In this document: piece after piece, positions 1 through 64,000 of the stretch
Numbering within the stretch: the stretch's first letter is position 1
Layout of the letters: each line of letters opens with the position of its first letter
Source: Sporosarcina ureae DSM 2281
GTDB taxonomy: Bacteria; Bacillota; Bacilli; Bacillales_A; Planococcaceae
Length of the DNA: 64,000 bases
Direction: 5' to 3'
Assembly (NCBI RefSeq): GCF_000425545.1
Contig: NZ_AUDQ01000006.1
Coordinates: 62,001-126,000, forward strand
The notes under the pieces: model-generated
Seen by the model: the letters and a program-made list of their open reading frames with translations, nothing else
What the model was told of the DNA's origin: nothing
Databases searched by the model: none
Made by a program: the position numbers and the translations under genes

Positions 1-2
1 GT

Positions 3-113
3 GATCCTTACGCTGCTTCATACAATAGAGAACTGGCTTACATGACCTGTAAGCAAACAATAGACTTCTTCAGAAATAATGGAATGAATCGTGTAGAGGG
101 AAGCACTTCATGA
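3..113 (+). CDS. C-terminal end of a dienelactone-hydrolase-like protein (partial)
   Basis: An open frame enters from the left edge and stops with TGA at 111-113. The visible 36 residues (beginning DPYAASYNRELAYMTCKQTI) resemble the last helix of alpha/beta hydrolases of the dienelactone hydrolase family, where a Tyr-x-x-Glu-Leu-Ala helix and a T-x-x-F-F ending are common. No catalytic residue is visible because the rest lies outside the window. A hairpin overlapping the stop codon probably terminates it. The family call rests on a short tail and is tentative. Confidence 0.4.
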   Translation, partial: DPYAASYNRELAYMTCKQTIDFFRNNGMNRVEGSTS

Positions 114-127
114 GGAGAAGTGCTTTT
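101..127 (+). terminator. Rho-independent terminator
   Basis: Arms agcacttc (102-109) and gaagtgct (117-124) form an 8-bp stem followed by a short T run. The stem overlaps the stop codon of the partial hydrolase and lies tail-to-tail with the regulator on the other strand. Confidence 0.6.
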
Positions 128-133
128 AGCTGT

Positions 134-718
134 TTAGATAAATTGATAATACAACCCTAACTGTGTATCGTACCATAACAAAGTGCCATGTTTTCGTTTT
201 GGTAGGCGTGTTTGGAAACTCCACTCAGGATACTGTTTGATGATTTGGACTTGATCACCAGTGGCGAAGGCGATAAAGGATATATAATGATCTTTTGTCA
301 TCGGGTGATCACTTGAGATAAAATGTTCATTATCCACTTCTTCAATCGTGAGTTTTTCTGTCTGGCTCGCTTTCTTTGCTTCGAGCGCTTCCAGCTTCCT
401 GCCACAGCAAGATATTGTAATATCTCCTGTTGCTAATACGATATTATGGCAAGATGGGCATACAAAGTACTTTGATTTCTTCATATTTCCTCCTATAAAT
501 TCATTAGACAGTAATTCACCGTCTAAAATGTTTTCTATATTTACACCTAGTAGTGTAGATAAGCTAGATAAAAGCGTTACATCAGGACAACCATATCCGC
601 GCTCCCATTTTGAAATGGTGCGATCCGAGATATTCATTTGATCGGCTAATTGCTTCTGTGTGAATCCTTTTTCTTTGCGCAAATTATATATTACTTCTCC
701 AACTTTACTCGTATCCAT
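134..718 (-). CDS. XRE-family regulator with superoxide-reductase-like C-terminal domain
   Basis: 194 residues. Residues about 8-62 form an XRE/Cro helix-turn-helix (FTQKQLADQMNISDRTISKW). The C-terminal half starts with a CPSCH motif near residue 87 and a CC pair near 104, followed by a DHPMTKDHYISFIAF stretch whose spaced histidines recall the iron site of desulfoferrodoxin/neelaredoxin. Proteins with this HTH plus SOR-like layout occur in Firmicutes, but their signal is not known to me. The domain may sense metal or redox state, or be only a structural relic. The start is set by GGAGGG a few bases upstream of ATG at 718. It is a single gene, divergent from the small Cys-rich gene at 877. 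Confidence 0.75.
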   Translation of the reverse strand: MDTSKVGEVIYNLRKEKGFTQKQLADQMNISDRTISKWERGYGCPDVTLLSSLSTLLGVNIENILDGELLSNEFIGGNMKKSKYFVCPSCHNIVLATGDITISCCGRKLEALEAKKASQTEKLTIEEVDNEHFISSDHPMTKDHYISFIAFATGDQVQIIKQYPEWSFQTRLPKRKHGTLLWYDTQLGLYYQFI

Positions 719-876
719 CGTTTTCCCTCCTGCTCTCTATATATCATAGGCGCAACTCTCACGTGCATCAACAAACGTTCGGTGGAGTTTGTTACACTCA
801 TCTGTACTAGCATGGATAATTTACTTAATAATATAAAAGAACAGCACTGAGGTAGCAGAAAGGAAGGTGAATAGGA

Positions 877-1071
877 ATGAAACAGCATTGTTGCGAAGAT
901 ATGGCGTATCATGCAAATTTCACATGCGACATACACGATGAACCGTTTGATTGTCCGGATCAATTAATCCTGTTTGATAAAACAGATCAAGATTACCGAC
1001 TGCTGATTCATGATGGAGGTACTTCTAGTATCGGTATTTCTTTTTGCCCTTGGTGTGGGAATAAATTATGA
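877..1071 (+). CDS. Small Cys-rich protein, DUF6980-like
   Basis: 64 residues with an N-terminal CCEDM motif, a central DEPFDCPD segment, the LLIHDGGTSSIGIS stretch and a C-terminal CPWCGNKL. This matches a family of short Firmicute and proteobacterial proteins of unknown function. The paired cysteines suggest a small zinc-binding fold (inference). A good AAGGAAGGTG ribosome site precedes the ATG. It lies just upstream of the unknown protein at 1106 and may be co-transcribed with it. Confidence 0.7.
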   Translation: MKQHCCEDMAYHANFTCDIHDEPFDCPDQLILFDKTDQDYRLLIHDGGTSSIGISFCPWCGNKL

Positions 1072-1105
1072 ATGAGCTATTAGATTATTGAAAGGATAAG
1101 TGACT

Positions 1106-1525
1106 ATGGAATATACACTTAAAGATAGAAGTTTCGAGTTCAGTGAAACAGAAGTAAAACATGAAGTAATCAAAATTGGAGAACCAGAGGATGACCTTTT
1201 CGAAATTGAATTCAAACTAACCTTCTCTTATGGATTCTTGAATTACTCACATAATTTTATTTGGATAAATCAAGATATCGAAACGTTATTGGAACAAATG
1301 AAGAAAATGGATGAAAAGAATTATGGTACTCTTAGTGTACTTTCCCCAGGGGTTTCTTTCGCTTATTTAAAAGATCCCCATGATGAAAACCTTTATGAGT
1401 TTACGGTTTTCATGGATACTGGCTATATTAATTCCTATATGGGAACTGAATCGAAACTTGGAATTACTCTAATAGTAACCCGTGAAGATATTGCAAACTG
1501 GATTACTTCTTTTATAAAAAGTTAG
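1106..1525 (+). CDS. Hypothetical protein, unknown family
   Basis: 139 residues, acidic, with no signal peptide or membrane segment. It looks like an alternating beta-strand protein (EIEFKLTFSYGF, YEFTVFMDTGYI) ending in a helix (REDIANWITSFIKS). I do not recognise the family. The size and composition resemble small immunity or SMI-like accessory proteins, but no motif supports that. ATG at 1106 is preferred over GTG at 1100 because AAAGGA sits at about the right distance. A strong hairpin follows. Confidence 0.6.
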   Translation: MEYTLKDRSFEFSETEVKHEVIKIGEPEDDLFEIEFKLTFSYGFLNYSHNFIWINQDIETLLEQMKKMDEKNYGTLSVLSPGVSFAYLKDPHDENLYEFTVFMDTGYINSYMGTESKLGITLIVTREDIANWITSFIKS

Positions 1526-1535
1526 TTGAAAAACT

Positions 1536-1576
1536 GCCCACTCCCTTGCCTTCGGAAAATAGGCGAGGGAGTGGGC
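1536..1576. terminator. Bidirectional-type hairpin between convergent genes
   Basis: A 15-bp stem with one wobble pair (gcccactcccttgcc / ggcgagggagtgggc) lies between the unknown gene on the plus strand and the ATP-grasp pair on the minus strand. The T run on the plus strand comes a few bases late (near 1583). Confidence 0.6.
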
Positions 1577-1709
1577 CATTTACTTTTTTGTTGCTTGTTC
1601 AATTACGATCCATAAATCATTCTTATTCTCATTACGTTCTTTCCGTCAATGAATCATATCCGTATTGTCTTACTTCTGTCTACTTCATCCAATTTAGTAG
1701 AGCGTTTTC

Positions 1710-2501
1710 TTAACATGAGTCATCACCCAACTGATTTTTGACATACTTCAATAATTTCTTCGCTACTGAAAACTCATGTGTTTGATAGAGTGAACGGGCC
1801 CCAACTGGATCCTCGATTTCATTCAGCAACCAGCCACCTGAAATTGGAAGTATGAAATCCATGCCAATATAATCGCTCGAAATTGCCCGGGAAATCGCCT
1901 GAACTTGTTTGGTTTCCGTGTTGTTTAACGTGTACAATTCTACCGTGCCACCCAATGTGTAGTTGGATTTGAATGAATCTTTCGCTCCAGTTCGTTTTAC
2001 AGCACCTAACACTTCATTACCCAACATGAATACGCGGACATCTGTTGCATTCGATTCGATGAAGGGCTGCACGATTAGTTCATTATGATCGAATCGATTT
2101 AAAATAGTTTCAGCTTGCTTCGCGGATTCGCATAGAAATACTTCACTACCGCCATGACCTCCGCGCGTTTTCATTACAAAGGGTAAGGGGGGAAGTTGAT
2201 CCGCTCGGAATGTGGGAACGGCGGGAATACCAAGTAGAGTAGCGAGTTCAAATGTACGCAGTTTATCATTGGCGATTTTCTGTACACTCGCTCGATTGAA
2301 CACACGGTAGCTCGCTTGTTCCAATTCCAAAGCGAATGTAGGATTACGATCTCGGAATAAAATGAAATCAAGCGGCTCGGTAGGCGAATCAGTTATCAGC
2401 TTTAATTCAATCCCTAGATTTTTCGCTTCTTTCAAAAGATCGTCGATAAACGCGTGATTCCTCTTCGCTTCCTCCTCATTATAGTAAACGGCGCCTTTCA
2501 T
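1710..2501 (-). CDS. ATP-grasp (RimK-like) ligase, second gene of pair
   Basis: 263 residues with an ATP-grasp fold: an N-terminal lobe, a central FVMKTRGGHGGSEVFL nucleotide-binding loop near residue 108, an IVQPFIES hinge, a DVRVFMLGNEVLGAVKR strand and a C-terminal GWLLNEIEDPVGAR segment that supplies metal-binding Glu/Asn. RimK-type enzymes join a carboxylate to an amine with ATP hydrolysis through an acyl-phosphate. The substrate is unknown. The start codon overlaps the stop of the upstream ATP-grasp gene by four bases (ATGA), implying translational coupling and perhaps a complex or sequential reactions. The two proteins are clearly diverged. Confidence 0.75.
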   Translation of the reverse strand: MKGAVYYNEEEAKRNHAFIDDLLKEAKNLGIELKLITDSPTEPLDFILFRDRNPTFALELEQASYRVFNRASVQKIANDKLRTFELATLLGIPAVPTFRADQLPPLPFVMKTRGGHGGSEVFLCESAKQAETILNRFDHNELIVQPFIESNATDVRVFMLGNEVLGAVKRTGAKDSFKSNYTLGGTVELYTLNNTETKQVQAISRAISSDYIGMDFILPISGGWLLNEIEDPVGARSLYQTHEFSVAKKLLKYVKNQLGDDSC

Positions 2502-3364
2502 TTAATCTTCTCCAATATGTACGCGATCATTGCATCGGCTACGTTAATGCCGGTGACGTTCAAGAGGTTACGGATATGTGCTGCGCCGTTCACTTCGCAA
2601 ACGAGGGGCTGTTCATCCGCACCGAATAATAAATCCACGCCTGCGAATTCTGCTCCAACTGCTTTTGCCGCTTCCATAGCTAGTGTTTTCTGTGCGCTAG
2701 TCAATTCCACCACTTCAGCTACGCCACCGTTCGTAATATTCGCTCGAAAATCTGTCTCTGAGTGGCGATACATAGCCGCAATGATTTGATCTCCTACTAT
2801 GTTTACGCGTAAGTCTCGACCTCTACTCGTCTCAATGAACTCTTGAAAGACATAATCCACGCCACGCAGCTCATCGACTTTCTCATAGAACGCATCTTTC
2901 GTCTCGATCAAATACACCTTCATACCAAATGAGCCATGACCTTCTTTAATAATCATAGGTAAGCGTAGAGTCTCAAGGACATTCTCGTAATATCCGCTTT
3001 CTGTAATCGTGAAATTAGGATAAACTTTCGGTGCGATGATCGTCTTCGGCATCGCGACACCATGCTTCGCTAGTTCAAGATACTGTTTTGCTTTATTATC
3101 ACAAGTTTCAATAACTTCAGGATCATTGAAGACGGGGATCCCCATATTTTTCAAATACTGTGCAAGCAACGTATCTTTATCGAGGAAGACGACGAAATTA
3201 GGAGCATCTTTCACTTCGTTTTGCACATCCATCTGAATTTCATAATTTTTTAAGATTGTCGTCCGTACACCAGCACGCTCTGCCGCTTCCTGTATAAGCC
3301 GTGCTTGATCAGCGAATTTATCACTCGTTAAACTACCATTATAAATAACCCAACAACTTTTCAA
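2498..3364 (-). CDS. ATP-grasp (RimK-family, glutamate-ligase-like) ligase, first gene of pair
   Basis: 288 residues. A PreATP-grasp N-terminal lobe (WVIYNGSL) is followed by the substrate-linker segment with DNKAKQYLELAKHGVAMPKT, the MIIKEGHGSFGMKVYL nucleotide loop, VFQEFIETSRGRDLRVNIVG, and a C-terminal LVCEVNGAAHIRN with metal-binding Glu and Asn. This matches the RimK / alpha-L-glutamate ligase group, which adds amino acids to a carboxylate of a protein, peptide or cofactor. TTG at 3364 is chosen because AGGTGG lies eight bases upstream; GTG at 3376 lacks a site. It is divergent from folC with about 60 bases between. The substrate cannot be read from sequence. Confidence 0.78.
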   Translation of the reverse strand: MKSCWVIYNGSLTSDKFADQARLIQEAAERAGVRTTILKNYEIQMDVQNEVKDAPNFVVFLDKDTLLAQYLKNMGIPVFNDPEVIETCDNKAKQYLELAKHGVAMPKTIIAPKVYPNFTITESGYYENVLETLRLPMIIKEGHGSFGMKVYLIETKDAFYEKVDELRGVDYVFQEFIETSRGRDLRVNIVGDQIIAAMYRHSETDFRANITNGGVAEVVELTSAQKTLAMEAAKAVGAEFAGVDLLFGADEQPLVCEVNGAAHIRNLLNVTGINVADAMIAYILEKIK

Positions 3365-3423
3365 TCCCGACGCCACCTTTGCTATACTGTATATAACTTA
3401 ATTTTAGCACAGGAGGAATTTCT

Positions 3424-4635
3424 TTGATTCCAAAATTTGATGAATATAAAAAACAATTTGACATAAAGAGTGATGATTTGATTAAACCGGGTTTGGACGC
3501 GATTGAAGAGGCATTGGCGAGTGTGTTGAATCCTGAGAGAGATTTACGAATTATTCATGTGGCGGGTACGAACGGTAAAGGCTCGACGATTGCGGTAATG
3601 GAAGCTGTCCTGCAAGCACACGGATTTGAAACGGGCGTATTTTCTTCACCAGCCATAGTGGATGTACATGATCAGATTCGAATCAATGGAAAGCCAATTA
3701 GACATGAGGAATTGGAGTATGTGTTCGAGGAGATGGAAGCCGCAGGATTGAGTGGTATGCTGACGGACTTTGAATTGCTGACAGTGGCGGCTTTTTTGGC
3801 GTTTCGTAACGCGGGACCTGATTATGTGTTACTTGAGACGGGGATGGGTGGCAGATTCGACAGCACGAATGTTGTGACGCCTTTAGTGTCCATCATTACG
3901 TCGATTGCGCTAGATCATATTGGGTTTCTTGGTGACACGGTAGCGAAGATCGCAGAGCATAAGGCGGGCATCATTAAACCATATACTCCTGTAGTTATAG
4001 GAGAGCTACCAGAAGAAGCGAAAGAGGTTGTACTGGCAGAAGCAAAGATGAAAAAAAGTTTAGTGCGTGCATATGGAGAGAATTTCACTATGGAGCAAGG
4101 GGAGACGGAAAAGTTTAGGGGAATGTCTACATTTGAAATTCCAGTGCGGCATATGAAAGGCCCACACCAGGCAATCAATCATGCAGTGGCACTAGAAGCT
4201 TTATCATTGGCAGGGGTGCCTTTAAAACAAGACAAGGTGACAGAAGCGATTACGAATGTTGCATTGCCTTTTCGATTCCACAAAATTGCGGAGAATGTGT
4301 ATATTGATGGAGCGCATAATCCCGCCGCGGCTCATATGTTGGTGCGGACGATTGAAGAGCAGTTTCCGGGAGAGAATGTCGATTGGGTTGTTGGGATGTT
4401 GAATACGAAAGATTACGCGGAAACATTGAAGATCTTGGCACCGCTTGCAAATAGTTTTGCGTTTGTGGATTTTCCACATGAGCAAGCTGCGAAAGCGGAG
4501 GATTTGCAGGTGGTTTGTCCTATAGAAGCGAGCCGCGTAATTTCATATAAAGAAGTGAATTTGAAATGTTCACAAAAACACATAAAAGTAGTCGTTGGCT
4601 CTCTTTACTTATTGAGTAGTTTAATGAGACAATAG
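3424..4635 (+). CDS. folC: Folylpolyglutamate synthase / dihydrofolate synthase
   Basis: 403 residues, a little shorter than the usual 420-430. It adds glutamates to folates using ATP (Mur-ligase fold). The P-loop HVAGTNGKGST lies near residues 45-55, with the family LETGMGGRFDSTN motif near 137 and DGAHNPAA in the C-terminal domain. The start codon is TTG behind AGGAGGAA. Position matches B. subtilis folC, which is followed there by comC. Here the pilus locus follows after 137 bases. Confidence 0.93.
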   Translation: MIPKFDEYKKQFDIKSDDLIKPGLDAIEEALASVLNPERDLRIIHVAGTNGKGSTIAVMEAVLQAHGFETGVFSSPAIVDVHDQIRINGKPIRHEELEYVFEEMEAAGLSGMLTDFELLTVAAFLAFRNAGPDYVLLETGMGGRFDSTNVVTPLVSIITSIALDHIGFLGDTVAKIAEHKAGIIKPYTPVVIGELPEEAKEVVLAEAKMKKSLVRAYGENFTMEQGETEKFRGMSTFEIPVRHMKGPHQAINHAVALEALSLAGVPLKQDKVTEAITNVALPFRFHKIAENVYIDGAHNPAAAHMLVRTIEEQFPGENVDWVVGMLNTKDYAETLKILAPLANSFAFVDFPHEQAAKAEDLQVVCPIEASRVISYKEVNLKCSQKHIKVVVGSLYLLSSLMRQ

Positions 4636-4772
4636 GCTTAACAGAATGAGTTTTATAGACTTATATATTTATATTAGGGTATTTAGTTTTATTTTCTATA
4701 GTAAAATATGATGATAATAAAGGTTAATATATATTTAGAAATCAAAGAATCATTTCAGGAAGGAAGACCAAT

Positions 4773-5249
4773 ATGTTTATGCATTATGTGAAAAAAAATT
4801 CAGGAATGACTCTTGTGGAAGTTTTAGCATCTCTAGTGTTGCTATCAATTATAATAATTTCCTTCTTGGCAGTCTTTCCCACTGTTGCGAAACAAAATAA
4901 AGCTTCTGAAGAGTTTATGGATGCGACATATATCGCTCAATCTGAAATGGAATATATTATTAGCATAAAAGGACAGGAAGATGGTCTTACTGACTTAGTA
5001 AAAAAGCTTGTGGAAAGTGAAAGAGTAATAAAGAATGAAGGTAGAGTTAGGTACAAAACAGCTACTTCGACTAGTAAAGAAATTGTATTGGAACGAGAAA
5101 CTCCAGAGTTATCCTATAAAGTTACAATTATCTTTAATAAAGACGTGACTTATCAAACTTCACATGTACTAGTAAAAGTATCTCAATTGGACCTAGAGGA
5201 AAAGATGAGAGCCCAGATGGAAACAATTCTATGGTGGGGGGAGAACTAA
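4773..5249 (+). CDS. Minor prepilin (type IV pilus, PulG/GspI-like N-terminus)
   Basis: 158 residues. A short leader ends in Gly before MTLVEV at about residue 12, the class III prepilin cleavage site with Glu at +5, followed by a hydrophobic helix (VLLSIIIISFLAVF). The rest is soluble and polar. PilD at 16413 would cleave and N-methylate it. It is the first gene of the pilus operon, overlapping the next prepilin by one base (TAATG). The AGGAAGGAAG ribosome site is clear. A role as minor, pilus-initiating subunit is inferred from position. Confidence 0.85.
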   Translation: MFMHYVKKNSGMTLVEVLASLVLLSIIIISFLAVFPTVAKQNKASEEFMDATYIAQSEMEYIISIKGQEDGLTDLVKKLVESERVIKNEGRVRYKTATSTSKEIVLERETPELSYKVTIIFNKDVTYQTSHVLVKVSQLDLEEKMRAQMETILWWGEN

Positions 5250-5707
5250 TGAAAAATTCTATCAAAGATCAAAAAGGTGTAACACTGGTAGAGTTATTGG
5301 CTGTTCTCGTGCTTTTGTCACTAATAGGGTTGATGATATTTGGAATCTATTTCTCTGGTAAAAAAGAGTATGATATCCAAAAAGAAAAAACAGAACATCA
5401 GGAAAACATTCTATTTGTAATGAAATATCTTACGAAAGAGATTAGAAAAAAGAATAATTTCAGAGTATTCGATGAAGATGTGCTGGAAATTAAAAAAGAG
5501 ACTGGGAAGGATATTTATCGACGTAAGGGTACCACATTATTTAAAAATTCTGAAGTGCTTGCTGATAACATTAAAGATTTCAAAGTGGAGTCTTCTGATG
5601 GTAAAGCATTAAAAATTGAAGTGGTTAGCGATGATAAACTTAATAGGAATAGTGATGCGAAAAAGATTGAGACAACCATCGTGATTAGAAAAGGAGGGGA
5701 GTCATGA
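5249..5707 (+). CDS. Minor prepilin (PulG/PilW-like N-terminus)
   Basis: 152 residues. The leader MKNSIKDQKG is followed by VTLVELLAVLVLLSLIGLMI, a standard type IV prepilin signal with Glu at +5. The C-terminal part is Lys-rich and strand-forming. ATG at 5249 overlaps the stop of the preceding prepilin. The upstream in-frame ATG at 5231 would add residues before a complete leader and is not used. The stop overlaps the start of the PilX-like gene by four bases, so three minor subunits are translationally coupled. Confidence 0.85.
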   Translation: MKNSIKDQKGVTLVELLAVLVLLSLIGLMIFGIYFSGKKEYDIQKEKTEHQENILFVMKYLTKEIRKKNNFRVFDEDVLEIKKETGKDIYRRKGTTLFKNSEVLADNIKDFKVESSDGKALKIEVVSDDKLNRNSDAKKIETTIVIRKGGES

Positions 5708-7266
5708 GAAACGACAAAGGGTATACACTTGTTGTTGTTTTAATGGTTCTGGTTGTAATGGCTGTTTTAGGCACCTCCATAATTGGACTATCATTGAATA
5801 ATTCTAAAATGACTAGGGGAGAGCAGGACGACCAGTCAGTTTTCTACATTGCAGAATCTGGAGTGAACTATACACTAGCTCGAATAAATGAAATTGCTAC
5901 TGCCACTGCTTCCCAATTTACTAAAGCCGACGATGAAGCTAATTTTTTTCAGGCGGTAAGTGAAAAAGTGCGATTAGCAGGTATTGAGGATGATACAAAA
6001 AATCAGCAATTTGAAAATTTATACGGAGAGAAACCAGAGATTATAAATGTTGAAATCAAAAGAGGAATTGACCGTAATATTTCTAAGTATGAGATTCGTT
6101 CTACAGGGAGAATTGGGGGAAAGGTAAGAACTGTAAGTCAAATCATAACTTTGAATTATGAAATACTTCCAGGTATAGGCACTGGTCAGGGTGGGAATAG
6201 CGGTAATGGAGATGTAGGAACAGGTACATCAACTAGTTTTCCCGCAATTAAAGTTCCGGACGGCACAGCTGTTTTTGTTAATGGGAAAATTAGTATAAGT
6301 GGTGGAGCTATAATTAATGGAAGTATAGGAACGAACCTAACAGATAATAAATCTATTACGCTCAGTGGCGGTCCAAAAATTTCTGGAAATATCTTTGTAC
6401 CTGTTGGTTCTGAAAAAGGTGCATTAGATAAACCGAATTCGATGACTATCTCAGTCCCTATTGGTATGGAAGAATCCGGAATTATGAAATTACCAGAGTT
6501 TCCAGAATACCCTTCCTATAAGAAGCCGTCCGATGTAACAATAGGTGATCAATATAAACGAAAAGATGTCATCAAAGATGGCGGCGTCTACGCAGATAAT
6601 TATGTCTCAAATAATTATACGTTAAACATTGACGGTAACATGTATTTAACTACTATAAAGGTTGACGGAAATAACACACTGAAAATTAATGTTGGAGATA
6701 AAGATAGAGTCATTGTGGTGGACCATCTAGATGTCCTTCAAGGAAAAATAGAGATCATAGGTACAGGCAAACTTACATTAATGGTAAAAGATAAAATTAA
6801 TGTAAAAGGATCTATTGGAAACAGTGGCTCAGCTAATCAATTAGGTATATTCTTTGAGGGCTCAACAACCAAGGAACCTAAAAAGGTGAAATTCGATAAT
6901 GAAACTCAAATTAATGGTTCATTTTATGCGAAGGATGCAGATATCGAGTTGACAGGCGGTGGTGGAATTAAAGGGAATATTTTAACTGGTGGAAAAGAGG
7001 TAAAGGTAAGTGGAGGAGTTAAAGCAGATCCAACATTAATCCTAGCACCGAATGCCGCTGTTAATATATCAGGTGGTGGTAACATAAGTGGTGCGATTTA
7101 CGCAGGTTCATTTACCGCTGATGGGGGGGCTAGTGTGACTTTCAAGCAGCCGAATATAGGCGCGGTTCCAATTGGTCCCGGAACAAATAAGCCCGATCCG
7201 GTAGTTCCTGATAATACTTTAATCACACCACCACATATTACTAGAGGCGAATTCAAAGAAATTTAA
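5704..7266 (+). CDS. PilX-like minor pilin with large Gly-rich beta-repeat domain
   Basis: 520 residues. The N-terminus (NDKG, then YTLVVVLMVLVVMAVLG) is a prepilin-type helix but has Val instead of Glu at +5, as in PilX/GspK-type subunits. Residues about 25-140 include the QSVFYIAESGVNYTLARI motif typical of PilX_N. From about 190 the protein consists of repeated short strands of the form S-G-G-x-I-x-G-x-I (ISGGAIINGSIG, ISGNIFVPVG, ISGGGNISGAIYAG), suggesting a beta-helix or bactofilin-like stack. A very large minor pilin is a candidate pilus-tip adhesin (inference). It overlaps the upstream prepilin by four bases. Confidence 0.78.
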   Translation: MRNDKGYTLVVVLMVLVVMAVLGTSIIGLSLNNSKMTRGEQDDQSVFYIAESGVNYTLARINEIATATASQFTKADDEANFFQAVSEKVRLAGIEDDTKNQQFENLYGEKPEIINVEIKRGIDRNISKYEIRSTGRIGGKVRTVSQIITLNYEILPGIGTGQGGNSGNGDVGTGTSTSFPAIKVPDGTAVFVNGKISISGGAIINGSIGTNLTDNKSITLSGGPKISGNIFVPVGSEKGALDKPNSMTISVPIGMEESGIMKLPEFPEYPSYKKPSDVTIGDQYKRKDVIKDGGVYADNYVSNNYTLNIDGNMYLTTIKVDGNNTLKINVGDKDRVIVVDHLDVLQGKIEIIGTGKLTLMVKDKINVKGSIGNSGSANQLGIFFEGSTTKEPKKVKFDNETQINGSFYAKDADIELTGGGGIKGNILTGGKEVKVSGGVKADPTLILAPNAAVNISGGGNISGAIYAGSFTADGGASVTFKQPNIGAVPIGPGTNKPDPVVPDNTLITPPHITRGEFKEI

Positions 7267-7298
7267 CATTATATTTTATTGGTAAAGGAAGGTGTCCA

Positions 7299-8747
7299 AT
7301 GCAATCAAAATTATACAAAACCAGCTTAGCCTTAGGTGTTCTACTACTGGTCATCTTCGTATTATTCGCCCAACAAGCATACGCAGGTGACGGATTCTTC
7401 TCGAATTTCAAGAAGTTCAGCAAGCACACATATGCAGGACCGTTTGAGATATCAAAGCATAATCGTAAAGATGCGAAAGAAAAGCTTATAAATAATTTTG
7501 CAGAGCTTGAACAAGCTTTATCAGTACAACTAATCGTACAAGATCTTCAAGTAGATGTTCCTACAGAAATAGTAAGTTTTAATCCAGACGCTACATTAAA
7601 TCAAGCGAAAAGTGGAGATGACAATTCATTAGTCGCGAGTGTTTCCCGTGAAGGTCTTCGCACGGTGATGAAGCAGAATTTTAATTCGCTTACATTCAGT
7701 GAAGCCGAGGTAGAGACGATTGCTGCACAAATAGAAGTTCAGCTACGGAGTGGTATTATGCCGCAACAAGTATATGTAGCCAACTATATTCCTGAGTTGT
7801 ATGAGCAGAATCAAGTGATTGCTTCAGCTATATATGAAGCGGATGAACTAGCAAAAGGTCTGCGTTTATTGATGGATGACTTGGATGGGTTGGAGATTCA
7901 GCCGAACTCCTCGTTTTCATTCAGTGAATATCTAGAAGGTAAAGAGTCTGCTAGTGCGACAGATTTACAAATGACGATTATGGCGTCTCTACTATATAAA
8001 GCGGCACTGCAAACGAATTGGATTATGGATGAACGAAATATTTCTACTGAATTGCCAGCAGGCGTTGAACCAGGATTCGAAGCGGCGATTAATCGTAAGC
8101 TCGATTTGGATTTCCAATTCACGAACCCTAATCAAACAGTCTTCACGATTCGTACGGATTGGACAGGCTCACAATTGGAGCTGTCAATTGAAGGTCTGCC
8201 ATTTGTGCATAGCTACGATACTGAAGTGGAGAAAATTACAAAGTATGACCCTAAAAAGGTTATCCGTTATAGCGCTTTTGTAAATGCGGGTGCGATTGAA
8301 GTAGTGGATAAAGGTAAAAAAGGCATGGAGGTTGCGGTTAAACGTAATGTTATGCTGAATGGTTCATTGGAAGAGATTGAAGATGTATCGGTTGATTTCT
8401 ATGCTCCGCAACCAATTATTGAACGTCATAGTTTAGAAAAAGTAGTAGAGAAAGTTCCTGATAGTAATGTGGAAAGTAATTCTGGCACTACTGATGGAAA
8501 CACTTCAGGTAATGGGTCGACTGATAATCCGTCTAATTCATCTAACGGAAATGGCTCCACTTCTCCAAATAGTGGCGGATCAGGTAGCGATGGTAACTTG
8601 GGATCGGGGAGCAAAGGCTCAGGATCATCTAACGGAAGTGATGCAAGTAACTCGAATGGTTCCGGCACCAAAGATGATGTGAAATATGATTACGATAAAG
8701 GTGGCAATCTGATTAAAGTCGACAAGAATGGTAATCCAATCGATTGA
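7299..8747 (+). CDS. Exported VanW-like protein of the pilus locus, degenerate motif
   Basis: 482 residues. The signal segment at residues 8-28 ends AQQAYA, so the protein is exported. Residues about 200-290 align with the VanW fold: a NSSFSFSEYL motif, and the late segment RKLDLDFQFTNPNQTVFTI resembling the DLKFxNN strand. The GGGxCQxSSTLY core of classical VanW is absent, being replaced by SATDLQMTIMASLLYKAAL. The last 90 residues are a Ser/Asn/Gly/Asp linker ending in YDYDKGGNLIKVDKNGNPID. It sits between the PilX-like gene and pilB, pointing to a pilus or cell-wall-passage role, which is inference. Confidence 0.6.
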   Translation: MQSKLYKTSLALGVLLLVIFVLFAQQAYAGDGFFSNFKKFSKHTYAGPFEISKHNRKDAKEKLINNFAELEQALSVQLIVQDLQVDVPTEIVSFNPDATLNQAKSGDDNSLVASVSREGLRTVMKQNFNSLTFSEAEVETIAAQIEVQLRSGIMPQQVYVANYIPELYEQNQVIASAIYEADELAKGLRLLMDDLDGLEIQPNSSFSFSEYLEGKESASATDLQMTIMASLLYKAALQTNWIMDERNISTELPAGVEPGFEAAINRKLDLDFQFTNPNQTVFTIRTDWTGSQLELSIEGLPFVHSYDTEVEKITKYDPKKVIRYSAFVNAGAIEVVDKGKKGMEVAVKRNVMLNGSLEEIEDVSVDFYAPQPIIERHSLEKVVEKVPDSNVESNSGTTDGNTSGNGSTDNPSNSSNGNGSTSPNSGGSGSDGNLGSGSKGSGSSNGSDASNSNGSGTKDDVKYDYDKGGNLIKVDKNGNPID

Positions 8748-8762
8748 TAAAGGGGGATTCAG

Positions 8763-10430
8763 ATGGCGACAACTAGAAAACGTCTTGGAGATTTATTAAT
8801 AGAGTCTGGCTTGCTATCGGACGAACAGTTAATGAGTACGTTGAAAGAAAAGTCTCGGGATGAGCGACTTGGTGATGCGTTATTGCAGCGTGGGTATATT
8901 ACGGAGCAGCAGTTAATTGAAGTGTTGGAGTTCCAACTCGGAATTCCTCACGTCAACTTGTTCCGATATCCGTTTGATCCGAAGTTGTTTAATATTGTAC
9001 CTAAAGGTTTAGCGCAGCAAAAAATGATTGTTCCGTTGAAAAAAGATGGCGATAAATTATTTGTCGCGATGGCGGACCCAATGGATTACAATACAATTGA
9101 AGATTTACGACTTTCCACAGGATTTCATATAGAAACTGCGATTGCGTCAAAAGATGATATAACACGAACGATCACTCGATATTATGATGATGAATTATTT
9201 GATGACTTGTTGTTTGAAGAACCAGACACTACGGCAAGTCAGATGGAGCAACAAGATGATATCGTGGATAATGATTCTCCTGTTGTGCGTCTAGTGAACC
9301 AGATTATTTCTAGTGCGGTGTCTATGAAGTCCAGTGATATTCATATTGATCCTCAAGAACATCAAGTCATCATCCGTTTTAGAATTGACGGAAAGTTGCA
9401 GACGGAACGAGTTTTACCAAAGCATATGCAGTCCATGTTACTTGCACGGATTAAAATTATGGGGAATTTGAACATTACCGAATCTCGCATGCCTCAGGAT
9501 GGTCGGATTAAAGTAATGATTGATTTCCGTCCGATTGATTTGCGGTTATCGACTTTGCCGACAGTCTTTGGTGAGAAAGTCGTTATGCGTATTTTGGACT
9601 TGAGCAGCTCGTTGAACGATATGACAAAGCTTGGTTTTGGGCCAACGAATCTAGAGCGTTTTCTTGAAGAAATTGAGAAGCCAAATGGTATCGTTCTGAT
9701 ATCTGGTCCAACGGGTTCTGGTAAATCATCTACGTTATATGCAGCCTTGAATCGATTGAATAGCGAAGAGGTAAATATTATTACGATTGAAGATCCTGTG
9801 GAGTATCAATTGGAAGGAATTAATCAAATTCAAGTGAATTCCAATGTAGGGTTAACGTTTGCGACAGGGTTACGTTCTATTTTACGGCAAGATCCTGACG
9901 TGGTAATGGTCGGGGAAATTCGGGATAAAGAGACGGTGGAAATCGCGATACGTGCTTCATTGACAGGACACTTAGTTTTAAGCACAATCCACACGAATGA
10001 CTCGGTTGCGTCTATATCAAGATTGCTTGATATGGGTGTGGAGCCTTTCCTTTTGACTGCTTCTTTGAATGCGATTGTAGCTCAACGATTGGTTCGTCGT
10101 GTTTGTCGAGATTGTGGTACTACTCAGCCGGCTACTGATCGTGAAAAAGAGATTTTTGTTAGACGTGGGAAAACGATAGAAACGATCCATCGCGGTACAG
10201 GTTGTTCTGCGTGTAATATGACTGGTTATCGAGGACGTATTGCGATACATGAAGTTTTGATAATAAATGCGGAATTGCGTGATGCTATTAATAGTGGCGC
10301 AGCACCTACAGTATTCCGTGATATTGCAGAGAGAAGTGAAACGATATTCCTGATAGACGATGGTTTGGAAAAAGTACAGCAAGGCATTACAACTACTGAA
10401 GAAGTGTTGAGAGTAGCCTTGTTAGATTAG
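8763..10430 (+). CDS. pilB: Type IV pilus assembly (extension) ATPase PilB
   Basis: 555 residues. An N-terminal GspE_N (MshEN) domain at residues 1-150 is followed by the secretion ATPase core: Walker A GPTGSGKSSTLYAAL near 317, the Asp box, Walker B RQDPDVVMVGEIRD and His box. A C-terminal four-cysteine zinc site CRDCG / CSACN is typical of extension ATPases. It powers pilin polymerisation at the inner face of the membrane with PilC and PilM. It starts 16 bases after the VanW-like gene behind AAAGGGGG, and the next gene follows within a few bases. Confidence 0.95.
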   Translation: MATTRKRLGDLLIESGLLSDEQLMSTLKEKSRDERLGDALLQRGYITEQQLIEVLEFQLGIPHVNLFRYPFDPKLFNIVPKGLAQQKMIVPLKKDGDKLFVAMADPMDYNTIEDLRLSTGFHIETAIASKDDITRTITRYYDDELFDDLLFEEPDTTASQMEQQDDIVDNDSPVVRLVNQIISSAVSMKSSDIHIDPQEHQVIIRFRIDGKLQTERVLPKHMQSMLLARIKIMGNLNITESRMPQDGRIKVMIDFRPIDLRLSTLPTVFGEKVVMRILDLSSSLNDMTKLGFGPTNLERFLEEIEKPNGIVLISGPTGSGKSSTLYAALNRLNSEEVNIITIEDPVEYQLEGINQIQVNSNVGLTFATGLRSILRQDPDVVMVGEIRDKETVEIAIRASLTGHLVLSTIHTNDSVASISRLLDMGVEPFLLTASLNAIVAQRLVRRVCRDCGTTQPATDREKEIFVRRGKTIETIHRGTGCSACNMTGYRGRIAIHEVLIINAELRDAINSGAAPTVFRDIAERSETIFLIDDGLEKVQQGITTTEEVLRVALLD

Positions 10431-10441
10431 GAGTGTTTGCT

Positions 10442-11479
10442 GTGACGGAAAGAATTGATCAATTACTAACTGAGGCCTTTAAAATCAAAGCATCCGATAT
10501 TCACTTAACTATAGGCGTGCCGCCAGTTTTTCGAGTACACGGTGACTTGAAACGTTTTGGTGAAACGGTTATGACTGAAGAAGACACAAAAGAAATTGCT
10601 TATCAGACGATCCCAGAAAAGATGATTCCAGCTTTTAAAGAAGCTGGACAGATTGACTATTCTTATGAAATCCCTGGCATTTCACGTTTCCGTGTCAACG
10701 CATTCCAACAACGCGGTGCGATTTCATTGGCATTCCGGACGATTCCTACAAAAATTCCGACAATCGATGATTTGAATATGCCGGGAACGTTGAAGAATTT
10801 GTCTGATATGGCACAAGGGTTAATTTTAGTAACAGGGCCAACAGGTTCGGGTAAGTCCACGACACTTGCTGCGATGATTCGTTATATGAATGAAACAATG
10901 CGTAAGCATATTATTACATTGGAAGATCCGATTGAGTATATGCATGCGCACGGTTCTTCTATTATTGATCAGCGTGAAGTCGGTTTTGATACGCTGTCGT
11001 TTGCGGACGGTTTACGTGCTGCTTTGCGTCAAGATCCGGACGTTATTCTAGTTGGTGAGATGCGAGATTTGGAGACGATCTCTACGGCCATTACTGCTGC
11101 GGAAACCGGCCACTTAGTTCTTGCGACTTTACACACGTGGAGTGCTGCTTCGACGATTGATAGAATCATAGATGTATTTCCTCATGGTCAACAGGCGCAA
11201 ATTCGTGTGCAATTGGCGGGCGTTTTGAAGGCAGTCGTTTCTCAGCGTTTATTCCAGACGATGGATAAGCAAGGCAGACGTGCGGCAACGGAGATTATGA
11301 TTAATAATCCTGCTGTGTCGAACTTGATACGATCTGAGAAGATTCACCAGATTCCAAACGTCATTCAGACAAGTCGTGCGCAAGGGATGCATATGATGGA
11401 TCACTCCGTAAAGAATTTGATGGATCAGCGAATTATTTCGTATGAAGCAGCATTGCCGTTTTTGCAAGGGGATGATTAA
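10442..11479 (+). CDS. pilT: Type IV pilus retraction ATPase PilT
   Basis: 345 residues. It lacks the PilB N-terminal domain and zinc cysteines. It has Walker A GPTGSGKSTTLAAM near 133, ITLEDPIEY, Walker B RQDPDVILVGEMRD, the TAAETGHLVLATLHT His box and the PilT-specific C-terminal NPAVSNLIRSEKIHQI motif. It depolymerises pili, powering twitching or DNA uptake. GTG at 10442 is chosen because AGGAG lies eight bases upstream; GTG at 10433 overlaps that site. It lies between pilB and pilC. Confidence 0.95.
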   Translation: MTERIDQLLTEAFKIKASDIHLTIGVPPVFRVHGDLKRFGETVMTEEDTKEIAYQTIPEKMIPAFKEAGQIDYSYEIPGISRFRVNAFQQRGAISLAFRTIPTKIPTIDDLNMPGTLKNLSDMAQGLILVTGPTGSGKSTTLAAMIRYMNETMRKHIITLEDPIEYMHAHGSSIIDQREVGFDTLSFADGLRAALRQDPDVILVGEMRDLETISTAITAAETGHLVLATLHTWSAASTIDRIIDVFPHGQQAQIRVQLAGVLKAVVSQRLFQTMDKQGRRAATEIMINNPAVSNLIRSEKIHQIPNVIQTSRAQGMHMMDHSVKNLMDQRIISYEAALPFLQGDD

Positions 11480-11481
11480 TA

Positions 11482-12693
11482 GTGGCTCGTTTTACATATG
11501 AAGGGCGAGATGCTAAAGCGATTCGCCGTGGTACGGTAACCGCTACGAATAAACGTGATGCGGCAATCAAACTTAAAGGGCAAGGGATTCGTGTGGTAAG
11601 TCTTGTGGAACAGAAAGAGACTGTTTTGACGAAGGATATAACTATTGGAAGTCCGGTAAAGCGTGATCAATTGATCATGTTCTTGCGACAGTTCTCGACG
11701 CTTCTTCAAGCAGGGGTTACGATTGTGGATGCGGTGAGGATTTTATCTATGCAAGTGGAGCAGGCGGCTTTTCGGAAGATCTTAACATCAGTTCAGGAGG
11801 ATTTGCGGACAGGTAATCCTTTGTCGGTTGCTTTAGCTAAACATCCTAAAGTTTTTGAACCTTTGATTTTGAATATGATCAGTGCCGGAGAATTATCAGG
11901 TACAGTGGATGAGTCCCTTGATCAACTTGCTGACCATTTCGAGAAAGCTTATCGTTCAAGACAAAAAGTAATGTCTGCGTTGTCTTATCCAATTGTCGTC
12001 GGTATATTGGCTATCGGAGTAGTTATTTTCCTGCTCTCATTCGTCGTGCCAATGTTTGTGGAGATGTTCGATAGTATTGGCGGGGAACTGCCTTGGCTTA
12101 CAATATTCGTACTACGAGCCAGTGATTTCATGCAGAGCTACTGGTATGTCGTAATATTGGCAGTTGCCGCAATTGTCGTGGGTATCACATTAATACGAAA
12201 TAATCCTCAAGGGAAATACATACTAGACACTATTTTATTGAAGCTTCCGATCTTTGGTAATATCGTACAGAAATCTTCTTTGGCTATGATGACGCGAACG
12301 CTTAGCTCAATGTTTTCGAGCTCGGTTCCAATTCTACAGTCTCTAGCGATGACGGAGAGAGTAGTAGACAACAAAGTAATATCGAAAGTAATTGGAGAAT
12401 CCAGAGCGTCCATGGAACGTGGGGGATCACTAACTGAGCCGATGATGAACCATTGGGCTTTCCCTCCTTTAATCCCGCATATGATTGCGATTGGAGAAGA
12501 GACTGGTTCTTTGGACTCGATGCTAGCAAAAGTTGCTGACTTCTATGAAAAGGAAGTAGAGGCTGCTACAGACCGCTTAAAAGCTTTAATAGAGCCTTTA
12601 ATGATTGTTTTCCTAGCAGCAATAGTCGGGACTATAGTTTTGGCAATCATGATGCCGATGTTTAGTATGTTTGAACAGATAGATAGTTTGTAA
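11482..12693 (+). CDS. pilC: Type IV pilus platform protein PilC
   Basis: 403 residues with the two-repeat GspF/PilC fold: cytoplasmic domains near residues 65-190 and 270-395, each followed by membrane helices (IVVGILAIGVVIFLLSFVVP; MIVFLAAIVGTIVLAIMMPM). The conserved LRQFSTLLQAGV and GEETGSLDSML motifs are present. It anchors PilB and PilT to the pilus base. GTG start, two bases after the pilT stop. It ends the first transcription segment; the pilins downstream have their own promoter. Confidence 0.94.
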   Translation: MARFTYEGRDAKAIRRGTVTATNKRDAAIKLKGQGIRVVSLVEQKETVLTKDITIGSPVKRDQLIMFLRQFSTLLQAGVTIVDAVRILSMQVEQAAFRKILTSVQEDLRTGNPLSVALAKHPKVFEPLILNMISAGELSGTVDESLDQLADHFEKAYRSRQKVMSALSYPIVVGILAIGVVIFLLSFVVPMFVEMFDSIGGELPWLTIFVLRASDFMQSYWYVVILAVAAIVVGITLIRNNPQGKYILDTILLKLPIFGNIVQKSSLAMMTRTLSSMFSSSVPILQSLAMTERVVDNKVISKVIGESRASMERGGSLTEPMMNHWAFPPLIPHMIAIGEETGSLDSMLAKVADFYEKEVEAATDRLKALIEPLMIVFLAAIVGTIVLAIMMPMFSMFEQIDSL

Positions 12694-12743
12694 CAGAAAT
12701 AAAAAATGTTATGTATTATTTTTATTTATTTCAATAAAACTAG

Positions 12744-12772
12744 TGTTATTTTCCTAATACCTCTGATATACT
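12744..12772 (+). promoter_or_regulatory. Sigma-A-type promoter upstream of the major pilin
   Basis: TGTTAT (12744-12749) and TATACT (12767-12772) are separated by 17 bases in an A/T-rich spacer, 40 bases ahead of the first pilin gene. The 118-base gap after pilC and the terminator after pilin 1 support separate pilin transcription. Confidence 0.5.
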
Positions 12773-12811
12773 ATATTAATAGAGTAAGAAAAAACAAGAG
12801 GAGGAAATTAT

Positions 12812-13249
12812 ATGAAAAAGTTTTTGCAAAAGAAATTAAATCAAAAAGGTTTGACGCTTGTTGAGTTACTAGCAGTTATTGTTATTTTAGGTATTATTGC
12901 TGCGATTGCGGTGCCTGCTATTGGGAATATTATTACTAACACTAAATACAATGCAGCTAAGGCAGATGCAATAAATACCCTTAATGCGGCTAACATGTAC
13001 TTTACAGAAGACAATACAGCTACAGCTGCGTCTGAAGTCACAGTTGTTCAATTAAAAGACAACGGCTATTTGGATAGCTATGGCACTTTAACTAAAGAAA
13101 CAAAGGTAGTAAATAGTTCTCCTAGAAAAATTAATGGTGCAGCTTCCTATGGTGATGGTAAATCGGTGAAATTAGACAATACTTTAGAAGAAATCAATGA
13201 TGATAATCAAAAAGGAAGTACAACTCCGGAAACAATAAAGGTCCCGTAA
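12812..13249 (+). CDS. Major-type IV pilin
   Basis: 145 residues. The leader ends NQKG and the mature form begins LTLVELLAVIVILGIIAAIA, a textbook type IVa prepilin helix with Glu at +5, then AVPAIGNIITNTKYNAAKADA. The globular domain is small and has no cysteines. It has a strong AGAGGAGG ribosome site, its own promoter and a strong terminator straight after, fitting a highly expressed structural subunit (inference). Confidence 0.92.
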   Translation: MKKFLQKKLNQKGLTLVELLAVIVILGIIAAIAVPAIGNIITNTKYNAAKADAINTLNAANMYFTEDNTATAASEVTVVQLKDNGYLDSYGTLTKETKVVNSSPRKINGAASYGDGKSVKLDNTLEEINDDNQKGSTTPETIKVP

Positions 13250-13299
13250 GAATAAAAGGCAGTTAAGTAGTTAATAAAATTACGATATTTTCAGATGAT

Positions 13300-13334
13300 G
13301 CAGAGTGCGGTTTAAATCGCTCTCTGCTTTTTTT
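13300..13334 (+). terminator. Rho-independent terminator after pilin 1
   Basis: Stem gcagagtgcg / cgctctctgc (one mismatch) with a TTTTTTT tail, between the two pilin genes. It would make pilin 1 more abundant than pilin 2 unless read through. Confidence 0.8.
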
Positions 13335-13360
13335 ATAAACTGGAATAGGAGGTTGATATT

Positions 13361-13795
13361 ATGCAACAGTTAAAATCAGAAAAAGGATTAACTTTAATTG
13401 AATTTTTGGCAGTGATTGTAATTCTAGGAATCATTGCCGCACTTGCTGTTCCTTCGATTGGAAAAATAATAGAAAATAATCGACACAAAGCTACTAAGAG
13501 CGAAGCGATTATCATGCTAGAAGCGGCACAATTATATTTTATAGAAAATCCAGAGAATTATGGAAAAGAGCATCAAACAATTATTTTGCCAAATCTAATT
13601 AAAATGGGTTATATGGAAGGTAGAGGTTATTTGAATGGTTCTGCTTACGTAACAAACGTCACACCGGCTAAAATCTGCGCTAATTCCGAAGGTAAAAGTA
13701 AAGTGACGTTTTACAATGCAACTGCCGAACAAATTGTAAATAGTAAACAAGATGTCAAGGTCGGCAATGAGAAGTGTGGTGATTTAACACCATAA
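13361..13795 (+). CDS. Second type IV pilin, with a C-terminal cysteine pair
   Basis: 144 residues. It has the same N-terminal plan as pilin 1 (leader to SEKG, then LTLIEFLAVIVILGIIAALA). The globular domain differs and contains two cysteines (AKICANSE and NEKCGDLTP) that could form the D-loop disulfide seen in many type IV pilins. Sequence similarity to pilin 1 ends soon after the helix. It may be an alternative or minor subunit. Ribosome site AATAGGAGG. Confidence 0.9.
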   Translation: MQQLKSEKGLTLIEFLAVIVILGIIAALAVPSIGKIIENNRHKATKSEAIIMLEAAQLYFIENPENYGKEHQTIILPNLIKMGYMEGRGYLNGSAYVTNVTPAKICANSEGKSKVTFYNATAEQIVNSKQDVKVGNEKCGDLTP

Positions 13796-13811
13796 TGAAT
13801 AGAATGTTTGA

Positions 13812-13850
13812 CACTCCAGTAGGATTCTTGTTAACTGGAGTGTTTTGTTT
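13812..13850 (+). terminator. Rho-independent terminator after pilin 2
   Basis: Perfect 9-bp arms cactccagt / actggagtg followed by TTTTGTTTT. Confidence 0.8.
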
Positions 13851-13954
13851 TGAGAACTATTAATGATAATTGATTTGTTTAACTGTGTGAAATTTGAATC
13901 CCTTTCCTACCAATCTTCCCTTCTAACACCACATTTGATATACTTACCATAACT

Positions 13955-13992
13955 AGTAAGCAAGGAAGAAATAACTAAAACCCTTGCTTACT
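13955..13992 (+). promoter_or_regulatory. Leader hairpin upstream of pilM
   Basis: An exact 11-bp inverted repeat (agtaagcaagg at 13955-13965, ccttgcttact at 13982-13992) with a 16-base loop lies 22 bases ahead of the pilM start. No T tract follows, so it is not an ordinary terminator. It may stabilise the mRNA or serve as a binding site. No c-di-GMP riboswitch consensus is visible. Confidence 0.45.
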
Positions 13993-14014
13993 CTCGTCTG
14001 GAAGGAGTTCGTTC

Positions 14015-15007
14015 ATGTCTATATTATCTAATTTAAAACGCCCGCTTTCCAAACTCACTATGCCAACACTCAGCCGTAATAAGCGTGTTTATTCATTAAC
14101 TCTTGACGATGACGCGATTCGGTACGTACGAATAAAATCCCTGGATCCGATCGTACTAGACACTGCAAAAGAGATGTTGCTACCTGAACATGTCATCCAA
14201 GAAGGCCGAATAGCCGAAGAGGATATGCTGCGGGATGTCTTGTTGGAGATTGTGAAAGATTGGAATCTTGCGAAGCGTGACGTGGCGTTTCTTGCGCCCG
14301 ATACATATGTCATTATCCGACGTGTTGCGTATCCAGACACGGTGGAGGATGAAGAGCTGAAAAGCCATTTCTTTATCGAGATTGGTTCGACGATTTATTT
14401 GCCGTTTGATGATCCGGTATTTGATGTTGTTCCGTATACAGCGAATAATGCGCAAAATGAAGCGATTTTAATTGCGTCGAAAGAAAGTATCATGCAGACA
14501 TATGAGGAAGTGCTGAAGTCCGTAAAGTTGGAACCAGTTGTGGCGGACATTGCACCGCTTTCTCTGTATCGTCTGGCACATCATGTGCATCACTTTGAGG
14601 GGACGGAACATATTCTCCTTGCTGATTTGCGTGGTCGTAGTCTGACCGTGTCCATTTTCTATTCTCATTATCCTTTGTTCATACGCTCGATGGAACTTGA
14701 GTTGCCACTTAGCATGTCGACAGGCGAAGAGCTGGAAAAGCAGGTTGAGCCACTTACGATTGTCATGGAGCTCGAGAAACTGGCGAATTTCTATCGCTTT
14801 AATTTGGCGGAGAATGATTCGGCTATTACCCATCTAGTATGGAATGGAACCTATACACAACAAGAGGAATTATTGCAAATGGTACGAGAACGTTTAGCGA
14901 TCGAAGCGCTTCCCTTGGTGAAAGAGCCGATTAGTTGTGTGGACGGAACCGCTATTACTGCGGATTTCCACCGAGTTATTGGTCTAGCACTGAAGGAAGA
15001 GGTGTAA
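14015..15007 (+). CDS. pilM: Type IV pilus assembly protein PilM (actin-like)
   Basis: 330 residues, actin-like ATPase fold: an early SLTLDDDAIRYVRIKSLD strand pair replaces the usual DIG motif, then MLLPEHVIQEGRI and a late IADVAPLSLYRLAHH-like segment. PilM is cytosolic and binds the N-terminus of PilN, coupling the ATPases to PilNO. Start ATG behind GGAAGGAG. It heads the pilM-N-O-D segment. The sequence is diverged from proteobacterial PilM, but the gene order fixes its identity. Confidence 0.85.
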   Translation: MSILSNLKRPLSKLTMPTLSRNKRVYSLTLDDDAIRYVRIKSLDPIVLDTAKEMLLPEHVIQEGRIAEEDMLRDVLLEIVKDWNLAKRDVAFLAPDTYVIIRRVAYPDTVEDEELKSHFFIEIGSTIYLPFDDPVFDVVPYTANNAQNEAILIASKESIMQTYEEVLKSVKLEPVVADIAPLSLYRLAHHVHHFEGTEHILLADLRGRSLTVSIFYSHYPLFIRSMELELPLSMSTGEELEKQVEPLTIVMELEKLANFYRFNLAENDSAITHLVWNGTYTQQEELLQMVRERLAIEALPLVKEPISCVDGTAITADFHRVIGLALKEEV

Positions 15008-15014
15008 TACGTGT

Positions 15015-15722
15015 ATGTTAGTTGATATAAATCTACTTCCGGAAAAGATCCGGGAGAAGACTACTTTTCTTTGGATAGCGATTGTCATCCTCTTAGTCGC
15101 TTTCATTAGTTGGGCCGTGCTGTATTTCTTCGCTCAAAAAAATGATGATGAAGCTCAAAAGTTACAGCAGTCTACATATGAAATACAGAAACAACAAGAA
15201 GGTGTTACGTCCCAAATGCGGTTGTCTGCATTTGGTCAGGAAAAAGAACAGTTAGCTGCGACGGTGGAGTTTCTTAAGGGGCATCAATATAAAACACAAC
15301 CTCTTATAGAAGATCTTTCGAAAGCATTGCCTGATCGAGGGTTTTTCCAAGAGCTAACATTCACTGCGCCAAACGAAGTGACGTTGAAGGTACAGTTTGA
15401 TGATTTGATGGAGCCTGCGCTCTATTTAACTCGAATGAAAGCTTCGGCGTTAGTAATTGATGCGACGTTTGAAGGAATTGAGACGGAAAAACTAGATATT
15501 AAAGAACGCGAGAATGTCTTGCCTAGATATTTCGCTACCTATTTCATTCAGTTTGTTGATGACCGTGCGCTGCCAGGTACAGATGCAGATGTAGACCCAA
15601 ATGCGATTGAAGAGCCGCAAGAGGAAGCCCCACCTGCTGAAGAACAACCACAGCAACCTGCACCTGAAGAACCACAACCTCCTGTAGATGCGAATACGGA
15701 AGGAGGCGATACGCTTGAATAA
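15015..15722 (+). CDS. pilN: Type IV pilus assembly protein PilN
   Basis: 235 residues. The N-terminus MLVDINLLPEKIRE is the PilM-binding INLLP motif, followed by one membrane helix (LWIAIVILLVAFISWAVLYF), a coiled-coil and a small alpha/beta domain. The C-terminus is a Pro/Glu/Gln-rich tail. It partners PilO on the outer face of the membrane. Its last eight bases overlap the pilO start. Confidence 0.9.
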   Translation: MLVDINLLPEKIREKTTFLWIAIVILLVAFISWAVLYFFAQKNDDEAQKLQQSTYEIQKQQEGVTSQMRLSAFGQEKEQLAATVEFLKGHQYKTQPLIEDLSKALPDRGFFQELTFTAPNEVTLKVQFDDLMEPALYLTRMKASALVIDATFEGIETEKLDIKERENVLPRYFATYFIQFVDDRALPGTDADVDPNAIEEPQEEAPPAEEQPQQPAPEEPQPPVDANTEGGDTLE

Positions 15723-16401
15723 GTATCTATCTAAACGTCAGATGGAGATCGGATTGGTCGTATTGGCCTTGATTTTCCTTATTGCACTCGTCTACTACAC
15801 GGTGACGAACGTCTACTTGCCAGCGAAAGAAACGAAGGATCAGATGGCGGCTCAATTTGCTTCGGAACGTGATGTGTTGTTTTCATTACAAAAGCAATTG
15901 GCGAATAAAGATCCGAATGAAACGATAACGTCTGCGCCACTTCAAAAAGTCGTGCCAGTTATACCGCTTGAAGATGCATTACTCATTCGTCTGGAGAAGG
16001 CGGAAGTAAAATCCAATAGTAGAATAGAAGAAATTAATTTTTCGAAAGAAGTATTCGATGTAGAATTATTGCCTGAAAATGTACAAAATCTCGAAACGGT
16101 GTTGATGGAAGTGACGCTCGCTGCGGATACGTACAAGCAAGTGGATACGTTTATTTATGAGATTGAAGAAATGATTCGAATTATGAATGTAGAGACAATC
16201 CAGTTTGAAGCGACTGCCGAGAAAACGGAAGAGGAATCGGATATCGGTGAAATGAAAGTCGTGATTTCATTTAATGCGTACTTCCGTCCGGATCTTGTCA
16301 ACTTGCAAAATGAGGCGCCGAAAGTAGATGCGCCGCCACCTGCATCGAAATTCGATCCGACGACGATCAATAAAATGACAGGTACCGAGAAAGCGGAGTA
16401 A
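15715..16401 (+). CDS. pilO: Type IV pilus assembly protein PilO
   Basis: 228 residues. A short cytosolic N-terminus (LNKYLSKRQ) is followed by a membrane helix (IGLVVLALIFLIALVYYTV), a coiled-coil and a ferredoxin-like domain, the PilO layout. TTG at 15715 is chosen because GGAGG lies about eight bases upstream; the upstream in-frame ATG at 15688 would be inside pilN. It forms the PilN-PilO alignment scaffold. The C-terminal tail is Pro/Ala-rich and probably disordered. Confidence 0.85.
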   Translation: MNKYLSKRQMEIGLVVLALIFLIALVYYTVTNVYLPAKETKDQMAAQFASERDVLFSLQKQLANKDPNETITSAPLQKVVPVIPLEDALLIRLEKAEVKSNSRIEEINFSKEVFDVELLPENVQNLETVLMEVTLAADTYKQVDTFIYEIEEMIRIMNVETIQFEATAEKTEEESDIGEMKVVISFNAYFRPDLVNLQNEAPKVDAPPPASKFDPTTINKMTGTEKAE

Positions 16402-16412
16402 GGAGGCAATTC

Positions 16413-17168
16413 ATGGAATGGCTCTATAGTATATTTTTCTTCCTTTACGGTATTACGTTCGGCTCGTTTTTTAACGTTGTCGGCATCAGGGTGCCGCTGA
16501 AGGAGTCCGTTGTGTCGCCTCCTTCTCACTGTACGACGTGTGATCGGAATTTGACGCCGGTTGATCTAGTGCCGGTTTTCTCTTACGTGTTCTTGCGTGG
16601 CAAGTGCAGAGGTTGTAAAGAGAAGATCAGTGCACTTTATCCCACGATGGAGTTGATCACAGGTGTATTGTTCGTTTGTGCGTACTTACACTTCGGATTT
16701 CAGTGGGAGCTCGTTGTAGCATTACTGTTTATTTCGATGTTGGTTATTTTAACGGTATCCGACCTGAAGTATATGTTAATTCCAAATAAAATCTTGTTGC
16801 CGTTTGGTATCGCGATTTTCATCTTGCGCTTCATCAGTCCGCTGACGCCATGGTGGGATAGCTTGCTTGGAGCGGCCGTTGGGTTCGGTCTGTTGCTGTT
16901 AATTGCGATCGTGTCGAACGGCGGGATGGGCGGTGGCGACATTAAGTTGTTTTTCGTTATCGGCTTAGTGCTCGGGACGATGCAGACGTTAGTGACACTG
17001 TTTCTCGCTTCATTAATTGGCGCGATTGTCGGACTGATCTTTTTGAAAAAGACGAAGCAAGGACGTAAGACGCCTGTGCCTTTTGGTCCTTCGATTGCGG
17101 TCGCTGCACTCATTGCCTATTTTTACGGCGAGCAGCTTGTCAGTTGGTATACAGGTTTGTTGAACTAA
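16413..17168 (+). CDS. pilD: Prepilin peptidase / N-methyltransferase
   Basis: 251 residues, polytopic. The N-terminal zinc-like domain has two CxxC pairs (CTTC, CRGC) near residues 35-75. The aspartyl protease residues lie in TVSDLKYMLIPN and NGGMGGGDIKLFFVIG (GxGD). It cleaves the leaders of the pilins in this locus and may also process ComG pseudopilins, because it occupies the position of comC of B. subtilis. The gene starts 11 bases after pilO. Confidence 0.95.
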   Translation: MEWLYSIFFFLYGITFGSFFNVVGIRVPLKESVVSPPSHCTTCDRNLTPVDLVPVFSYVFLRGKCRGCKEKISALYPTMELITGVLFVCAYLHFGFQWELVVALLFISMLVILTVSDLKYMLIPNKILLPFGIAIFILRFISPLTPWWDSLLGAAVGFGLLLLIAIVSNGGMGGGDIKLFFVIGLVLGTMQTLVTLFLASLIGAIVGLIFLKKTKQGRKTPVPFGPSIAVAALIAYFYGEQLVSWYTGLLN

Positions 17169-17185
17169 ATCGGTAAATGTTTATG

Positions 17186-17215
17186 GACGAGACGACAACA
17201 GTCTCGTCTTTTTTT
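17186..17215 (+). terminator. Rho-independent terminator after pilD
   Basis: Stem gacgagac / gtctcgtc with a seven-T tail marks the end of the pilus locus. Confidence 0.85.
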
Positions 17216-17259
17216 ACGTTCATTTTGGTAAGGTGGAAGAAAACTAGTGGAGTGATGGA

Positions 17260-17886
17260 ATGAATTTCCGCAGGACGTATTCAAAGAACATTGTGATTCG
17301 GGCGTTAGTGCAAGGAGTGGCGATCGGCTTGGTCGCGGTGCTAGTGATCGGGCTAACGATATCGACTACGGGAGGGAAAGAGGATAAGGCGAGTGAAACG
17401 GTGGCAACGACTGGGCCGAAGACAGAGGAGAAGGGAGGGGGAGTTGAGGGTGGAGATACGATGTTCGTCAAGCAGCATGGCGTGTTTTCTAGCCAGGAAG
17501 CAGCGACGGATTTCGTGGCCGAGAATCCGAGTCTCGCTAGTACGGCTGTCGTGTCAGCAGGCGGACAGTTCTATGTTTGGGGAGCGGTATGGCTGAAAGA
17601 GAGCGACGTCCTGTTGAAGGAAGGTGAGGATGCGTTTAAGAAGAGAATCACTGTCGTACCAGGCGCTTGCAAGTCTGCAGATGCCGGTGAGGTGAAAAAA
17701 GCATTGTTAGCCGAAGATCTATCGAAAATTGAATTGTCTAAGGATGGAAAAAATGCGAAGAAAGGTGGAGACTTTGCGAAGAAAGTGACCGCCATCACTG
17801 CGTTTACAAAGGATTCCTCTATCGCGAGGCTGCATCTGTTGGCACACTATTCGGACCAAGACCCATGCTTCAAAATTAAATTTTGA
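17260..17886 (+). CDS. SpoIIB-like membrane protein with SPOR-type domain
   Basis: 208 residues. A basic N-terminus (MNFRRTYSKN), one membrane helix (VAIGLVAVLVIGLTI) at about 20-36, a low-complexity linker, then a SPOR-like region (FVKQHGVFSSQEAATDFV ... GGQFYVWGAVW). Position between the prepilin peptidase and maf equals that of spoIIB in B. subtilis, which localises to the sporulation septum through its SPOR domain. It is shorter than the B. subtilis protein (about 330 residues). The identity relies on synteny plus topology. The last part has two cysteines. Confidence 0.65.
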   Translation: MNFRRTYSKNIVIRALVQGVAIGLVAVLVIGLTISTTGGKEDKASETVATTGPKTEEKGGGVEGGDTMFVKQHGVFSSQEAATDFVAENPSLASTAVVSAGGQFYVWGAVWLKESDVLLKEGEDAFKKRITVVPGACKSADAGEVKKALLAEDLSKIELSKDGKNAKKGGDFAKKVTAITAFTKDSSIARLHLLAHYSDQDPCFKIKF

Positions 17887-17971
17887 CCCCATATACGGGG
17901 GAAGAATTGAATTTTGCCCTTTTTTCAAATCGTGTAGAATAGCGTACACTATGAAAAAGGGGGTTGTTCCA

Positions 17972-18571
17972 ATGAAATTTATTAGTTTAAAACCTATCGT
18001 GCTCGCATCTTCTTCGCCGAGACGTAAGGAGCTATTGCAGCTAGCAGGAATTAATTTTTCGGTGAGGCCGAGTGATGTGGATGAGGATGTGCCGTTTACA
18101 CCCGAAGAGCCATATGAGTATGCGGTTCGTTTATCGGAGCGAAAGGCGCTTGCGGTATTTGAATCAGAAGAAGAGATCATCATTGCGGCAGATACGATTG
18201 TAGTGAAAGACGGCAAAGTATTCCCGAAGCCCGAAGATGACGCGCAGGCCATTGACTTCTTGATGGAGCTGTCTGGAGAGTTGCATGAAGTGATTACGGG
18301 TGTAACGATTCTGGCTAACGGTAAGACAATTCAGTTTGCAGGTTTGTCTCAAGTGAAGTTTAGGAAACTGGATGAAGAGCTCGTTTCCGCTTATGTAAAA
18401 TCAGGGGATGCTTCAGATAAAGCGGGCGCGTACGGCATCCAAACGCAAGGGATGCTGTTTGTGGAAAATATGGTAGGTGATTATCAAAACATCGTAGGGT
18501 TGCCGGTCAGTGATCTGGTCAACCGTATGCGCCAAGAAGGGTTGCTGATTTTAGAAGGCGGTGGCGCGTAA
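17972..18571 (+). CDS. maf: Maf-family nucleotide pyrophosphatase
   Basis: 199 residues. The N-terminal SSSPRRKELL motif and AADTIVV motif identify Maf, which hydrolyses dTTP/UTP and modified nucleotides and affects septation in B. subtilis. ATG at 17972 is preferred because AAAGGGGG lies eight bases upstream; ATG at 17951 overlaps that site. The stop TAA shares a base with the radC ATG. Confidence 0.93.
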   Translation: MKFISLKPIVLASSSPRRKELLQLAGINFSVRPSDVDEDVPFTPEEPYEYAVRLSERKALAVFESEEEIIIAADTIVVKDGKVFPKPEDDAQAIDFLMELSGELHEVITGVTILANGKTIQFAGLSQVKFRKLDEELVSAYVKSGDASDKAGAYGIQTQGMLFVENMVGDYQNIVGLPVSDLVNRMRQEGLLILEGGGA

Positions 18572-19269
18572 TGCCACTTGATCTGGCACCGCAAATGATG
18601 ATCCGCGATGTGCATATCGCTGACAGGCCCCGTGAGCGTTTGATACGAGAAGGGGCGAGCAGTTTATCCAACCAGGAGTTGATGGCGATCCTGCTGCGCA
18701 CAGGTTCACGCTCAGAGTCTGTTCTCGTACTCGCCAACCGTGTGTTGTCTACGATTGACCGTTTGCAAGATTTGAAAGAGCTAACAGTGGATGAGATGAC
18801 GAAGATTAAAGGGATTGGTGAAGCGAAGGCGGTGCAGTTACTAGCTGCAGCAGAACTCGGCAAGCGATTGTATCGGACTGCACCGCATGAACGGTATAAG
18901 ATCCGTTCACCTGAAGATGCCGCGAATTATTTGATGACGGATATGTCGTCGTTGAACCAAGAACACTTTGTTGTGTTATTCTTAAATGTTAAAAATGAAG
19001 TGCTACATAAGCAGACGATTTTCATTGGCAGTTTGAATTCTTCCATAGTACATCCACGCGAAGTGTTCCGTGAAGCGTTCAAACGTTCGGCTGCATCGAT
19101 GATTATTTCACATAATCATCCGAGCGGTGACACGACGCCTTCAAGAGAAGATATCGAAGTGACAAAGCGCCTGATGGAAGCGGGTCAGATCATGGGCGTG
19201 GATGTGCTCGATCATATCATCATCGGTGATCAGAAATTCATCAGTTTAAAAGACAAAGGTTACATATAA
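18571..19269 (+). CDS. radC: RadC / JAMM-family DNA repair-associated protein
   Basis: 232 residues. An N-terminal UPF0758/HhH region (MTKIKGIGEAKAVQLLAA) is followed by the MPN/JAMM metal site SHNHPSGDTTPSREDIE. The catalytic Glu is in the segment before. The biochemical role is unsettled despite the name. The start overlaps the maf stop by one base. Confidence 0.93.
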   Translation: MPLDLAPQMMIRDVHIADRPRERLIREGASSLSNQELMAILLRTGSRSESVLVLANRVLSTIDRLQDLKELTVDEMTKIKGIGEAKAVQLLAAAELGKRLYRTAPHERYKIRSPEDAANYLMTDMSSLNQEHFVVLFLNVKNEVLHKQTIFIGSLNSSIVHPREVFREAFKRSAASMIISHNHPSGDTTPSREDIEVTKRLMEAGQIMGVDVLDHIIIGDQKFISLKDKGYI

Positions 19270-19297
19270 AAACATGGATTTTGTCGCGAAAAAGTGG

Positions 19298-19323
19298 AGA
19301 GACTGGGAAATCAGTCTCTTTTT
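19298..19323 (+). terminator. Rho-independent terminator after radC
   Basis: Stem agagact / agtctct with TTTTT follows the maf-radC pair. Confidence 0.7.
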
Positions 19324-19354
19324 CGATGTTTTTTGCAAACTGGCCGGGAGATAC

Positions 19355-19383
19355 TGTAAATTAAGTTACCTTTCCGTTATAAT
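19355..19383 (+). promoter_or_regulatory. Sigma-A-type promoter for mreB
   Basis: TGTAAA (19355-19360), 17-base spacer, perfect TATAAT (19378-19383), about 56 bases ahead of the mreB start. Confidence 0.55.
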
Positions 19384-19438
19384 GTGGTGTATGCTTTTAA
19401 GAATACCGATGAAGGTTTGATAGAAAGGGAGAATTGAC

Positions 19439-20452
19439 TTGTTTGGTTTCAGATCAAGAAACGTAGGAATTGACTTGGGGACAGCCAATACTCTAGTTTT
19501 CATTAAGGAAAAAGGTATTGTGCTAAGGGAGCCTTCTGTTGTAGCGAAGAATACAACGACGGGTGAAATCGTTGCGGTAGGCAGTGAAGCCCATGCCATG
19601 ATCGGACGTACGCCGAGTTCAGTTGTGGCCATTCGCCCGATGCGAGAAGGAGTTATTGCAGATTTTGAAACAACAACTGCTATGATTCGACATTATTTAA
19701 AAGAAGCGCTAAAATCAGCAGGAACTTCATGGACGAAGCCGACTGTCATGGTTTGTGTACCTTATGGTATTACATCTGTTGAGCAACGCGCAGTGATCGA
19801 TGCTGCACGTCAAGCGGGTGCGAAAGAAGCATATACGATTGAAGAACCTTTTGCGGCTGCGATCGGTGCAGATTTACCAGTATGGGAACCAACCGGCAGT
19901 ATGGTCGTCGATATAGGTGGAGGTACGACGGAAGTAGCCATCATTTCTCTAGGTGGTATTGTTACAAGCACTTCGATCCGTGTAGGCGGAGATTCTATGG
20001 ATACCGCTATCATAACGTATATCCGAAAAGAATATAAATTGATGATCGGTGAACGTACGGCTGAAAACATCAAGATGCAAATTGGTTCGGCGTTTGATTT
20101 GGATAAGACGGAAAAGATGGATATCCACGGTCGCGACTTATTGACGGGTCTGCCGAAAACGATGGAAATTAATTCGCAGGAAATTACGAAAGCATTGAAA
20201 GAGCCAATGGATTTGATAATTGAAGGTATGAGAAAAACGCTTGAGCAGACACCACCTGAACTGGCGTCCGACGTCATGGAGCGTGGAATTGTCTTAACGG
20301 GTGGCGGTTCATTGCTTCGTAACCTCGATAAAGCTATTTCTGAGGAAACAAAAATGCCTGCATTTGTAGCAGGAGATACACTTGACTGTGTAGTAATTGG
20401 AACGGGTAAGGCTTTGGATAACTTAGAACTCATTAAGAAAATTCAATCATAA
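19439..20452 (+). CDS. mreB: Rod-shape protein MreB (actin-like)
   Basis: 337 residues. [10 protein letters not shown] phosphate-binding loop near residue 12, [17 protein letters not shown] near 160, [13 protein letters not shown] near 285. It forms membrane-associated filaments that direct the elongation machinery with MreC, MreD and RodA. TTG start behind AAAGGGAG. First gene of mreBCD-minCD. Confidence 0.97.
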
Positions 20453-20476
20453 TATTAATTGGAGGAGATGTAGGCA

Positions 20477-21370
20477 ATGCCGCGTTTTTTTTCCAATAAA
20501 CGATTAATCATTTTATTAGTAGGAGTAATCGTCCTTGTGGCATTAATTGCATTTTCACTTCGCGACCGAAATCATGCAAATGTTCCGGAACAAGCAGTGA
20601 AGGATGTCGTAGGTTTTGGGCAGTCGCTTGTTACGAAACCAGCCCATTTTGTGACGGGACTTATTGAAAATATTGATACGATGCTTAATACATACGAAGA
20701 AAACAAACGATTAAAAAAGCGTCTGGAAACGTATGCCGCCATGCAAGCGGAGTTAGTGGATGTCAAAGCGAATAATGTGAAGTTGCGGGGAATCATTGAT
20801 AAACAAGAGGATCTGCGCGCATTTGAGCCAATTCAGTCCACAGTGATTTCACGCAATCCTGATCAATGGGAAGAGAAAATCATCATCGACAAAGGAACAA
20901 CGGCTGGAGTGGACGTCAATATGGCGGTCATGACGGCACAAGGCTTGATTGGGAAGGTCATTTTGTCCACTCCATTTACATCCACAGTCGAATTAATATC
21001 GACGGAAAATAGCGATTTCCGTGTGGCAGCAATGGTAGTTGGCGAAGAAGAAATGTTCGGTTTGATCGAAGGATACGATCGAACTTCTGGACAGTTAATC
21101 ATGAAGCGTCTAGATTCAAGCTTCAATGTAAAAAAAGGAATGCAAGTGATATCTTCAGGTCTCGGAGGAATCTTCCCTAAAGGTATTTTAATAGGGGAAG
21201 TAACCGAAGTTTCGACGGATGACTATGGTTTGACAAAACTAGCGTATATAAAACCAGCAGCTACTTTCTCACAACTAGATCACGTGATGATTGCGAAGCG
21301 AACCATGACAGTGGTTGACGGAACCGACGGAGGCAACTCCGCAGATGCAGAAGGGGACGATGAGTCATGA
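20477..21370 (+). CDS. mreC: Rod-shape protein MreC
   Basis: 297 residues. One N-terminal membrane helix (LIILLVGVIVLVALIAFSL), a coiled-coil near 65-110 and two beta-barrel domains with GLIGKVI and GLGGIFPKGILIGEV motifs. It links cytosolic MreB to cell-wall enzymes outside. The acidic tail (GGNSADAEGDDES) is overlapped by the mreD start by four bases. Confidence 0.95.
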   Translation: MPRFFSNKRLIILLVGVIVLVALIAFSLRDRNHANVPEQAVKDVVGFGQSLVTKPAHFVTGLIENIDTMLNTYEENKRLKKRLETYAAMQAELVDVKANNVKLRGIIDKQEDLRAFEPIQSTVISRNPDQWEEKIIIDKGTTAGVDVNMAVMTAQGLIGKVILSTPFTSTVELISTENSDFRVAAMVVGEEEMFGLIEGYDRTSGQLIMKRLDSSFNVKKGMQVISSGLGGIFPKGILIGEVTEVSTDDYGLTKLAYIKPAATFSQLDHVMIAKRTMTVVDGTDGGNSADAEGDDES

Positions 21371-21888
21371 TCCGATTCATCATTCCTTTAATTGCTATCC
21401 TGCTATTTTTCCTGGAACCCATTTTCAGTCTGTTTTCACCAATTGAAATTAACAGCGAGTTATACATCACGGTGCCTAGGTTCCTAATGGTCTATTTAAT
21501 TTTCATTGCGACGTATTATAATAGCAAGCGAGCGATTATTTACGGATTTGTCCTCGGACTGTTGTATGATATGTATCATATTGATATTATTGGATTATAC
21601 ACATTCATGTATCCGCTGATTTGTTACGTTGCGGCGTTAGTAATTCGACAAATTGAGCGTCATACCGTGACGGTTATGGTATTATCAGTAGTAATGATTG
21701 TGTTACTGGAATTGTTGTCGTACTTTTTTGCTAGTGTGATTGCGTTAACGTCTATTGATTTCGGCGAATTCTTCACGAGTCGACTCATTCCGACAATGAT
21801 TGCGAATTCATTATTTATCGTGATGTTCGGCTATATGTTCAAACAGATTACAGAGAAAAGATTTTTTCAAAAACAAGCAGGTTTTTAA
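21367..21888 (+). CDS. mreD: Rod-shape protein MreD
   Basis: 173 residues, highly hydrophobic, with about five membrane helices and the family GLLYDMYHIDIIGLYTFMYP motif near residues 66-85. It works with MreC in elongation. Start ATG overlaps the mreC stop. Confidence 0.93.
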   Translation: MIRFIIPLIAILLFFLEPIFSLFSPIEINSELYITVPRFLMVYLIFIATYYNSKRAIIYGFVLGLLYDMYHIDIIGLYTFMYPLICYVAALVIRQIERHTVTVMVLSVVMIVLLELLSYFFASVIALTSIDFGEFFTSRLIPTMIANSLFIVMFGYMFKQITEKRFFQKQAGF

Positions 21889-21907
21889 GTATTGTGAGGT
21901 GATGTAG

Positions 21908-22579
21908 GTGACGAAATCACAGTTGATAACGATAAAAGGAACAAAAGACGGCTTAGTATTACGATTAGATGACCATTGCGCATTTACCGAATTGCTAGGT
22001 GAGTTGAAAGAAAAAGTGCAGAGCAGCGTACTTGAAGGTGTGTCTGAAGTACAGTTGCATCTAGGACATCGTTATTGTGACGAGAAAGACATGAACAAGA
22101 TTCAATCGGTCATTCATACTTCCCCTCATTTGCGAGTTTCGAAGGTACATAGTGACGTCATTTCGTTAAAAGAGTGTGAGAGAAAGTTGATCGAGAAGCA
22201 GTCCGAAACCTATATAGGAATCGTTCGATCGGGTCAGGTCGTAAAAGCTGATGGCGATTTGGTCATTATCGGTGACGTGAATCAGAGTGCACAAGTCATT
22301 GCAGGCGGCAGTATTTATGTACTGGGCCGTGTCAAAGGCATTGCACATGCGGGAGCACAAGGCAATAAAGATGCAGTCATTGCTGCATCTTGGCTGGAAG
22401 CAACGCATCTGAAAATTGCGGATAAGATCGAGATCATGACCGACGAATTGACGATTCTTTCTGAGCAACCTGAAATGGAATGTGCGTATCTTCAAAAGAA
22501 TGGGCAGATTGCGATAGACCGTCTTCAGGAGCTCCGATATTTACGTCCGGACCTTGCTACATTTAAGGGAGGTATATAA
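21908..22579 (+). CDS. minC: Septum-site inhibitor MinC
   Basis: 223 residues. The N-terminal domain interacts with FtsZ; the C-terminal beta-helix domain (GDVNQSAQVIAGGSIYVLGRVKG) binds MinD. It blocks polar Z-rings. GTG start behind GAGGTGATG. It precedes minD by one base. Confidence 0.93.
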   Translation: MTKSQLITIKGTKDGLVLRLDDHCAFTELLGELKEKVQSSVLEGVSEVQLHLGHRYCDEKDMNKIQSVIHTSPHLRVSKVHSDVISLKECERKLIEKQSETYIGIVRSGQVVKADGDLVIIGDVNQSAQVIAGGSIYVLGRVKGIAHAGAQGNKDAVIAASWLEATHLKIADKIEIMTDELTILSEQPEMECAYLQKNGQIAIDRLQELRYLRPDLATFKGGI

Positions 22580-22580
22580 T

Positions 22581-23381
22581 TTGGGAGAAGCAATTGTCAT
22601 TACTTCTGGTAAAGGTGGCGTTGGAAAAACAACAACGTCAGCCAATCTTGGTACCGCTCTTGCGTTACAAGGGAAAAAAGTGTGTTTAGTGGATACAGAT
22701 ATTGGTCTGCGTAACTTGGACGTAATTCTAGGCTTAGAAAACCGGATTATTTATGATTTGGTCGATGTAGTGGAAGAGCGTTGTAAAGTTCATCAGGCCC
22801 TTGTGAAAGATAAGCGTTTCGAGGACCGATTGTTCTTGCTGCCAGCAGCTCAGACGACTGATAAGAGTGCTGTGAATCCGGAACAGATGAAAAAGCTTGT
22901 TTTAGAATTAAAACAAGATTATGATTATGTCTTGATTGATTGTCCTGCAGGAATTGAGCAAGGCTTTAAAAACGCGATTTCTGGTGCGGACCGCGCGATT
23001 GTCGTGACGACTCCAGAAATTTCTGCTGTGCGTGACGCGGACCGTATTATTGGACTGCTTGAAGCAGAAGAAGGACTGGAGCCGCCGAAATTGATCATCA
23101 ACCGCATTAGAAGCGGTATGATGGAAAGCGGTGAAACATTGGATGTCAATGAAATCACGACACATTTGTCGATAGATTTATTAGGTATCGTAATGGATGA
23201 TCAAAACGTTATATCTGCTTCAAATAAAGGTGAACCTGTCGTGATGGACCCGACAAACCCTGCTGCAATTGGTTATCGCAATATTGCACGACGAATCTTA
23301 GGTGAGTCTGTGCCATTAATGACGATGGAGAAAAGCAAAGCAGGATTCTTCGGCAAGATTAAGAACATGTTCAGCAAATAA
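22581..23381 (+). CDS. minD: Septum-site determining ATPase MinD
   Basis: 266 residues. The deviant Walker A SGKGGVGKTTTSANLG lies near residues 9-24, and the C-terminal amphipathic membrane-targeting helix is KAGFFGKIKNMFSK. It recruits MinC to the membrane. TTG at 22581 follows GGGAGG by a normal distance. Confidence 0.96.
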   Translation: MGEAIVITSGKGGVGKTTTSANLGTALALQGKKVCLVDTDIGLRNLDVILGLENRIIYDLVDVVEERCKVHQALVKDKRFEDRLFLLPAAQTTDKSAVNPEQMKKLVLELKQDYDYVLIDCPAGIEQGFKNAISGADRAIVVTTPEISAVRDADRIIGLLEAEEGLEPPKLIINRIRSGMMESGETLDVNEITTHLSIDLLGIVMDDQNVISASNKGEPVVMDPTNPAAIGYRNIARRILGESVPLMTMEKSKAGFFGKIKNMFSK

Positions 23382-23394
23382 TACAAACTTAAAT

Positions 23395-23425
23395 CTCAGT
23401 GCCTTTTATGGTACTGAGTTTTTTT
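23395..23425 (+). terminator. Rho-independent terminator after minD
   Basis: Stem ctcagtgcc / ggtactgag with a T tract closes the mre-min operon. Confidence 0.75.
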
Positions 23426-23481
23426 CATTCGTCATTTAATTCTCTCTCTTTTCATACACTGCAGGTAAGGGAGGGGACGTG

Positions 23482-24024
23482 ATGAAATGGAAAACAAAAT
23501 GGATCATCGCTATTGTGCTGATGGTGTCTGTTGTAGGTTTATCAAAACTGGAAGAACGCCAGTTAGTTAATATACCGATTACGCAATATGTGACGACAGG
23601 GAAAGATTTTGTGGTGATGAAGAAGTGGGTGTCTTCCTGGATGGCAGAAGATGAAGTCATCACGGTGTCCGGGGATTCCGTATTTAATCCGTTTGAGACG
23701 TACGAATCGTTCCAGCCCTATCAAGATGGTGCTATTATCTCGTATACTCAACCGATGTCGATTACTTCACAAGGAAGCGGGCTAGTCGTCTTTACAGGCT
23801 ATACAAGACAGTCAGGGAAGACGGTGACTGTTCAGTACGATAACGGTGATGAGGTAACGTATGGATTCGTAGGCTCGTTCTCGACGCTTCCATACACGGC
23901 TGTAAGGCTTGGGGATGAGATTGCGATGATGGACGAGGAAGCAGTATATATCCGCGTGAAACGCAATGGGATACCGCTAGAGCCTACTGTGCTGGCAACG
24001 TATATGTCAGGCGGTCAGCAATGA
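23482..24024 (+). CDS. spoIVFA: SpoIVFA-like sporulation protein (M23-like domain)
   Basis: 180 residues. One N-terminal membrane helix (WIIAIVLMVSVVGLSKL) and a C-terminal LytM/M23-like barrel (GSGLVVFTGYTRQSGKTVTVQYDNGDEVTYG) without the zinc His/Asp set. In B. subtilis SpoIVFA scaffolds the SpoIVFB protease and is about 264 residues, so this is a short form. ATG at 23482 is used behind GGAGGGG. It overlaps spoIVFB by four bases. Confidence 0.8.
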   Translation: MKWKTKWIIAIVLMVSVVGLSKLEERQLVNIPITQYVTTGKDFVVMKKWVSSWMAEDEVITVSGDSVFNPFETYESFQPYQDGAIISYTQPMSITSQGSGLVVFTGYTRQSGKTVTVQYDNGDEVTYGFVGSFSTLPYTAVRLGDEIAMMDEEAVYIRVKRNGIPLEPTVLATYMSGGQQ

Positions 24025-24638
24025 AGTATCGTATTCATCCGGTATTGTTGCCGATCTTTTTATTTTTCATGATCGTCGGTGGTGTGTCATTGTACGCGAT
24101 GCTCTTATTCTCTTTACTTTTTCATGAACTAGGACACGTATTGGCCGCTCGACACGTCGGGATGAAAATTAGGAGTTGTACAATTTTACCGTATGGAGGG
24201 GAATTGCAATTTGTTAATCGGCAACTGGCAAGTAAACAGCAACGGCTGATCGTGGCGCTCGGAGGACCTGTCGCGACAGCCGTTTTGTTAGTACTTGGCA
24301 TGTGTTTGACATTCCCGGGTGATGCGCAGTTTGTAAAGATTCAACTGATCTTGTTGAGTGTCAATTTATTACCGATTCTACCTCTTGACGGTGGACAAGT
24401 GGTGTCTGTTTTGCTGGAGACGGAGGCGACGAAATACACTACGCGCTCGAACTTCTTACTGTATTCCATCATCGTGTCTGCATCGCTATGTGCATTTTTC
24501 ACTGCATATTTGCCGGATAGTTTGCCACTCGTCATTATCACATCATTTTTAGCAGTGCAGAACATTATTTCCTATCGTTTTAGAAGGTACGAGCGGGTCT
24601 TTGAGCAGCTCACTAAAAAAGAAACTTCCTTCTTTTAA
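24021..24638 (+). CDS. spoIVFB: SpoIVFB intramembrane metalloprotease (short form)
   Basis: 205 residues, polytopic site-2 protease. The zinc motif HELGH lies near residue 36, and the second site NLLPILPLDGG near 115. It cleaves pro-sigma-K in the mother cell. B. subtilis SpoIVFB continues with a CBS domain to about 288 residues. Here the protein stops just after the last membrane segment (RRYERVFEQLTKKETSFF), so no CBS domain is present. Overlaps spoIVFA by four bases. Confidence 0.88.
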   Translation: MKYRIHPVLLPIFLFFMIVGGVSLYAMLLFSLLFHELGHVLAARHVGMKIRSCTILPYGGELQFVNRQLASKQQRLIVALGGPVATAVLLVLGMCLTFPGDAQFVKIQLILLSVNLLPILPLDGGQVVSVLLETEATKYTTRSNFLLYSIIVSASLCAFFTAYLPDSLPLVIITSFLAVQNIISYRFRRYERVFEQLTKKETSFF

Positions 24639-24696
24639 AAGATTATAGGAATAATGCTTGACCTGCTCTTTTCTATGTGATAATATTTTACTGTTA

Positions 24697-24793
24697 TTGA
24701 TTGTAGCACCCGTGCTACAACCGCACTAAACAGGTTCAAGTATTCGTAGGTTGAATCACCTGTCAAGGCGAGTCTGTATAATTAGAGGAGGTG
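24697..24793 (+). ncRNA. Ribosomal L21 mRNA leader
   Basis: Between spoIVFB and rplU lies a structured leader: hairpin tgtagca-cccg-tgctaca, then a second stem-loop around caggttcaa...ttgaatcacctg. Position and hairpins fit the Firmicute L21 leader, which is thought to give autoregulation by L21 or its neighbours. Boundaries are approximate. Confidence 0.65.
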
Positions 24794-24798
24794 CAAGT

Positions 24799-25107
24799 AT
24801 GTACGCAATTATTGAAACTGGTGGAAAACAAATCAAAGTTGAAGCAGGCCAAGAGATCTTCATTGAGAAGGTTGCTGGTGAAGCGGATGAAGTGGTAACT
24901 TTTGACAAGGTGCTAATGGTGGGCGGAGATGACGTTAAAGTCGGTGCTCCATTCGTAGAAGGCGCAACTGTAACAGGTAAAGTTGTCAAGCAAGGCCGCG
25001 CAAAGAAAATCGTTGTTTTCAAATATAAGGCAAAGAAAAACTACCGTAAAAAACAAGGACACCGTCAGCCATACACGAAAATCGTTATTGACGGAATCAA
25101 TCTATAA
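24799..25107 (+). CDS. rplU: 50S ribosomal protein L21
   Basis: 102 residues starting [18 protein letters not shown], with the C-terminal [20 protein letters not shown]-binding stretch. ATG at 24799 follows GAGGAGGTG; the in-frame ATG at 24751 lies inside the structured leader and is rejected. First gene of rplU-prp-rpmA. Confidence 0.97.
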
Positions 25108-25113
25108 TCCGGC

Positions 25114-25440
25114 ATGATACATGTCAGAATTATGAAAGAGCCTTCTGGGCGCATCTCAGTTTTTGAGATGGATGGTCATGCAAACTTTGCTGAACACGGA
25201 CAAGATCTAGTTTGTGCTGGTGCTTCTGCCGTATCATTTGGTGCGGTGAATGCTATTATGCAATTGACTTCGATTGAACCTGATGTTGATCAAGGTGCGG
25301 ATGGTGGATACTTACGTGTGGCGTTTCCGGTAACGGATCAAGATGCGCAAGTTCAGCTGCTCCTGCAAGCAATGATTATTTCTTTACAAACGATTGAATT
25401 AGACTATGCAGATTATATAAAATTATCCTTTAAAAAGTAG
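25114..25440 (+). CDS. prp: Ribosomal-processing cysteine protease Prp
   Basis: 108 residues. His in DGHANFAEHGQD and Cys in LVCAGASAVSFG form the catalytic pair of the Prp family. Prp removes the N-terminal extension of L27 in Firmicutes. The neighbouring L27 has that extension, so enzyme and substrate are adjacent. Confidence 0.93.
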   Translation: MIHVRIMKEPSGRISVFEMDGHANFAEHGQDLVCAGASAVSFGAVNAIMQLTSIEPDVDQGADGGYLRVAFPVTDQDAQVQLLLQAMIISLQTIELDYADYIKLSFKK

Positions 25441-25452
25441 GAGGTGGCAGCT

Positions 25453-25746
25453 ATGTTACGTTTAGATCTTCAGTTTTTCGCATCGAAAAAAGGTGTAGGT
25501 TCTACTAAGAACGGTCGTGACTCACATTCGAAACGTCTTGGTGCTAAGCGCGCAGATGGACAAATCGTTTCTGGAGGATCAATCCTTTATCGCCAGCGTG
25601 GAACAAAAGTTCACCCAGGTGAAAACGTTGGTCGCGGTGGAGATGATACTCTATTCGCAAAAATCGACGGCGTCGTTCGTTTTGAACGTCTTGGCCGCGA
25701 CAAAAAGAAAGTCAGTGTCTACCCAGCAGCAACGCAAGAAGCTTAA
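25453..25746 (+). CDS. rpmA: 50S ribosomal protein L27 with cleavable N-terminus
   Basis: 97 residues. The N-terminal [14 protein letters not shown] has the Firmicute extension cut by Prp near LQFFA, exposing the tail that reaches the peptidyl-transferase centre. ATG at 25453 follows GGAGG; the upstream GTG at 25444 is not used. Confidence 0.96.
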
Positions 25747-25768
25747 TTGGATAGCGTGACGATGTGAA

Positions 25769-25797
25769 AAGGACTGCACTTGTTGCAGTCCTTTTTC
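25769..25797 (+). terminator. Rho-independent terminator after rpmA
   Basis: Stem aaggactgca / tgcagtcctt with a T tract. Confidence 0.85.
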
Positions 25798-25816
25798 TTA
25801 TGTCAAGATTGGTGTG

Positions 25817-25955
25817 TTATGAGCGGATGTTAGGGAAGTATGAGCGCTTAGTTTAGCAGATAGAGCGGATAGCGAGTATGTATGATCGCTTGTACATTAT
25901 TATGAGCGGCTACAGGATTTATTGAGCGCTTACCGATAAATAATGAGCGCTTGAC
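25817..25955. repeat. Array A of 21-base tandem repeats with GAGCG core
   Basis: Seven GAGCG (one GATCG) cores begin at 25821, 25842, 25863, 25884, 25904, 25924 and 25945, so spacing is 20-21 bases. The core context is usually (A/T)ATGAGCG(C/G)(T/A/C), often extending to the palindrome AGCGCT. Between cores the sequence is free. It fills most of the 328-base gap between the rpmA terminator and spo0B. A matching array lies at 58297. Confidence 0.8.
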
Positions 25956-26075
25956 CAATCTAGAAGACGACGGGTCATACATTTCAGGCAATTTGTCTGC
26001 CGGTGATGATTTTTTTAGTGATTTGCGCGCGAAAATGCTATACTAAGAAGTACGAAAACAGCTGGTGGTGAAAAG

Positions 26076-26609
26076 ATGGGGAAAAATGAGCTAAATGTGT
26101 CGCAGGCAGTGAGATTTAGTCGACATGATCACATGAATGATCTGCAATTAATCCTCATGAATATTGATATGGGGAAATATTCAGAAGCGCGAAACTGCAT
26201 TCTCGAGAAAACGGGGGATATGCAGCGAGAGGCATTGCTTCAGAAATTATCTATGCCTCTTACTGAAGAATGGATCACGACACTTGGGTGGCGATATCCA
26301 GTTCTAAAGGTGCAATTGTATTGTGATATTACAGAAAAAATTGATTCAAGTGAAATTGACCAAGAGCTGGTCAAATACTTGGAACAAGTTGTGCTGGCTG
26401 TGGAAGCAAAAATCCAGCGCTACGCAGATTGTCCTGTGACGATTGAAGTCACGACGGAAACTGCTTCTTGGAGTATGCAACTGACATTTACCGAGCTGTA
26501 CGCGAAGCAACTAGACATCCCAGAACATTCATCTCAGCTTACGGTCGAAGTCCTCGGTGAACCGAATCAATGGACGTTTACCATCAGTGGACAATTAGGA
26601 GGATTATAA
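26076..26609 (+). CDS. spo0B: Sporulation phosphotransferase Spo0B
   Basis: 177 residues. The phospho-acceptor His is in SRHDHMNDLQL (His17), matching His30 of B. subtilis Spo0B; a four-helix-bundle N-terminal half and an ATPase-like C-terminal domain follow. It passes phosphate from Spo0F to Spo0A. It precedes obg by three bases, as in B. subtilis. Confidence 0.88.
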   Translation: MGKNELNVSQAVRFSRHDHMNDLQLILMNIDMGKYSEARNCILEKTGDMQREALLQKLSMPLTEEWITTLGWRYPVLKVQLYCDITEKIDSSEIDQELVKYLEQVVLAVEAKIQRYADCPVTIEVTTETASWSMQLTFTELYAKQLDIPEHSSQLTVEVLGEPNQWTFTISGQLGGL

Positions 26610-26612
26610 ATT

Positions 26613-27908
26613 ATGTTTGTGGATCACGTTAAAGTATTTGTAAAAGGTGGCGACGGTGGCGATGGTATGGTTTCGTTCCGTCGTGAAAAATATATAGCTA
26701 ATGGTGGGCCATCCGGTGGCGATGGCGGGAAAGGCGCAGATGTCATCTTTATTGTAGATGAAGGATTGCGTACGTTAATGGATTTCCGTTATCAGCGTCA
26801 TTTTAAAGCGGATCGCGGAGAACACGGTCAAAGTAAAAATATGCACGGTCGTAGCGGTAAGCATATGATCGTTAAAGTTCCGCCTGGCACAGTCGTCAAA
26901 GATGCGGAAACCGAAACGATTATCGCGGATTTGGTGGAACATGGTCAGCAAGCAGTCATCGCGCGTGGTGGGCGTGGAGGACGCGGTAATAGCCGTTTCG
27001 TTACGCCGCAGAACACAGCGCCTGAGCTTTCTGAAAAAGGAGAGCCAGGTGTTAGTAAAGATATCGTGCTTGAATTGAAAGTTCTCGCTGACGTTGGTCT
27101 TGTTGGATTCCCGAGTGTTGGTAAATCCACGTTACTATCAGTCGTTTCTTCAGCGAAGCCGAAAATTGCGGATTATCACTTTACTACATTAGTTCCGAAC
27201 CTCGGAATGATCGAAACAGATGATCACCGTACATTCGTCATGGCGGATTTGCCTGGGTTGATTGAAGGCGCGCATGAAGGGATTGGACTAGGACATCAAT
27301 TCTTGCGTCACATCGAACGTACGCGCGTAATCGTGCACGTCATCGATATGTCAGGACTTGAAGGTCGTGAGCCGTTTGAAGATTACCAGACGATCAATAA
27401 AGAGCTAGAGCAGTACAATATGCGTTTGACTGAACGACCACAAATTATTGTGGCAAATAAAATGGATATGCCGGATGCGCAAGAGAATCTGGAAATATTT
27501 AAAGAGGCGCTTGGTGATGAAGAGATTCAAGTGTTCCCGATTTCAGCATTGACGAGAACTGGTTTAGATCCATTACTGTATGCAATTTTAGATCTGCTTG
27601 AAACTACACCGGAATTCCCGATGTTGACGGATGCGGATGAAGAAGAAGCAAGTAACTCTGTATTGTATAAGCATGAAACGACTGGACCTGATTTCATTAT
27701 TTCACGTGACGATGATGGGGCATTCATGTTGTCGGGTTATACGTTGGAGCGTTTGTTCCAGATGACCGATTTCAACTTCGATCAATCAGTCCGCAAGTTC
27801 TCGCGTCAGATGCGTGGTATGGGAATCGACGAAGCGTTGCGTGAACGTGGTGCGAAAAACGGTGATATCGTACGTATCATGAGCTACGAGTTCGAGTTCT
27901 TGGAGTAA
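26613..27908 (+). CDS. obg: Obg-family GTPase (CgtA)
   Basis: 431 residues. Glycine-rich Obg fold (residues 1-158, GGDGGDG and GGRGGRGN), G domain with [10 protein letters not shown] (G1), [10 protein letters not shown] (G3) and NKMD (G4), then the OCT domain. It acts in 50S assembly and in the stress and sporulation response. Confidence 0.97.
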
Positions 27909-27939
27909 GACCGGATTGGCTCGTTTTGGGGGGAGCAAA

Positions 27940-28395
27940 ATGGAACAAATCGGGGAAGGCCAGTTTTATTTAGTCCGCGAAGATGTATTGACTGAGTCAA
28001 TGCAGAAAATGCTGGAAGCTAAACGTATGATGGCAAGGGGCGAAGTGACGACGATCCAAGAAGCAACCAAACGGGTCGGTCTGTCACGCAGTGCCTTCTA
28101 TAAATATCGTGATGCCGTGTTCCCGTTCGAATCGATCGCACGGGACCGGATTTTGACGATATTTATTCAACTGGAAGATTTAAAAGGTTCGTTAGCTGTG
28201 CTTTTGGAAGTCGTCTCAGAGGCGAAGTGTAATGTATTGACGATTCACCAGACGATTCCTGTCCAGGGGCGCGCGAACATTACGTTATCGTTGGATGTGA
28301 CGGAAATGGAAATTAAGGTAGAAGCATTTTTACAGCGACTCAAAGCACCTCGATTTATTGATTCCGTTGACTTAATTAGTTCAGGGGTTTTCTAA
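27940..28395 (+). CDS. pheB: ACT domain protein PheB
   Basis: 151 residues. A winged-helix-like N-terminal part (IQEATKRVGLSRSAFYKYRD) and a C-terminal ACT domain (VVSEAKCNVLTIHQTIPVQG). It is the usual partner upstream of pheA in Bacillales; its function is not established. ATG at 27940 follows GGGGGGAG; TTG at 27916 would include that site. Confidence 0.88.
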   Translation: MEQIGEGQFYLVREDVLTESMQKMLEAKRMMARGEVTTIQEATKRVGLSRSAFYKYRDAVFPFESIARDRILTIFIQLEDLKGSLAVLLEVVSEAKCNVLTIHQTIPVQGRANITLSLDVTEMEIKVEAFLQRLKAPRFIDSVDLISSGVF

Positions 28396-28426
28396 CCTCT
28401 TAAATCAGTGGGGAGATGAAAGAATC

Positions 28427-29311
28427 ATGACAGAAAAGAAGTATGTACCTTCCGTTGCATATTTGGGACCTGAAGCATCATTCACTCATATTGCGGCGTC
28501 CGATTTATTCGGAATGGAGGGCTTAACGCCACGTCCGACGATTCCAGATTGTATAGAAGCGGTGACAGAAGGACATGTTGCCTACGCGGTCGTTCCGTTG
28601 GAGAATGCACTTGAGGGATCCGTTCCATTAACGATTGATTATTTATTCAATAGTGAAGAGTTGTTTATTACTGCTGAAATTTCCACGCCAATTGAGCAAC
28701 ATATGTTAGTGAATAAATCACAGGTGAATCATTTGGGTGAATTGGATTCGATTCAGTCTCATCCGCATGCGTTGGCGCAATGTCATAAGTTTTTGCAGTA
28801 TCGTTACAGAGGAGTTCCGCTAATTCAGACGACGTCTACGGCAGCGGCAGCGAAATCTATATCTGAACAGCCAGAACTACGTGTTGCAGCAATTGGCAAC
28901 CGTTTGGCAGCAGAAACGTACGGCTTACATATAGCAGAGGAAAATATTCACGACTTCCACTTCAACCATACACGCTTCGTCGTGCTGTCGTTGCGCAAGG
29001 AGAAGCTGGAGCATTCAAAGCATGTTTCTACTATGAAGACGACGTTGATGGTGAAGTTGCCTGAAGATGACCGCCCAGGGATGTTGCATCAAATTCTGTC
29101 AGTGTTCTCGTGGCGCCGACTGAACTTGAGCAAGATCGAGTCACGACCGTTAAAGACGGGCCTTGGTCATTATTTCTTTATTATTGATATTAATGAATCT
29201 GAGGAGCATCCGATGATGAAGGGCGCAATGGAAGAGCTAGACGCACTAGGCTGTACAGCACGCTCGTTCGGAACGTACTATGCCTATGAGTCTGGGGAAT
29301 TTATCTCTTGA
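28427..29311 (+). CDS. pheA: Prephenate dehydratase
   Basis: 294 residues. The catalytic domain starts VAYLGPEASFTHIAA and has the NHTRFVVLS motif with the essential Thr-Arg-Phe. The C-terminal ACT domain carries SKIESRPLKTG, the ESRP motif that binds phenylalanine for feedback inhibition. It converts prephenate to phenylpyruvate. B. subtilis has nad genes between pheA and safA, which are absent here. Confidence 0.95.
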   Translation: MTEKKYVPSVAYLGPEASFTHIAASDLFGMEGLTPRPTIPDCIEAVTEGHVAYAVVPLENALEGSVPLTIDYLFNSEELFITAEISTPIEQHMLVNKSQVNHLGELDSIQSHPHALAQCHKFLQYRYRGVPLIQTTSTAAAAKSISEQPELRVAAIGNRLAAETYGLHIAEENIHDFHFNHTRFVVLSLRKEKLEHSKHVSTMKTTLMVKLPEDDRPGMLHQILSVFSWRRLNLSKIESRPLKTGLGHYFFIIDINESEEHPMMKGAMEELDALGCTARSFGTYYAYESGEFIS

Positions 29312-29389
29312 GTTAGGATAGGCTGGCAATGGCATGTATTAGTAGATTGGCATGTATTACGTTACTGTACTTGAAAAAGAACTTGAACT

Positions 29390-29420
29390 GCCCTTGAACT
29401 TAACTAAGTTCAAGGGCTTT
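29390..29420 (+). terminator. Rho-independent terminator after pheA
   Basis: Perfect 13-bp stem gcccttgaactta / taagttcaagggc with TTT. Confidence 0.8.
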
Positions 29421-29475
29421 ACTAATTCACGCACTATCGCAAAAAAGAGTTCTACGGTCATCCACTAAAAAAGTA

Positions 29476-29608
29476 GGATTGAAGCGGAAGCAGACGGCGA
29501 CTCTTGAGGGGTCAGCCCGATTAGCAGAACAACAAAGGAACGAGAGCCGTGACTAGCTCGCTCACCGTGGACCCATGGGAAAGTGTCTACCGGCTGGAGT
29601 TTCAATCC
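29476..29608. repeat. Dispersed palindromic repeat, copy R1
   Basis: 133 bases with perfect 8-bp inverted ends (ggattgaa / ttcaatcc). It shares the internal blocks ggcgact...gtcagcccga, gctcaccg and cccatgggaaag with copies R2 and R3. It is the most diverged copy and has no coding capacity. It lies in the 474-base gap between pheA and the SafA-like gene. Confidence 0.75.
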
Positions 29609-29785
29609 CGTGCACACTCTATATAAACTGACATCATTCCACCATCCTCTATTCAACAGGATGGTTATTTATTTGGAATAAACCATTTTCCTACGAATAT
29701 ACATAACAAGAGAGGAGGCCTACACACATTGTCACAAAAGTAGGCGTCCGTTCATACGATGGATTGATGGAAGGGGGAATTGTAA

Positions 29786-30862
29786 GTGGAAGTTCATATT
29801 GTCGTCAAGGGTGATACATTATGGAAGATCGCAAGACAATACGGTATACCGTTCGAGGAATTGAAGCGGGTGAATGCGCACCTGGCGAATCCGGACTATA
29901 TCGTCCCCGGCATGAAAATATTTTTGCCGATGGATAAGAAAAAGCCTCAACATAAAGGTGATCACACGAAACCGCAGGAGAAGCCAACTGAGAAACCACA
30001 TCACGAAAAACCGATGAAGCCGCCACACCAGGAGAAGCCTTCAAAACCGGCACCTCCACAAACGAAACCATCAACGGATCAAGTGCCGCAACTACCAAAA
30101 GCGCCACAGATGCCGCCGATGCAGCAAAAGCCAATGCCGCAAGTACCGCCGATGCAACAGCAACCGGCCCCAGCACCGCCAGCGATGCCGCAACAACCGC
30201 AGACTCCAACGGCACCACATATGCCGATGCCGCCTAGTATGCAGGCTCCACCGATGTGGCAGGCAGTATTCCCGATTTGCGGATGGATGCCAATTTTCGA
30301 TGCGGACTGCCATCCACATATGCCGCAACAACCAATGCAGCCTATGCCGCCGATGCAACCGCCTATGCAGGCACCAATCAAACCGATGCCGCCAAAAGAG
30401 TCATCGAAGTGGTGTGAGGAGACACCTCATCACCATAAACCGGTTCCCGCACCTATGCCAGACGGTTGGCAGTTGATCGAATCGAGTTCATTACACATGA
30501 AACCGAATCCGATGCCTCAACCAAAACCCCAACCGAAGCCGCCTGTGATGCAGCCAATGCCTCAACAACCTGCACCTATGCCAATGCCGCAACAACCGAC
30601 GATGCCGCCTAAAGCGGATACTCCGCCGTCATGGTGTCCGTCAAATCAACCGCATTGCTCACCGAATTGGCCGGTTCAGCCTCAATGGTCGACACAACCA
30701 GAATGTATGCCGGCGATGCAATGGATGCCGTATCCGCAAATGATGCCAATGCCAATGCATCCAATGTGGCAACAACCTCCAGGTTATCAGGGTGATTGTG
30801 GGTGTAATGCACCTCCACAACAGCCGATGCCAATACAGGAGGACTGGCACCGAAACCAGTAA
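29786..30862 (+). CDS. safA: SafA-like spore coat morphogenetic protein (LysM + Pro/Met/Gln-rich)
   Basis: 358 residues. An N-terminal LysM domain (HIVVKGDTLWKIARQYGI ... NPDYIVPGMKIFLP) is followed by about 300 residues of Pro-Met-Gln-rich low complexity with two short ordered-looking islands (MWQAVFPICGWMPIFDADCH; MPDGWQLIESSS) and scattered cysteines. SafA organises the inner coat by binding the cortex through LysM. Placement between the pheA region and yebC matches B. subtilis. GTG start behind AAGGGGGAA. Confidence 0.82.
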   Translation: MEVHIVVKGDTLWKIARQYGIPFEELKRVNAHLANPDYIVPGMKIFLPMDKKKPQHKGDHTKPQEKPTEKPHHEKPMKPPHQEKPSKPAPPQTKPSTDQVPQLPKAPQMPPMQQKPMPQVPPMQQQPAPAPPAMPQQPQTPTAPHMPMPPSMQAPPMWQAVFPICGWMPIFDADCHPHMPQQPMQPMPPMQPPMQAPIKPMPPKESSKWCEETPHHHKPVPAPMPDGWQLIESSSLHMKPNPMPQPKPQPKPPVMQPMPQQPAPMPMPQQPTMPPKADTPPSWCPSNQPHCSPNWPVQPQWSTQPECMPAMQWMPYPQMMPMPMHPMWQQPPGYQGDCGCNAPPQQPMPIQEDWHRNQ

Positions 30863-30868
30863 CCGCGT

Positions 30869-31738
30869 ATGGCAGACAATCAGCGATTTACCAAAATCAA
30901 AAAGAATGTCTGGAAAATGGAATCAGGCGGAGCAGTGTATTCTGTAAAGAAGTATGCATCACACGCTCAAGCTGTGAAAGTTCGGCAAGTTCATCAATTA
31001 CTTAGTGCACAACATTTTCCATATATCTTGCCGATTGTCGATAAATCGGATCCGCTGTTGATCATGCAGCCGTGGCTTGAAAATGCGAAAGCGGTCAACT
31101 TTAAGCGTAGAATTGACCGGATCGATTCGTTCCGTGCGCTGCAAGCATTACATGATACGAAATATACGATTGATTGGCAGTCGATTTCCTGTCTTCCGTA
31201 TTATCATATGATCGAGAAGTGGGAAATCCGGCTTGCGCGGTTTGAAGAGGTGCGACAAATGTGTGGAGCATTTTTGGCTCCCTCGACGATTGACCAGCTG
31301 TTAAAATATGGACAGGATGCACTTCACATTGCAAAGAAAGAATCGCCTCCTGTTCACTCGCTGACGCTGTTGCATGGGGATGTTGTACATCATAATATTT
31401 TGCGCGACTCAAATGGGAATATTTGCTTTATCGATTTTGATTTAGCCTGCCTCGGAACGGAAGAGGATGAACGTGTGTTGTGGATGCATCGTGTGTTGCC
31501 ACAAATTTCTTACAATCCGACTTTTTTGATGGGCGAGCATCCGGCGCTGCAAACCTTGTCAAACCAGTCACTAGCAAAGCTTTTATATCCGAATGAAGTG
31601 CTTCGGGAATGGTTGCATCTGTTGTCGTTGCCACTAGCGCAACAGCAACGGATGGCCAGCAAACTTCTACATTTCACAGATACCGCGCTCTCACATTGGC
31701 CAAGATTATGGTATGATATAGAGCGAATGATGAAGTAG
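30869..31738 (+). CDS. CotS/YsxE-family spore coat protein with kinase-like fold
   Basis: 289 residues with an aminoglycoside-phosphotransferase fold: catalytic-loop HGDVVHHNIL near residue 170 and metal-binding CFIDFDLACLG near 185. The N-lobe shows SVKKYAS as the likely ATP-lysine region. CotS, CotI and YsxE proteins share this fold and are coat-associated. It starts six bases after the safA-like gene, so the pair is probably a sporulation operon. Whether it is an active kinase cannot be said. Confidence 0.78.
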   Translation: MADNQRFTKIKKNVWKMESGGAVYSVKKYASHAQAVKVRQVHQLLSAQHFPYILPIVDKSDPLLIMQPWLENAKAVNFKRRIDRIDSFRALQALHDTKYTIDWQSISCLPYYHMIEKWEIRLARFEEVRQMCGAFLAPSTIDQLLKYGQDALHIAKKESPPVHSLTLLHGDVVHHNILRDSNGNICFIDFDLACLGTEEDERVLWMHRVLPQISYNPTFLMGEHPALQTLSNQSLAKLLYPNEVLREWLHLLSLPLAQQQRMASKLLHFTDTALSHWPRLWYDIERMMK

Positions 31739-31750
31739 GAGGTTTGATCC

Positions 31751-32476
31751 ATGGCAGGCCATTCAAAGTGGAAAAATATCCAGAACAGAAAAGGCGCACA
31801 GGATGCAAAACGAGGAAAGATCTTTCAGAAGATGTCACGTGAAATTTACGTGGCAGCAAAGTCTGGCGGAGACGATCCAGACACGAATCCAGCTTTACGT
31901 CTAGCAATCGATAAATCAAAGAGTGTGAATGTCCCGAATGATGTAATTCAGCGGGCAATCGATAAAGCAACAGGTTCGGGTGCGGATGAAAACTACGAAG
32001 AAGTGATTTACGAAGGGTACGGACCAGGCGGCGTTGCTGTTCTTGTATATACCCTGACTGAAAACCGCAATCGTACAGGACCCAATATGCGTGTGGCATT
32101 CAATAAAAATGGTGGTAGTTTAGGAGAAACTGGCTCCGTCAACTATTTATTTGAACGCAAAGGCCGTTTGTTCATCGAACGTACGCAAGAAACGGACGAG
32201 GACGCAGTCATGCTGGCGGCTTTGGAAGCAGGAGCAGAAGATGTTATTTCGACAGAAGATGGATTTGAAATTCTGACGGAACCCTCTGAATTTCTGAATG
32301 TAAAAGAAGCGCTTGAAGCGGAAGATTTAGTATTTATTTCAGCAGAAGTAGATATGGTTCCATCCGTTTATGCGGATTTGAGCGGAGAGCAACAAGAACA
32401 ATTTATGAATATGATCGACGCGTTAGAAGATGACGACGATGTTCAAAACGTCTATTCTAATGCATCGGATGAGTAA
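31751..32476 (+). CDS. yebC: YebC/PmpR-family regulatory protein
   Basis: 241 residues. N-terminal AGHSKWKNIQNRKGAQDAKR signature; full family length. Members bind DNA as regulators or act at ribosomes on proline-rich stalls. It follows the CotS-like gene by 12 bases. Confidence 0.95.
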   Translation: MAGHSKWKNIQNRKGAQDAKRGKIFQKMSREIYVAAKSGGDDPDTNPALRLAIDKSKSVNVPNDVIQRAIDKATGSGADENYEEVIYEGYGPGGVAVLVYTLTENRNRTGPNMRVAFNKNGGSLGETGSVNYLFERKGRLFIERTQETDEDAVMLAALEAGAEDVISTEDGFEILTEPSEFLNVKEALEAEDLVFISAEVDMVPSVYADLSGEQQEQFMNMIDALEDDDDVQNVYSNASDE

Positions 32477-32484
32477 TGAATGCT

Positions 32485-32532
32485 AGCCAGTCAACAACTT
32501 TTAAGCAAGTAAAGTTGTTAACTGGCTTTTTT
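32485..32532 (+). terminator. Rho-independent terminator after yebC
   Basis: Long stem agccagtcaacaactt / aagttgttaactggct (one mismatch) with TTTTTT. Confidence 0.88.
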
Positions 32533-32536
32533 GTTG

Positions 32537-32566
32537 TTGACAATGATAATGAGATTCATTATCATT
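32537..32566 (+). promoter_or_regulatory. Fur-box palindrome overlapping a sigma-A promoter
   Basis: TTGACA (32537-32542), 17-base spacer, TATCAT (32560-32565). The whole spacer is a perfect palindrome: aatgataatga (32542-32552), gat, tcattatcatt (32556-32566). This matches the Fur consensus, so iron-bound Fur would cover the promoter and repress the heme monooxygenase gene. Confidence 0.85.
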
Positions 32567-32622
32567 TAACTTAGTTACTAAAGAATGTATACTCTTTAGT
32601 AGAATAAAAGGGGGAAATAATT

Positions 32623-32943
32623 ATGATAATCGTAACAAACACAAATAAGATTATAAAAGACCGTGGACATGAATTGGTTACGCGTTTTGATAAAGTAGGA
32701 AAAGTGGAGCAGATGGAAGGGTTTCTAGGACTAGAAGTATTGTTCACGGATAATTTGCTAGACTATGATGAAGTGACAATTAGTACGCGTTGGGAATCAA
32801 AAGAAGCATTTGAGGCGTGGACGAAAAGCGATGCATTCAAGGAAGCGCATTCACATCGCGACGGACAACCCGGATACGTTATTAGCAATAAAGTATCGTT
32901 CTATGATGTCAGGGTAGTACGTGATCCTGTCGTTGCGGTGTGA
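32623..32943 (+). CDS. Heme-degrading monooxygenase (IsdG/HmoA-type)
   Basis: 106 residues, ABM ferredoxin-like fold. An early Asn (NTNK), the [15 protein letters not shown] segment with conserved Trp and the following His (EAHSH) fit the IsdG/HmoA catalytic Asn-Trp-His set. These enzymes open heme to release iron. The Fur box on its promoter agrees with an iron-starvation role. GGGGG ribosome site. Confidence 0.88.
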
Positions 32944-32981
32944 CCGCGAGAAGAATGATTAGATGTTCAGAGAAAACAATA

Positions 32982-33013
32982 ACCCCTCACTTTCATATTG
33001 CCAAGTGAGGGGT
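32982..33013. terminator. Bidirectional terminator
   Basis: Stem acccctcactt / aagtgaggggt lies between convergent genes. T runs are weak on both sides. Confidence 0.6.
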
Positions 33014-33026
33014 GATGGTATATCTA

Positions 33027-34775
33027 TTATGCTTTAACGCTAGAAGATTTTGGTTGCGTTAAGAGACCGCCTTTTTCTTTTAAGTACTTTTCAATACCTT
33101 CAGCTGCACGGTATGAAAGTGCACCGATTGTTGGGGTAGGGTGGTGACTACTGAAGTGAGGTAGTGCAGATCCGCCAACGACGAATAAGTTTTCCATTTC
33201 CCACAGTTGCAAGTAGTTATTTACTGCAGACGTTTCCGGATCTTCACCCATAGCTACGCCACCAATATAGTGCATACCGTCGTAACCGTGGTTAAATTGG
33301 TCTGGTAATTCGTCCTGATCAATAATGTCCGCACCCATCGCTTCAACAATTTCAGTACATTTTTCAATACCGAATTTCGCGATGTTCTTATCTTGTTCTG
33401 TTAATTTATTGGTAATACGTAATAATGGATCGCCAAACTCATCTTTATACGTAGGGTCTAAGTCCATATAGTTGTGCCACCAAGGCATAACTGCTGCTGA
33501 GTACCAAACTGTTAACGTACGGAAAGCGTAGAAGAGTGATTTCTCTTTAAATTCTTCACCCCATGTTGGTGTACCTTTAGGGACAAAGTTATTCTTAATC
33601 GCTCCATCTCCGTATTGACGAAGTTCGATTCCACCACCGTGAATAAAGTCTAAATCTGTGTGGTCAAATAGATCGGCGTCATAATCACTTACAGCGCCAC
33701 CTAATCCACCAGCACCCATGTAGTAGTTGAATTTCTTGTCGTTAAAGAATCCTGTTGCTCCTAGGAACGTACTGTTGAATTGTCCTGTAAAGTTACGGCC
33801 AATCGTTCCTTTTCTAGTTTCTGGGTTATAGATTTCGCCGATATCCGATAGCATAAGCAAGCGGTTATTTGAGAATGTGAATGCCGCAAGAACGACAACA
33901 TCAGCTGGTTGTTCGAATTCTTGACCTGTTCTTGTATCCGTATATAAAACGCCCGTCGCTTTTCCGTCTTTATGTATAACTCTTCGGACGAGTGAGTTCG
34001 TTCTGATTTCACAGTTTCCAGTTTTCCGAGCAGTCGGAATAACTGTTGCAAGAGGATCTGATTTTGAACCGAAGTCACAGCCGTACATTGTACAGAACGA
34101 ACAGAACATACACTGGTTCAATGTTTCACCATCAGGATTCGTATACGTTTGGGACATGTTTCCAGAAGCCATTTGGTATGGATGTAAGCCAATTTCTTTT
34201 GCTGATTCTTTAAATAATTTAATTGCAGGTGAAGCTAACATAGGTGGGTTTGGATACTCGTTTGATCTCTTGTCTCCAAGTGGATCGGGTTCTCCTGAAA
34301 TCCCAGCTGTTTGTTCCCATTTAGCGTAATAAGGTTCTAGTTCATCATAAGTAATGCCCCAGTCACGGATTTGCATGCCTTCAGGAATCTTACTTTCCCC
34401 ATAACGTTCGATTGTTTTTGAACGAATTTCGAAGTCATATGAACGCCAGCGGTACACGGAGCCTGCCCAGTGCATACTTCCGCCTCCAAGGTCCGTTCCC
34501 GTATTCATATCTTTTTGCAAACGTACAGGTAATGCAGCATCGCCTATCGACACGCGAGACGTAATTGTATCGCCTGTCAATTTCTCAATCATTTCATGTC
34601 TATTTGTATACCGTAGTTCATCTTTAACACCTATAAAATCTGAACGTGTTTGATCTTTTCCACGTTCCAACATGACGACTTGATAGCCTGATTTGGATAG
34701 TTCAGCTGAAACGATTCCGCCAGCCCAACCACTACCAACGACTACCACGTCTACTTTATCTAATTTTTTAGCCAT
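33027..34775 (-). CDS. GMC-family oxidoreductase (gluconate 2-dehydrogenase large-subunit-like)
   Basis: 582 residues. FAD-binding VVVGSGWAGGIVSAELSKSG near residue 10, GGGSMHWAG near 95, a CMFCSFC cysteine cluster near 222, and the C-terminal MHYIGGVAMGEDP and GGSALPHFSSHHPTPTIGALSYRAA with the catalytic His region. It oxidises a sugar, sugar acid or alcohol; the substrate is unknown. It has no signal peptide, so export by hitch-hiking on the Tat-tagged partner encoded just upstream is expected. No cytochrome subunit is present. Confidence 0.88.
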   Translation of the reverse strand: MAKKLDKVDVVVVGSGWAGGIVSAELSKSGYQVVMLERGKDQTRSDFIGVKDELRYTNRHEMIEKLTGDTITSRVSIGDAALPVRLQKDMNTGTDLGGGSMHWAGSVYRWRSYDFEIRSKTIERYGESKIPEGMQIRDWGITYDELEPYYAKWEQTAGISGEPDPLGDKRSNEYPNPPMLASPAIKLFKESAKEIGLHPYQMASGNMSQTYTNPDGETLNQCMFCSFCTMYGCDFGSKSDPLATVIPTARKTGNCEIRTNSLVRRVIHKDGKATGVLYTDTRTGQEFEQPADVVVLAAFTFSNNRLLMLSDIGEIYNPETRKGTIGRNFTGQFNSTFLGATGFFNDKKFNYYMGAGGLGGAVSDYDADLFDHTDLDFIHGGGIELRQYGDGAIKNNFVPKGTPTWGEEFKEKSLFYAFRTLTVWYSAAVMPWWHNYMDLDPTYKDEFGDPLLRITNKLTEQDKNIAKFGIEKCTEIVEAMGADIIDQDELPDQFNHGYDGMHYIGGVAMGEDPETSAVNNYLQLWEMENLFVVGGSALPHFSSHHPTPTIGALSYRAAEGIEKYLKEKGGLLTQPKSSSVKA

Positions 34776-34792
34776 TTATGTGTCCTCCTCAA

Positions 34793-35632
34793 TTAAAGCC
34801 CTTGGTAGTTACGTAAACTTGAAGGCTCCATTACAATAAATTCTTCTTCTTCGATTTTATCTAAAAAGCTCATGATTGGTCCGGGGTATTCTTTCATTCT
34901 CCAAGCTTCCATATTACGATTTCCACCGTAAACAGGATCTGCATAGACGCCTTCGATCGTTGTTTGACGCAACAAGTTAAAGAAGTCTGAGGAATCTACA
35001 CCACTGAACTCCACTTCACCTTTTTCAAACATTGTCAAAATTTCATCTTGCTGTTCGGGTTCTAGGTTCACAAACCGCTCACCGAATTTGTCTTGTGAAG
35101 TTTTCTCCATTGCAGTAAGCCCTTCAAGGAAAAATGTACCTCTCGTCATTCTTGTTTGATAGTTGGCCGTACCAGCCGGTAATTTCACAACAGTAGACGA
35201 AGTGATGACTTCATCTTTTTGACGTTTTTCTTCTTGGTATACGTCAGTTTTTACAATCGATGGAAAAGGACCGTGCATGTAGTCATTCCCGTTTTTTCCC
35301 CAGTTGCTTGCGCATTGGCGGTCAATGAAATACGGTACGCCTAGTTCAATTGCACCCATTCCGTTTTTATTCTCTGGATAGATTCTTTCAGTTGCAGCAG
35401 ATAGTAACGCAAAGTCTTCATTCCGACTGAAGAATGTACGTGCATCAAACGAGACAGGCTTATTTGCCTGTGATGCTGTTTCTTCCTTTGGTCCTTTTTG
35501 GAACTGACTCGTTAGTAAACCACCAAAGAGAGAGCCTCCTAAAAGTCCACCAGCGACGAGACCGCCACTCTTCAAAAACTTTCTTCGACTTAAATCTTGA
35601 GTATCTTGATTGGAATTTTTATTATTCGTCAT
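34793..35632 (-). CDS. Tat-exported small subunit (gluconate 2-dehydrogenase subunit 3 family)
   Basis: 279 residues. The Tat signal SRRKFLKSGGLVAGGLLGG lies near residues 15-33. The mature part matches the gluconate 2-dehydrogenase subunit 3 family (RTFFSRNEDFALLSAATERIYPE; IEGVYADPVYGGNRNMEAW). It chaperones and exports the GMC flavoprotein encoded 18 bases downstream. The GGAGGAAC site precedes ATG. Confidence 0.88.
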   Translation of the reverse strand: MTNNKNSNQDTQDLSRRKFLKSGGLVAGGLLGGSLFGGLLTSQFQKGPKEETASQANKPVSFDARTFFSRNEDFALLSAATERIYPENKNGMGAIELGVPYFIDRQCASNWGKNGNDYMHGPFPSIVKTDVYQEEKRQKDEVITSSTVVKLPAGTANYQTRMTRGTFFLEGLTAMEKTSQDKFGERFVNLEPEQQDEILTMFEKGEVEFSGVDSSDFFNLLRQTTIEGVYADPVYGGNRNMEAWRMKEYPGPIMSFLDKIEEEEFIVMEPSSLRNYQGL

Positions 35633-35706
35633 AGTGTAGTTCCTCCTTCACATTTGTCATGAAATGTGGCGACTTTTGCCAAGGCAAGTTGAATCGCACC
35701 GTTTCT

Positions 35707-35910
35707 TTACTTTATGGACTCAGACTTTTCTACGTCCGTTTTTTTGTTCTTGTCGTCTTCTTCTAAAATACCTTTTGTTGCCTGTTTAAATTCCGCTAGT
35801 GTTTTACCGACAGCTGAACCAATTTCCGGCAATTTTCGCGGTCCGAATAAAATTAAAATAATGACTAATATAATTATTAATCCAGGTACTCCGATAGACG
35901 CTAAACTCAC
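35707..35910 (-). CDS. tatA: Twin-arginine translocase subunit TatA
   Basis: 67 residues from GTG at 35910: an N-terminal membrane helix ([12 protein letters not shown]), the [10 protein letters not shown] hinge and amphipathic helix, then an acidic Lys-rich tail. GAGGAGGG precedes the GTG; the further upstream ATG at 36003 lacks a site and adds non-family residues. It is the first gene of the tatA - small subunit - GMC set. No tatC is in the window. Confidence 0.9.
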
Positions 35911-36678
35911 ATAATTCCCTCCTCTTACATTAATTGTGTATATACAACGTATTAGTAGACCTTTATGTATGTACTTATCTGTCGATAGGTTTTTGGCCCT
36001 CATATATGATAGTGTTATTCGACAAAAAATGCAAAGTAATTTTACGAAACTTTTTCGTTAACTCATTATATGAATAAATAAAATAATCTGCCTAAATAAT
36101 CTAGTGCGAATACTTAGAGGTAGAAGTAGCTAGAGTTTTGCAGTTAGCAAATCACTAACCGGAAACGCATAGTCTTAAATAAGAGAGGTGTGATGGAATT
36201 TTATTTTGTTAGTTTATGAAATGAAATTGCTCGATGGTAAGCTAATCTATGGCGAATAGAGTTATCGTTCACTACGATTTTGAAGAAACAGATGAATAAG
36301 TAATTGTTCCATTTTTAAACAGATATTAAAAAGATCAAATGACTGTGAATTGCAAAAATAGATTAACGAAAAAATATAGTATTTAGAAAGATTAAACTTT
36401 TCTTATTTTGCGAATATAATTAAAATATTATATTGTTTATTTAATAAACGTGACCTATTAGTAGATAAACTTATAGAGGGGGATGTAGTGTATTCTATTA
36501 CAGGATAGAATATGTGGACATTCACTATACGGGGTCAAAAGGAAAAATATCGGCACATAAAGTTCACTTTTCGTGCACCTTTTAATAAACGAACAGTAGC
36601 GCTGTTCAGTGCAATCAATCAAGCATATGGTGAATTTATGTATTGAGTGAGAGTTCTGATCTTTAGGAGGGTGATAGG
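35911..36678. other. Gene-poor A/T-rich stretch
   Basis: About 770 bases with no convincing gene. It holds the upstream region of tatA and scattered short frames, including a 44-codon one from 36511 (MWTFTIRGQKEKY...) with no ribosome site and no family I recognise. Together with the decayed hepT just after it, this looks like a graveyard of a lost insertion. Confidence 0.5.
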
Positions 36679-36921
36679 GTACAGACAGATGAAGCGAGCA
36701 TTGACATAGTATGACATAGTGTCAGTCAACGTAAATTATGCGTTCCTAAGGCTAGTTGTGATGCATTCAAGTACTTGTTGGAAGGATGTATAATTGGAGA
36801 AAACCTTGCAAAGTCCTCAATGAATTTAATTGGTTCTCGAAATATATCTATACATGATGATGAACCGCTAAATCTTGATGTTTTAGAAAGGATCAAACAT
36901 CAACATATTGCGATATCGTAG
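36679..36921 (+). pseudogene. Decayed HepT-like (DUF86) toxin
   Basis: One frame from 36679 to TAG at 36919 reads as the C-terminal part of a HepT/YutE-like protein: EASIDIV, an in-frame TGA at 36712, then SQRKLCVPKASCDAFKYL, GENLAKSSMNLIG, SRNISIHDDEPLNLDVLERI. The family has EASIDLAxHVVxERKLGxPQxSRDAF and RNIAxHDYxPLN. The RNase motif RX4-6HXY has lost its Tyr (HDD). The N-terminus, the start codon and the partner MNT antitoxin are missing. It is therefore a relic of a toxin-antitoxin module. Confidence 0.8.
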
Positions 36922-37092
36922 TCTTTTCAAAGGTAATCTTGAAGTGATAAATCATTATACTTGTACTCTTAGTTATACAGATTTTTGTAAGGGGTTACTA
37001 AGGCATGGAGCGGGTCGTTTATGAGAGTAGGAATGTTATTTTGTGAATTTTAAAAAATGAAATAGGCTTATTCAGCTGTAAAAAAGATAGTG

Positions 37093-37122
37093 TACAGGCT
37101 ATAGCATGGTGCTATAACCTGT
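37093..37122 (-). terminator. Terminator hairpin for the TipAS-type regulator
   Basis: Arms acaggctatagca / tgctataacctgt (one mismatch). On the minus strand it is followed after a few bases by TTTTTT. The rest of 36922-37092 holds nothing I can call. Confidence 0.6.
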
Positions 37123-37131
37123 AATGTGGTA

Positions 37132-37860
37132 TTACTTTTTATTTCTATCTACATAGACGCTCATAGCAGTACACATAAATTTCGCTAAGCCTTCACCAAA
37201 TTGATCAATGTTTTTGGTGAAACGTTCGTCGTCTACGTACATTTGACCTAATCCCTTGAATGCATCAAGAGAGTAATTCCTCATTTCGTTTAAGAAAAGA
37301 TGCCACTTTGTAATTTTTTCTTGAACCTCTTTGGAGTCAGGGGATAGATGGCGAATCGCGGCGAGGCTACGAAAAACTTCATTAAATTTTTCCTGATCGA
37401 AGGCAGTCATGTTTTTTGCTTTTTCATTTGCTTCATCCACTGCTTGATCGCCCCACTTTTCTCTTGCTTCTTGTTCATATGGGTTATGGCTAAAGTCGAA
37501 GCCTGTGAATTTTTCTTTATTTGACATGTGTATTTCTCCTTTCAAATGTTGAATAGTTTTTTCGATAGTCCCGATCATCTGTTCAAGCCGGTTCTTTTCT
37601 TTTAGAAGCATTCTGTGTTGCATTTCAAGCGCTTCTTGTTGATCAAATGATGGACTATCAATAATTTCTTTAATTTTCTTTAAAGGGAAGCCGAGCTCTC
37701 TAAAAAATAGGATTTGCTGCAAGGTCTCGAGATTCTCGTCAGAATATATACGATACCCAGCATCAGTGGTTTCTTCGGGAATTAATAATCCGATTTCATC
37801 GTAATGGTGTAGTGTGCGCACACTAATTCCTACTAAATCAGCAACTTCTTTCACTTTCAT
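37132..37860 (-). CDS. MerR-family regulator with TipAS antibiotic-binding domain
   Basis: 242 residues. MerR winged helix at 1-70 (VKEVADLVGISVRTLHHYDEIGLLIPE), a dimerisation coiled coil near 75-110, then a TipAS domain (FSHNPYEQEAREKWGDQAVDEAN ... YVDDERFTKNIDQFGEGLAKFM). TipAL and Mta-type proteins activate multidrug or thiopeptide-response promoters on ligand binding. No transporter gene lies next to it, so its target is elsewhere. An upstream spaced promoter typical of MerR targets was not resolved. Confidence 0.88.
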   Translation of the reverse strand: MKVKEVADLVGISVRTLHHYDEIGLLIPEETTDAGYRIYSDENLETLQQILFFRELGFPLKKIKEIIDSPSFDQQEALEMQHRMLLKEKNRLEQMIGTIEKTIQHLKGEIHMSNKEKFTGFDFSHNPYEQEAREKWGDQAVDEANEKAKNMTAFDQEKFNEVFRSLAAIRHLSPDSKEVQEKITKWHLFLNEMRNYSLDAFKGLGQMYVDDERFTKNIDQFGEGLAKFMCTAMSVYVDRNKK

Positions 37861-37933
37861 CTTGTTTTGCTCCCTTCACTAGTAATTTTAAAGTACCCCG
37901 TAACGTGAGAGTCAATAACATTTCTAAAAATGT

Positions 37934-38200
37934 TTGAAAAAGCTTTGTAGCGTTACTGAAAAAGATCGATATGACGAAGGTGAAGATGTAAAAAAATATA
38001 CGAAATTAGAATATATAGGAGAGGAAGATGAAGTTAAAATTACTCACGGAAGTTTGCTATTTTTATTTGCCATGACTGAAACAACAAGAAATTATGTAAT
38101 CGAGGGGATAAAAAAGCGTTTAATGTATATGGGTGAAGAATGTATTGATAAATATTACATGTCCAGGTTAATTGAACAAGCTGTCAAATACACTAGATAA
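37934..38200 (+). CDS. Possible small hypothetical protein (weak)
   Basis: An 88-codon frame opening with TTG, without a clear ribosome site. The C-terminal part (TTRNYVIEGIKKRLMYMGEECIDKYYMSRLIEQ) has protein-like helical composition, but I do not recognise it. It could be a remnant, consistent with the decayed surroundings. Confidence 0.3.
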   Translation: MKKLCSVTEKDRYDEGEDVKKYTKLEYIGEEDEVKITHGSLLFLFAMTETTRNYVIEGIKKRLMYMGEECIDKYYMSRLIEQAVKYTR

Positions 38201-38220
38201 GTGAATGCGTTTTTCACTAG

Positions 38221-38844
38221 TTATTTACGTACTTCCAGCGTCTCCAACATCTGTTCAAATCGTGCCCCATGACCTTCTTGAGCTTCAAGGAAGTAGTTCT
38301 CCTTAATGAGCAATGTACCTCCGTCTACTTCCATCATGTAGATCGTCACGACTTCACTATCCGATTCTTCTCCTGAAGTACCTTGCAATGAAAGAGCGTT
38401 GACTGGTGCAGATATCAATTTTTCCTCAAACTGCATATTGTATTCCTGTTCCATATCTTCCTTTACACTTTCTGGAGTTTGATTTTCGACGTATAGAAAT
38501 GTCATATTCACCTCAGGATAACCTTCAGGCATTTCGTCAAGCGGCATGAGCTTATCTTTTGTTTCACCGGTCTTAAACATATAACGGTCAGAATCAATGT
38601 ACATCGAATACAATGCATCGCGACCTTCAACGAGGTCCATCGTGATAGTGGAGTCCTCTCCTTCTACAGAGACGACAACATCCATCGTGGATTCACGGTC
38701 GGGCAACGTCGTCGTTTCTTCAGATGTTTCTTTGACAGGTGTTTCTGCGGGTGGCTTTACTTCTTCGGTAAGTTTTTCTGTTGCAGAATTACAGCTGACA
38801 AGTAATAGCGACATAGCAAGACTTGCATAAATCATCGTGCGCAT
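38221..38844 (-). CDS. Putative lipoprotein
   Basis: 207 residues from ATG at 38844, chosen because AGGAGGAAG lies upstream and a lipoprotein signal follows (MRTMIYASLAMSLLLVSC, lipobox LVSC at Cys18). The mature part is a Thr/Glu-rich linker and a domain with MDVVVSVEGEDSTITMDLVEG and a final ARFEQMLETLEV helix. It would be anchored on the outer face of the membrane. The family is not recognised. Confidence 0.75.
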   Translation of the reverse strand: MRTMIYASLAMSLLLVSCNSATEKLTEEVKPPAETPVKETSEETTTLPDRESTMDVVVSVEGEDSTITMDLVEGRDALYSMYIDSDRYMFKTGETKDKLMPLDEMPEGYPEVNMTFLYVENQTPESVKEDMEQEYNMQFEEKLISAPVNALSLQGTSGEESDSEVVTIYMMEVDGGTLLIKENYFLEAQEGHGARFEQMLETLEVRK

Positions 38845-39005
38845 TTCGTTTCTTCCTCCTTTAGCATGCATAGTAGAACTCCTCAATAATGTATACGTTT
38901 TCAAAATAACGAAGGCTTCAAAAACCGAGCAAATCATTAGAAATAAAAATGAGCAAGCGCTATGATAAGTCTTGCAGATATTAAAACACAAGGGAGATCT
39001 TCAGA

Positions 39006-39572
39006 ATGACCATTCGAGTAAAAGCAGTAATTGGAAGTACAAGTTCCACTTCATACAATTTAAAGTTAGTAAATTTCATGGCTGAGCGATATAAAGAAGA
39101 ATTGGATATTACGCCGGTTCTTATCAATGATTTAGAAATGTTCTCTATTGATATTGAAAGTGAACCACCTGTAGCCGTACAAGCATTTAAAGATGACGTG
39201 AAAGATTCGGATGCCGTTTTATTCGCAACACCGGAATATAACTTTTCAATTCCTGGCGCAATGAAAAATGCGTTGGATTGGTTGTCACGTGGCGGCGACT
39301 TTACATTACACGGCAAAACGGGCTTTATCGTAGGGGCGTCGATGGGCGTGTTCGGTTCTGTGAGAGCGCAGATCCACTTACGTGAAATTCTTTCTAACCC
39401 AGCACTAGCACCTACCTTATTGCCAGGCAACGAAGTATATATCGGTGCTGTTCACACGAAAATGGACGAAGAAGGAAATATTACAGATGAAGCTACCATC
39501 GCATTCCTTGATACCGTCGTTCAGAATTTCATCGCATTCCATAAGAAACAACAAGCAATTGCTCAAGCATAA
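39006..39572 (+). CDS. NAD(P)H-dependent FMN reductase family protein
   Basis: 188 residues, flavodoxin-like. FMN-phosphate loop GSTSSTSYNLKL near residue 10, and ATPEYNFSIPGAMKNALDWLSR, the family signature, near 78. Members reduce FMN, azo dyes or quinones. Single gene with its own terminator, just upstream of ruvA. Confidence 0.9.
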   Translation: MTIRVKAVIGSTSSTSYNLKLVNFMAERYKEELDITPVLINDLEMFSIDIESEPPVAVQAFKDDVKDSDAVLFATPEYNFSIPGAMKNALDWLSRGGDFTLHGKTGFIVGASMGVFGSVRAQIHLREILSNPALAPTLLPGNEVYIGAVHTKMDEEGNITDEATIAFLDTVVQNFIAFHKKQQAIAQA

Positions 39573-39580
39573 GTAGGATG

Positions 39581-39612
39581 AATGGACACGAATTTTATGT
39601 GTCCATTTTTTT
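39581..39612 (+). terminator. Rho-independent terminator
   Basis: Stem aatggacac / gtgtccatt with TTTTTT after the flavin reductase gene. Confidence 0.85.
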
Positions 39613-39692
39613 ATGTAGGTTTCTGGAGGTTGAACAACTAGAAAACCCGTTCGTATGCTATAATAGCAGGTATACTTTAGGGGGAGAATACT

Positions 39693-40298
39693 TTGTACGA
39701 TTACATAAAAGGCTATGTGACACGCGTGACACCTGAATATGTAGTGCTGGAGCAATCGGGAATTGGTTGGCAAGTGATGACACCAAATCCATTTGCATTC
39801 CACGTAACAGAAGAGGTGCAGCAAGTGTTCACGTATTTACATGTGCGTGAAGATACGCAATTATTGATCGGATTCAAGACACTGGAACAACGTGAACTGT
39901 TTCGCAAACTGATTACCGTTTCGGGAATCGGTCCTAAAGGCGCGCTCGCAATTCTTGCGAACGGCTTGCCATCTCAAGTAGTGAGTGCGATTGAGCGCGA
40001 AGATGAAGGGTTTCTCGTGCAGTTTCCAGGTGTCGGCAAGAAGACAGCGCGTCAAATGATTTTGGATCTAAAAGGCAAACTTCACGACCTGTTTACCGAA
40101 ATTGATTTACCGGATTCGGAAGACACGTTGCTCACGCTTGCTGAAAGTGATGAGCTCGATGAAGCGATGCTTGCGTTGACTGCACTTGGATATTCTGACC
40201 GTGAACTAAAGAAAGTAAAGCCGAAGCTCGAGAAAGAAGAACTCGATACAGAAGGCTATATGCGACTGGCGTTAAAATTATTATTGAAACAAGGCTAA
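39693..40298 (+). CDS. ruvA: Holliday junction helicase subunit RuvA
   Basis: 201 residues: OB domain ([20 protein letters not shown]), two HhH motifs ([32 protein letters not shown]) and domain III that contacts RuvB. TTG start behind AGGGGGAG. It precedes ruvB by about 20 bases. Confidence 0.96.
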
Positions 40299-40317
40299 TA
40301 CGATGGAGGTGGTTCCA

Positions 40318-41316
40318 ATGGATGAACGCATACTGACGAATGAAGCGACGGATTTTGATGATAGTTTTGAACAATCGTTACGCCCGCAATTATTGCAGCA
40401 ATATATTGGTCAGCAACAGGCGAAAGATAATTTATCAATTTTTATCGAGGCGGCAAAAAAGCGGGAAGAAAGTTTGGATCATGTGTTGTTATACGGTCCT
40501 CCTGGGCTTGGAAAGACGACGCTCGCTACGGTGATCGGCAATGAAATGGGTGTCAATGTCCGCATGACGAGCGGTCCTGCTATTGAACGTCCGGGTGACT
40601 TGGCGGCAGTGGTATCTTCATTGGAGCCGGGCGACGTCCTTTTCATCGATGAAATCCACCGGCTGAACCGTGCGATTGAAGAAGTGCTGTATCCAGCGAT
40701 GGAGGATTTCTGTCTCGATATTATGGTCGGGAAAGGTCCGACTGCGCGTTCTGTGCGACTGGATTTGCCGCCGTTTACATTGATTGGCGCGACGACGCGT
40801 GCAGGGGCATTGTCTGCACCGCTACGTGACCGTTTCGGTGTACCACTTAGACTTGAGTATTATGAAGTGGAATCATTAACGGAAATTGTCATTCGAAGCG
40901 CAAATTTATTTGGCGTGGACATCGATCCGTTGGCAGCTGTGGAACTGGCGAAACGCTCTCGCGGAACACCGCGTATTGCGAATCGTCTACTGCGAAGAGT
41001 GCGCGATTATGCACAAGTGCGCGGGAATGGTATCATTACGCTTTCGATTGCACAAGAAGCACTCGATATGCTACAAGTGGATCATCATGGACTCGATCAA
41101 ATCGACCATCAGTTGCTCCACAGCATGATCGAACGGTTCCGTGGGGGTCCAGTAGGCATCGACACACTCGCTGCGAGTATTGGTGAAGAGTCGGTGACGA
41201 TCGAAGACGTCTATGAGCCGTATTTATTACAAATGGGGTTTATTCAACGTACATCAAGAGGTCGGATGGCGACGGAAAAGGCTTACGAGCATTTCGGCTA
41301 TCCGCTTCCTGAATGA
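40318..41316 (+). CDS. ruvB: Holliday junction branch migration ATPase RuvB
   Basis: 332 residues. Walker [12 protein letters not shown], Walker [10 protein letters not shown], sensor ATTRAG and a C-terminal winged helix. ATG at 40318 is preferred because GGAGGT lies just upstream; ATG at 40303 overlaps that site. It drives branch migration with RuvA. Confidence 0.97.
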
Positions 41317-41334
41317 CAGATAGGAGTTAGCATG

Positions 41335-42387
41335 ATGGAAGTAGAAGACTTTGATTTTGATTTACCGGAACATTTAATTGCTCAAACACCGCTTTTGGAT
41401 CGCACAGCGAGCCGTTTACTCGTTATGGGACGAGATAATGGTATCGTTACACATAAGCATTTCCGTGATTTAGTGGATGAACTAGAAGCAGGGGACTTGC
41501 TCGTGTTGAACGATACAAAAGTATTGCCGGCGCGTTTGATCGGGACGAAAGAAGAAACCGGTGCGACGATTGAAGTGTTATTATTAAAAGAAACAGGTGA
41601 TGATCGCTGGGAAACGCTGGTCAAGCCTTCAAAACGTATAAAAGTAGGGACGATCGTGACGTTTGGCGACGGTTTGTTGCAGGCTGAATGTACCGCACTC
41701 GGTGAACAAGGTGGGCGCGAGTTCAAATTTAGTTATGATGGTATTTTTTATGAGTTGCTCGATCAGCTCGGGCAGATGCCGTTGCCTCCATATATTACCG
41801 AGACGTTAGAAGATCAGACGCGCTATCAAACCGTTTTTGCAAAAGAGCGTGGGTCTGCGGCAGCACCTACAGCCGGCTTGCACTTCACGGATGAAATCCT
41901 GGATGCATTGCGTGAAAAAGGCGTGCAGATTGCTTTCATTACGTTGCACGTTGGACTTGGTACATTCCGTCCTGTTAGTGTGGATACAATTGAAGACCAC
42001 ACGATGCATGCGGAATATTATGTGATGACGGAAGAAACGGCGGCACTCGTTCGCGAGACAAAAGCTAATGGTGGCAATGTAGTGGCGGTCGGTACGACGT
42101 CTACACGGACGCTTGAGACCATCGCTTCAGAGAATAATGGTGAAGTCGTCGCGGCAAGTGGTTGGACTTCGATTTTCATTTATCCTGGGTATGAGTTCAA
42201 AGCAATTGACGGTTTAGTGACGAATTTCCACTTGCCAAAATCCACGCTATTGATGATGTTATCGGCATTTGCCGGACGCGATCATGTCATGCGTGCATAT
42301 GAAGAAGCCGTGAAAGAGCAGTATCGCTTTTTCAGTTTTGGGGACGCGATGTTCATCCGCCCTGCTACAAGAAAGGAACGAGGTTAA
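41335..42387 (+). CDS. queA: S-adenosylmethionine:tRNA ribosyltransferase-isomerase
   Basis: 350 residues. [15 protein letters not shown]-terminus, [26 protein letters not shown] and TTSTRTLE motifs. It builds epoxyqueuosine in tRNA wobble positions. ATG at 41335 sits eight bases after AGGAG; ATG at 41332 is possible. The stop directly abuts the tgt start. Confidence 0.96.
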
Positions 42388-43527
<1,140 letters not shown>

Positions 43528-43574
43528 ATCTTGTATAATAAAATTTGATGCTTTAGGAAGGGGGAAAATCTATA

Positions 43575-43841
43575 ATGATGGAACAATACGGTGGTATTTT
43601 CACACTAGTCATCATGGTGGCTATTATGTGGTTTTTACTAATTCGTCCTGCTCAGAAGAGACAGAAAGCAGCGAAAGAGATGCAAAATAGTTTAAAGCGT
43701 GGAGACGAAGTAGTAACAATTGGTGGTATTCACGGTACTGTGGATGCAGTAGATGAAACGTCTATTTTCTTGCGTGTATCTGATACTACAGTTTTGCGTT
43801 TTGACAAGCAAGCGGTAGGCAGAGTCGCAACAGCGTCATAA
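43575..43841 (+). CDS. yajC: Preprotein translocase accessory subunit YajC
   Basis: 88 residues. One membrane helix (GGIFTLVIMVAIMWFLLIRPA) then a soluble domain (MQNSLKRGDEVVTIGGIHGTV). It associates with SecDF. Classic tgt-yajC order. Confidence 0.95.
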   Translation: MMEQYGGIFTLVIMVAIMWFLLIRPAQKRQKAAKEMQNSLKRGDEVVTIGGIHGTVDAVDETSIFLRVSDTTVLRFDKQAVGRVATAS

Positions 43842-43843
43842 GT

Positions 43844-43889
43844 AAAAGCGGTGATCTATTGGTATATCCATAGATTTCCGCTTTTTTGT
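43844..43889 (+). terminator. Rho-independent terminator after yajC
   Basis: Stem aaagcggtgatctat / atagatttccgctttt with an internal mismatch and T run. Confidence 0.75.
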
Positions 43890-43910
43890 TTAGTCACGTA
43901 TAGAAAAACG

Positions 43911-43944
43911 ATCTGCCGGCACACTAAGTGTGAAGGAGGCAGAT
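43911..43944 (+). promoter_or_regulatory. Hairpin that encloses the ribosome site of the DUF421 gene
   Basis: Outer arms atctgcc (43911-43917) and ggcagat (43938-43944) enclose an inner cacac-taa-gtgtg stem (43920-43932). The GGAGG of the ribosome site (43935-43939) lies partly in the 3' arm, six bases before the GTG start, so folding would hinder initiation. Confidence 0.5.
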
Positions 43945-43949
43945 TCGCT

Positions 43950-44585
43950 GTGCATGAGTTACTAATTATCGGATTGCGTACGGTGTTTTTATATATATTT
44001 CTTCTTGTGATATTACGAATTATGGGAAAACGGGAAGTCGGTGAACTGGGCGTCATAGATATCGTTGTCTTTATCATTATGGCGGAAGTAGCTGCGATGA
44101 TTGTAGAATCTCCCGATAAACCCATTTTTAAAGGGATTCTTCCTATTCTCCTATTGCTGGTCATTCAATATATATCCTCCATGATTTCATTGAAAAATAA
44201 GAAGTTTCGTGATCTAGTCGATGGTGATCCAACGCTGATGATTCGACATGGAGAGATCCAGGAAGATGAAATGCGTAAACAGCGTTATAATCTTGATGAC
44301 TTGTTTCAACAGTTACGAGAGAATCAAGTCGGTTCGATTCATAACGTGACGTTTGCGTATCTCGAATCTTCCGGAAATTTATCTGTATTCACTAAAGACG
44401 GTGACCATCCAATTGTCGGACTGGTGCTCGATGGGGAAATGCAGCCGGAGCATCTAAAATTGATCGGCAAGACGGAAGACTGGTTGCTAAAAAAGTTACG
44501 TGCTAAAAATATTACTGATTTGAGCACGATTTTTTATTGCTCATATGAACAAGGTGAAATTAGAGTCCAATTGAAAAAGAATTAA
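43950..44585 (+). CDS. DUF421 / YetF-family membrane protein
   Basis: 211 residues from GTG at 43950. Two or three N-terminal membrane helices (IIGLRTVFLYIFLLVILRIMG; IDIVVFIIMAEVAAMI; ILLLLVIQYISSMI) precede a soluble DUF421 domain (GDPTLMIRHGEIQEDEMRKQRYNLDDL). The function is unknown; relatives are spore or membrane proteins. The upstream frame from 43851 runs through the terminator and is not part of the gene. Its stop overlaps the stop of spoVB on the other strand. Confidence 0.85.
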   Translation: MHELLIIGLRTVFLYIFLLVILRIMGKREVGELGVIDIVVFIIMAEVAAMIVESPDKPIFKGILPILLLLVIQYISSMISLKNKKFRDLVDGDPTLMIRHGEIQEDEMRKQRYNLDDLFQQLRENQVGSIHNVTFAYLESSGNLSVFTKDGDHPIVGLVLDGEMQPEHLKLIGKTEDWLLKKLRAKNITDLSTIFYCSYEQGEIRVQLKKN

Positions 44586-46099
44586 TAGCGTTTAACTAAA
44601 TTCCGTAACATGACGAAGTCCTGCGTTTTGATTTGTCTCGTCAGCAATAATAAAGCGAACAGCACGCCTGACGTAATGGCACATTCGATAAATAGATGGT
44701 GCGAACCGATTGGAATGAAAATCGGACGAATGACGACGGTCAGCAAGAACACGATATAGGTCATCGCGAACATCGAAAATCCAGTAGCGGTTGATTTGTT
44801 TTGGCGGAGTGTAGCAATATGCAAGAAAGATGTCACGAGTACACCGAAACCGATTGCGAGAACGGCACCCGTTTCTTGAAGACCTGGTTGCGATGCTAAA
44901 ATGAACATCACCGCAAGTTTTGCGATCCCTCCGTAAACGGAGTTCATCATGCCGGCTTTCGCATCACCTGTTGCCTGCAAAATGGAATAGAGAGGGCTTT
45001 GAATATAATAAAAGAAGAAAATGGGTGCGAGCAACGTCATATAGCTGCCGCCTTCCACAATATGGAACAGCTTCTCTGCGAGTTCTTGGCCGTGCATATA
45101 AAATACGGTAGCCGCAAATGCACCAGTTAAAGCGGATAAACGCAATGCTAAATGAATGCGTTCTTGCAACTTTTTGACGTTACTCGAAGCGGCTGCACCA
45201 CTGACGGCTGGAACGAGCACGACGGATAATGCGTACGGAATGAATGCCGGAAACAATAATAACGGAATAAGTACCCCTGAAATGACACCATACAATGAAG
45301 TGGCCGCTACCGTTCCAACGCCTGCCATGGAAAGTGCGCGTAAAAAGATGATGGGTTCAAGAAACCATGTGAAAGTACCAAATAGCCGACTGCCTGACGA
45401 AGGAAGTGCCACCTCAAGAATGGGCTCCATCGGATAGCGCGGTTCATTTTTCTGTGGCTTCGGATGTTTCTTTTGTTGCTGACGGTATTTGTATAGAAGA
45501 TAAAGTACCGACACGACTTCAGCGAGGAATGTCACAGCCATCGCATACGCTGCATTCATCATGGGATCTTCTGGAGCTAGAATGTATGGCAACATCCATG
45601 TGATCAATAAAATACGAAAGATTTGCTCAATCACTTGTGCCCATGCGGTTTCTTCAATACGTGAAATCCCTTGGAAATAACCTCTGATTAACCCACCGAT
45701 TGAAGCGATGGGTACGATGGCGAGGGCTACATATAATGCAGTGGAAGTTGCGCTATTACCGAGTAAAGTCTCAGCTAGAAAAGGAATGAACAGGATACAC
45801 GCAGGAATGAAAACTGCGCCGGATAAAATAGTGATAAATGTGGCGGTTCTCATAACTTGTCGCAATTGTACGGTGCCGCCTTGTGCTTTTAATTCCGCTA
45901 TTACCTTCGCGATTGCAATCGGTACACCAAGCTGTACTAAGGAGAGGAAAAAGATGAATGCCGGGTATGCGGTCATATAGATCCCGACTGTTTCTTCTCC
46001 TGCTACCCGCATAAATTGAATTCGATAGACGAAACCGAGTAATTTTGATAAAAACACGGCCGCCATCAAAAAGATCGTCCCCCGAATAAATGATGACAT
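44582..46099 (-). CDS. spoVB: MATE/MOP-superfamily flippase, SpoVB-like
   Basis: 505 residues, about 14 membrane helices, polysaccharide-biosynthesis (MurJ/SpoVB) type. It starts MSSFIRGTIFLMAAVFLSKL with the RGTIFLMAA family start and KLLGFVYRI. SpoVB is implicated in exporting spore cortex precursors. The ATG at 46099 follows GAAGGAG; upstream codons lack family similarity. Its position between the DUF421 gene and comN matches B. subtilis, though here it points the other way from its neighbours. Confidence 0.85.
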   Translation of the reverse strand: MSSFIRGTIFLMAAVFLSKLLGFVYRIQFMRVAGEETVGIYMTAYPAFIFFLSLVQLGVPIAIAKVIAELKAQGGTVQLRQVMRTATFITILSGAVFIPACILFIPFLAETLLGNSATSTALYVALAIVPIASIGGLIRGYFQGISRIEETAWAQVIEQIFRILLITWMLPYILAPEDPMMNAAYAMAVTFLAEVVSVLYLLYKYRQQQKKHPKPQKNEPRYPMEPILEVALPSSGSRLFGTFTWFLEPIIFLRALSMAGVGTVAATSLYGVISGVLIPLLLFPAFIPYALSVVLVPAVSGAAASSNVKKLQERIHLALRLSALTGAFAATVFYMHGQELAEKLFHIVEGGSYMTLLAPIFFFYYIQSPLYSILQATGDAKAGMMNSVYGGIAKLAVMFILASQPGLQETGAVLAIGFGVLVTSFLHIATLRQNKSTATGFSMFAMTYIVFLLTVVIRPIFIPIGSHHLFIECAITSGVLFALLLLTRQIKTQDFVMLRNLVKRY

Positions 46100-46230
46100 C
46101 CTACACCACTCCTTCTGATTTGCCAGGTTTTCCAATACAATAAGAATGCTTGGGCAAAACCCAAATATAGTTAAGTGTATGTGATATAATCAAGTTTATT
46201 CCGGAACTATACACGAGGGGGGAAGTGGCA

Positions 46231-46542
46231 TTGGATCAACAGTTGACAGACTTATACAGACAGTTGCTCCCTGCGCTAGAAAGTAAAAAGCAAGAATTGA
46301 CGTTTTACGGCTACTCGGAGATTACGGAGGAAGATTTACTGAAATATGTAGTAGAGAAAAAGTGGCGAAAAAAAGATGTTTCTGCGATGCGTTCTTATGA
46401 AATGATTTCAGATGTATTGACCATTACGGCGGCACAGTTCATGACCCATACGCAAACCGAGGCGCAACGCCACAGTGAAGACGTGTTGGAGCTGAGTAAA
46501 GAAGAATGGTCTGTGTTATTTTCGCCTAAAAAAGCGGATTGA
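46231..46542 (+). CDS. comN: ComN-like post-transcriptional regulator
   Basis: About 103 residues. The segment FYGYSEITEEDLLKYVVEKK and the helical remainder match the ComN (YrzD) family, located between spoVB and secDF in B. subtilis, where it influences comE mRNA and pole localisation. TTG at 46231 is preferred because GAGGGGGG lies eight bases upstream; GTG at 46225 is too close. An extended -10 (TGATATAAT, 46182-46190) precedes it. Confidence 0.8.
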   Translation: MDQQLTDLYRQLLPALESKKQELTFYGYSEITEEDLLKYVVEKKWRKKDVSAMRSYEMISDVLTITAAQFMTHTQTEAQRHSEDVLELSKEEWSVLFSPKKAD

Positions 46543-46566
46543 TTTGCAATTCCTATCATGAAGTAT

Positions 46567-46595
46567 TTGACACAGACAACCTACTGTTTCATAAT
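46567..46595 (+). promoter_or_regulatory. Sigma-A-type promoter for secDF
   Basis: TTGACA (46567-46572), 17 bases, CATAAT (46590-46595), 77 bases ahead of the start codon. Confidence 0.7.
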
Positions 46596-46672
46596 TGGTA
46601 TGTTGTACAATGAGAGAAGAAAGTACATAACAGGTGCTATGCCGCTCTAGTATATGAGGGGGAAAAGGAAAT

Positions 46673-48940
46673 ATGAAAAACAGAGGAAGGATCGTCGCGT
46701 TTTTGCTGCTCATCGTTATTTTAGCATCAACGGTATTTTCCACGACGAGTCCGATTTTAAAAGATGTCAAGTTAGGCCTTGACTTACAGGGTGGTTTCGA
46801 GGTTCTGTATCAAGTGAAGCCATTGAAAGAAGGACAAAAGATCACGGAGTCAACGGTTGCCGATACGGCACGTGCATTGACGAATCGTATTGACGTGCTC
46901 GGTGTAAACGAACCAAGCATTCAAATCGAATCCAACAACCGAATCCGCGTTCAGCTTGCCGGGGTAGAAGATCAGGAAACTGCCCGCGAATTATTATCCA
47001 CCCAAGCCAATCTATCATTCCGTAATGCGAATGATGAATTGATGCTTGACGGAAATGATTTGAAAGAAGGTAAAGCAAAAGCCAATTTCGATGAAAATAA
47101 CAACCCTGTTGTTACATTGGAAATGAAAGATCCAAATAAATTTGGAGAAGTTACATCTGAAATTGCAGCAATGAAGCCGGATAACATGCTCGTTATTTGG
47201 TTGGACTTCATTGAAGGTGAAAACTCCTTTAAAGAAGAAGCTGCAAAACCGGAATCTGCTTTTATCTCGGCTCCGTATGTGTCTAAAACGATCAACTCTT
47301 CAAGCGTCGAAATCTCAGGTAACTTCACTATTGAAGAGACGAAAAACCTGGCTGGTATTTTGAACGCAGGTGCCTTACCTGTTGATTTAGAGGAAATTTA
47401 CTCGACTTCTGTCGGTGCGCAATTTGGTGAACAAGCACTGGATAAAACGATATTTGCTGGAATTATCGGTGTTAGCTTAGTCTTTATCTTTATGGCACTC
47501 TATTACCGTTTGCCAGGGCTTATCGCAGTTGTCACACTCTCTGTTTATATCTTTTTGATTTTGCTAGTGTTCACATTAATCAACGGTGTGTTGACACTAC
47601 CTGGTATCGCGGCATTAATGCTCGGGGTCGGTATGGCAGTCGATGCCAATATCATCACCTATGAGCGGATCAAAGAAGAATTACGTGTCGGTAAATCGGT
47701 TAAAACATCCTTTACGGCCGGAGCGAAGTCTTCGTTCACCGCAATCCTCGACGCGAACGTCACGACACTCCTTGCAGCAGTCGTATTGTTCATTTATGGT
47801 ACAAGCTCTGTTAAAGGTTTCGCGACCATGCTCATTATTAGTATTTTGGTTAGTTTCCTAACAGCTGTTTGGGGATCTCGTCTATTGCTTGGACTACTCG
47901 TTCACAGTGGATACCTCGACAATAAAGTTAGCTGGTTTGGACTGAACAAGAAACAAGTGCATTCAGCGGATGAAGGCTATGAAACACTTGATCTTACGAC
48001 GAAATTTGACCGTTTTGATTTCGTGCATTCGAGAAAACGTTTCTATACTCTTTCTATCGTCTTATTGCTCGTCGGGGCCATTATGCTCGGTGTCTTTAAG
48101 CTCAACTTGGGAATCGACTTCTCAGGCGGTACACGTGTGGAAATGCTTGCTGAACAACAGCTCGATGAAACGGAAGTAACGAAACTTCTGGAAGAGATCG
48201 GCCACCCAACGTCCGACGTTGTCATTTCAGGTGATGATAAGAACATTGCGGTTGCACGATATAAAGAAGACTTCGGACAAGAAGAAGTCAATAAAATCAA
48301 AAAAGAGTTGTCTGAAGAATATGGCGCGGAACCAAACGTTTCAACGGTTTCCAATACGGTAGGGAAAGAGCTCGTACGCAATGCTATTTCTGCACTAGCA
48401 ATTGCTGCTCTAGGTATCATCATCTACGTAGCGTTCCGTTTCGAATGGCGCATGGGTCTAGCGGCAATTATCGGTTTACTGCATGACGCGTTCTTCATGA
48501 TTGCGATCTTCAGTATTTTGCGACTTGAAGTAGATATCACATTCATTGCGGCGGTACTGACGATTATCGGTTATTCTATCAACGATACGATCGTCACCTT
48601 CGACAGAATACGTGAAAACTTGAATCGCTCGAAGCATATTAGTACTGACGACGAGTTGGCAGCGATCGTCAATAAATCATTGCGACAGACACTTGGCCGT
48701 TCGGTTAACACGGTTCTGACAGTCATCTTCGTCGTAGTGGCATTGATGGCACTCGGTGCAGAATCAATTCGACCGTTCTCCGTCGCTCTATTGATTGGTT
48801 TGCTGGCAGGTACGTATTCATCCATCTTCATCTCTGCTCAACTTTGGTTCGATCTAAAGAGAAAGCAAATTTCGAAGAATGGTGGAATGAAAGTAGAAAA
48901 AGAGAAAAAACAATGGGGCTCAGACGAACCTGTTGTGTAA
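46673..48940 (+). CDS. secDF: Protein translocase subunit SecDF (fused)
   Basis: 755 residues. The SecD half has the LGLDLQGGFEVLYQV motif near residue 38 and the SecF half GIDFSGGTRVEM near 483, giving 12 membrane helices. RND-type, proton-driven enhancer of Sec export. The fused form is usual in Bacillales. Promoter and terminator are its own. Confidence 0.96.
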   Translation: MKNRGRIVAFLLLIVILASTVFSTTSPILKDVKLGLDLQGGFEVLYQVKPLKEGQKITESTVADTARALTNRIDVLGVNEPSIQIESNNRIRVQLAGVEDQETARELLSTQANLSFRNANDELMLDGNDLKEGKAKANFDENNNPVVTLEMKDPNKFGEVTSEIAAMKPDNMLVIWLDFIEGENSFKEEAAKPESAFISAPYVSKTINSSSVEISGNFTIEETKNLAGILNAGALPVDLEEIYSTSVGAQFGEQALDKTIFAGIIGVSLVFIFMALYYRLPGLIAVVTLSVYIFLILLVFTLINGVLTLPGIAALMLGVGMAVDANIITYERIKEELRVGKSVKTSFTAGAKSSFTAILDANVTTLLAAVVLFIYGTSSVKGFATMLIISILVSFLTAVWGSRLLLGLLVHSGYLDNKVSWFGLNKKQVHSADEGYETLDLTTKFDRFDFVHSRKRFYTLSIVLLLVGAIMLGVFKLNLGIDFSGGTRVEMLAEQQLDETEVTKLLEEIGHPTSDVVISGDDKNIAVARYKEDFGQEEVNKIKKELSEEYGAEPNVSTVSNTVGKELVRNAISALAIAALGIIIYVAFRFEWRMGLAAIIGLLHDAFFMIAIFSILRLEVDITFIAAVLTIIGYSINDTIVTFDRIRENLNRSKHISTDDELAAIVNKSLRQTLGRSVNTVLTVIFVVVALMALGAESIRPFSVALLIGLLAGTYSSIFISAQLWFDLKRKQISKNGGMKVEKEKKQWGSDEPVV

Positions 48941-48959
48941 TACGTTTGAACTATATAAA

Positions 48960-48996
48960 GAGCAGGGTATACTTCGGTATATCCTGCTTTTTTTGA
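48960..48996 (+). terminator. Rho-independent terminator after secDF
   Basis: Stem agcagggtata / tatatcctgct with loop cttcgg and TTTTTTT. Confidence 0.85.
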
Positions 48997-49013
48997 ATGG
49001 AGGAATGATGCAT

Positions 49014-49373
49014 ATGAAATTTCAATGGACTATTTTAGTCGGTTTGTTATTTGCTGTGTTGATCGCAGTATTTGCTGTATTTAACGTGGAGTCTGTACCG
49101 GTGAATTACTTCTTTGGTACAGAGATGATCCCACTTGTGCTAATTATTTTGGGCTCAGCATTGCTAGGCGCGATTATTAGTGGTTTCTTTGCTATTTATA
49201 AGTCGTATATAGGTGGGCGACGTGTGAAGGAGTTGGAAAAGCAGTTACATGTGAAGGAAGAAGAGTTGACAGCGCAGCGTAGAGAAATGCAAGAAATGGA
49301 AGAGCGTATCGATGCATTGATGGAGCCACCATTAGTTCAAGCGGAGATTATTCCACCGAAAGAGTTGTATTAA
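49014..49373 (+). CDS. LapA-domain (DUF1049) membrane protein
   Basis: 119 residues. Two membrane helices (TILVGLLFAVLIAVFAVF; LVLIILGSALLGAIISGFFAI) then a coiled coil (VKELEKQLHVKEEELTAQRREMQEMEER). B. subtilis has a similar gene (yrvD) between secDF and recJ. ATG at 49014 is about ten bases after GGAGG; ATG at 49005 and 49008 are alternatives. Its role is not established. Confidence 0.85.
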   Translation: MKFQWTILVGLLFAVLIAVFAVFNVESVPVNYFFGTEMIPLVLIILGSALLGAIISGFFAIYKSYIGGRRVKELEKQLHVKEEELTAQRREMQEMEERIDALMEPPLVQAEIIPPKELY

Positions 49374-49380
49374 ATAGGTC

Positions 49381-49424
49381 TAACCACAGCAACTCGTGAT
49401 GTGCGGCTTGCTGTGGTTTTTTGT
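49381..49424 (+). terminator. Rho-independent terminator
   Basis: Arms aaccacagcaa / ttgctgtggtt with TTTTTTG after the LapA-domain gene. The following 200 bases to the R2 repeat hold nothing I can call. Confidence 0.8.
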
Positions 49425-49634
49425 TCGTTGTTAAGGAGGGAAATGCGATAGTGTTACGGTATTTTGCTTGGGTTCGTAAGTAGTGGCTCTCGTTGTGGTT
49501 TTGGTAGGTGCTTTTCTTTATATGAACATAAAAGAGGACTTTATTTAGTCTAAAAAGTAAGCTACGTATTATCCAATCAGTTGTCTTATGTCGAAAGGCA
49601 ATCCCTCACGTCGCATAGAAAGAAAACGACAGTA

Positions 49635-49763
49635 GTTGATCGGAGTGGAAGGCGGCGACTCCCGATGGATCAGCCCGACAGGTGAGACAACTAAAGGGAG
49701 CTTGCGACCTAGTTGGCTCACCGCGGGCCCATGGGAAAGCGTCCGCCTGGAACGCAGATCAAC
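49635..49763. repeat. Dispersed palindromic repeat, copy R2
   Basis: 129 bases with perfect 7-bp inverted ends (gttgatc / gatcaac). An internal palindrome pairs ggtgagacaac with gttggctcacc. It is near-identical to R3 in reverse orientation, including the blocks aaagggagcttgcgacct and gggaaagcgtcc. It ends 88 bases before the recJ start. Confidence 0.85.
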
Positions 49764-49851
49764 GGCGTCATCCCACTCCCAATCTTCCCATATCGTTTCC
49801 TTTCAGTCTCCATCCACATTCGCTATAATAAGAACAGAGGATGTGAAAGCA

Positions 49852-50125
49852 TTGATACAATCCAAAAAAAGATGGCAAATCGATCGGCCAGACGAAGAAC
49901 TCGTCAACCAGCTCGCGAAAGACTTGAACCTTTCCACGATGCTGACGAAAATACTCGTTGCACGCGGAATCACCACAAGCGAACAAGCAAACGCGTACTT
50001 GCACATGGACGAGTCCAACTTGCATGACCCATTTTTATTACATGACATGCAAAAAGCTGTCGATCGCATCCAACATGCAATCGATACACAGCAACAACTC
50101 ACAATATATGGAGATTATGATGCCG
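49852..50125 (+). CDS. recJ: recJ exon 1 (single-strand-specific 5'-3' exonuclease, N-terminal part)
   Basis: From TTG at 49852 (IQSKKRWQIDRPDEELVN; spacing matches B. subtilis MLASKMRW) to the intron at 50126. It encodes 91 codons plus one base, ending in the DHH-family motif I, YGDYDA, then the first base of the next Asp codon. AGAGGA serves as ribosome site; in-frame codons upstream run through the R2 repeat and are not used. Joining to exon 2 restores DADGVTS without any frameshift. Without splicing, the frame runs only a few codons into the intron (GATRF) and stops. Confidence 0.93.
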
Positions 50126-52897
50126 GTGCGACACGTTTCTGAGTGAAAAGCTTAGACACTAGGATAAATCCTAGGAGAACTGATTTCTTGATAGGTGGAA
50201 TGATTGGGTAACGCCTTGAAACGCCTACTCTGATACTCCGACAAGCCTTTCAACGGTTATATTGAAAGGTTTGAAGCTCGGTGAAGTCGGCAGAGAGATA
50301 CCGTAAGTTAGAGAAAGCTCAGCAAGTATCTAATACGAAAGCTGTCCAGAGGTGGATGGTGTGTCCTATATGCCGGGAGTCCATAAAATATCTATGGTTA
50401 GAATGTGCTGCACAAGCACTGACGAATCTCTGAATGTACGGGTCTAGACGTAGTTGTTACAGAAATGTAACAGGTGGCAGTGCCATCGTGTGTGTGGGCG
50501 AGTAAAAATCTGGCGTTATGAAAACCCATAACTTGTTACAGGCAAGTTCAAGCATACAGGACTATAGGAGAAACCTAAGGATATATGTACGGATAAAGAA
50601 ATCGGAACGTGGAAAACGAAGGATGTGGAGGTATTAACCTACCTGCGAAACAGTTCAGTAGATAAAGGGGCGACCTATTAAAACTGATTTTCCTTTCGTG
50701 AGAGTGGAGCCATAGTACCTTTGAAACCATGATAATAAGTGGTGGAGGGATAGGCTCTAGTCGGAAATTTCAAAGACTTATAAATGCATAACAGACACAG
50801 ATTCGAGTACGACTAAAAGAATCACCACTTGAGAGAGGGGTTGATGTCTGTGGCAAATTCACAAATCGTAAAACATGTTAAAAAGTCCAAACTCAGAAAT
50901 GCAGAGTATTACCACATGCAAGATACACTTGATATGCTGCATGAACAAAGCAAAAATGGCAGTAGTTTCAGAAACTTAATGAGCATGATTAGTTCTTCTG
51001 AAAACATTAAGTTGGCGTATCGAAATATCAAGAAAAATACAGGTAGCAAAACGGCTGGCGTTGATGGTCGAACAATCGAGCATATATCTAAGCTAACCGA
51101 GGAGCAATTTGTTGGCTTTGTTAGAAATAAGCTTCGAGATTATAAACCGAAAGCAGTTAGACGAGTAGAAATACCAAAGCCGAATGGGAAAATTAGACCT
51201 TTAGGAATTCCTGCAATTTGGGATAGGATAGTCCAACAGTGTATACTACAAATTCTTGAACCCATAGTTGAAGCAAAATTCTCAGGGAGAAGTCATGGAT
51301 TTAGACCAAACCGTTCAGTTGAGAATGCGATAGCACAAAGTTATCGTCTAATGCAGAATTCAAAAATGTCATATGTAATTGATATAGATATTAAGGGATT
51401 CTTCGATAACGTGTCTCATGCCAAGTTGTTAAAACAAATGTGGGCAATGGGGATACAAGATAAGAATTTACTCACTATTATTTCGAAAATGCTCAAAGCG
51501 AAAATCAAGTTGCCAGATGGACAAATCATCGAGAATGAGAAAGGTACGCCACAAGGAGGGATTTTGTCTCCTTTGTTATCTAATATCGTTCTCAATGAAC
51601 TTGACCGCTGGATTGAAAGCCAATGGGAGGATGTTCCTACTAAAAAGGATTATCTGCAATACCATAAAAAGAAAAATAATCACGCTGATAAAGGTTACAA
51701 ATACAGGATGCTCAGGAAATCCAAGCTAAAAGAATGTTATATTGTTCGATATGCGGATGATTTCAAAATCTTTTGCAGTAATCCTAATCACGCCAAACGA
51801 TTATTTATCGCGGTACAAAACTGGCTGAAAGAAAGACTTGGTTTAGAAATAAGCGAAGACAAATCAAAAATAGTGAATCTCAAAAAGGGCTACTCTGAAT
51901 TCTTAGGGTTTAAGATGAAACTAATTCCTAAGGGTGATAAATGGATTGTGAAGAGTCATATGTGCGATCAGGCAGTAAGACGCACAAAGAAAAACTTGAA
52001 GCAAATCATTAACGGTATTCGACATGATAGCGGTGTTAATGACCAAGCAAGAAAAATAGCACTCTACAACTCGACTGTAATAGGACTTCATCAATATTTC
52101 CGTACCGCTACAATGATTTCCGAAGATATGGGGAACATTGCATACGAAGTGAATGCATGCATGAAAGACCATCGTATGAAAAGGCGAATTAAGAAAACAG
52201 GTGTGATAACATCTGATTTCATTAAGAAAGAATACGGGAAGAGCAAACAATTAAGATTTATATCACGAGATCCGCTCCTACCCATTGGATATATTAAACA
52301 CAAAAATCCGATGATGAAGCGAAACACGGTGAATGCATATACAAAAGAAGGTAGAGAAGAAATTCACAAAAACCTGACGACTGTTGATATTAATATTCTT
52401 CGATTTTTGATGGAGCATCCAATTCCACAACGAAGTATAGAGTACAACGATAACCGTATAGCATTATATTGTGCACAAAGAGGAAAATGCCATGTAACTG
52501 GGCAAATGTTAAACCCGATGACGATTCATTGTCATCATAAAGTACCACGGTTGCAAGGTGGTACTGACCAATATAACAACCTCTGTCTCGTTGATAAGGA
52601 AATCCACATCTTAATCCATGCAATAGATGAAGAAATAATCTTAAAGTATAAAAAGTTACTAACCAACTCACAAAGCCTGAATAAGATAAATACGCTACGA
52701 AAGAAACTGGAACTACAACAATTAACAATCTAATTGGACGATTAGACATACAAACGAACAAGTGAATTCTGTTAAGTTATGTAGATTACCAAAGTTTTGA
52801 AATTTTTCGATGGAACGCCGTGTGAGGTGAAAGTCTCACGCACGGTGTGAAGTGGGGGAAAAGCTGGCGATAAACTCAAAGGCTTACCTATCACTAT
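50126..52897 (+). mobile_element. Group II intron inserted in recJ
   Basis: 2772 bases. It begins GTGCGAC (consensus GUGYG) at 50126 and ends CTAT (AY ending) at 52897. Exact excision joins g|ac into an Asp codon and rebuilds GDYDADGVTS in recJ. Domain V is 52812-52849: stem gtgag / ctcac with a GAAA-type cap, lower stem ccgt / acgg. The triad is CGC (52816-52818) with the G-U wobble kept. Domain VI pairs agtgggg with cctAtcact, leaving A52890 bulged eight bases from the 3' end. The 5' 700 bases form domains I-III with no other gene. The reverse transcriptase frame lies in domain IV. Confidence 0.96.
50844..52733 (+). CDS. Intron-encoded reverse transcriptase/maturase with HNH endonuclease
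   Basis: About 629 residues, intact. The RT domain covers about 40-360: AGVDGRTIEHISK, PKPNGKIRPLGIPAIWDRIVQ, RSHGFRPNRS, IDIKGFFDNVSH, GTPQGGILSPLLSN and the catalytic YADD (VRYADDFKIF) with GLEISEDKSKI. The maturase domain X follows (about 400-490). The C-terminal HNH endonuclease has CHVTGQ, HCHHKVPRLQGGTDQYNN and IHILIHA. It promotes splicing and retrohoming. ATG at 50844 follows GAGAGGGG; TTG at 50829 is possible. The host gene recJ is on the same strand. Confidence 0.95.
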   Translation: MSVANSQIVKHVKKSKLRNAEYYHMQDTLDMLHEQSKNGSSFRNLMSMISSSENIKLAYRNIKKNTGSKTAGVDGRTIEHISKLTEEQFVGFVRNKLRDYKPKAVRRVEIPKPNGKIRPLGIPAIWDRIVQQCILQILEPIVEAKFSGRSHGFRPNRSVENAIAQSYRLMQNSKMSYVIDIDIKGFFDNVSHAKLLKQMWAMGIQDKNLLTIISKMLKAKIKLPDGQIIENEKGTPQGGILSPLLSNIVLNELDRWIESQWEDVPTKKDYLQYHKKKNNHADKGYKYRMLRKSKLKECYIVRYADDFKIFCSNPNHAKRLFIAVQNWLKERLGLEISEDKSKIVNLKKGYSEFLGFKMKLIPKGDKWIVKSHMCDQAVRRTKKNLKQIINGIRHDSGVNDQARKIALYNSTVIGLHQYFRTATMISEDMGNIAYEVNACMKDHRMKRRIKKTGVITSDFIKKEYGKSKQLRFISRDPLLPIGYIKHKNPMMKRNTVNAYTKEGREEIHKNLTTVDINILRFLMEHPIPQRSIEYNDNRIALYCAQRGKCHVTGQMLNPMTIHCHHKVPRLQGGTDQYNNLCLVDKEIHILIHAIDEEIILKYKKLLTNSQSLNKINTLRKKLELQQLTI

Positions 52898-54969
52898 ACG
52901 GCGTAACAAGCGTCACCGTGCTAACGACAGCGCTCGAACGTCTTGGTGCAAAAGTGAACTTCGCTATTCCTAACCGTTTTGAACATGGCTACGGACCGAA
53001 CAGCGACTATTTTGAACAACTACATACAGAAGGCACAGAAGTCCTTATCACCGTAGACAACGGAATTTCAGGCATCGAACAAGTCGCATTCGCGAAGTCG
53101 CTTGGGATGACGATCATCGTAACTGACCACCACGAAATGGGCGACGTACTACCTGAGGCGGATGCGGTCATTCACCCACGTCATCCAGAAGGTAATTATC
53201 CATTTGGAGAACTCGCAGGTGTAGGAGTGGCATTCAAACTCGCTTCTGCTTTACTTGGAGAACCACCGCTCGATTTGCTAGAATTCGTAGCGATCGGCAC
53301 CATCGCAGACTTAGTTCCGTTAGAAGATGAAAATCGTTATATGGTGAAAGAAGGTATCCGCAGATTACGTCGCACGCAGCGTCCTGGCATCAAAGCGTTG
53401 ATGCAAGTGAGTGGTCATGAGCAGAGCGCTTTATCGGAAGAAACGATTGGCTTTACGATCGGTCCTCGTCTGAATGCACCGGGCCGACTTGGCGATGCGG
53501 ATCCAGCGGTCGATTTATTAAAGGCGGAAGATGAGCAGCTAGCACTAGGAATTGCGGAAGAATTGAATGATTTAAATAAAGAACGGCAACAATTAGTGAA
53601 AGAAATCGCGAAAGAAGCGCAAGAGCAAGTGGAAATCCGTTATGGCGATCATGTGCCTCACGTGTTAGTCATAGAAGGTGAAGGCTGGAATCCGGGTGTT
53701 GTCGGTATCGTATCGTCGAGACTGACGGAGAAATATTACCGTCCATCCATCATTTTGTCGCTCGATCGTGAAACAGGAATTGCGAAAGGTTCTGCGCGCA
53801 GTATTGAAGGCTTTGATTTGTATAAGGAACTGTCGAAGAATGCGTCGATTCTGCCACATTTCGGAGGACATGCGATGGCTGCCGGGATGTCATTGAAAAT
53901 AGAGGACGTCGAATTATTGCGTTCAAATTTGAATGAACAGGCGAAGGAAGTATTGACGGAAGAAGATTTACAGCCCATTTTATCTATCGATGTACCACTG
54001 GGATTGGATGAAATTGATATCGCCTCCATCGAAGCGCTAGAGAAAATCCGGCCGTTTGGTATGGGATTCCCGAAGCCAGTTTTCTTATTAGAGCAGCTCG
54101 ACACGATCTCTGTCCGTAAAATAGGGTCAGCGAAAGATCATTTGAAGCTTGAAATGGGCGATCGTAGTGAACGTCTAGATGCGATATTTTTCGGAGCGGG
54201 AGCATTGGCGGACGAAATGGCACCGCAAAGTAAGCTTAGTTTGACGGGTGATTTGCAGATCAATGAATGGAATGGTAACAAGAAAGCACAGTTACTTGTA
54301 GAAGATGTGAAATGTGACGAGTGGCAGTTGTTCGATTACCGTGGAATTCGGGAGCCTGCTAGATGGTTGCCACTGATTCCAGATCAAGCACAGTTTATTG
54401 CGTTTAGTGAAGAAGCCGTCCAACATTTCGCGCCATTTTTCAAAGAAATACCGATTTCTTTGATAGGACGCGATGAACTTCATCCGTCTTCTGCTATCGT
54501 ATTACTCGATATGCCACAGGCCGAAGAACAGTTGAAGCAAGTGATGGAAAAGACGCTTGCCAACCGAGTGTATCTTCACCTGCATGTGCATGATTCGATG
54601 TACTTTGAAAAGATGCCAGATCGTCAACAATTTGGTTGGTATTACAGCTTTTTGAAAAAACGTGAGACATTTGATCTGTACAATCAAATTGATATGCTTT
54701 CCAAACATAAAGGTTGGAAAAAAGATATGATAAAGTTCATGACAAAAGTGTTTTATGAACTAGAATTTGTTACACTAGAGAATGGTAAGGTGACGATGCT
54801 CACTTCTGCAGACAAACGTGATTTGGCAGAAGCGCCATCGTATAAAAAACGCCAACAGCAAATCAAGCTGGAAGAGTTGTTGCTTTATGCTCCGTATCAG
54901 GACTTAAAGAAGGTATTCAACTCTTTACGCGAGACGGAAGCTGTTGAGGAGGAAAAACTGTGGACTTAA
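52898..54969 (+). CDS. recJ: recJ exon 2 (DHH and DHHA1 domains)
   Basis: Continues recJ after the intron: [17 protein letters not shown], motif [12 protein letters not shown], motif [11 protein letters not shown], then the DHHA1 motif [10 protein letters not shown], an OB-fold region and a C-terminal domain. Spliced length is about 781 residues, like B. subtilis RecJ. RecJ degrades single-stranded DNA 5'-3' in RecF-pathway and mismatch repair. All further catalytic motifs are intact. The last ten bases overlap the apt start. The piece cannot be translated as a separate active enzyme, because motif I is on exon 1. Confidence 0.94.
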
Positions 54970-55472
54970 AAAAGTATGTAACGACTGTAGACGATTATCC
55001 GAAACCGGGTGTCAGCTTTAAAGACATCACGACGATTATGGATAACGGAGAAGCATATAAATATGCGACAGACCAAATTGTCGAATATGCGAAGGGATTG
55101 GACGTAGATATTATCGTAGGGCCAGAAGCGCGCGGTTTTATCATCGGATGTCCTGTTGCCTATGCGCTTGAAATCGGTTTTGCACCGGTTCGTAAGCCTG
55201 GCAAATTACCACGCGAAACGATCTCGGTCTTTTATGACTTAGAGTATGGACAAGATGAATTAACGATTCACAAAGATGCTATCAAGCCCGGCCAACGTGT
55301 ACTCGTTGTCGATGATTTACTTGCAACTGGCGGTACAGTCGGCGCAACAGTCGAATTGATCGAGAAACTAGGCGGTGTAGTAGCTGGCTGTGCATTCTTA
55401 ATCGAACTATCGTACTTGAACGGTCGCGAAAAGTTGACGAATGAAAACATTAAGGCATTAATTACGTACTGA
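54960..55472 (+). CDS. apt: Adenine phosphoribosyltransferase
   Basis: 170 residues. [18 protein letters not shown] near residue 9, [10 protein letters not shown], and the PRPP loop [13 protein letters not shown]. It salvages adenine to AMP. GTG start overlaps the recJ stop by ten bases, behind GAGGAGG; its translation may be coupled to spliced recJ. Confidence 0.96.
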
Positions 55473-55475
55473 TTG

Positions 55476-55505
55476 GGGAATCCTTCGCTTAATGCGGAGG
55501 ATTCT
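55476..55505 (+). terminator. Possible weak terminator after apt
   Basis: Stem ggaatcctt(cgc) / (gcg)gaggattc with a poor T run. Confidence 0.4.
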
Positions 55506-55530
55506 TGCTATATTAATATAGGCACTGGGT

Positions 55531-55560
55531 TTGATTCGCTTTACATATAGGTGATATTAT
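55531..55560 (+). promoter_or_regulatory. Possible promoter for relA
   Basis: TTGATT (55531-55536), 18 bases, TATTAT (55555-55560), about 60 bases ahead of relA. Confidence 0.45.
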
Positions 55561-55621
55561 ACATATACTACTAAAAATTATTATCTAAATATTTACGAAA
55601 TAGGTTGAAAGGGGTAAGTAA

Positions 55622-57820
55622 ATGGCGAAAAATCAAGACCTGACAGAACAAGACATATACGACTTGGTCGCGAAATATATGAACGAAGAACACGTCGAAT
55701 TCATTAAGCGGGCATATGTGATGGCTGAAAAGTCGCACGAAGGGCAGTTTAGGACTTCAGGTGAACCGTATATTAACCATCCAATTCAAGTCGCAGGCAT
55801 TTTGGCGGGTCTTCAAATGGATCCAGAAACCGTCGCGGCCGGCTTCTTGCATGATGTGGTGGAGGATACGGATATTAGCCGCGAAGATATTATTCGTGAA
55901 TTCGGTGATGAAGTTGCAATGCTCGTTGATGGTGTAACCAAGCTTGATAAATTGAAATTTAGATCCAATGAAGAAAAGCAAGCGGAAAACCACCGCAAAA
56001 TGTTTATCGCGATGGCACAGGATATCCGTGTCATTTTAATCAAACTTGCAGACCGTCTGCATAATATGCGTACACTGAAACATGTTCCGGCAGCGAAGCA
56101 ACGTCGTGTATCGGAAGAAACATTAGAAATCTTCTCTCCACTCGCTCACCGTCTCGGAATTTCCACGATCAAATGGGAACTCGAAGATATTGCATTGCGT
56201 TATTCTAATCCCCAACAATATTACCGTATCGTGAATCTCATGAAGCAAAAGCGGACAGAACGTGAACAATATTTGAAAGACGTCATGAACCAAATGCGCG
56301 TCGAACTGGATGAAATGGGAATCGCTGCAGAAATTCACGGCAGACCCAAGCATTTGTATTCTATTTATCAAAAGATGGTCATCCAGAAAAAAGAGTTTAA
56401 TGAAATTTATGATCTACTGGCGGTTCGTATTGTCGTAAAAAGCATTAAAGATTGTTATGCGGCACTTGGAATCATCCATACATTATGGAAGCCGATGCCC
56501 GGACGATTTAAGGACTATATTGCGATGCCGAAACAAAATTTGTATCAATCCATTCATACGACAGTTGTTGGACCCGCAGGAGATCCGCTTGAAGTACAAA
56601 TTCGAACGGAAGAAATGCACCGAATTTCGGAATTTGGCGTGGCAGCGCACTGGGCATATAAAGAAGGTAAACAAGTCGCAAAGCTTTCCAGTGATATTGA
56701 TTCGAAACTGACTTGGTTCCGTGAAATATTGGAAATTCAAAATGAATCGTCCAATGCACAGGAATTTATGGAATCATTGAAGTTCGACTTATTTTCGGAC
56801 ATGGTCTATGTATTTACACCGGACGGGGATGTCGTCGAATTGCCGCAAGGTTCCGTACCGATCGACTTTGCCTATCGCGTCCACTCCGAAATTGGGAACC
56901 GGACGACCGGAGCTAAAGTGAATGGGAAAATCGTACCGCTTGATTCGTCGTTATCGACAGGCGATATCGTCGAGATTCTGACATCGAAACAGTCATTTGG
57001 TCCAAGCCGTGATTGGTTGAAATTGGCACATACATCCCAGGCGAAAAATAAGATTCGCCAATATTTTAAAAAGCAATTGCGTGACGAGAACATCGACAAA
57101 GGTAGCGAGATGATTCAGAAAGAATTAAAAGAAGAAGAGTATGATATCAAAGAAGCGTTAAGTAATGAAAATATGCAGCGTGCTATTGATAAATTCAGTT
57201 TCACTTCTGAAGAAGACCTCTACGCGGCGGTTGGTTCTGGCGGCATAACCGCACAACAAGTAGTCAATCGACTAGCTGAGAGAATGCGCAAAGAACGCGT
57301 GAAGAAAGAAACGATTGATAAAATCGTCTCAGAAATTCAAACACCAAAGCCAGAGAAATCGACGGAGTCCGGTGTAATCGTCAAAGACATCGACAATATG
57401 CTGATTCGTATTTCAAAGTGCTGTAACCCGGTACCAGGCGATGAAATCGTTGGATTCATTACACGTGGCCGAGGCGTTTCCGTTCACCGTACTGATTGTC
57501 CGAACGTTTTGTCTGAACAAGGACAGCAAGAGCGTATCATTGAAGTCCAATGGGCATTGCAAGACGATCAAGTTCGCAAAGAATTCCAGGTTGATATTGA
57601 AATTTCCGCATTCGATCGACAAGGGTTGCTCAATGAAGTCATGATGGTCGTGGCGGATATGAATACGCCGATAATCGCAGTAAGTGGCAAAGCGGATAAA
57701 GATGATATCGCGCATATCCATATGTCGATCAAGATCCAAAACATCACGCATCTGCAACGCACTGTCGATAAAATCAAACAGATCAAAGATGTGTATTCCG
57801 TAGAACGAGTTATGAACTAA
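55622..57820 (+). CDS. relA: Bifunctional (p)ppGpp synthetase/hydrolase Rel
   Basis: 732 residues. HD hydrolase domain with FLHDVVEDT near residue 75, synthetase with SIKDCYAALGIIHTLWKPMPGRFKDYIA, TGS domain (VYVFTPDGDVVELPQGSVPIDFAYRVHSE), helical/zinc-finger region with RISKCCNPVPGDEIVGF, and a C-terminal ACT domain. Both HD and synthetase motifs look intact. It makes and destroys the stringent-response alarmone. Confidence 0.97.
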   Translation: MAKNQDLTEQDIYDLVAKYMNEEHVEFIKRAYVMAEKSHEGQFRTSGEPYINHPIQVAGILAGLQMDPETVAAGFLHDVVEDTDISREDIIREFGDEVAMLVDGVTKLDKLKFRSNEEKQAENHRKMFIAMAQDIRVILIKLADRLHNMRTLKHVPAAKQRRVSEETLEIFSPLAHRLGISTIKWELEDIALRYSNPQQYYRIVNLMKQKRTEREQYLKDVMNQMRVELDEMGIAAEIHGRPKHLYSIYQKMVIQKKEFNEIYDLLAVRIVVKSIKDCYAALGIIHTLWKPMPGRFKDYIAMPKQNLYQSIHTTVVGPAGDPLEVQIRTEEMHRISEFGVAAHWAYKEGKQVAKLSSDIDSKLTWFREILEIQNESSNAQEFMESLKFDLFSDMVYVFTPDGDVVELPQGSVPIDFAYRVHSEIGNRTTGAKVNGKIVPLDSSLSTGDIVEILTSKQSFGPSRDWLKLAHTSQAKNKIRQYFKKQLRDENIDKGSEMIQKELKEEEYDIKEALSNENMQRAIDKFSFTSEEDLYAAVGSGGITAQQVVNRLAERMRKERVKKETIDKIVSEIQTPKPEKSTESGVIVKDIDNMLIRISKCCNPVPGDEIVGFITRGRGVSVHRTDCPNVLSEQGQQERIIEVQWALQDDQVRKEFQVDIEISAFDRQGLLNEVMMVVADMNTPIIAVSGKADKDDIAHIHMSIKIQNITHLQRTVDKIKQIKDVYSVERVMN

Positions 57821-57836
57821 ATAGGGAGGTGTGAAC

Positions 57837-58277
57837 ATGCGAGTATTATTACAGCGTGCGAAAGATGCTTCCGTAACAGTTGGCGGAGAAATTACAGGCT
57901 CTATTTCAACTGGCTATGTGTTGCTTGTCGGCATCACGCATGAAGATACCGAACAAGATGCCAACTATATCGCCAATAAGGTCGCCGGCTTGCGTATTTA
58001 TGAAGATGACGACGGGAAATTGAATCGTTCAATTAAAGAAGTTGATGGCGCGATTCTGTCAGTTTCCCAGTTTACTTTGTATGGCAACGTACAAAAAGGA
58101 CGTCGTCCAAGCTTTATCGAGGCGGCGAAAACCGATGTAGCAGAACCTTTGTGGGAATACTTCAATGAACAGCTACGCGGTCATGGACTTCACGTGGAAA
58201 CAGGACAGTTTGGTGCGATGATGGACGTGCAATTGACGAATGATGGTCCTGTGACGTTGATGGTTGAGTCTAGATAA
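57837..58277 (+). CDS. dtd: D-aminoacyl-tRNA deacylase
   Basis: 146 residues. [17 protein letters not shown] and [11 protein letters not shown] carry the active-site Ser-Gln-x-x-Thr and Gly-cis-Pro motifs. It removes D-amino acids from tRNAs. ATG at 57837 follows GGGAGGT at six bases. B. subtilis has lytH next, which is absent here. Confidence 0.95.
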
Positions 58278-58292
58278 GAGGTCGATTGGGGT

Positions 58293-58431
58293 TAATGAGC
58301 GGTTGCGGGGTGTGATAGAGCGCTCGCCGCGAGTCTATGAGCGGATAGCTGGTGCAATAGAGCGGTTGCGACGTGTCATAGAGCGCTTATGTATGGTAAT
58401 AGAGTGGATGTACGTTTTCTATGAGCATCTG
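58293..58431. repeat. Array B of 21-base tandem repeats with GAGCG core
   Basis: Seven cores start at 58297, 58318, 58339, 58360, 58381, 58402 and 58423, exactly 21 bases apart; the last two are degenerate (GAGTG, GAGCA). Each unit resembles (A/T)AGAGCGGTTGCG. The array encodes heptads such as VIERLRG in one frame, which makes a false 105-codon frame from 58264. It fills the dtd side of the gap before the T-box. Confidence 0.85.
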
Positions 58432-58467
58432 CTAGTTCTGATCTTCATACTTAATTCATCAAACAAG

Positions 58468-58496
58468 TTGACAGTATTAGCGGTTACGACTAACAT
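58468..58496 (+). promoter_or_regulatory. Promoter of the hisS T-box leader
   Basis: Perfect TTGACA (58468-58473), 17 bases, TAACAT (58491-58496). Transcription would begin near 58503. Confidence 0.65.
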
Positions 58497-58502
58497 AGAT
58501 AG

Positions 58503-58758
58503 TAATCGAATTAATTCATACACCGATGATGTGGAAAATACCTTTACTTCAGGCTGGAAAGAGAACGGGGAACTTGGCTGAAATTCCCTGACAGTACCGT
58601 AAGGCGAAGAACACCACGGAGGATTCATGCTGAAATTAGTAGGCGTGGACGGAACCGGCCGTTATCCGGATTCGAGTGGGCACTTTTGTGTCAATTTGGG
58701 TGGAACCGCGGAAGCTACAAGCTCTCGTCCCTGTTTTATTAGGGATGGGAGCTTTTTT
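58503..58758 (+). promoter_or_regulatory. T-box riboswitch of hisS
   Basis: The T-box sequence TGGGTGGAACCGCGG lies at 58697-58711 and is followed by a terminator stem aagctctcgtccct / agggatgggagctt (58719-58751) and TTTTTT. Stem I ends near 58620; a CAC histidine codon occurs in acaccacgg (58611-58619) as the likely specifier, exact register unresolved. Uncharged tRNA-His would favour the antiterminator and hisS expression. Confidence 0.88.
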
Positions 58759-58809
58759 GTGTTCTCAGAAAGTTCACCCGTTATTAGATGATCGAAAGGA
58801 GTTTTACTA

Positions 58810-60072
58810 ATGAATTTTAAAGTTCCCCGCGGTACGCAGGATATTCTTCCTGACGTTTCCTGGAAATGGCAGCGCGTTGAAAAGATCGCTCGTTCGATTT
58901 GTGATGTCTACAATTACAAGGAAATCCGCACACCGATTTTCGAGCAAACGGAATTATTCCAACGCACAGTCGGTGATACGACAGATATCGTGCAAAAAGA
59001 GATGTACACATTCACGGATCGAGGAGATCGCTCGATGACGTTGCGTCCGGAAGGTACAGCACCTGTCGTGCGTTCATTCGTCGAGCACAAGATGTTTGGC
59101 TATGCAGATCAGCCTGTGAAGCTATACTACACAGGTCCGATGTTCCGCTATGAGCGTCAACAAGCTGGCCGTTACCGTCAATTCGTCCAGTTCGGCGTAG
59201 AGGCAATCGGCAGTGATGATCCAGCCATCGATGCAGAGGTAATCGAGTTGGCGATGAATATTTATAAGAAAGCCGGCTTGTCGGATATCAAACTCGTACT
59301 GAATTCACTTGGAGACAAAGAATCACGCGAAGCACACCGCGAAGCGCTGATTGCACACTTCAGCCCGAACATTGGGGAATTTTGTTCAGACTGCCAAAAC
59401 CGTCTGGAGAAAAATCCGTTGCGCATTTTGGACTGTAAAGTGGATAGAGAACACCCATTGATGAAAACAGCACCTTCATTAGCTAATTATCTCAATGAAG
59501 AATCAAGCGCGTACTTCGAGAAAGTGAAAAACTACTTAGACATTGCAGGCATTGAGTACGAATACGATCCGAATCTTGTACGTGGTCTTGATTACTACAA
59601 TCACACCGCATTCGAGATTATGAGCACGTCTAAAGGCTTTGGTGCAATCACGACTCTATGTGGCGGCGGACGTTACAACGGACTCGCTGAAGAAATCGGC
59701 GGCCCAGCAGCACCAGGAATTGGCTTCGCCCTCAGCATCGAGCGCCTATTACTAGCACTTGAAGCGGAAGAAAAGTCCTTTACAGACGAACCTTCACTCG
59801 ACGTCTATATCGTCACACTCGGCGATGCGGCACGAGGAAAAGGCTTTGAAATTCTTGGCAAGCTACGCGAGAATGGTTTACGCAGCGAGATGGACTATAT
59901 GGACCGCAAGATGAAGGCTCAAATGAAGTCAGCAGACCGCTTGAAAGCGCATCACGTCATCGTTATCGGTGAAGATGAAGTGAACGAAAACGTCGTCCAA
60001 CTGAAGAGCATGGCGGACGGCGAACAGAAAAAAGTAACGGTTGACGAATTGATTGGGGAATTGAAGAAGTAA
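58810..60072 (+). CDS. hisS: Histidyl-tRNA synthetase
   Basis: 420 residues, class [13 protein letters not shown]-terminus, motif 2 [14 protein letters not shown] ... [14 protein letters not shown], HisA motif [21 protein letters not shown], then the anticodon-binding domain. Controlled by the T-box just upstream. In B. subtilis aspS follows closely; here two repeats separate them. Confidence 0.97.
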
Positions 60073-60090
60073 GAGTATAGATAGCGCATG

Positions 60091-60217
60091 GGATTTGCGC
60101 TTCAGAGGGGACGCTTTCCCGAGGGCTCGCGGTTAGCCAACCAGGTCGCAAGCTCCCTTTGGTTGTCTCACCTGTCGAGCTGATCCTCCGGGAGTCGCCC
60201 CTCTTACGCTCCAATCC
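60091..60217. repeat. Dispersed palindromic repeat, copy R3 (inverted relative to R2)
   Basis: 127 bases with ggatt / aatcc ends. Its reverse complement matches R2 almost throughout, including ggcgactcccg, cgacaggtgagacaac, aaagggagcttgcgacct and gggaaagcgtcc. It begins 19 bases after the hisS stop and may serve as its terminator-like structure. Confidence 0.85.
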
Positions 60218-60353
60218 TACTAAGCGACTTTAGTTACTTCAAGACATTATGAAAGTCAGTAAAAGGATTCTTTTCTATACTTGTACTCTGTTTCAAGTGC
60301 AAATATGAGATCCAATTCAAGTACAGCCACAACTTATTTCAAAGTTCTAAGTA

Positions 60354-60516
60354 GGGATTGAAGTGCAGAGCGGCGACTCCCGCGGGAATAGCAATCACTT
60401 CTGCGATTAAAAGCGAAGCGTTATGAGCATGTGCCTTGAGACCCCGCAGGTAGCGAAGCGGACGAGGAGGCTCAAGCCATGCCCACAGGAAAGCGTCCGC
60501 TCGGAACGGAAATCCC
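60354..60516. repeat. Dispersed palindromic repeat, copy R4 (second subtype)
   Basis: 163 bases with gggatt / aatccc ends. It shares the end blocks cggcgactcccg and ggaaagcgtccgc with R2/R3 but has a different centre (tgagaccccgcaggtagcga, gaggaggctcaagcc). Same orientation as R2. It lies in the 534-base hisS-aspS gap together with R3. Confidence 0.8.
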
Positions 60517-60606
60517 CAACCACAACACTAATTTTACTTTCTACTTAGTCTTCATTTTTAAAAAACAAAATACAAACTCAAACATCAGAAGGGTAGTGTA
60601 GCTACT

Positions 60607-62376
60607 ATGCAACGCACACATTATTGTGGGAACTTATCAGAACTACAAATCGGAGAAGAAGTCACGCTCAAAGGCTGGGTGCAGAAGCGCCGTGACCTTG
60701 GCGGACTAATCTTCATCGACGTCCGCGACCGCGCAGGCATCGTCCAGACGGTCTTCAATCCGGACATCTCAAAAGAAGCACTCGAAATTGCTGAAACATT
60801 GCGTAACGAATACGTCATCGAAGTTACCGGTCTCGTCATCGAACGTGAAGAACGCACAAAGAACAAAAACATCGCAACAGGTGCAATCGAAGTTCAAGTT
60901 GTTGAAGTAAAAGTTATCAACGAAGCGAAAAACCCGCCATTTACAATCGAGGACGAAACGGATGTAGGCGAAGAAACGCGTCTGAAGTATCGTTACTTAG
61001 ACTTGCGTCGCCCTGAGCTTGCAAAAGTTTTCAAAATGCGTTCAGATATTACGAAAACAGTACGTAACTTCTTGGATGACGAAGGATTCTTGGAAGTAGA
61101 AACACCGATCCTAACGAAATCGACTCCTGAAGGCGCACGTGACTATTTAGTGCCAAGCCGTGTTCACGAAGGTGAATTCTACGCATTGCCACAGTCACCA
61201 CAGCTGTTTAAGCAGTTATTGATGGTATCCGGTTTCGATCGTTACTACCAAATCGCTCGTTGTTTCCGCGATGAAGATTTACGTGCAGACCGTCAACCAG
61301 AATTCACGCAAATCGATATGGAAATGAGTTTCATGTCGATCGAAGAAATTTTGGAACTTAATGAACGTTTGATCAAGAAAGTAATGAAAGATGTCAAACA
61401 AATAGATGTTGAAACGCCGTTTAAACGCATTCCTTATGATGAAGCAATGGGGCGTTTTGGTTCAGACAAGCCGGACACTCGTTTCGGAATGGAATTGACG
61501 GACGTATCTCAGATTGTCAAAGACTCTTCATTCAAAGTATTCGCTGGCGCAGTGGAAGCGGGTGGACAGGTGAAGCTAATCAACGTTAAAGGTGCGGCAG
61601 ATCAGTATTCTCGTAAAGATATCGATGCACTTGGCGAGTTTGCCAAAGTGTATGGCGCTAAAGGTATGGCGTGGTTGAAAGTGACGGAAGACGGCTTCAA
61701 TGGCCCGATTGCGAAATTCTTTGACGGAGAAATTGGCGAGGCGTTGAAAGCAGCAGGCGGCGGAGAACCTGGGGATTTATTCTTATTCGGAGCAGATAAG
61801 AAGTCTGTAGTAGCCGATTCATTAGGCGCTTTACGTCTGAAGCTTGGAAAAGAACTGGACTTGATTGATCAGTCTCAGTATAACTTCCTGTGGGTAACGG
61901 ACTGGCCGTTATTTGAGTACGATGAGGAAGATGGCCGTTATTACGCAGCGCATCACCCATTCACTATGCCGGCTGATGTAGAAGAATTGAAAACTAGCCC
62001 AGAAACTGTGAAAGCACAAGCGTATGACTTAGTGTTGAACGGTTATGAACTAGGTGGCGGATCATTACGTATTTATCAACGTGATGTACAAGAAGCAATG
62101 TTCAAAGCACTTGGCTTTACAGAGGAGCAAGCACGTGAGCAATTTGGATTCTTGTTGGATGCGTTTGAATACGGAACACCTCCGCACGGCGGAATCGCGT
62201 TCGGTCTAGACCGTATCGTGATGTTGCTTGCAGGTTCTACAAACTTGCGTGACACGATCGCGTTCCCTAAAACAGCTAGTGCAAGTGATCTATTAACAGA
62301 AGCACCAAGTTCTGTTGACGATGCACAGTTGAAAGAACTCGGGATTAAAGTAGTCGCTGAACCCGTAAAAAAGTGA
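60607..62376 (+). CDS. aspS: Aspartyl-tRNA synthetase (bacterial type)
   Basis: 589 residues. N-terminal OB anticodon domain ([24 protein letters not shown]), class II motif 2 [22 protein letters not shown], the bacterial GAD insertion, and motif 3 [15 protein letters not shown]. Start ATG at 60607 behind GAAGGG. It may be transcribed with hisS by read-through or from its own promoter, which I could not place. Confidence 0.97.
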
Positions 62377-62412
62377 GAAAACAACTATTTTTAAAGACTT
62401 CGTTAAAATAGA

Positions 62413-62441
62413 TTGAATTATAAAAACACTTATGATAAGAT
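62413..62441 (+). promoter_or_regulatory. Sigma-A promoter of 6S RNA
   Basis: TTGAAT (62413-62418), 17 bases, TAAGAT (62436-62441) with an upstream TGA extended -10. Start site would be near 62449. Confidence 0.75.
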
Positions 62442-62448
62442 GAAGTTA

Positions 62449-62650
62449 GTAGAAATCCTGAAGTGTTCGTCATTTGTAAATTAGTTTTGACCCAACATCT
62501 TATCGTCGGGAGTTCAACGTTATAGCTTGGATGACATGCCTTTAATCGGGACGCCAAAAGAGTTATACAGGACACCCACCTGCTATTAGCGGGTTCAAAG
62601 CGATATTCAAAGACGGCACAGTCGGGATTTCACTTTCTCACAACAATTCA
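62449..62650 (+). ncRNA. ssrS: 6S RNA (BsrA-type)
   Basis: A transcript of about 190-200 bases with closing stem aaatcctg / cgggattt (5' end near 62453, 3' arm at 62623-62630), plus the blocks gttttgacccaacatctta, ggatgacatgcctttaat and acacccacctgctat that match Bacillus 6S-1 RNA. It mimics an open promoter and binds sigma-A RNA polymerase. Location between aspS and tcdA equals bsrA in B. subtilis. Confidence 0.92.
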
Positions 62651-62680
62651 CCTTCTTGCTAAAGCGAGAAGGTTTTTTAT
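62650..62680 (+). terminator. Terminator after 6S RNA
   Basis: Stem accttcttgc / gcgagaaggt with TTTTTT. Confidence 0.85.
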
Positions 62681-62765
62681 TGTCTAAAATTCAGTTAGTT
62701 GCGCGAGTGCAGGTGACTGTTTTAGGATAGAGTGAATACAATTAATCATAAAGGATGCGGTATAG

Positions 62766-63533
62766 ATGTTACATCAATTTTCGAGAAACGAATTATCGAT
62801 TGGTAAAGAAGGCGTAGAGAGAATGAAAGGTAAGACAGTGGCGATTTTAGGTGTCGGTGGAGTCGGTTCATTCGCAGCTGAGGCGTGCGCGCGGACTGGG
62901 GTTGGACGCATTATTTTGGTAGATAAAGACACGATTGATGTCACCAACATCAACCGCCAACTAGTCGCCTATTTGTCGACGGTAGGACGTTCGAAATCCG
63001 CCGTCATGAAAGAACGGATTGCGGATATTAACGCAGAGTGTGAAGTGATCGATCTACATATGTTCTACACGGAGGAAACGTTTGAAGAATTCTTCTCATA
63101 TAAGCCGGATTATGTGATCGATGCATCGGATACGATCAGCTATAAGATTCATCTGATCCAGCAATGTGTCGAGCGTGGTATTAAAGTGATCTCGAGTATG
63201 GGGGCTGCCAATAAAACAGATCCGACTCGTTTCCGGATTGCAGATATTTCGAAAACGCATACGGATCCACTAGCAAAAGTGATGCGTCTTCGTTTGCGCA
63301 AGCTGGGTATTCCTAAAGGTGTGCCTGTCGTGTTCTCTGATGAAAGCCCAATTGTCGTACGGGAAGACGTCCTGGAAACGGTTGGGAACGCCGATGCATC
63401 GATACGGAAAGCACAAATGCCTCCAGCTTCTAACGCATTTTGTCCATCGGTCGCAGGTTTAATTCTCGCCAGTTGGGTATTAAATGATATAGTGGCAGAT
63501 ATTCCCGTCGAACGTGTCAATGATGCTAAATAA
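62766..63533 (+). CDS. tcdA: tRNA threonylcarbamoyladenosine dehydratase (TcdA/CsdL)
   Basis: 255 residues, E1-like ThiF fold. GVGGVGSFAAEACARTGVG nucleotide loop near residue 31, DKDTIDVTNINRQ, and PSVAGLILASWV at the end. It cyclises t6A to ct6A in tRNA with ATP. B. subtilis yrvM equivalent by position. ATG at 62766 begins MLHQFSRNELSIG, the family start. Confidence 0.95.
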   Translation: MLHQFSRNELSIGKEGVERMKGKTVAILGVGGVGSFAAEACARTGVGRIILVDKDTIDVTNINRQLVAYLSTVGRSKSAVMKERIADINAECEVIDLHMFYTEETFEEFFSYKPDYVIDASDTISYKIHLIQQCVERGIKVISSMGAANKTDPTRFRIADISKTHTDPLAKVMRLRLRKLGIPKGVPVVFSDESPIVVREDVLETVGNADASIRKAQMPPASNAFCPSVAGLILASWVLNDIVADIPVERVNDAK

Positions 63534-63547
63534 AGGAGTGGTTGAAT

Positions 63548-64000
63548 ATGAAATCAACTGAAATGATCATTAACGGAAAACGATTTGGTGCGGATTTACC
63601 GCAAATCGAAGTAGTGAATCCTTCAACGGGTGAGACGATCGGTGCTGTACCTAAAGGCGGCAAAGCGGAAGCAAAACAAGCGGTCGACGCGGCTTCTGCG
63701 GCTTTTTCAGACTGGGCCGCATTGTCGGCGTATGAACGCAGTGCGTATTTAATGAAATGGCATGCGTTGATTGAGAAAAATGAAGAGAGCGTAGCCGAAA
63801 CGATGACGACTGAGCAAGGGAAGCCGTTAGCGGAAGCGCTTGGTGAAATGCGTTATTCAAATGGCTACATCAGTTGGTTTGCAGAAGAAGGCAAGCGGAT
63901 TTACGGTGAAACTATTCCAGCTACGCAATCCAATAAGCGAATGTTTGTACACAAGCAACCAGTCGGCGTCATCGCGTCGATTACGCCATGGAACTTCCCA
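63548..64000 (+). CDS. NAD(P)-dependent aldehyde (succinate-semialdehyde-type) dehydrogenase, 5' part
   Basis: The first 151 residues are visible. EMIINGKRFG, EVVNPSTGETIGAVPKG, TTEQGKPLAEALGE and the start of the cofactor site VIASITPWNFP are typical of the GabD-like branch. The catalytic Cys and Glu lie beyond the window. It starts 14 bases after tcdA behind AAAGGAG, so it may be co-transcribed with it. Confidence 0.85.
   Translation, partial: MKSTEMIINGKRFGADLPQIEVVNPSTGETIGAVPKGGKAEAKQAVDAASAAFSDWAALSAYERSAYLMKWHALIEKNEESVAETMTTEQGKPLAEALGEMRYSNGYISWFAEEGKRIYGETIPATQSNKRMFVHKQPVGVIASITPWNFP

Follow-up and report, generated by a model that had tools for sequence, protein, structure and literature searches.

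Structure of the recJ locus

The window, a 64,000-nucleotide stretch of the Sporosarcina ureae DSM 2281 genome, contains recJ in two exons separated by a group II intron, with apt directly downstream. All features of the locus lie on the forward strand.

49852–50125, forward strand: recJ exon 1, comprising 91 codons plus the opening base of the split Asp codon and, once joined, reading in frame into exon 2; matches TIGR00644 positions 2–65
50115–50119, forward strand: IBS2 (UUAUG), exon positions −11 to −7, predicted to pair with EBS2
50120–50125, forward strand: IBS1 (AUGCCG), exon positions −6 to −1, predicted to pair with EBS1
50126–52897, forward strand: group II intron, 2772 nt, GTGCGAC...CTAT, matching Rfam RF02004 and RF00029; boundaries the same in 22 other species
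50175–50387, forward strand: intron domain I core (RF02004, 185 bits)
50449–50453, forward strand: predicted EBS2 guide (CGUAG), its G residues facing the third bases of codons at −8 and −11
50510–50516, forward strand: predicted EBS1 guide (CUGGCGU), 7 nt with one skipped and G opposite third codon position −5; register calibrated on introns L163 and L151
50844–52733, forward strand: intron-encoded reverse transcriptase/maturase with HNH endonuclease, 629 aa (TIGR04416, 347 bits; RVT_1)
52813–52897, forward strand: intron domains 5 and 6 (RF00029, 58 bits), with CGC-type domain 5 and bulged branch A at 52890
52898–54969, forward strand: recJ exon 2, the remainder of the split Asp codon, DHH, DHHA1, RecJ_OB and C-terminal domain
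54960–55472, forward strand: apt, overlapping the recJ stop

The original prediction, that a group II intron at 50126–52897 lies within a recJ codon and that its excision restores an unbroken RecJ, was borne out by a complete intron with Rfam matches at both ends and by the joining of 49852–50125 to 52898–54969, which gave a single 781-residue frame containing the motif GDYDADG. The split codon, described there as the second Asp of this motif, is instead the third and last, that is, the second of the DAD triplet. Translation probably begins at TTG 49852, with GTG 49843 as the alternative. The 575 N-terminal residues of the joined RecJ matched the solved RecJ 8y30 (E = 1.5e-150), and the predicted spliced product carries the full architecture of TIGR00644, DHH with motif I, DHHA1, RecJ_OB and the C-terminal domain. 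No second recJ was found in the host genome (100% complete, 3.3 Mb, 35 contigs), in which the intron is present in one copy. Because the same insertion occurs in the single-contig genomes G028, G063, G064, G101, G115 and G224, an assembly artefact was ruled out. The recJ–apt overlap was likewise as described, the recJ stop ending at 54969 and apt starting with GTG at 54960.

Directly 5' of recJ, the intergenic sequence at 49620–49800 belongs to a repeat family, with 52 genome-wide matches to a 200-bp stretch and a best non-self match of 90% over 158 bp. Rfam matches elsewhere in the window are a T-box leader (58517–58735), 6S RNA (62452–62632) and an L21 leader (24709–24785).

Features of the group II intron

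The intron has the 5' GUGYG and 3' AY ends of group II introns (GTGCGAC...AT), a domain 5 with the catalytic triad and 2-nt bulge (RF00029), a domain I core (RF02004) with exon-binding sites defined by EBS1 and EBS2 pairing and, in the consensus fold, a domain 6 whose bulged branch A lies at −8. Domain 4 contains the reverse transcriptase (RT)/maturase, a usual though non-essential component, with YADD and HNH motifs and a TIGR04416 score above the cut-off. The intron is probably of type IIB and its intron-encoded protein (IEP) probably of class B, an assignment that agrees with the distribution in Bacillota. A second group II RT in the same genome (G000:C9:120400-121189) is a broken remnant with several stops.

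Across the recJ introns, the consensus fold assigns 224 base pairs to the conserved regions; 97.7% of these pairs are kept and 83 show changes on both sides, and as the fold was predicted from the same alignment, this conservation is support for the structure rather than proof.

Distribution of the intron among recJ genes

Within the genus, recJ is split at this codon in 7 of 68 species, the other 61 being free of the intron, and within the family the last Asp codon of GDYDADG is split in 21 of the 260 species with recJ. The empty site sought in related genomes is present in the recJ of most relatives, 239 of 260 species lacking the intron there. When one genome from each of 84,980 species was scanned by pattern, the recJ/intron junction turned up exclusively in Bacillota. 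Species with split recJ include members of Lysinibacillus and Kurthia. Hosts beyond the family are Bacillus sp. FJAT-42315, Bacillus sp. 522_BSPC, B. massiliglaciei, Pisciglobus halotolerans and an uncultured Firmicutes genome, bringing the total to at least 26 Bacillota species. The junction was found in 4 of 400 sampled Bacilli, and the intron is therefore rare outside the family. Both boundaries are identical in every intron-bearing recJ for which the two ends were available.

At the junction of one host (G129, L132), GDYDTDG replaces GDYDADG. In the Sporosarcina relative G032 (L146, G032:C13:387500-391000), recJ appears as two overlapping matches near TIGR00644 positions 101–110; this break lies away from the intron site and is attributed to a frameshift or sequencing error.

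Horizontal spread into a single site

A single fixed site, shared by some sister species, together with a ribozyme tree that in part follows genera, would be compatible with an ancient intron passed down vertically in recJ and lost from most species. The intron DNA is, however, much closer between hosts than the surrounding RecJ proteins. The 5' DNA of the introns is mostly 85–97% identical, whereas RecJ proteins compared between genera mostly share 48–60% identity; introns this similar lie in hosts whose RecJ proteins are about 50–58% identical. In the clearest pair, Sporosarcina G047 and G156, the latter from a different genus, the intron DNA is 96.9% identical and the RecJ protein 55.9%. 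Moreover, the sister species G147 and G156, whose RecJ proteins are 90% identical, carry introns from different branches, and an AU test rejected a single clade (p = 0.0019). Together with the absence of the intron from most family species, these observations make vertical inheritance most improbable. Given this contrast between intron DNA and RecJ proteins, the intron spreads horizontally into one site, and retrohoming would be the simplest cause of its recurrence there. A search of plasmids for near matches found none with the recJ intron, and phage-borne relatives do not exceed about 50% protein identity.

Selection on recJ and its probable dependence on splicing

Without splicing, exon 1 would encode 91 residues before the frame runs on to a stop inside the intron. 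Between intron-bearing species, dN/dS of recJ is 0.03–0.10 over the whole gene, with IEP-less hosts included, and 0.05–0.17 for exon 1 alone where measurable. These values were computed between species pairs outside Caryophanon, Pisciglobus and G224, and as such are compatible with a very recent loss in one strain. The joined frames are open in all hosts. The main evidence for splicing is the conservation of exon 1, which would not be expected if it were left unspliced.

Inactivation by the intron, leaving a decaying pseudogene whose exons merely look intact, was weighed against this evidence, given that splicing of recJ is read here from sequence and that laboratory strains can often do without recJ. 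A decaying gene is nevertheless difficult to reconcile with purifying selection over both exons, even in hosts lacking the IEP, with joined frames free of stops in every host, and with IEP-less introns that have kept 96.7% of their ribozyme pairs while their IEP remnants carry stops. The pseudogene explanation is hardly credible. As this is the only recJ, its catalytic codon is split and its exons are under strong purifying selection, the supply of RecJ very probably depends on RNA splicing.

That dependence was part of the original prediction; its further suggestion, that repair and purine salvage are tied to conditions affecting splicing, found no support. As a regulatory switch, the intron would tune RecJ, and through the overlap apt, to growth or DNA damage, an idea for which a single-copy repair gene overlapping apt offers a setting. 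RecJ also helps Ll.LtrB retrohoming in Escherichia coli in some assays (PMC3636086), so that a feedback is conceivable and, by analogy, the intron in recJ may occupy the gene of a factor that helps its own mobility. However, the intron is patchily present and horizontally spread, and most relatives manage without it, and a regulatory role is very unlikely. Because of this patchiness and spread, the 61 of 68 congeneric species without it and the repeated loss of the IEP, the intron looks like a selfish element that is tolerated because it splices, rather than a regulatory device.

Loss of the intron protein and retention of the ribozyme

The RT frame is open in 12 of 13 full-length introns, the exception being G115, where it is broken at 480 residues, and intact IEPs across hosts show dN/dS of about 0.07–0.12 against that of the window, indicating purifying selection. 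In 11 hosts the IEP is deleted or decayed and ribozyme domains 1–3 and 5–6 are retained, the complete introns of this kind measuring 664 to 1741 nt, with the 664-nt form found in Kurthia senegalensis. The breakpoints differ, every one lying within domain 4, and at least seven changes of IEP state were counted on the ribozyme tree. All ten IEP-less introns tested have Rfam matches at both ends. In the IEP-less intron of G224 (L125), domain I is interrupted by a nested insert of about 285 bp (intron positions ~39–322) with inverted-repeat-like stretches, the other ribozyme parts being kept.

A search for group II RTs with TIGR04416 gave no match in the genomes G064, G147, G091, G077 and G484, of which G064 is a single contig and 100% complete and G077 a 90%-complete MAG. 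Weak RT matches in G224 and G156 were considered as maturases and rejected, being Drt2-like and retron-like instead. In total, seven genomes host an IEP-less recJ intron without any group II maturase; the intron of the window encodes its own. Short, apparently ORF-less group II introns (L160, L163, L164 and others) also occur at other sites, including in the maturase-less G064.

Splicing of the IEP-less introns could alternatively be performed in trans by the maturases of other introns, as is known in a cyanobacterium (PMC4424553). Three hosts with an IEP-less recJ intron (G105, G119 and G088) do contain other group II RTs, and in these the RTs might act in trans. As a general explanation this is unlikely, given the seven hosts without a group II RT, one of them a complete genome in a single contig. 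In hosts devoid of a helper protein, recJ appears to rely on an RNA that removes itself, although host proteins such as DEAD-box helicases could replace the maturase.

Exon-binding guides and codon degeneracy

L163 and L151, two related introns that occupy other sites, served to calibrate the register of the exon-binding sites. In L163, the exon TTCTCG is matched by the guide CGAGAA immediately 5' of UAURAAA, and the EBS2 UGCCC pairs with GGGCA; L151 agrees. EBS2, located by alignment columns, is CGUAG in nearly all recJ introns and pairs with exon positions −7 to −11 in 23 of 24, other offsets giving at most nine. With one of its seven nucleotides skipped, EBS1 pairs with exon positions −1 to −6 in 22 of 25 introns (at most three elsewhere), and in G224, G129 and G115 it forms only five of six pairs. 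Pairing across a skipped nucleotide would be unusual and is put forward here as a model. An EBS1 that is a strict 6-nt complement of the exon was rejected, as no position was common to more than about one third of the introns.

Across from the third bases of GAY-TAY-GAY, at −5, −8 and −11, the guides mostly carry G, able to pair with either C or U, and CUGGCGU can pair with all four Ala codons by shifting the skipped nucleotide between two registers. In this way CUGGCGU decodes all 8 target spellings, a property of 8 of the 16384 heptamers, and CGUAG decodes all 4, as do 4 of 1024 pentamers. All 22 matched empty recJ sites in intron-free relatives would pair fully with the guides. Because G faces the third codon positions and EBS1 fits any Ala codon, the guide seems to read a protein motif and not one DNA spelling.

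Proposed life cycle of the recJ intron

The introns in recJ are in all likelihood a mobile, recJ-specific group II lineage at one codon, which would be spliced, retrohoming and guide-targeted and which repeatedly loses its protein. The ribozyme would fold in the recJ pre-mRNA and, with the maturase, excise itself and restore RecJ. The excised lariat and reverse transcriptase would then retrohome into the empty recJ of other species, reached by DNA transfer, with EBS2 (CGUAG) and EBS1 (CUGGCGU) setting the target and G wobble and the two registers tolerating synonymous change. Once lodged in a needed gene, the intron would be under selection for splicing alone, and repeated deletion of the domain 4 protein would leave a ribozyme-only intron that splices without a genome-encoded maturase. 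Spliced Ll.LtrB intron binds spliced mRNA and lowers host gene expression (PMC6003770); by analogy, a recJ intron that loses its protein could spare its host a similar cost. The broader reading is on balance slightly favoured: that the lineage may be passing, much as in organelles, from a mobile retroelement to an intron that only splices, inside a repair gene and with a motif-reading guide, and that at least seven hosts would excise the intron without a maturase and so depend on an autonomous ribozyme for RecJ.

Comparison with known introns

Most bacterial group II introns are located elsewhere than in housekeeping genes, and few lack an ORF (PMC4424553). In the openly accessible literature, the papers that bear on both group II introns and recJ treat RecJ as a retrohoming factor and not as an intron host gene. 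A precedent in a repair gene is the recA intron of Geobacillus kaustophilus (Chee and Takami 2005, via PMC3522654), which, as cited there, is also active and tolerated by splicing in a housekeeping recombination gene of Bacilli. It is reported in that account from one species, whereas the recJ lineage occupies one site in 26 species or more and has lost its IEP repeatedly.

The IEP-less recJ introns resemble C.te.I1 of Clostridium tetani, a class B-like, ORF-less intron in a Firmicutes genome without a group II maturase (PMC3919590, PMC4424553), which in 2015 was the sole such case among more than 1,500 copies (PMC4424553). C.te.I1, however, lies in a surface-layer gene region and undergoes alternative splicing, whereas the recJ introns have canonical ends, a single conserved codon and several independent IEP-less lineages. 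Organellar splicing-only group II introns (PMC4424553) likewise occupy housekeeping genes and have lost the IEP and kept the ribozyme; unlike these, the recJ introns are bacterial, and mobile IEP-bearing relatives persist at the same site. Ll.LtrB of Lactococcus (PMC6003770) shares with the intron of the window an IEP with RT and endonuclease and site-specific homing via EBS/IBS pairing, but is of type IIA and lies in a plasmid relaxase gene.

Bacterial group II introns are said to avoid housekeeping genes and to need a maturase. In the recJ series, a single intron at a single site can be followed through related hosts in its full-length, its half-decayed and its ribozyme-only form. This makes directly testable how a mobile retroelement becomes an intron that only splices, a step thought to precede organellar and spliceosomal introns. 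Guides that tolerate wobble point to a way in which an RNA-guided element may track a protein-coding target from species to species, which is relevant to targetron design.
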